A stretch of 20,630 bases of DNA from a virus, in IMG/VR virus record IMGVR_UViG_3300020463_000177, positions 1 through 20,630 of that record. The stretch is one strand, 5' to 3'. The stretch's first letter is position 1. Every line of letters begins with the position of its first letter. This document shows positions 1 to 20,630 of the stretch, one piece after another. The translations under genes were made by a program, and so were the position numbers. Under the pieces are notes generated by a model. That model searched no databases, was not told where the DNA came from, and was given only the letters and a program-made list of their open reading frames with translations.

Positions 1-23
1 TTAATTCTTTTTGATTTTCTCAT
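1..23 (-). CDS. 5' end of a further gene running off the left edge (partial)
   Basis: An ATG at 23-21 overlaps the TGA stop of the primase gene in the form ATGA, the usual coupling arrangement in this operon. The frame stays open to the window edge and would begin M-R-K-S-K-R-I. A weak AGG lies only a few bases upstream. Seven codons cannot identify a product. The overlap, shared strand and absence of a stop are the only evidence. Confidence 0.4.
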
Positions 24-952
24 ACACCTAATAACTTATACTCCATTAACTTTCTTAGTGAAAGTAATTCAGTATTTTCTATCTTTTCATTAATATCATT
101 AAAGCCCATATCTGATGGGTCTGAATCTTTTAGTTCAACGATGTGAACATTTACTCCATTGTTCATAAGGGATTCTGCGAATCGAAGTGAATTCTTAAAT
201 GCATCTGAATCTAATGCCAAATATACACTTTTAACTCCCTTACTAATTATTTTCTTTTGTAGTTCCGATTGTGGTGATTTACCAAACAATGGAATACTAT
301 TCATTCTAACTGCTATTGCATCAAATACTCCTTCACATATTACAATTGGTAAATTCCAATTGATAAACATTTCAAATCCTACTACATCTTTAGATACATC
401 TGGATTCTTATGTTTGAATGGTGTATCATAAAAACTTCTACCTACAAAATAATTCAACATACCATTCTCATCATAAGATGGTACAATTATTTTATGTTTG
501 TATATTCCTTCTTCACAATACCCCATTTGATACTTTAATACTTCTGCGGATGATATACCTCTCCTATCTAAGTAAGACAACGCATGCCTTCTTATAACTG
601 ATGTAGATGGTTTCCATAAGGGAATATATTCCGATGGTAACCTAACTATTTTATTTTCTATTACATTAGTATCTGTTTTATATCTGTATTTTCTTTTGAA
701 GATTGAATTGTGTTCATCCCACATCTCTTTAGATACTTTTAATTTTCTAAAAAGTGAACGGATTGATTTACCCTTTTCATCAGAAATCCAACAATGCCAA
801 GGATTATCTCCATTAGAGTTTAACTTAATATTAATCTCTAATTTAGGTTTATAGTGATTAACAAATGGTGAATAAAACGCATAGTTATCACCACTTGTTT
901 TCTTAGCTTTACCTAAGATTGATTCTAGTAAAGAGAGTAGTCTTTCTTCCAT
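20..952 (-). CDS. DNA primase, Toprim family (T4 gp61 / DnaG type), degenerate zinc ribbon
   Basis: Probably synthesises RNA primers for lagging-strand replication together with the phage helicase. Residues 202-290 form a Toprim domain: the E207-G208 of VICEG and the D248-S-D250 of LALDSD are the expected metal-binding acidic residues. Residues 127-146 (YLDRRGIS, then a GYCEEG turn) match the region before Toprim in DnaG-type primases. The N-terminus (about 20-65) still reads like a primase zinc ribbon (FYSPFVNHYKPKLEIN, then WHCWISDEKGKSI). However, three of the four expected Cys positions are Ser28, Val31 and Ser57; only Cys54 remains. Length 310 residues, close to T4 gp61. The leader AGAACAAT-ATG has no Shine-Dalgarno. 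The gene follows the resolvase by 30 bases. The primase call is confident; that it still binds zinc is doubtful. Confidence 0.85.
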   Translation of the reverse strand: MEERLLSLLESILGKAKKTSGDNYAFYSPFVNHYKPKLEINIKLNSNGDNPWHCWISDEKGKSIRSLFRKLKVSKEMWDEHNSIFKRKYRYKTDTNVIENKIVRLPSEYIPLWKPSTSVIRRHALSYLDRRGISSAEVLKYQMGYCEEGIYKHKIIVPSYDENGMLNYFVGRSFYDTPFKHKNPDVSKDVVGFEMFINWNLPIVICEGVFDAIAVRMNSIPLFGKSPQSELQKKIISKGVKSVYLALDSDAFKNSLRFAESLMNNGVNVHIVELKDSDPSDMGFNDINEKIENTELLSLRKLMEYKLLGV

Positions 953-982
953 ATTGTTCTAAATATACAAAAAATATTTGAA

Positions 983-1408
983 TTATCCAAAAAATTTCTT
1001 AGTTGGTTTTTCATCTATCCATTCTTGGGGTATTTCTTTTTTAGCCCATTTGAATCCGTTCTTCTCACACCATTGTGCATATGTTGTTTTAGAACCTTTG
1101 TATATTTTACCATTTGGTGATTGTAATACGAACCTTAAATCCTTATCAGGATTCTGTTCTTTTATAAGTAAATGCTTTTTTCTATCTTCAGGTAAGAACC
1201 ATCCTTTTGATTCTATGAAGATTCCATTTGGTAGTTTAAAATCAGGTTTGTAAGTGTGGTGAGTTGCTGGAATCGTATATTCAAATTCATGCTTTTCGTA
1301 TTCACCATCAATACCTTTTGATTGTAATTGTTCATCGATGCGGGTTTCTAACCCACTTTTGTGGCCTTTCATTTTTTGAATGTGAGACCAATTTCCTTTT
1401 TTATTCAT
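983..1408 (-). CDS. Holliday-junction resolvase, T7 endonuclease I (gp3) family
   Basis: Cuts branched DNA (four-way junctions), which helps genome recombination and debranching before packaging. The 141 residues align along their length with T7 endonuclease I (149 residues) as I remember it: SGLE near the start, IPATHHTYKPDF, LPNGIFIESKG, then DRKKHLLIKEQ-P and an EKxGxK-A-IPxEWI end. The catalytic metal-binding residues of the family appear as E21, D56, E66 and K68 (the PD-(D/E)xK pattern of D56...E66-S-K68). It starts 17 bases after the 672-residue virion gene; the leader is A-rich (AAATAAAAATAAAAAGTT) with no Shine-Dalgarno. T4 itself uses the unrelated endonuclease VII (gp49), so a T7-type enzyme in a T4-like setting is a different solution to the same job. 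Confidence 0.93.
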   Translation of the reverse strand: MNKKGNWSHIQKMKGHKSGLETRIDEQLQSKGIDGEYEKHEFEYTIPATHHTYKPDFKLPNGIFIESKGWFLPEDRKKHLLIKEQNPDKDLRFVLQSPNGKIYKGSKTTYAQWCEKNGFKWAKKEIPQEWIDEKPTKKFFG

Positions 1409-1424
1409 AACTTTTTATTTTTAT

Positions 1425-3443
1425 TTAACTAAACTTACTTCTGTATTGATGGGGAAGTGGATTAGCATAAACTTCATCATTTGGATTGATAGGTGGTGGT
1501 GGTGTATCGTTTATTTCCCCACCCGCTGGTGAATCATCTTGTACTAAAATACCCGGTATATCTCTTTTATTCCAAATATACTTACCATCTAATGTTTTAA
1601 ATATAGTTGGATTTGAACCAGCTACTAAAGAACCAGTGCCTGGAGCTCCAAAGACTCCATCTAAATCTAATCTTACTTTTACCGTTAAATCTACATCTTT
1701 TCTAGTTTGAATTGCTGATGCAAGTTTACCTACTGCTATCAAATCACCTGTTGGATTATATAACCCAACTGTTGTAAAGTATGGTGCAAAATCAGAACCA
1801 GTTACCATTCCTTTCATTATAGGACTTTGTGAATCATTATTTAGTTTTAATGTTGGGTGTTGTGATACATTAAATTCATCCTGCCCAACTTCACATAATA
1901 TGTTTACTTCATTTAATTCTTTTGTTGATTTATACTTAGTAGTCCATCCATAATTTGAATAATTTTTATCTGTAGCTTGAGAACCATAATTCCAAGTACC
2001 ACTTTGCCCAGTCCAAACATATCTATATTTTGGTCTAGGGTCTGATACCACCATTATTCCGTGATTATAAAATACTTCACCAACTACATTAGTTTGATAA
2101 GCCGAACCTGTTACATAATCATTATTACCTAATGCTTTTATTTCAGTTTCAGTTAAACCTTTATTATACATACGGAACTCATCTAACGAACCACTTAGTT
2201 GAGCGTAGGATGATACTGAATCTTCAAACCAACCATCTGATATTGCTTTACTACCTAATAACATATCATATGTATTAGATATACCTCTTAGTGTTATAGA
2301 ACCACTAATATCAGTTGGTAGAGAACCAGTAACTTCTTTAACACCATCTACCCATAATTCCATATGAGAACCTGTTTTATTAAAACAAATATGATGTGGT
2401 AAATTATCGTTTATTTTAGTAGTTGAATCTGAGATTATACGTGTGATTCCGTTTGATAATGATATTCTAACTTTACCATTATTATTTGTATTTTGATTAT
2501 GAACTTCTATATCAAATGGAAATTGGTTGGTAGGAATGTTTCTTCTTCTCATAATATCAACCGCCAGATTATCTTGCCCATAATCTTTATAAGTACCTCT
2601 TTTAGATACTATTGAATTATAATTTGAAGAATTATCTGATTGTGATGTTGGTAAAACTGTCCATACAGAAAGTGCGTAATCTGTTGTTTCAAATGCATTT
2701 AATTGCTTTTGATGGTCTATTCTTATGTACGAATCAGAACCATTAAATGTTGCTTTAGTTCCTGATGGTAATTGGAAATCACCTGTTGTTGGAATACCAT
2801 CTGTATAGTTTATATTTTTACCATATGCGTTATTTATGTAACCACTTCTATCTTCAATTATGTTATCAACAATTGCAGTTCTATTAACAACCTCATCATT
2901 AAATCCCCAATAGCCAACTAAATTACCAAATGGAACATATGAACCTGATGGTAACCCATTATCTATTAAATTTCCATGATAGTCATTTAATTTAGAATCT
3001 TTTATTATTATAGATGGTACATTGGATGAAGTCATACTAAAATCAATAACTTCAATTGTTTCAGGTTTTAACCCATCACCCAACCTATTATGTGGAACTG
3101 AGAATATAGATGCGGTTGCATACAAATCTCTTTCTACTCTAGCCCTATGTTTAAAAAACATTTGGTTGATACCAGACCAGACTACTTTCTGATGTTTTAC
3201 TTTTAAAAAATCTGTTGAGTTGGAGTTTGAATTATCTAATTGGTCGGTTTCCCTATAAGCAGGTAATCCAATTGATTCAGAAACATTAATCTTTTCAGCA
3301 AAATCAGGAGATATACCTTTAATGACCGATGTTGAATAATAGTCCGTTCTAAAATTCAAGTCGGTTACTACCCATCTTTTATGGGTGTTGAATGGTCTTA
3401 GTTGAGTGCCACCCCCATTGATAGGTTTGTAAGCTTCTGCCAT
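1425..3443 (-). CDS. Virion appendage protein with central LamG/concanavalin-like domain
   Basis: A 672-residue probable tail or neck appendage. Residues about 175-440 are LamG-like: LVGYWGFNDE opens the domain, AxFNGSDSYIRI and HHICFNKTGSHMELWVDG sit mid-domain, and SGSLDEFRMYNKGLTETEI closes it, the usual order for a laminin-G/concanavalin jelly roll that binds glycans. Residues about 451-595 match the C-terminal part of the neighbouring 361-residue protein, with TTVGLYNPTGDLIAVGKL and VKVRLDL as the clearest shared strings. After that comes a low-complexity tail with PPPPINP near residues 648-654. There are eight (S/T)GS tripeptides. The start has no Shine-Dalgarno; an upstream ATG ten bases away is out of frame. 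Binding of a surface sugar or receptor is inference from the fold. Confidence 0.72.
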   Translation of the reverse strand: MAEAYKPINGGGTQLRPFNTHKRWVVTDLNFRTDYYSTSVIKGISPDFAEKINVSESIGLPAYRETDQLDNSNSNSTDFLKVKHQKVVWSGINQMFFKHRARVERDLYATASIFSVPHNRLGDGLKPETIEVIDFSMTSSNVPSIIIKDSKLNDYHGNLIDNGLPSGSYVPFGNLVGYWGFNDEVVNRTAIVDNIIEDRSGYINNAYGKNINYTDGIPTTGDFQLPSGTKATFNGSDSYIRIDHQKQLNAFETTDYALSVWTVLPTSQSDNSSNYNSIVSKRGTYKDYGQDNLAVDIMRRRNIPTNQFPFDIEVHNQNTNNNGKVRISLSNGITRIISDSTTKINDNLPHHICFNKTGSHMELWVDGVKEVTGSLPTDISGSITLRGISNTYDMLLGSKAISDGWFEDSVSSYAQLSGSLDEFRMYNKGLTETEIKALGNNDYVTGSAYQTNVVGEVFYNHGIMVVSDPRPKYRYVWTGQSGTWNYGSQATDKNYSNYGWTTKYKSTKELNEVNILCEVGQDEFNVSQHPTLKLNNDSQSPIMKGMVTGSDFAPYFTTVGLYNPTGDLIAVGKLASAIQTRKDVDLTVKVRLDLDGVFGAPGTGSLVAGSNPTIFKTLDGKYIWNKRDIPGILVQDDSPAGGEINDTPPPPINPNDEVYANPLPHQYRSKFS

Positions 3444-3472
3444 GCGTTTTCATACTGTTTTAAAAGGTTATT

Positions 3473-4558
3473 TTAAAAATCTAACTTTACCTTAACCAAT
3501 ACTTCATTTGCAAATGATTTCAAAATTGGTTTAGATAATTTAGCCACCGCCAATAATTGTTGTGAACTATTATATAATCCAACAGTAGTTATATACGATT
3601 TAGGATTGTTTGCAAACGTTGTTTGTGAAAACGCCCCATTTGAACCTGATGTATATGATGGATTGTTTGAGAAATTGTATTCACCATTCTTAGCTCTTAC
3701 GAAATAATATGTTGATTGTACTTTTTCTTCATTTCTCGCGGCAAAACCATGACTAGCATTTATAACTGCTGCTCCACTAATTGATGTATGTAATTTGAAT
3801 GCGTTATCACCATTTACATTTGAACCAGTAACTGTACCAAAGTTTAGATTACTATTCATTGTATCAGCGTTTAATACAATTACACCCTGCTCAGGAAATA
3901 CTTTTCCATAATAAGTAGTAGGTGAATAAATTCCGTTTAAGATAGAACCTGAAACTACATTATATACTCTACCAATTTGTGTTGCTGCTTGTTGTGTATC
4001 ACGGCTATCATCAATTAGTTCGATAACTTCATTAGATGCTGATATAGCAACTGCTGAACCAGTATGTGAAATATTTGGTTCGATTGAACCTGATGCTAAT
4101 TTAGCTAATGTAAGTTCAAAGTTACCTGGATCTAATCTATCTTTTAATCTAGCTCTGTTAAGATTAATTGCGTAAATGTGTTCTGTTGATGCACCATTGA
4201 AATCAAATATTCTTTGATTATCAGGAAGTAGAATCTGTGCATACTGAGAGTAAATTGCATTAGAAGGAGAATCTTCATTCTGCCCTAAAGAACCACTACC
4301 CTTATCATGTCCATATGTTACTGAGTATTGAGATTCAGATGTTGAAGCTGTTGATACACCATCAAATATTTCATAATAATATTGTTTTTGAGTAGCTGAT
4401 TGTGCAGATGATGTATGAAACGTAGTTAATGTACCTACATTACCACTCCATAATCCTCTGGTCACTTTTTCTACACCGCCTTCAACAACATCCCCTACTT
4501 TAAATGCTGTGTAAACTCTTTTTGATGTATTAAATGAACCTGCTGGTAAAATTGCCAT
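3473..4558 (-). CDS. Virion structural protein, paralogue of the adjacent LamG protein without the LamG domain
   Basis: 361 residues, mostly beta-prone and rich in Ser, Asn and Gly, with six (S/T)GS tripeptides. No family is recognised by name. Residues about 215-361 match residues 451-595 of the downstream protein: YYGKVFPEQGVIVL against VVGEVFYNHGIMVV, and TTVGLYNSSQQLLAVAKLS...VKVKLDF against TTVGLYNPTGDLIAVGKLA...VKVRLDL. A weaker match links residues 131-154 (NRARLKDRLDPGNFELTL) with 119-134 of that protein (NRLGDGLKPETIEVID). The leader AAAAGGG-AATAAGAT-ATG gives a weak Shine-Dalgarno. It lies between the 220-residue protein (23-base gap) and the LamG protein (29-base gap). A virion component is likely from context; the exact location in the particle is unknown. 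Confidence 0.65.
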   Translation of the reverse strand: MAILPAGSFNTSKRVYTAFKVGDVVEGGVEKVTRGLWSGNVGTLTTFHTSSAQSATQKQYYYEIFDGVSTASTSESQYSVTYGHDKGSGSLGQNEDSPSNAIYSQYAQILLPDNQRIFDFNGASTEHIYAINLNRARLKDRLDPGNFELTLAKLASGSIEPNISHTGSAVAISASNEVIELIDDSRDTQQAATQIGRVYNVVSGSILNGIYSPTTYYGKVFPEQGVIVLNADTMNSNLNFGTVTGSNVNGDNAFKLHTSISGAAVINASHGFAARNEEKVQSTYYFVRAKNGEYNFSNNPSYTSGSNGAFSQTTFANNPKSYITTVGLYNSSQQLLAVAKLSKPILKSFANEVLVKVKLDF

Positions 4559-4581
4559 ATCTTATTCCCTTTTGATTATCC

Positions 4582-5244
4582 TTATAATGTTGAATCCAAC
4601 GTATTACCTACAGAAATATCAGGATTATTAGTTACAGTTAAATCAATTTCTGTTCTACCACCTGTTTCATTTCCGATTACAAATATTTTAGTTGATATAT
4701 CGGTATTATCAGCTAATACTTTAGTTCTTATTGTAAATGTTGAGTTAGTACTAATAGTAACACTTCTTCTATCTTCATTAGCTCCAACCGCATCTTCGTT
4801 ATTTGCGATTCCAGAACCATCACCTATAATAGCGGCTGCATCTGAATTTAATAATGTAACTGTATATCCTAATGTATCATTACCACCATTTTTAGTTGAT
4901 AGGTTAACTGTTTGTTGTTTTGTACCTTCTTCTAAACTAATTGAACTTGGGTTAGATTCAATAATAGGAATTCTAATAGTATTTTTCGCAAGGGTTAATA
5001 GTTTATATCTTAATGAGTAGTTCTCATCTGTTACTGCCTCAACGATTGGCATGTTTTCAATTATGATTCCATAATAGTCTGAACCTAGCGGATGTGCTGG
5101 ATTCCATAGTTCGTAATCAACTTCATCATCAGCCAATGCGAATTGACTAATAACAAAGAAATCTCTACCTTTTGCCAATAACTCTCTACCCTTCTTTGTT
5201 AGAATAGCGTCTACTGTTATTGATGAATTATCTAAATATCCCAT
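4582..5244 (-). CDS. Virion-associated protein, conserved helical N-terminus plus beta-rich C-terminal domain
   Basis: 220 residues. The first 85 or so (GYLDNSSITVDAILTKKGRE, LADDEVDYELWNP, then NYSLRYKLLTL) look like a compact conserved module I associate with uncharacterised phage structural proteins, but I cannot name the family. From about residue 95 the sequence becomes beta-rich and Ig-like in pattern (alternating strands, LEEG turn, GYTVTLLNSDA, VTISTNSTFTIRT, TEIDLTVTN), suggesting a surface domain. There are no (S/T)GS repeats, unlike the two following proteins. It is the first gene after a 79-base gap holding a putative promoter, and has the leader AAAAGGG-TATAACAA-ATG, similar to the next gene. 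It may start a transcription unit with the two appendage genes after it. Confidence 0.6.
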   Translation of the reverse strand: MGYLDNSSITVDAILTKKGRELLAKGRDFFVISQFALADDEVDYELWNPAHPLGSDYYGIIIENMPIVEAVTDENYSLRYKLLTLAKNTIRIPIIESNPSSISLEEGTKQQTVNLSTKNGGNDTLGYTVTLLNSDAAAIIGDGSGIANNEDAVGANEDRRSVTISTNSTFTIRTKVLADNTDISTKIFVIGNETGGRTEIDLTVTNNPDISVGNTLDSTL

Positions 5245-5273
5245 TTGTTATACCCTTTTACAATTTGTTTTCT

Positions 5274-5290
5274 TATATAAATATGAAAAA
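5274..5290 (-). promoter_or_regulatory. Putative phage (late) promoter element in the 79-base gap
   Basis: On the coding strand this reads TTTTTCATATTTATATA. The gap at 16810-16826 holds the same 17 bases with a single difference (A instead of C). It ends 30 bases before the ATG of the 220-residue protein, leaving room for a start site and a short leader. Read on the plus strand it contains TATAAATA (5276-5283), the T4 late-promoter octamer, which points away from the genes. Promoter function is inference from position and repetition. Confidence 0.4.
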
Positions 5291-5323
5291 ATATATTTTT
5301 ACACTAACTTTTTAAATTTTCTA

Positions 5324-6376
5324 TTATATACCACTTTTTCTATCTAATTTATCCTGCTTCACAATGAAATCTTCTTCGGTATCTTCACCATTTAATGATT
5401 TCCTAAGTCTCTCTAATGGTTCTCTTCGTTCTTTATAATTTTCGAAAGGAGTTTCACCACCTTCTCTAATAAGTATATCATTAGAATCAGTTTCGGTATC
5501 TGTATCAAAATCTGATTCCTCACTTTCGATAATATCTCTATGTGGAATAATTGGTCTACCCAATTTCTTTTCCATTAGTTTCATATCTTTAATTTGTTTT
5601 TCAACAGAATTTAATCCATCTAACTCTGGATTTCTATCTTTCTTTTCCTGTTGTTCTATAACTATCTCTTCTTCTAAAAAAGTAGATACTAATAAATCTT
5701 CTTTTTTATTTATGATAAACCCATCTTCTTTTGTTTTTCTTAATTTTTCTTTTTCAATACGAGCTACCATTCTTTCTTTAATACTATTTCTCTGTATTGT
5801 TTGAGCATCTACTAAGTTTCTAATAGTAGTTTTTGTAGATTCTACTTCTTTTGTTTTGATAGATTTATCACCTACAATATCAGGATACTTTTCTTTTAGA
5901 TATAAATCAAACTCTAACTTCAATAATTGTATTTCTTTTTTAAAATCTAGTCTACGTTGTGCTTCATCTTCAAACCCTTGCGTAATATCAGCCCATCTTT
6001 CATCTTCAATCTTTCTACGTTCTCTTTCTTCTTCAAATAATCTTCGTTGTTCTTCTGCCGCTAAAGTAGCTACATCAATTACTATAGGTTTTGGTTTTTC
6101 TGTGGCTATCGGAGATTTTAGAATATCCAATAATACATCTGCTGATACTTTGTCACTATCATCAATTTTGATATTATCATCTAATAACTGCCCCGTCTTT
6201 ACTTCTTTTTCAGGAGATTTAATAATATCTTTTATTATAGTAGATTCAGCTTCTTTAACAGGCGCATTTAAAACTTGCGCTAAGCGTTGTTCTAAGAGAA
6301 AATCTTGCATTGATTTTGGTCTTCGTTTAGAAGAAGTTCTTAAATCTCTAAATTTTATATTTCGTTTACGTGCCAT
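5324..6376 (-). CDS. Charged, coiled-coil-rich protein of unknown function
   Basis: 350 residues dominated by Lys, Glu, Asp, Arg and Ile; no family recognised. Residues about 105-165 (EEQRRLFEEERERRKIEDERW and following) and 195-265 look like long amphipathic or coiled-coil helices. Short Asp/Ser/Glu-rich, probably disordered stretches occur around 285-310. The start is basic (ARKRNIKFRDLRTSSKRRPKS). No Cys and very few aromatic residues are present, unlike its beta-rich neighbours. It begins 8 bases after the stop of the 1494-residue protein, whose own C-terminus is a similar charged helix; the two could interact. A structural linker, scaffold or tail-associated rod are all possible. Confidence 0.6.
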   Translation of the reverse strand: MARKRNIKFRDLRTSSKRRPKSMQDFLLEQRLAQVLNAPVKEAESTIIKDIIKSPEKEVKTGQLLDDNIKIDDSDKVSADVLLDILKSPIATEKPKPIVIDVATLAAEEQRRLFEEERERRKIEDERWADITQGFEDEAQRRLDFKKEIQLLKLEFDLYLKEKYPDIVGDKSIKTKEVESTKTTIRNLVDAQTIQRNSIKERMVARIEKEKLRKTKEDGFIINKKEDLLVSTFLEEEIVIEQQEKKDRNPELDGLNSVEKQIKDMKLMEKKLGRPIIPHRDIIESEESDFDTDTETDSNDILIREGGETPFENYKERREPLERLRKSLNGEDTEEDFIVKQDKLDRKSGI

Positions 6377-6384
6377 ATTAATAA

Positions 6385-9300
6385 TTATCCGTTAAAGTTA
6401 TTTTTGATATTAAATTCTTTACGTCTATCTAATTCTATTTCTCTACGCTTTCTTTCTTCACTTTCTCTAAATTGAGCTTTCTTAACACGTTCTTGTTCAA
6501 TACTAATAAGTTTTTCAATTTTACGTCTAAACTCTCTAACTTCTCTTCTATACTCTTGCAATCTTTTCCAATAAAGTTCATCATCAACTATCAAATCACC
6601 AATATCCAGTGTTGCAATTCCAGTTCCTGAATCTACATCCAAATTACCTTCATCTGCTGTTTGAGAAGTTTTTATCAATACATTAGGGTCTGCCTTAAAT
6701 ATTTCTATTACCGGCTTACCATCAGGTGTATCGGGTGAATTTGTTGTTAAAGAATCCGATGTCATCTTACATCCTAAATATCTTAGATTAGCAACTGCTA
6801 ATGGTAAATTATCAGTTGTTACTTCAGATGGTTCTAATGATGATGAGCTTGGTAATCCTAATGAAGCTGATAACTCAGAGGAATAAAATAATTTTGTTCG
6901 TTGTGCGTATTTTGCAGGTCTATGAGTTGATATATTTTTTGCAAGTATATCATAATTCCAATATCCATTAGAACCAGTAGTCCACCCATATCCATACCCC
7001 ACATCTGCAGCTGATGAATAATTTAGTATTATATATTTGTACTTAGCTGGCGCATACATATCACCTAACTTTGGATTACCTAAATCTTCTACATCATCTT
7101 TTTGTGATGTTATAATTCTAGTAGCCGTTGTATCTATTGTTGTATCGTAATCAGGTTTTTCTGCTGATAAAGTATAAATTGATTCTGAAATTTCCGTTTC
7201 AAATTGTTTTCTTTCTGCAGATAAAGAATATGAGTTTGTAATCTCTGTTTGTAAAAAATGATGTGATGCCGTAACAGGTCTATCTATAGCTGCTATGGTT
7301 GTAGAATACATTGGTCGTGTTTGTGTTACCTTTGTTAATGATTTAGCTTTAGGTCTTTCTAAGATATGTGGTTCAATTAGAATACCAGAGTTGTAATCAA
7401 CTCTAGCAGGCATTGTTTGTCTGATTTGTTCAAATACCGCCATATCATATTTAGCCAAAATATCTATCGTACTATTTATTAGATTTTTAGATGAGTACTT
7501 TTTAAATACTTGTCTACGAATATAATCTAATTCTTCATTTTGTTCTGTAAACCCTGCTCTAGAATCAGGATTACCAATGTAATCATCAATATCAAAATAT
7601 CCAGTATGATTGTATATATCTTCATTGTACATTTTAGTTGCAGCTAAGTAAACACCAACTACATTTGAATCAACAGGCGCTGAATCGTATTGTGATTTTT
7701 CTTTCTTTTGGTCTGGGTCTAATATACCTGTTAAACTATTTTCTTCGGTTCTAACTTTATTGTTCATAATATTATTAGCACCAGCCGATGGAACTTTTGT
7801 ATAATATTCTTCAGTTACTCCAATTAAATCATCATTTTCAAAATTAAATAAAGATGCAGTTAAATGAGAACCATTTTCTGAACCTGTTATTTGTTGGTTA
7901 GGATGTGATGATGGGTGTGAATCAGGATTAGTAATTGTTTTTAAATTAGAATCAGGAATAAATCTAAACTTTAAATCAAAATAAGATGAGGTAACTGCAT
8001 TACCATGATATGATTCTCTTGATAATGTATGTTCATCAATAACAATATCTTTAAGTTGTTCTGCCCAATATCTTATTTCTTGTATCGAACCACTCATTGT
8101 ATTTGTATCACCCCATAATGATGGAGCTCCAGTTTGATTTCCAAACGCTCTACCAAACTGAACCTCACCACTCCCTGTCCAAGCTGCGTTATAAGATGAT
8201 TCGGTTGAACCATCAATTGAAATACTTGCTGATTTACTTACTGATATTCTATCTTTTCTATTTTTTCTATATTGTAATTTATATACATTATCTTTTGTTA
8301 TATCATCTACAGAGTTTTCTCTTTCTACTATAAGTGTAGCCATTTTAGAATCAAAGATAGGTACATTCATAATAGATGCTGATTTGTAACCACTACTACC
8401 ACTTAGATAGAAATGTATATTTCCATTTGAAAACTCAGCAGCGCTTGAAGTAGATTCATATAATACTGCGAAATCTTTTTCCTTACGAATAATACCAGTA
8501 TCTCTATTTAGATTTTGTTGAAGTTGAAGTTCTATAACATCAATAGGGTTTGGGTCGTTAACTGCATATGTTGTTGGGTCTATATCTGTAATCTTATCCC
8601 AAGGAACTGTAATGAAATTATCGTTATCCATTCTTAAATGGTAAACAAATCTATCGTGCTCCCAATATGGTCTAACTTTAGTATCTATAACAGGCCCGCC
8701 ATATTCTCTAATAGATAAGAATGTTTGAGGAATACCATATGTAGCAATTAATGCTTTAACTGCTCTAGCCGAACCTTTTGTTTTTAGAAGATATGGAATA
8801 TTATTTACAATTCTTCTCCAAATCTCATTATTAATTTGTTCGTGTGGTTTAGATGGAAGTGAACCACTATTAGGTACATTACCAAATTTATCAGTTCCTA
8901 ATCCAAACTCCCAAAGGTTTGATGTATCTTTACCATGTGTTAGTTTCCAACCCATAGATTTTGCAACATCGTAAAGAAGTTCATTTGGCATTCCATCGTA
9001 AGGATGTTCTTCTCTTTCGTTGATAGATGTTAGTGCGTTTATATAAGACCAAGTTATATCAAAATGGTGCCCAATCATATCTACAAATAAAACATATTCT
9101 TTATTTAACGGGTCCTCAACTATTGCTGATGGAACTACTTTTGTTAATCTAGCATCATTAAGAGAATCATGTATACTTGCTGAATCTATTAATCCATTGT
9201 AATGTGATTCTGCTTCTGAGGAAGTTACACTATAATTAACATTTGGATATGTACTTTGTTTAGGCCAAGGTTCTAATGGAAATGCGGAAGAACTATAATG

Positions 9301-10869
9301 AGTATATAAAGAACCTGTTGATTCGGTGTACATCCATCTTTCCCATCCATCCATTCCACTAACAACATTATCTCTACGAACTATTGATTGTGATATGTTT
9401 GTTAAGGCCTCTGAACCACTTACTGATTCTAATGTTTTTATTCTTGCATCAAACGATTCTACTAAAGTTAATTTATATTTAAGATTGTTTACTCTTTCTA
9501 CAGCTGATGAATATTTCACAAAATCTTTAAAATGTGTATAATCAATATTTAATTTAACTCCACCAAACGAACCACTAATATATTTATCAATTATTTGTTG
9601 TGATGTTGATAAGTTTGTATCTAATAAATCATTCCAACTTTTAACATCAGTTCCTTGTGATTTACCATAATTGCCTGAATCTATTTTAAAATTAGGATAA
9701 GAAAAATATGGTTGTTCTTCAGATGATTGTTCTGCATATGTTAATACTCTCTCAATATATGATTCTCTTAGTATCTCATCAATTCTACAAATTAATGGTT
9801 GTAACCCATCTTTTAATGGTTTGTATAATTTTAAACATACTGTTCTAAATGAATTTGGATTTGCGAAGCTCTCATTATAATATCTAACCTTTGTGGTTTT
9901 TTGAATATTTGAACGCCTTTTATTATAAGTACTAATAGGTGGATTATCATAATATTCACCATTTGGTAATGGATATACTCTATCTTCTGGAACATCAAAT
10001 CCTGCTAAATTATCAGAATCATAGTAGTATTTTGGGTTACCTTCTGATTGGCCATCTTGAGGTGCTTCTCTTTCAATTTTAAATTCTATAGAACCCTCAG
10101 CATTTATTTCTAAATTAAATTTAGCACTTCTTCCTGTATTTTGATATACTGGGTATCCGAAAATATTTGGTCTTTTAATGTTGTAAAATTCAATCCAATG
10201 ATTATCACCTTTACTATCAAGTGATGGTGAAAAGAATGTAGCATTATCTGGATTATTTGAATTATCAGGAAATTCGCCTGTTGGATGAGGTACATCTTCA
10301 ACAGTCTCACCTACTCTTGGGTTGTTGTAAAAACTAACATCTGTAATTATTGCTATATCATTATTTTCAAAATTTAAACCTAAGTTTACTTCTGTATCTT
10401 CTGGAGTTGGGTTTAAGTTAATTCTGTTATATAATGATTGTAACTTTAAGAGTGCATCTTCATTAGCTACTTCTAACTCTACTTCCGTTCCATCAGCTGA
10501 AACGTTTATTATTCGTAGTTCACCAGTTAATGGTTTTACAAAATTATAACATATACTATAATATCCATCATCTTGAACACCAAGCCTAACATCCCTTTCA
10601 GGTTTCAGAATAAAATCAATATTAGTATCTGCATCAATAGTATTTAATGAATATTCTAAATTAGTATAGTTTGAACTTACTAAAGAATCAGCAGAATATA
10701 TGTGAGATTCCATCGATGGTAATCCCATTGTTGTTAAATCTGATATTATTAATGGGTAATTTATAGAACTTAAATTTGAGGCATCAGTTAACGAAAACGT
10801 TTTGACATTTTCAATAGGAACTTTCGAACTTACTATAATATCTTTATTTTGAAATCTATCTATTGACAT
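6385..10869 (-). CDS. Large baseplate/tail-associated protein with internal LamG-like domain and C-terminal coiled coil
   Basis: 1494 residues, the largest gene here, placed after the gp6-like wedge where T4 encodes gp7 and later wedge proteins. Residues about 684-726 (IWRRIVNNIPYLLKTKGS, RAVKALIATYGIP, REYGGP) resemble the alpha-helical core of P2 gpI-type baseplate proteins. Residues about 735-985 look like a LamG/concanavalin-type sandwich (NGNIHFYLSG, ATLIVERE, TGSGEVQFGRAFG, SGSIQEIRYWAEQL). Residues about 1150-1180 hold a PARVDYNSGILIEPHILERPK motif that I associate with phage structural proteins. Residues 1203-1257 are imperfect 18-residue repeats. Residues about 1428-1492 are an Arg/Glu-rich coiled coil. 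The AAAGGAA-TAGTAA-ATG leader supports the start. A role at the baseplate periphery is inference; direct equivalence with gp7 is not shown. Confidence 0.68.
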   Translation of the reverse strand: MSIDRFQNKDIIVSSKVPIENVKTFSLTDASNLSSINYPLIISDLTTMGLPSMESHIYSADSLVSSNYTNLEYSLNTIDADTNIDFILKPERDVRLGVQDDGYYSICYNFVKPLTGELRIINVSADGTEVELEVANEDALLKLQSLYNRINLNPTPEDTEVNLGLNFENNDIAIITDVSFYNNPRVGETVEDVPHPTGEFPDNSNNPDNATFFSPSLDSKGDNHWIEFYNIKRPNIFGYPVYQNTGRSAKFNLEINAEGSIEFKIEREAPQDGQSEGNPKYYYDSDNLAGFDVPEDRVYPLPNGEYYDNPPISTYNKRRSNIQKTTKVRYYNESFANPNSFRTVCLKLYKPLKDGLQPLICRIDEILRESYIERVLTYAEQSSEEQPYFSYPNFKIDSGNYGKSQGTDVKSWNDLLDTNLSTSQQIIDKYISGSFGGVKLNIDYTHFKDFVKYSSAVERVNNLKYKLTLVESFDARIKTLESVSGSEALTNISQSIVRRDNVVSGMDGWERWMYTESTGSLYTHYSSSAFPLEPWPKQSTYPNVNYSVTSSEAESHYNGLIDSASIHDSLNDARLTKVVPSAIVEDPLNKEYVLFVDMIGHHFDITWSYINALTSINEREEHPYDGMPNELLYDVAKSMGWKLTHGKDTSNLWEFGLGTDKFGNVPNSGSLPSKPHEQINNEIWRRIVNNIPYLLKTKGSARAVKALIATYGIPQTFLSIREYGGPVIDTKVRPYWEHDRFVYHLRMDNDNFITVPWDKITDIDPTTYAVNDPNPIDVIELQLQQNLNRDTGIIRKEKDFAVLYESTSSAAEFSNGNIHFYLSGSSGYKSASIMNVPIFDSKMATLIVERENSVDDITKDNVYKLQYRKNRKDRISVSKSASISIDGSTESSYNAAWTGSGEVQFGRAFGNQTGAPSLWGDTNTMSGSIQEIRYWAEQLKDIVIDEHTLSRESYHGNAVTSSYFDLKFRFIPDSNLKTITNPDSHPSSHPNQQITGSENGSHLTASLFNFENDDLIGVTEEYYTKVPSAGANNIMNNKVRTEENSLTGILDPDQKKEKSQYDSAPVDSNVVGVYLAATKMYNEDIYNHTGYFDIDDYIGNPDSRAGFTEQNEELDYIRRQVFKKYSSKNLINSTIDILAKYDMAVFEQIRQTMPARVDYNSGILIEPHILERPKAKSLTKVTQTRPMYSTTIAAIDRPVTASHHFLQTEITNSYSLSAERKQFETEISESIYTLSAEKPDYDTTIDTTATRIITSQKDDVEDLGNPKLGDMYAPAKYKYIILNYSSAADVGYGYGWTTGSNGYWNYDILAKNISTHRPAKYAQRTKLFYSSELSASLGLPSSSSLEPSEVTTDNLPLAVANLRYLGCKMTSDSLTTNSPDTPDGKPVIEIFKADPNVLIKTSQTADEGNLDVDSGTGIATLDIGDLIVDDELYWKRLQEYRREVREFRRKIEKLISIEQERVKKAQFRESEERKRREIELDRRKEFNIKNNFNG
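7099..7263 (-). repeat. Imperfect 18-residue tandem repeat inside the 1494-residue protein
   Basis: Residues about 1203-1257 read as two good copies and one decayed copy: HFLQTEITNSYSLSAER, KQFETEISESIYTLSAEK, PDYDTTIDTTATRIITSQK. Shared positions are T-E/T-I, then a hydroxylated or acidic stretch, then LSAE. This may be a short fibrous or beta-hairpin segment. Confidence 0.5.
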
Positions 10870-10880
10870 TTACTATTCCT

Positions 10881-11891
10881 TTAATCCATTCTTGTATCAT
10901 TTGATTCTTCAGCTTCAGTATAATTGTCATCTTCTTGAGCTGGTCCCCAATCGATTGGGTCATCTAATGGGTCTGTTAATGTAACTTCAAAAAGACATCT
11001 ATCACCACGTATAAAATTATCTCTGTAAGGTTCTCCACTCATCTCTGTTTGAACTTGAATTAAATCACCAACCACCATATCTGCATTTACTAAATCATAT
11101 GAAATGTTATGTCTTAAATAACCAGTCCTTCTATCGTTTGAAATTTCATTTCTTAAACTTGAACCGCCCGTATAACCTGCTCTTACTCTAGCTATTTTTG
11201 TTTTAACATCAGTTAATGTTCCAGCTTGCCCACCCATAACACGATATGATACAATAGCATGGAAGTTTAAATCTTTACCTGAATCAATTAGTTCTTGCGT
11301 AATTCTATATCCACCTCGTTGTAATGGTGGTCCGAATGCAATTGAATCCCATTCGATTGATTTATATCCAGAACCTATGAGATATCCTTCAGTATATGCT
11401 TTAGTCATATTATCATCTCTTTCATCAGGACCAGATGCAGGAAAACCTCTACCTGTATAAGTGCTATAACCACTATAGTGAGCGTTATTATATCTTTCCC
11501 CAGCACCTCCGTGATTAGTTATTCGAGATGGTGCGCCCGTCGTTAACTCATATTTACCACTAAATACATCTTCAAAATCAGGATCTAATGAGCTTGCTTT
11601 TATACTTACACCATTAACATATATTTTTGATTCATCAATAAAGTTTTGATTAATAATCTCTAATGGAATATCAGGAAATGGTGTTTTAAGTTCACCCGAA
11701 AGTTCTCCAACTGTTTTATTATAATTTCTTATATTATATTTAGTTGTTACTGCTTTTAATTTGTGAACACCATACTCTCTAGCATCATCCTCATTCAATG
11801 TATAAGACACAATTTGATTGGATGTATTTCTTTTTACATCACGATATGTAACCTGATTTTCGGTTGTTATGTTTGTTTCTTGTGCTGCCAT
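10881..11891 (-). CDS. Unrecognised probable virion protein
   Basis: 336 residues; no family recognised. The N-terminal 100 residues look globular and mixed alpha/beta (REYGVHKLKAVTTKYNIRNYN). Residues about 125-160 are rich in Gly, Tyr and Asn (GGAGERYNNAHYSGYSTYTG), probably a flexible or surface loop. Residues 205-310 are beta-rich (NFHAIVSYRVMGGQAG, LRHNISYDLVNADMVVGDLIQVQTE is too long a unit to name but alternates like strands). The extreme C-terminus is acidic (EDDNYTEAEESNDTRMD). Its ATG overlaps the TAA of the upstream gene by one base (TAATG), implying translational coupling. T4 gp8 has a similar length and nearby position, but I see no sequence match, so I do not assign it. Confidence 0.6.
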   Translation of the reverse strand: MAAQETNITTENQVTYRDVKRNTSNQIVSYTLNEDDAREYGVHKLKAVTTKYNIRNYNKTVGELSGELKTPFPDIPLEIINQNFIDESKIYVNGVSIKASSLDPDFEDVFSGKYELTTGAPSRITNHGGAGERYNNAHYSGYSTYTGRGFPASGPDERDDNMTKAYTEGYLIGSGYKSIEWDSIAFGPPLQRGGYRITQELIDSGKDLNFHAIVSYRVMGGQAGTLTDVKTKIARVRAGYTGGSSLRNEISNDRRTGYLRHNISYDLVNADMVVGDLIQVQTEMSGEPYRDNFIRGDRCLFEVTLTDPLDDPIDWGPAQEDDNYTEAEESNDTRMD

Positions 11892-13918
11892 TATCTTACC
11901 ACTTTAAATACATACCCATCAAAGTATTGTTTACTACTAGCATTATCAACTCTAAATTCAAATTGATAGAATCTTTCTGGCTGAAGAGTATTAAACCAAA
12001 AATTAAAATAGTTTCCAGTCGAATCACAACTTACCTTTGTATAAGTTGTATCATAAGGAACTAAAACTAAATTTGTTTCAACATCTCTAACCTGGTAATA
12101 AGTAGTTTGAGGTAGATATTTAATCGTAGTATATGGATTTGAATCTGCAAAACTTCTTTGAGGATATGATTCCCTACCAATCAAACGTATCTTAGCTTTA
12201 GAAAGTTCTCTATATTCTGATTTTAAATCTTTTGGATATAGAGTTATATTATCTGATGTAAGTGGATTTAGTGAACCTGTTGCGAATGCCGAATCATCCC
12301 ATCTAACTTCTAAGGTAGGTACATAGATAGTATGTGTATCGTTTGAGAAAAACTTAGATGAACCATATTTTATAGAACCAGTCTCAGCTGCAAAATTTCT
12401 TTTAATGATAAATCCATTATTTGGTCTAGAACCACTTATCCAATCAGTAACATAATCACTAACACCCACTTTTAAATCAATTGTTTTCTTTGTAAATGTT
12501 TGAGAATATTTTGTATTACTAATTGATGATGTGTACCACGTACCACCACCAACATTTTTTATATATGAAGCTTCTGATTGAGCTGGTGCATCTAATGAAC
12601 CTGAATATGTTATTTTAAAATCATCTAGTGATGCACTTTGTGCATTAGAACTTGTATTGTAATATGTATAAGCAAATATATAATCACCTGTTTTAGATGG
12701 TGTGAATGATATTGATTGTGTTGCTGCAGCTACATATGATGAGGTTAGGTTAGTAACACCATTTGTCATATTTAATCCATCGGCATCATATATTGTAAAT
12801 CCTATAGCTCCATAATCATTAGGAGTAATAGAAGATGATACTTGATAATTTAAACCACTTTGTAAATTTACTGAATATTGTGCATCACCACCACCTTTAT
12901 GTGAATATAAATTTAGTTTAGATTCTGATGCGAACATTCTAACTTCAGATGTACCATCAAATGCATCTTTAACAACATTTCTTAATTTAAAGTTTCCTTC
13001 GTTTTGAGTGAATGTATCCCACACTATTAAGTTACCTTCTTTTTGGTAAACATAAATTTCATCAAATGAACCTGTTGTAGTTGTACCATCTCCACTTCCA
13101 TCAAAAAAAGTAAATCTTAATTCGTGGTCTCCAGTTACTGTAGCAGCTAAATCAAATGATTGAGTAGATGATGCCGTTATAGCACCAACCATACCAGCAT
13201 AATCACCTTCAGTTTTTATAACACCATTTGGGTCTTTTATTCTAAATGCTACATCATCAAATGAGGCAGGGTCTATTTGGAATTGTACTCCATAGTTTAT
13301 TCCGTTTTGAAGATACGCTGGAAATACCAATGTTGTTCCTGCGAAGTTAGATGCTGATATTATTAGTTGTTCATTTTCAATTAATGCGAATGGAGTATTA
13401 CCATTGAAGTCATTAATTGATTCAGTTAAAAATGCCGAACCACTTCCGTTAGTAAAACCTTCATATAATACAACACCCTCAGTTGGAATTGTTTTTACTG
13501 ATTTACCATTAAATACTTGTGCGATTGTTGTTGGCCATACAGAATCTAAGGTTCTTCTTTCCCAACTTGAACCATCTTTATTAATTGGATTAGCATTATA
13601 TTGACCTGAACCCTCACTCCAACTTTGAGAAACAGGATATACTTCTAATGTGTATTCAGTTAAAACATCATCAGCTTGAGTTGAGGTTAAGTTTAATTGA
13701 AACTTAGGGTCTACTATTTCACCTTCAGCTATTGATGCTGATATTGATGTTAAATCAAATTGTGAAAGTATTCTACTATTACCAATAAAATTTGATTGAG
13801 TTTCCTCATCAAAGATTTTACTAACTTCTAATATCTCATCAAGGCCTGTATTTTGCTGTTTACGAGTATTGTTTTCGTAAATCGTAGAATCTTTTTGTCC
13901 GTATATTCTGTAAATCAT
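11891..13918 (-). CDS. Virion appendage protein: DNRLRE-like scaffold with two inserted beta-sandwich modules
   Basis: 675 residues. Residues 1-130 look like the first half of a DNRLRE-type domain (DSTIYENN, LSQFDLTSI, LEVYPVSQSWSEGSGQY, GSSWERRT). The second half of that pattern appears only at about 455-545 (GGGTWYTS, VGVSDYVTDWISGSRPNNGF, a THTIYVPTLEVRWDDS end). Between them lie two similar beta-sandwich modules, about 149-293 and 298-440, each starting with LYEGF or VWDTF and ending in a FDEIYVY or LDDFKITY strand, as in carbohydrate-binding modules. Residues 545-675 form a further beta-rich C-terminal domain. The leader AAAGAGGAAACACT-ATG has the clearest Shine-Dalgarno in the window. 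It directly follows gp6, suggesting a baseplate-attached adhesin. Ligand unknown. Confidence 0.68.
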   Translation of the reverse strand: MIYRIYGQKDSTIYENNTRKQQNTGLDEILEVSKIFDEETQSNFIGNSRILSQFDLTSISASIAEGEIVDPKFQLNLTSTQADDVLTEYTLEVYPVSQSWSEGSGQYNANPINKDGSSWERRTLDSVWPTTIAQVFNGKSVKTIPTEGVVLYEGFTNGSGSAFLTESINDFNGNTPFALIENEQLIISASNFAGTTLVFPAYLQNGINYGVQFQIDPASFDDVAFRIKDPNGVIKTEGDYAGMVGAITASSTQSFDLAATVTGDHELRFTFFDGSGDGTTTTGSFDEIYVYQKEGNLIVWDTFTQNEGNFKLRNVVKDAFDGTSEVRMFASESKLNLYSHKGGGDAQYSVNLQSGLNYQVSSSITPNDYGAIGFTIYDADGLNMTNGVTNLTSSYVAAATQSISFTPSKTGDYIFAYTYYNTSSNAQSASLDDFKITYSGSLDAPAQSEASYIKNVGGGTWYTSSISNTKYSQTFTKKTIDLKVGVSDYVTDWISGSRPNNGFIIKRNFAAETGSIKYGSSKFFSNDTHTIYVPTLEVRWDDSAFATGSLNPLTSDNITLYPKDLKSEYRELSKAKIRLIGRESYPQRSFADSNPYTTIKYLPQTTYYQVRDVETNLVLVPYDTTYTKVSCDSTGNYFNFWFNTLQPERFYQFEFRVDNASSKQYFDGYVFKVVR

Positions 13919-13931
13919 AGTGTTTCCTCTT

Positions 13932-15872
13932 TTAGAAAGATTGGGTTATTACCTGTCCTCTAATATCCTGATTTGGGAATTTCACTTCAAATATAGCTGC
14001 ATCTTTCGGTGGATATATAACACCACCTTTAGTTGCATTTCTAATACTATATTTATTTGGTGAATAGTTTCCATTAAATTTATTTGTAATCTGTAACCCA
14101 CCTACTCCTTGGTTATCAGGTCGTACTACAGTTTGAACACCATCTACTTTATCAATTTCAACATATATTTTAGATAAGTTAATTGGTTCATTGATTCTCC
14201 AATTATCAATATCAAAATATTCTCTCAATCTATCTATAGCTCTAAGTAAAACTTCATTAGAGTTAAATTCAGGTAAAACTATAATTTCAAAGTTAATACC
14301 AATATTAACAATATGTGCATCCTTAATATTAACTGCATCTGTTAATAACCTATGGTATGAAATGTAATTTTTTAAATTATATTTAGTTGCATCATTTAAT
14401 GGTTGTAAGTTTTTTTGATTATCATACCCTAATGTATAAAGATTCAATGCTAATGGATTTGGAATTTCTGTATTTATAAATTGTCCATCAGCTTTTTTAT
14501 TTTCTAATTGATAATCTTGAACTAAGAATGCTTTTGCTACTGAACCAAATTGTGGTGGAAGTGCATAACATCTCATTACATAATCTTCTCTAGTTACAGT
14601 TCTATTTTGTGCTGCAAAGAATGCCATCGCATTCTGTCTAATTTCTTCTTCTGATTCAGTTGTTTTACCACCAACCGCTGGGTTTGGGTTTGAACAAGCT
14701 ACAGATTGTCTTATAAATGATACTACATTATCATTTAAGTTTATTTCATTTTTAAATACTGATGTACTAGCTAATACATTTACTAAATCTTTAGCTGGAA
14801 CATTATCTGCTATTCCATTACCAACTATATATTTAACTGTAAGTGTTGTATTAGATGGAGCTACTCCATATGTTTTTGTGTATAAGAAGTTTGATGGGTC
14901 TAAGGATGAATCTAAATTCTGTGCTTCTGTATATAAGCCAGAACCTACATTATCAGGATTTGGAATTATTTCTTCATCTGCATTTGCTGAAATACCTGCT
15001 CCAAACCCAATAGCCATTACTCCATCATCTTCAAAGTTTGTTACATACCTTTTAGGAACTCTGTTAAGTTCTAAGAGATATGGTGTATCACCACTATAAA
15101 GATGAAGTTCAGTTGAGTTATCTTCATTGTTATCTATTTGTTCAAATACAGTATCTTGTGCTAAGTAAGGAACTCTAGTCCATAAATCACCATCGGAATC
15201 GTAAATTGATTTTATTCTAACTAAATTTTCTTCTTCTAATTTTATTTTATCATAAATCTTTGGTGTACCAAATGTATATTCTTTTGTTTTTTCTTTACCA
15301 CTTGTAGCTCTTACTTTCTTTTTTAGAAGATAGTATACTGGTTCATTTGTAGATTCATCTACTTGATAAACTGTTACATCGGTTGGTTCAAATGAAGATG
15401 AGAATGAAAAATCAACTTGGCTTATTGTTGTAAATTCTACATCAGTAAAATCTGTTGAACCAACAATCATTCCCTCATTCAATGTCATAGCATAATCATA
15501 ATCAGGTCTTACGTTATCACCACTTCCAATTGATGGTACTAATTGAAATACATCTAAATTTACTGATGCTGGAATAATATTTTTTGGTTTATATCCTAAT
15601 GAGTTTACTATTTTAAATAAATTAGCGTTTTCTTCTGCTGTACTTAATAAGGATTCTCTTAATTGTGTATCCGTATAAAATGATAATACATCACCAACAT
15701 ATGATGCCATTTCCATAAACATCATACCAGGAGATGCTTCGTTAAAATCGTTATAAGTATTTGGGAAGTAGTTTTTAGAAAACTCAATTAAGTTTTTTCT
15801 AAATTCACCAAAATCTCTACCGATTAACGATACATCTTTTTGTACTAAATCTGATTTCTTTTTGTTTGCCAT
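13932..15872 (-). CDS. Baseplate wedge subunit, T4 gp6-like (baseplate J family)
   Basis: gp6 forms the continuous ring of the contractile-tail baseplate. The 646 residues are close to T4 gp6 (660). The N-terminus has the gp6/J-like start: a helix with FRKNLIEFSKNYFPNTYNDF, then SPGMMFMEMASYVGDVLSFYTD and ENANLFKIVNSLGYKP. Residues about 420-460 (ESEEEIRQNAMAFFAAQNRTVTREDY) match the central J-like motif. The remainder (LLTDAVNIKDAHIVNIGINFEI, then LREYFDIDNWRINEPINLSKI) is the usual J-family C-terminal pattern. It starts 10 bases after the gp25-like gene, the classic gp25-gp6 pairing, and is followed after 13 bases by the DNRLRE-like appendage gene. The leader AATAGGTTTAAAGAT-ATG is only weakly Shine-Dalgarno-like. 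Confidence 0.92.
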   Translation of the reverse strand: MANKKKSDLVQKDVSLIGRDFGEFRKNLIEFSKNYFPNTYNDFNEASPGMMFMEMASYVGDVLSFYTDTQLRESLLSTAEENANLFKIVNSLGYKPKNIIPASVNLDVFQLVPSIGSGDNVRPDYDYAMTLNEGMIVGSTDFTDVEFTTISQVDFSFSSSFEPTDVTVYQVDESTNEPVYYLLKKKVRATSGKEKTKEYTFGTPKIYDKIKLEEENLVRIKSIYDSDGDLWTRVPYLAQDTVFEQIDNNEDNSTELHLYSGDTPYLLELNRVPKRYVTNFEDDGVMAIGFGAGISANADEEIIPNPDNVGSGLYTEAQNLDSSLDPSNFLYTKTYGVAPSNTTLTVKYIVGNGIADNVPAKDLVNVLASTSVFKNEINLNDNVVSFIRQSVACSNPNPAVGGKTTESEEEIRQNAMAFFAAQNRTVTREDYVMRCYALPPQFGSVAKAFLVQDYQLENKKADGQFINTEIPNPLALNLYTLGYDNQKNLQPLNDATKYNLKNYISYHRLLTDAVNIKDAHIVNIGINFEIIVLPEFNSNEVLLRAIDRLREYFDIDNWRINEPINLSKIYVEIDKVDGVQTVVRPDNQGVGGLQITNKFNGNYSPNKYSIRNATKGGVIYPPKDAAIFEVKFPNQDIRGQVITQSF

Positions 15873-15882
15873 ATCTTTAAAC

Positions 15883-16320
15883 CTATTCTATTACTGCCCC
15901 TTCGGCATCTATGAACAATATTATTTGTTTATTAGCACCTTGCTCAGTTACTCTAAACCTTAATTCGATTCTTACAAAATTTCTATCATGCTCAATTTCA
16001 ACATCTATGTTATCAATAACTATGTAAGGTAACCAAAATCTTATATCAGCAGATAATGTATTTTTTAATCTATCATCTAAGTCTAATGACATGTTTTCAA
16101 ATAATAGTGAATATACATCAGAACCAAATTCTGGCTGAAACGGTCTTTCACCTTTTCTAGTTAATAATAAGTTTTTTAAATTTGAAATAGCTTGTTCTTC
16201 TGTTGTATAACTTTGAGAAAACAAACCATTCTTTTTTCCAAACGGCAGCTTAATACCAACCGCAACATCTTTGTTGAAATCGATTGGATTATAAAAATAT
16301 TCTTTACGCTGCTTAGCCAT
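15883..16320 (-). CDS. Baseplate wedge / sheath initiator, T4 gp25-like
   Basis: gp25 nucleates sheath polymerisation and locks the wedge in contractile injection systems. The 145 residues are near T4 gp25 (132). The family signature is plain: SQSYTTEEQAISNLKNLLLT, followed by RKGERPFQPEFGSDVYSLLF (about 55-74), then a C-terminal LRFRVTEQGANKQIILFID strand pair. The Shine-Dalgarno AAGGAAG lies 8 to 9 bases before the ATG. It sits directly upstream of the gp6-like gene, the conserved order in many contractile phages. Confidence 0.93.
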   Translation of the reverse strand: MAKQRKEYFYNPIDFNKDVAVGIKLPFGKKNGLFSQSYTTEEQAISNLKNLLLTRKGERPFQPEFGSDVYSLLFENMSLDLDDRLKNTLSADIRFWLPYIVIDNIDVEIEHDRNFVRIELRFRVTEQGANKQIILFIDAEGAVIE

Positions 16321-16324
16321 CTAC

Positions 16325-16795
16325 TTATCTTCCTTTTTTCTTATCAATTGCTTTCATTAAAGCAGAATAATCTTTTGTCATAGCTCCTGCTACCGCTGCT
16401 ACTTGTTCGTTATTTGTATCAACAGGTCTACCATCAATATCTTGCGTTGGTGCTATTGTTTGAGAACCACCATGCATAAATCCTTGAGCTTGATTAGATT
16501 CAAATGTTCCATCCATACTTCTCCACTCACCACTTTCATGTGTTTCGTTTAACATTTCATTCAACAATGGATTTTTCATAAACTTTTTTGGTTTAGGTTT
16601 AGATTTATTCTCTTCTATTGCTAGAATCTTTCTCATATCAATATCCAATGGGTCTACTTCAACCTTTTTAGATTTTATTTCTTTTATAATCGGTTTTTGA
16701 GATTTCTTAACCTCAGATAAAATAGGTTTTAGTTCTTCACGAACTACCTTTCTAACGATTACTTCTAATAATTGTGCTAAATCTTTTGCTTTCAT
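16325..16795 (-). CDS. Small charged protein of unknown function between spike and gp25
   Basis: 156 residues. An N-terminal amphipathic helix (AKDLAQLLEVIVRKVVREEL, about 3-24) leads to a Lys/Pro-rich stretch (25-75). There follow a short conserved-looking block (NPLLNEMLNETHESGEWRSM) and a Gly/Gln-rich segment. The C-terminus is helical (VAAVAGAMTKDYSALMKAID, then KKKGR). No enzyme motif or membrane segment is visible. It is the first gene after a 39-base gap containing a putative promoter; it has no Shine-Dalgarno. It ends 4 bases before gp25. A baseplate assembly or virion role is plausible from position only. Confidence 0.55.
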   Translation of the reverse strand: MKAKDLAQLLEVIVRKVVREELKPILSEVKKSQKPIIKEIKSKKVEVDPLDIDMRKILAIEENKSKPKPKKFMKNPLLNEMLNETHESGEWRSMDGTFESNQAQGFMHGGSQTIAPTQDIDGRPVDTNNEQVAAVAGAMTKDYSALMKAIDKKKGR

Positions 16796-16809
16796 AATTG
16801 TGTACTTTA

Positions 16810-16826
16810 TATATAAATATTAAAAA
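16810..16826 (-). promoter_or_regulatory. Putative phage (late) promoter element, second copy
   Basis: Coding-strand sequence TTTTTAATATTTATATA, one mismatch from the element at 5274-5290. It ends 15 bases before the ATG of the 156-residue protein and 8 bases separate it from the stop of the upstream gene. The plus strand again holds TATAAATA (16812-16819). It could drive the gp25-gp6 unit. Confidence 0.4.
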
Positions 16827-16834
16827 CTTTCTTT

Positions 16835-17443
16835 TTATACCATTCCAACCCACGGAGCTGGTATTGGTCCGAGTGGTATTGGTGTTGCGGGTGAACCGCT
16901 TGTTACAAATTCAGTTTGTAATCCACCAACAGTTAGTAAATGATTCGTAAATGCTGTTGCTAATTTAGTAGCCATTGGAACACCAAATGGTATTGGTGAT
17001 GGTTTATGTGTAAATGCCGTTAACAAATCTGCTTTTAAAGCTGCTATCACCCCACCAACATTAATAATATGAGTGATTGGTACAGGAATTCCTGCAGTTC
17101 CAGTTGATGCTGCCATATTAGCAGGATGAAATGGTAATGGGCTCATAGTTGTAGCTAACCAAAAGTTAGATACCTCAGTTGCCCAATTAGTAAAATGTCC
17201 AATCTTAGGTTTACCTTCTGAATCTGTTATATCTTGAAGTGTTTTAGCTATAGCATCTTTCATTGGAGCGTAAGATGGTAACGCTAGTGGTAGATTAGCA
17301 TGAAGTATTGTATTAGCAGTAACTACTGCATTATAATATTCGGATGCAATCTTTTCACCTGTTTCTTCAAAAGTTTTTCCTTCTGTGGGTGAATCTAAAT
17401 AACTACCTACTGCTGGTATGAATGTTGGCCATAGTGCGGGCAT
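16835..17443 (-). CDS. Ala/Pro-rich protein next to the baseplate spike, function unknown
   Basis: 202 residues, very unlike its neighbours: rich in Ala, Pro, Thr and Gly, no Cys, six His. Proline-containing turns are spread throughout (FIPAVGSYL, LPLALPSYAP, SPLPFHPANM, GIPVPITHI, KPSPIPFGVP) and it ends in TPIPLGPIPAPWVGMV. Helical segments lie at about 25-45, 62-72 and 155-172. No transmembrane segment is convincing. It begins 4 bases after the spike stop and has no clear Shine-Dalgarno. Location suggests a spike- or hub-associated part; a tip or plug role is speculation, because the PAAR-type repeat and its zinc-binding Cys are not seen. Confidence 0.55.
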   Translation of the reverse strand: MPALWPTFIPAVGSYLDSPTEGKTFEETGEKIASEYYNAVVTANTILHANLPLALPSYAPMKDAIAKTLQDITDSEGKPKIGHFTNWATEVSNFWLATTMSPLPFHPANMAASTGTAGIPVPITHIINVGGVIAALKADLLTAFTHKPSPIPFGVPMATKLATAFTNHLLTVGGLQTEFVTSGSPATPIPLGPIPAPWVGMV

Positions 17444-17447
17444 AATA

Positions 17448-18437
17448 TTACTGCTTCATTGCTTTTATATCACTAAGTATAGATGCAACTTTTCCAGCAT
17501 TAGTAGCCGGGCCTGTTGGTCCTACTCCAGTCGCATATGTTGCGGCTGCGGATGTTAAATCTTTTAACTCACTTGCTAACTTTTCTATCAATGTAAATAA
17601 CTTATCCATTTCCATTTGCCAACCTGGTGTTGAGTTTATAATATCTTTGGATGAGTTTAGAATAATAAAATCACTTTTAGAATTCAAATATAATCTATCA
17701 GAGTTTAATACTATAGATGGTTTATCAAATTGTGATTGTTTATCAGCTGCTCCTATTCCTGATTGTGCTCCAATTAACTTAATCTTTTGAGATGAACCTA
17801 ACCATATAGATGATAAATCTTCATTAACATCTTCTATAATAAATTTGTTATATGAACCACCACTCTTTCTACCATTAGATAAAATTACAATAGGGTCGTT
17901 ATCAGTTCCACTCGACCAGCTTGGTGTTTGAGTAGTTTTACTTCCGTTTGGAGTATATCCAAATCTTAATGAATGTCCGAATCTACCTTCTAAAAGAACA
18001 TCACCAATGAATGGTTGTAATGAACCTACATCATCTCTTTCACTAAATCCTTTTCCTAATGATTTTTCACTACCACCACTTGAGCCAGGAACACCAGCGG
18101 CAGCTTGTTCATAGTTACCAGCTGATGGTAAATTTAAAACTAAATCCTTAGATGTTGGTAATGCATTATTATGTGGATTCTTTTGTAAAGAAACTGGGTT
18201 CAAATAATAATATGTTGTGTTTTGTTGTCTTTGGTTTGCGTTAGATGTAGCTGATTGAGCTTGTAGTAGTACTACCGCTTCACCAATCAATGGTATCCTT
18301 CTAATAGTCATATCATATGGATATGCTATTATTTGTACGTTTGGATTTTGTTGTTGAAAGCACTGAACCGCATATACATTGTTTGGTTCAGTATCTTCTA
18401 AAACTATGTTTTTTACAATCCCTACAATAATGGCCAT
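17448..18437 (-). CDS. Baseplate central spike, gp5-like OB-fold protein lacking a lysozyme domain
   Basis: The spike trimer is the membrane-puncturing tip under the tail tube. Residues 1-90 form an OB-fold pattern (MAIIVGIVKNIVL, VYAVQCF, MTIRRIPLIGEAVVLLQ). Residues about 140-215 hold a block typical of gp5-like spikes in T4-like phages: PFIGDVLLEGRFGHSLRFG, NDPIVILSNG, FIIEDVNEDLSSIWLGSSQK. Residues about 240-270 alternate as short beta repeats (IVLNSDRLYLNSKSDFIILN), like the start of a beta-prism, followed by a helical C-terminus. T4 gp5 has 575 residues with an inserted lysozyme; this has 329 and no lysozyme motif. SD AGAGGGAG precedes the ATG, which overlaps the upstream TAA (TAATG). 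Confidence 0.8.
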   Translation of the reverse strand: MAIIVGIVKNIVLEDTEPNNVYAVQCFQQQNPNVQIIAYPYDMTIRRIPLIGEAVVLLQAQSATSNANQRQQNTTYYYLNPVSLQKNPHNNALPTSKDLVLNLPSAGNYEQAAAGVPGSSGGSEKSLGKGFSERDDVGSLQPFIGDVLLEGRFGHSLRFGYTPNGSKTTQTPSWSSGTDNDPIVILSNGRKSGGSYNKFIIEDVNEDLSSIWLGSSQKIKLIGAQSGIGAADKQSQFDKPSIVLNSDRLYLNSKSDFIILNSSKDIINSTPGWQMEMDKLFTLIEKLASELKDLTSAAATYATGVGPTGPATNAGKVASILSDIKAMKQ

Positions 18438-18808
18438 TATGCTCCCTCTATATCTTCAGGCGTTATTGATTCTAATTGTTTATCAATTGCTTCTGCATTT
18501 TCTAATAATTGTTTCTTTTCTTCATCAGATAATCCAAATCCAGTATCTTCACCTGAGTTAGCATCTTTCATCATTCGTTGAACAATTGCTGCTAACTTAA
18601 CAATCTGGTCATCGTTTTTAATGGATACTTCCATATACTCTTTTATCAAAGGAACAATTACAGTAGCATCACTTAGATTCTTAACCAATGGTTCTAGTTG
18701 AGCAATAAGTAGTTTTAATTGCCTATCCTTCTTTTTTGAATTGTTGTAAACATCAGACATAATATCTGAAAATGTTTTTCCTTTAAATAATTCCGTATCC
18801 TTATCCAT
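18437..18808 (-). CDS. Small helical protein of unknown function
   Basis: 123 residues, predicted almost wholly alpha-helical and charged (KKKDRQLKLLIAQLEPLVKN, IVKLAAIVQRMM), with an acidic C-terminus (DEEKKQLLENAEAIDKQLES, TPEDIEGA). No Cys, no membrane segment, no known motif. Its ATG lies inside the end of the sigma gene (8-base overlap) with AAAGGAT as Shine-Dalgarno, and its stop overlaps the spike ATG. It is therefore translationally linked on both sides. A chaperone, a baseplate assembly helper or a sigma co-factor are all possible; nothing in the sequence decides. Confidence 0.6.
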   Translation of the reverse strand: MDKDTELFKGKTFSDIMSDVYNNSKKKDRQLKLLIAQLEPLVKNLSDATVIVPLIKEYMEVSIKNDDQIVKLAAIVQRMMKDANSGEDTGFGLSDEEKKQLLENAEAIDKQLESITPEDIEGA

Positions 18809-19523
18809 TACTATCCTTTAGTTTGTACTTTATAGAAATATGCCCTCTATTATTATATTCGGTGTATAGTTCTACATAAATACCTTTTAATTTACCAACC
18901 ACTTTCGTTATATACTGAGTGTGAACTCCTGTTCTTTCTCTAATAAGTATGTAGAGAGCTTTCTTATTGTACGAATATAGGTCATATCTATTCTTAAATA
19001 GTTCATTTATTGAATCTGCTATAGCTCTATCTCTATCTTTTAAGAACAATTCATATAAATGATAATCAATATATTTTGTAAAATGGTCTATGAAATCTGA
19101 TTTGGCTTCTTTATTATTTTGGTCTACTATCTCATTTACAATATTACGAGAAGTATCAATTGCTGCAACTTTCTCTTTAGATTTCATTCGAGCATAGTTT
19201 GCGTTGTTTTCATTAAATAAGTAATTTCTAGCTACGACTGTGAAGTATGAAAACGCTCTACCATTTTCTCCATTAAACTTATGAATCTTTTCATTTAAAA
19301 ATGCAACTACATTTGCTTTAACATCTTCATAAGGTACATCAAAGTAATATGTTTTATAAGTGTGAATTACATTTTCTGATAGTTTATCAAATGGATAATG
19401 AATAAATCTGTTATAGATTTTGTTCTTTAGTTGCTGGTCATCGCAACCATTATATGCGTTTATTGCAATTTCGGTTATTTTTGTAAAATACCTTTTACTC
19501 CTTTTTCTTCGTTTTCTAGCCAT
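18801..19523 (-). CDS. Late-transcription sigma factor, T4 gp55-like
   Basis: Redirects host RNA polymerase to phage late promoters. 240 residues, longer than T4 gp55 (185). The very basic start (ARKRRKRSKRYF) is followed by a gp55-like core: KIYNRFIHYPFDKLSENVIH (35-54), an FDVP-D-KANVVAFLNEKIHKFN stretch and the region-2-like GRAFSYFTVVARNYLF (88-103). Residues 186-215 (NKKALYILIRERTGVHTQYI, TKVVGKLK) resemble a helix-turn-helix. The C-terminus (IKYKLKDSNG) lacks the hydrophobic-acidic tail with which T4 gp55 contacts the sliding clamp. It overlaps both neighbours by 8 bases. The start has a weak AAAGAA only. The family call rests on remembered motifs. Confidence 0.82.
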   Translation of the reverse strand: MARKRRKRSKRYFTKITEIAINAYNGCDDQQLKNKIYNRFIHYPFDKLSENVIHTYKTYYFDVPYEDVKANVVAFLNEKIHKFNGENGRAFSYFTVVARNYLFNENNANYARMKSKEKVAAIDTSRNIVNEIVDQNNKEAKSDFIDHFTKYIDYHLYELFLKDRDRAIADSINELFKNRYDLYSYNKKALYILIRERTGVHTQYITKVVGKLKGIYVELYTEYNNRGHISIKYKLKDSNG

Positions 19524-19803
19524 TAATGTTATATTCTTTATTTAATTTATCTAAAATAGATTTTATTTTACCAAAAATAAAACCGCTCTCATCATCGGCT
19601 TCAAATGAACCTACTCTATCAACTTCTTTCATTCGTGCATATGCATCGTTGAAATCTTTATAAGTAGATTCAATTAAATCATCAGACATATCTAGTTCAT
19701 CTTCTAATCTTTCTACCTTTCTAAGTAGATTCCATATTATGTATATGATAATTAAGATTATAGGAATCCCTATATATAATACTTCAACTGGTATTGTTTC
19801 CAT
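19516..19803 (-). CDS. Small N-terminally membrane-anchored protein, unknown function
   Basis: 95 residues. Residues about 8-27 form one strong transmembrane helix (VLYIGIPIILIIIYIIWNLL), followed by a positively charged residue pair (RK). The rest is a charged cytoplasmic helix or coiled coil (28-62). Near the end comes a conserved-looking block, DRVGSFEADDESGFIFGKIK, then a final helix. By the positive-inside rule the C-terminus faces the cytoplasm. The Shine-Dalgarno AAGAGG is 8 to 9 bases before the ATG. It overlaps the sigma gene start by 8 bases, so the two are probably co-translated. No family is recognised. Confidence 0.65.
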   Translation of the reverse strand: METIPVEVLYIGIPIILIIIYIIWNLLRKVERLEDELDMSDDLIESTYKDFNDAYARMKEVDRVGSFEADDESGFIFGKIKSILDKLNKEYNING

Positions 19804-19805
19804 TG

Positions 19806-20579
19806 TTAAGCCTCTTCTTGTTCCCCAAAGATAGATTTGAAATCAATCTTCTCTGGCATTACTACATTTTCTAATTTCTTTTTTGTTGTGGGTCTACCAC
19901 CTTTGTTTTTAATACTAACACTTCCTTGTTTTAATTTTAGAAATCTTTCATTCTCAAATCTAGCAGCCATAATATCAGCTTGGTGCATTACAAATGGTAA
20001 CCCAGTCTTTAGTGCGTTATCCTTATTGTATGCGATATAGTATTCTTTGTTACTTTCATCGTACAACCCATCAGTTAATTTAATACCTAAGTATTCAACT
20101 TCTGAGATTTTAATTCCAAAGTGGTTTAACATCCAAAATGTTCTATCGTTTAAATTCATCCAATGCATTGAAGGATTTGTTTTATAAATCTTTCCTTGAT
20201 TTTCTATATGCCATTGTGAATCATTTGGAATATACCAACTATCTTTATCATTACCAACCTTACCTAAATCGTGATGTAGTGCTGTAAAGATTACAGTCTC
20301 TCTATCGTACCCACCATCACCAATACCTAACTCAGTATGCAAGTCAAATACTTTAACTGCATTTCTCGTAACTCTAAGTACGTGGTCTATATAACCACCA
20401 GCAAATGCATTGTGGAAATGTTCAGTTGATGATGCAGGAGTAAGAACGATTCTATCTTCAAGAGTATCGTACATCTTATTAAGAGAGTCTAATCTCTCAC
20501 CTGTAAATGTTTGGTTTATTAATTTTCTAAACTTATCGTAATTATCTTTAAGTTTATTTTCATCTAAAATGTGTATCAT
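19806..20579 (-). CDS. HD-domain phosphohydrolase
   Basis: A metal-dependent phosphohydrolase of the HD superfamily; the substrate (nucleotide, cyclic nucleotide or other phosphoester) cannot be read from sequence. The H...HD...D constellation is complete: H66 (GGYIDHVLRV), H103-D104 (TALHHDLGK) and D202 (MHQADIMAAR), with a further His at 153 (LNHFG). That order and spacing is normal for the fold. Residues 215-240 are basic and Gly-rich (KNKGGRPTTKKK), a possible nucleic-acid-binding tail, and the C-terminus is IDFKSIFGEQEEA. The start has no Shine-Dalgarno, only an A-rich leader (AATAAAAAATAAAAAAT). It is the first complete gene of the block and lies 2 bases from the membrane protein gene. 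Confidence 0.85.
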   Translation of the reverse strand: MIHILDENKLKDNYDKFRKLINQTFTGERLDSLNKMYDTLEDRIVLTPASSTEHFHNAFAGGYIDHVLRVTRNAVKVFDLHTELGIGDGGYDRETVIFTALHHDLGKVGNDKDSWYIPNDSQWHIENQGKIYKTNPSMHWMNLNDRTFWMLNHFGIKISEVEYLGIKLTDGLYDESNKEYYIAYNKDNALKTGLPFVMHQADIMAARFENERFLKLKQGSVSIKNKGGRPTTKKKLENVVMPEKIDFKSIFGEQEEA

Positions 20580-20630
20580 ATTTTTTATTTTTTATTGTTA
20601 ACTAACTGATTATCAATGTGTTGTGATGAT

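Follow-up and report, generated by a model that had tools for sequence, protein, structure and literature searches.

Genes A and B of an uncultured T4-like phage, encoding proteins of 361 and 672 residues, are adjacent paralogues of common ancestry. The two proteins share a scaffold of ~260 residues, which is uninterrupted in A and which in B is broken by a nested LamG domain. Judging from the relatives surveyed, this LamG domain appears to be an old and stably retained insert, the single gain or loss of which lies far in the past and which has remained unswapped since.

The window, that is, the whole stretch analyzed, is 20,630 bases long and comes from an IMG/VR virus record, and its long genes lie on the minus strand throughout. 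Reading from the genes for gp25-like and gp6-like proteins, these encode proteins of 675, 336, 1494, 350, 220, 361 (A), and 672 (B) residues, followed by an endonuclease and a primase. The presence of gp6-like and gp25-like wedge genes in one gene run identifies a T4-like baseplate operon. Cultured relatives of A and B occur in Flavobacterium phage immuto (QQO92082 and QQO92083) and Microcystis phage Mel-JY01 (WWT39513–39517), where they are annotated as hypothetical proteins, and more distant ones in Rhodothermus phage RM378. A literature search of limited extent returned no paper dealing with immuto or Mel-JY01 virions.

Table 1. Features of the baseplate operon in the window, and loci of relatives in which gene B is split
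Feature	Positions	Strand	Remarks
DNA primase	20-952	−	conserved neighbor
Phage endonuclease I	983-1408	−	conserved downstream neighbor of B
Gene B	1425-3443	−	672 aa; LamG-bearing scaffold paralogue
B residues 595-672, tail	1428-1661	−	variable length, low confidence; many orthologues without tail
B residues 443-594, C-terminal shared scaffold (VGEVFYNHG ... TTVGLYN ... KVRLDL)	1662-2117	−	BLASTP, profiles
B residues 169-442 (approx.), LamG/concanavalin A-like insert	2118-2939	−	profile, predicted structure, orthologue alignment
B residues 81-168, N-terminal shared scaffold (IFSVPHNRLGDGLKPETIEVID ... HGNLIDNGL)	2940-3203	−	via LamG-less B orthologues
Gene A	3473-4558	−	361 aa; LamG-free paralogue
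A residues 95-361, shared scaffold without interruption	3476-4276	−	profile alignments
220-aa protein	4582-5244	−	immediately upstream of A, position conserved
1494-aa protein	6385-10869	−	optional modules
1494-aa protein, residues ~740-1050	7720-8652	−	optional module
1494-aa protein, residues ~200-345	9835-10272	−	optional module
675-aa DNRLRE-domain protein	11891-13918	−	scaffold broken by optional module
675-aa protein, residues 132-447, insert	12578-13525	−	two tandem ~140-aa domains
T4 gp6-like baseplate wedge protein, 646 aa	13932-15872	−	phrog_219 + phrog_10646
gp25-like baseplate wedge protein, 145 aa	15883-16320	−	phrog_261
Split gene B in relatives	L048:11032-13315, L049:3315-4923, L050:3272-5567, L051:11039-13079, L108:6259-8306, L112:6010-8306

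The scaffold shared by A and B

When compared with each other alone by BLASTP, A and B align at their C-termini (25 of 64 identities, E = 1e-7). Alignment of family profiles extends this similarity to A 215–361 and B 452–594 (138 columns, 23% identity, E = 8e-15), which bears out a match of about 145 residues that the first-pass annotation had seen in the letters. The annotation had also proposed a shorter shared region nearer the N-terminus, and a second, collinear local profile alignment recovers it in the same register, pairing A 95–152 with B 81–135 (NRARLKDRLDPGNFELTL and NRLGDGLKPETIEVID, E = 0.28). Once the LamG columns are removed from B, a single alignment joins A 95–361 with B 81–168 plus 443–594 (E = 1.1e-16). 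With the two window families, the N-terminal motif is not significant, as 19 of 200 column shuffles of the N-terminal part of B score equally high; an equally long extension arises in two of 200 such shuffles.

The decisive evidence for the N-terminal part comes from B orthologues without LamG, which emerged when relatives were surveyed with the C-terminal domain common to A and B and which serve as a bridge between the two families. Sixteen of these orthologues align contiguously with 113 A proteins over A 103–361 (E = 2.1e-28). Their N-terminal part alone scores 42.6 against A, compared with a mean of 13.8 and a maximum of 21.7 for shuffled columns (0 of 150 as high).

From the two alignments, together with the LamG boundaries given by Pfam and AlphaFold, LamG is located exactly between the shared parts, as had been proposed, and it fills a loop that is empty in the LamG-less orthologues. 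In relative L178, for example, whose LamG-less B protein of 317 residues is encoded at 2035–2985, the empty site reads DDGEGNLIFNNEKVGDIIYEHG, and the equivalent in B is HGNLIDNGL-[LamG]-VGEVFYNHG. The AlphaFold models of A and B also have the same order of strands around LamG. The scaffold consists of a beta-strand block that ends in a DD..GNL loop, a VG.VFY.HG.I.V hairpin, a long strand, and a C-terminal block of three strands (TTVGLYN..ELLAVAKL).

No Pfam, PHROG, or NCBIfam family is matched above its curated cut-off by A or by the C-terminal domain that it shares with B, and a PDB sequence search with A gave nothing meaningful. Comparison of the A model with PDB structures (VIA-align on the list from Foldseek) yielded a best Z of 4.3, with T4 gp6 at 3.3; as there is no clear match on this list, we assign the scaffold to no fold family. 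The C-terminal domain profile does resemble the N-terminal domain of P2 gpH-type tail fibers (94% probability, E = 9e-8 over 37 columns), a short-motif result from a single-comparison test in which three other profiles used as controls gave E values of 0.05 to 0.55. The gpH relatives for the fiber profile were drawn from cultured phages because those from viral contigs were too similar to yield one. When C-terminal-domain members were compared with Phage_tail_fib (PF12571), one of 11 matched, at E = 0.27, and the profile–profile alignment again covers those 37 columns only. What A and B have in common with P2 gpH and PF12571 is a GLYDxxGxLIAVAxL motif in the C-terminal block and a baseplate-adjacent context, whereas the PF12571 domain is N-terminal in fibers and in A and B the motif lies at the very C-terminal end of the scaffold. 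It is the second half of the gpH N-terminal domain that A and B match; the start of the neighboring 220-residue protein matches the first half, weakly (74%, E = 3e-5).

The LamG insert and its history

Residues 234–436 of B score 31.7 bits against PF13385 (Laminin_G_3), for which the cut-off is 27.6, and the predicted structure of residues 166–444 is a ConA-like jelly roll (AlphaFold with VIA-align: Z = 23.2, 207 residues, rmsd 2.1) modeled with high confidence (pLDDT mostly 85–96). By both profile and predicted fold, B 169–442 is thus a member of the Laminin_G_3/ConA-like lectin family, in which a sugar-binding role for this copy is putative. The structural matches include the carbohydrate-binding domain of an arabinanase. 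Toxin-like matches were set aside, since they reflect the common ConA-like jelly roll only and are uninformative on function.

The survey took in 245 complete and distinct proteins that carry the C-terminal domain. Among these listed matches, LamG is present in none of the 122 A copies and in 102 of the 123 B copies, where the B class means “not clearly A” and counts second halves of split genes as B. A few LamG-less members of this class, among them the RM378 protein and third copies in L167, L168, and L179, cluster with A on the tree. The gene order A–B–endonuclease–primase is kept both with and without LamG.

In a tree built from the C-terminal region, all 80 LamG-bearing B rows fall within one group of 81 rows (98% support), the sole LamG-less member of which (LR756508, L103) sits on a very long branch and is placed unreliably. 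The LamG label changes twice on this tree, which does not separate gain from loss, and one change is forced. Pairwise identity in LamG tracks that in the scaffold (Spearman 0.90) about as the two scaffold halves track each other (0.91). LamG is the fastest-evolving part (mean identity 48.5%, compared with 55% and 64% for the scaffold parts), and no domain of another type was seen in its place among the 123 B copies listed. The single well-supported group and the correlated divergence are the reasons for which we regard LamG as a stable insert and not as a swapped cassette. The exchangeability that the first-pass annotation had suggested for LamG in B is not supported by the survey of relatives.

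We also considered LamG as a stand-in for a missing fiber. In immuto (L101:20039–27403), the B protein has 357 residues without LamG, and its gene is followed just downstream by fiber and tailspike genes, where elsewhere the endonuclease and primase genes lie. Several LamG-less genomes other than immuto have no evident fiber gene beside B, and so LamG is not a simple fiber substitute at this locus.

Some relatives depart from the architecture of the window. In six of them (Table 1), a break inside the first LamG strand divides B into two genes, the first encoding 188–191 residues; the second starts with a short overlap in L108 and L112 and begins one base later in L048, L049, L050, and L051. 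Five of the six second genes carry a new N-terminal module ahead of the remaining LamG and scaffold, and in the split forms LamG and scaffold would need to assemble from two chains. Other relatives have extra modules before or within LamG. An 894-residue B orthologue (L034:11099–13783, also L039) has a second LamG behind the scaffold, in a longer extension that replaces the tail of residues 595–672. A 273-residue gene between A and B in L036 (11109–11930) looks homing endonuclease-like by eye, with NUMOD-like repeats. The scaffold is present in three to five tandem copies in L100 (18850–27796), which is Mel-JY01, and in L121, L144, L152, and L156. Some of the extra copies bear N-terminal extensions of several hundred residues with almost no Pfam match, giving proteins of up to 1368 residues; Mel-JY01 has five copies, two with such long extensions.

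Nested inserts in neighboring genes

Optional inserts parallel to the LamG of B are found in two further genes of the same operon. The 675-residue protein matches NF033679 (DNRLRE) in two stretches with 34.8 bits against a cut-off of 34, the best stretch (residues 460–538, profile 87–163) lying beyond the insert. Nested inside this DNRLRE domain is a double module of 316 residues (132–447), composed of two tandem homologous domains of ~140 residues (E = 1e-29). Orthologues of 364–386 residues lack it and have a short linker instead. On the scaffold tree the insert state changes four times, at least three of the changes being forced by well-supported branches, and sister pairs such as L006/L016 and L036/L020 differ in it. 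The insert of the 675-residue protein thus varies independently of its scaffold among close relatives, which makes it an exchangeable module.

In the 1494-residue protein, the module at residues ~200–345 is missing in nine of 56 homologues, and that at ~740–1050 is missing only in immuto. The latter contains a LamG-like strand motif of 25 columns, which is seen by hhalign only; neither Pfam nor an hmmsearch with the LamG profile of B finds LamG in this protein. Insertion hot spots near residues 203–240, 770, and 1199–1250 have different fillings in relatives. A recurring design with an exchangeable middle, as first proposed, thus holds in part: there are nested inserts in three genes and the one in the 675-residue protein toggles, whereas the LamG of B does not conform.

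Proposed role and related systems

We consider it probable that A and B are tandem-duplicated forms of a T4-like baseplate-associated scaffold, and that the nested LamG of B projects outward and binds a glycan. Tandem duplication of one baseplate-associated protein would have produced A and B in a T4-like lineage that includes the cultured Flavobacterium phage, and LamG would have come to be nested in a loop of B between the first beta block and the hairpin. The scaffold would act as an anchor at the baseplate periphery, from which LamG would be displayed to bind a host-surface or environmental glycan. A virion location of A and B is suggested by gene context and the weak gpH-like motif, and these two observations lead us to favor an anchor at the baseplate periphery on which LamG is displayed. 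That LamG faces outward and binds a glycan or receptor is likewise suggested by the identity of the domain together with its gene context.

LamG domains are sometimes purely structural. That of B could accordingly be an element of structure or assembly, such as an oligomer contact, and would then owe its stability to its incorporation into the baseplate. Its retention across the LamG-bearing B group and its evolution in step with the scaffold fit such a role, but it is the fastest-evolving part of the protein, and LamG-free orthologues occupy the same locus in other phages; we judge a structural role unlikely, if reasonable. Still less probable, in our estimation, is a true cassette system in which the B loop is a swap site for receptor-binding domains and thereby shifts host range. 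The presence or absence of the insert across B orthologues, the toggling insert of the 675-residue neighbor, and the additional modules that some relatives have ahead of or within LamG would all be accommodated by such a system. Against it, none of the listed B copies has another domain at the site, the LamG label changes so rarely on the tree, and LamG divergence follows that of the scaffold. One might finally argue that A and B are not full-length paralogues at all and share a widespread C-terminal motif plus a chance N-terminal match. The N-terminal motif is indeed insignificant with the window families alone; yet the contiguous alignment of A with LamG-less B, and the failure of any shuffle to equal its N-terminal score, make this explanation highly improbable.

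The proposed anchor-and-display arrangement has known counterparts. The T4 capsid fiber Hoc has a conserved C-terminal anchor that carries variable Ig-like beta-sandwich display domains (PMC10385173). Hoc and B are alike in combining a conserved anchoring part with beta-sandwich domains displayed on the virion, a display that for B is presumed. In Hoc, however, the modules stand in line with the anchor on the capsid, whereas the LamG of B is nested within the scaffold of a protein from a baseplate operon. Phage tail fibers, tailspikes, and baseplate proteins are modular, their domains being gained, lost, and recombined (PMC10684548). The receptor-binding proteins given there as examples are built from N-terminal, central, and C-terminal parts, whereas here modules are nested in mid-domain and in several genes of one operon. 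Modular virion proteins with beta-sandwich display are therefore known already; what is less usual is that the modules are nested and that this recurs in several genes of one baseplate operon.

A broader reading, which we put forward tentatively and regard as doubtful, is that nested insertion is a general mode of baseplate decoration, in which permissive loops in several unrelated proteins have beta-rich modules inserted and removed. If so, these phages would carry a baseplate that is adhesive at several sites, with dedicated fibers or without them, and in one sub-lineage LamG would even be divided over two genes, with a new module between its parts. The scaffold of A and B constitutes a previously undescribed, widespread, putative virion-scaffold family of T4-like phages, and viral contigs contain at least 564 stretches that match it. 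Its insertion site is precisely located in both empty and filled form, and the operon offers a stable insert in LamG beside a toggling one in the 675-residue protein. Whether the turnover of inserts in baseplate proteins, as opposed to fibers, follows host range thus becomes directly testable.
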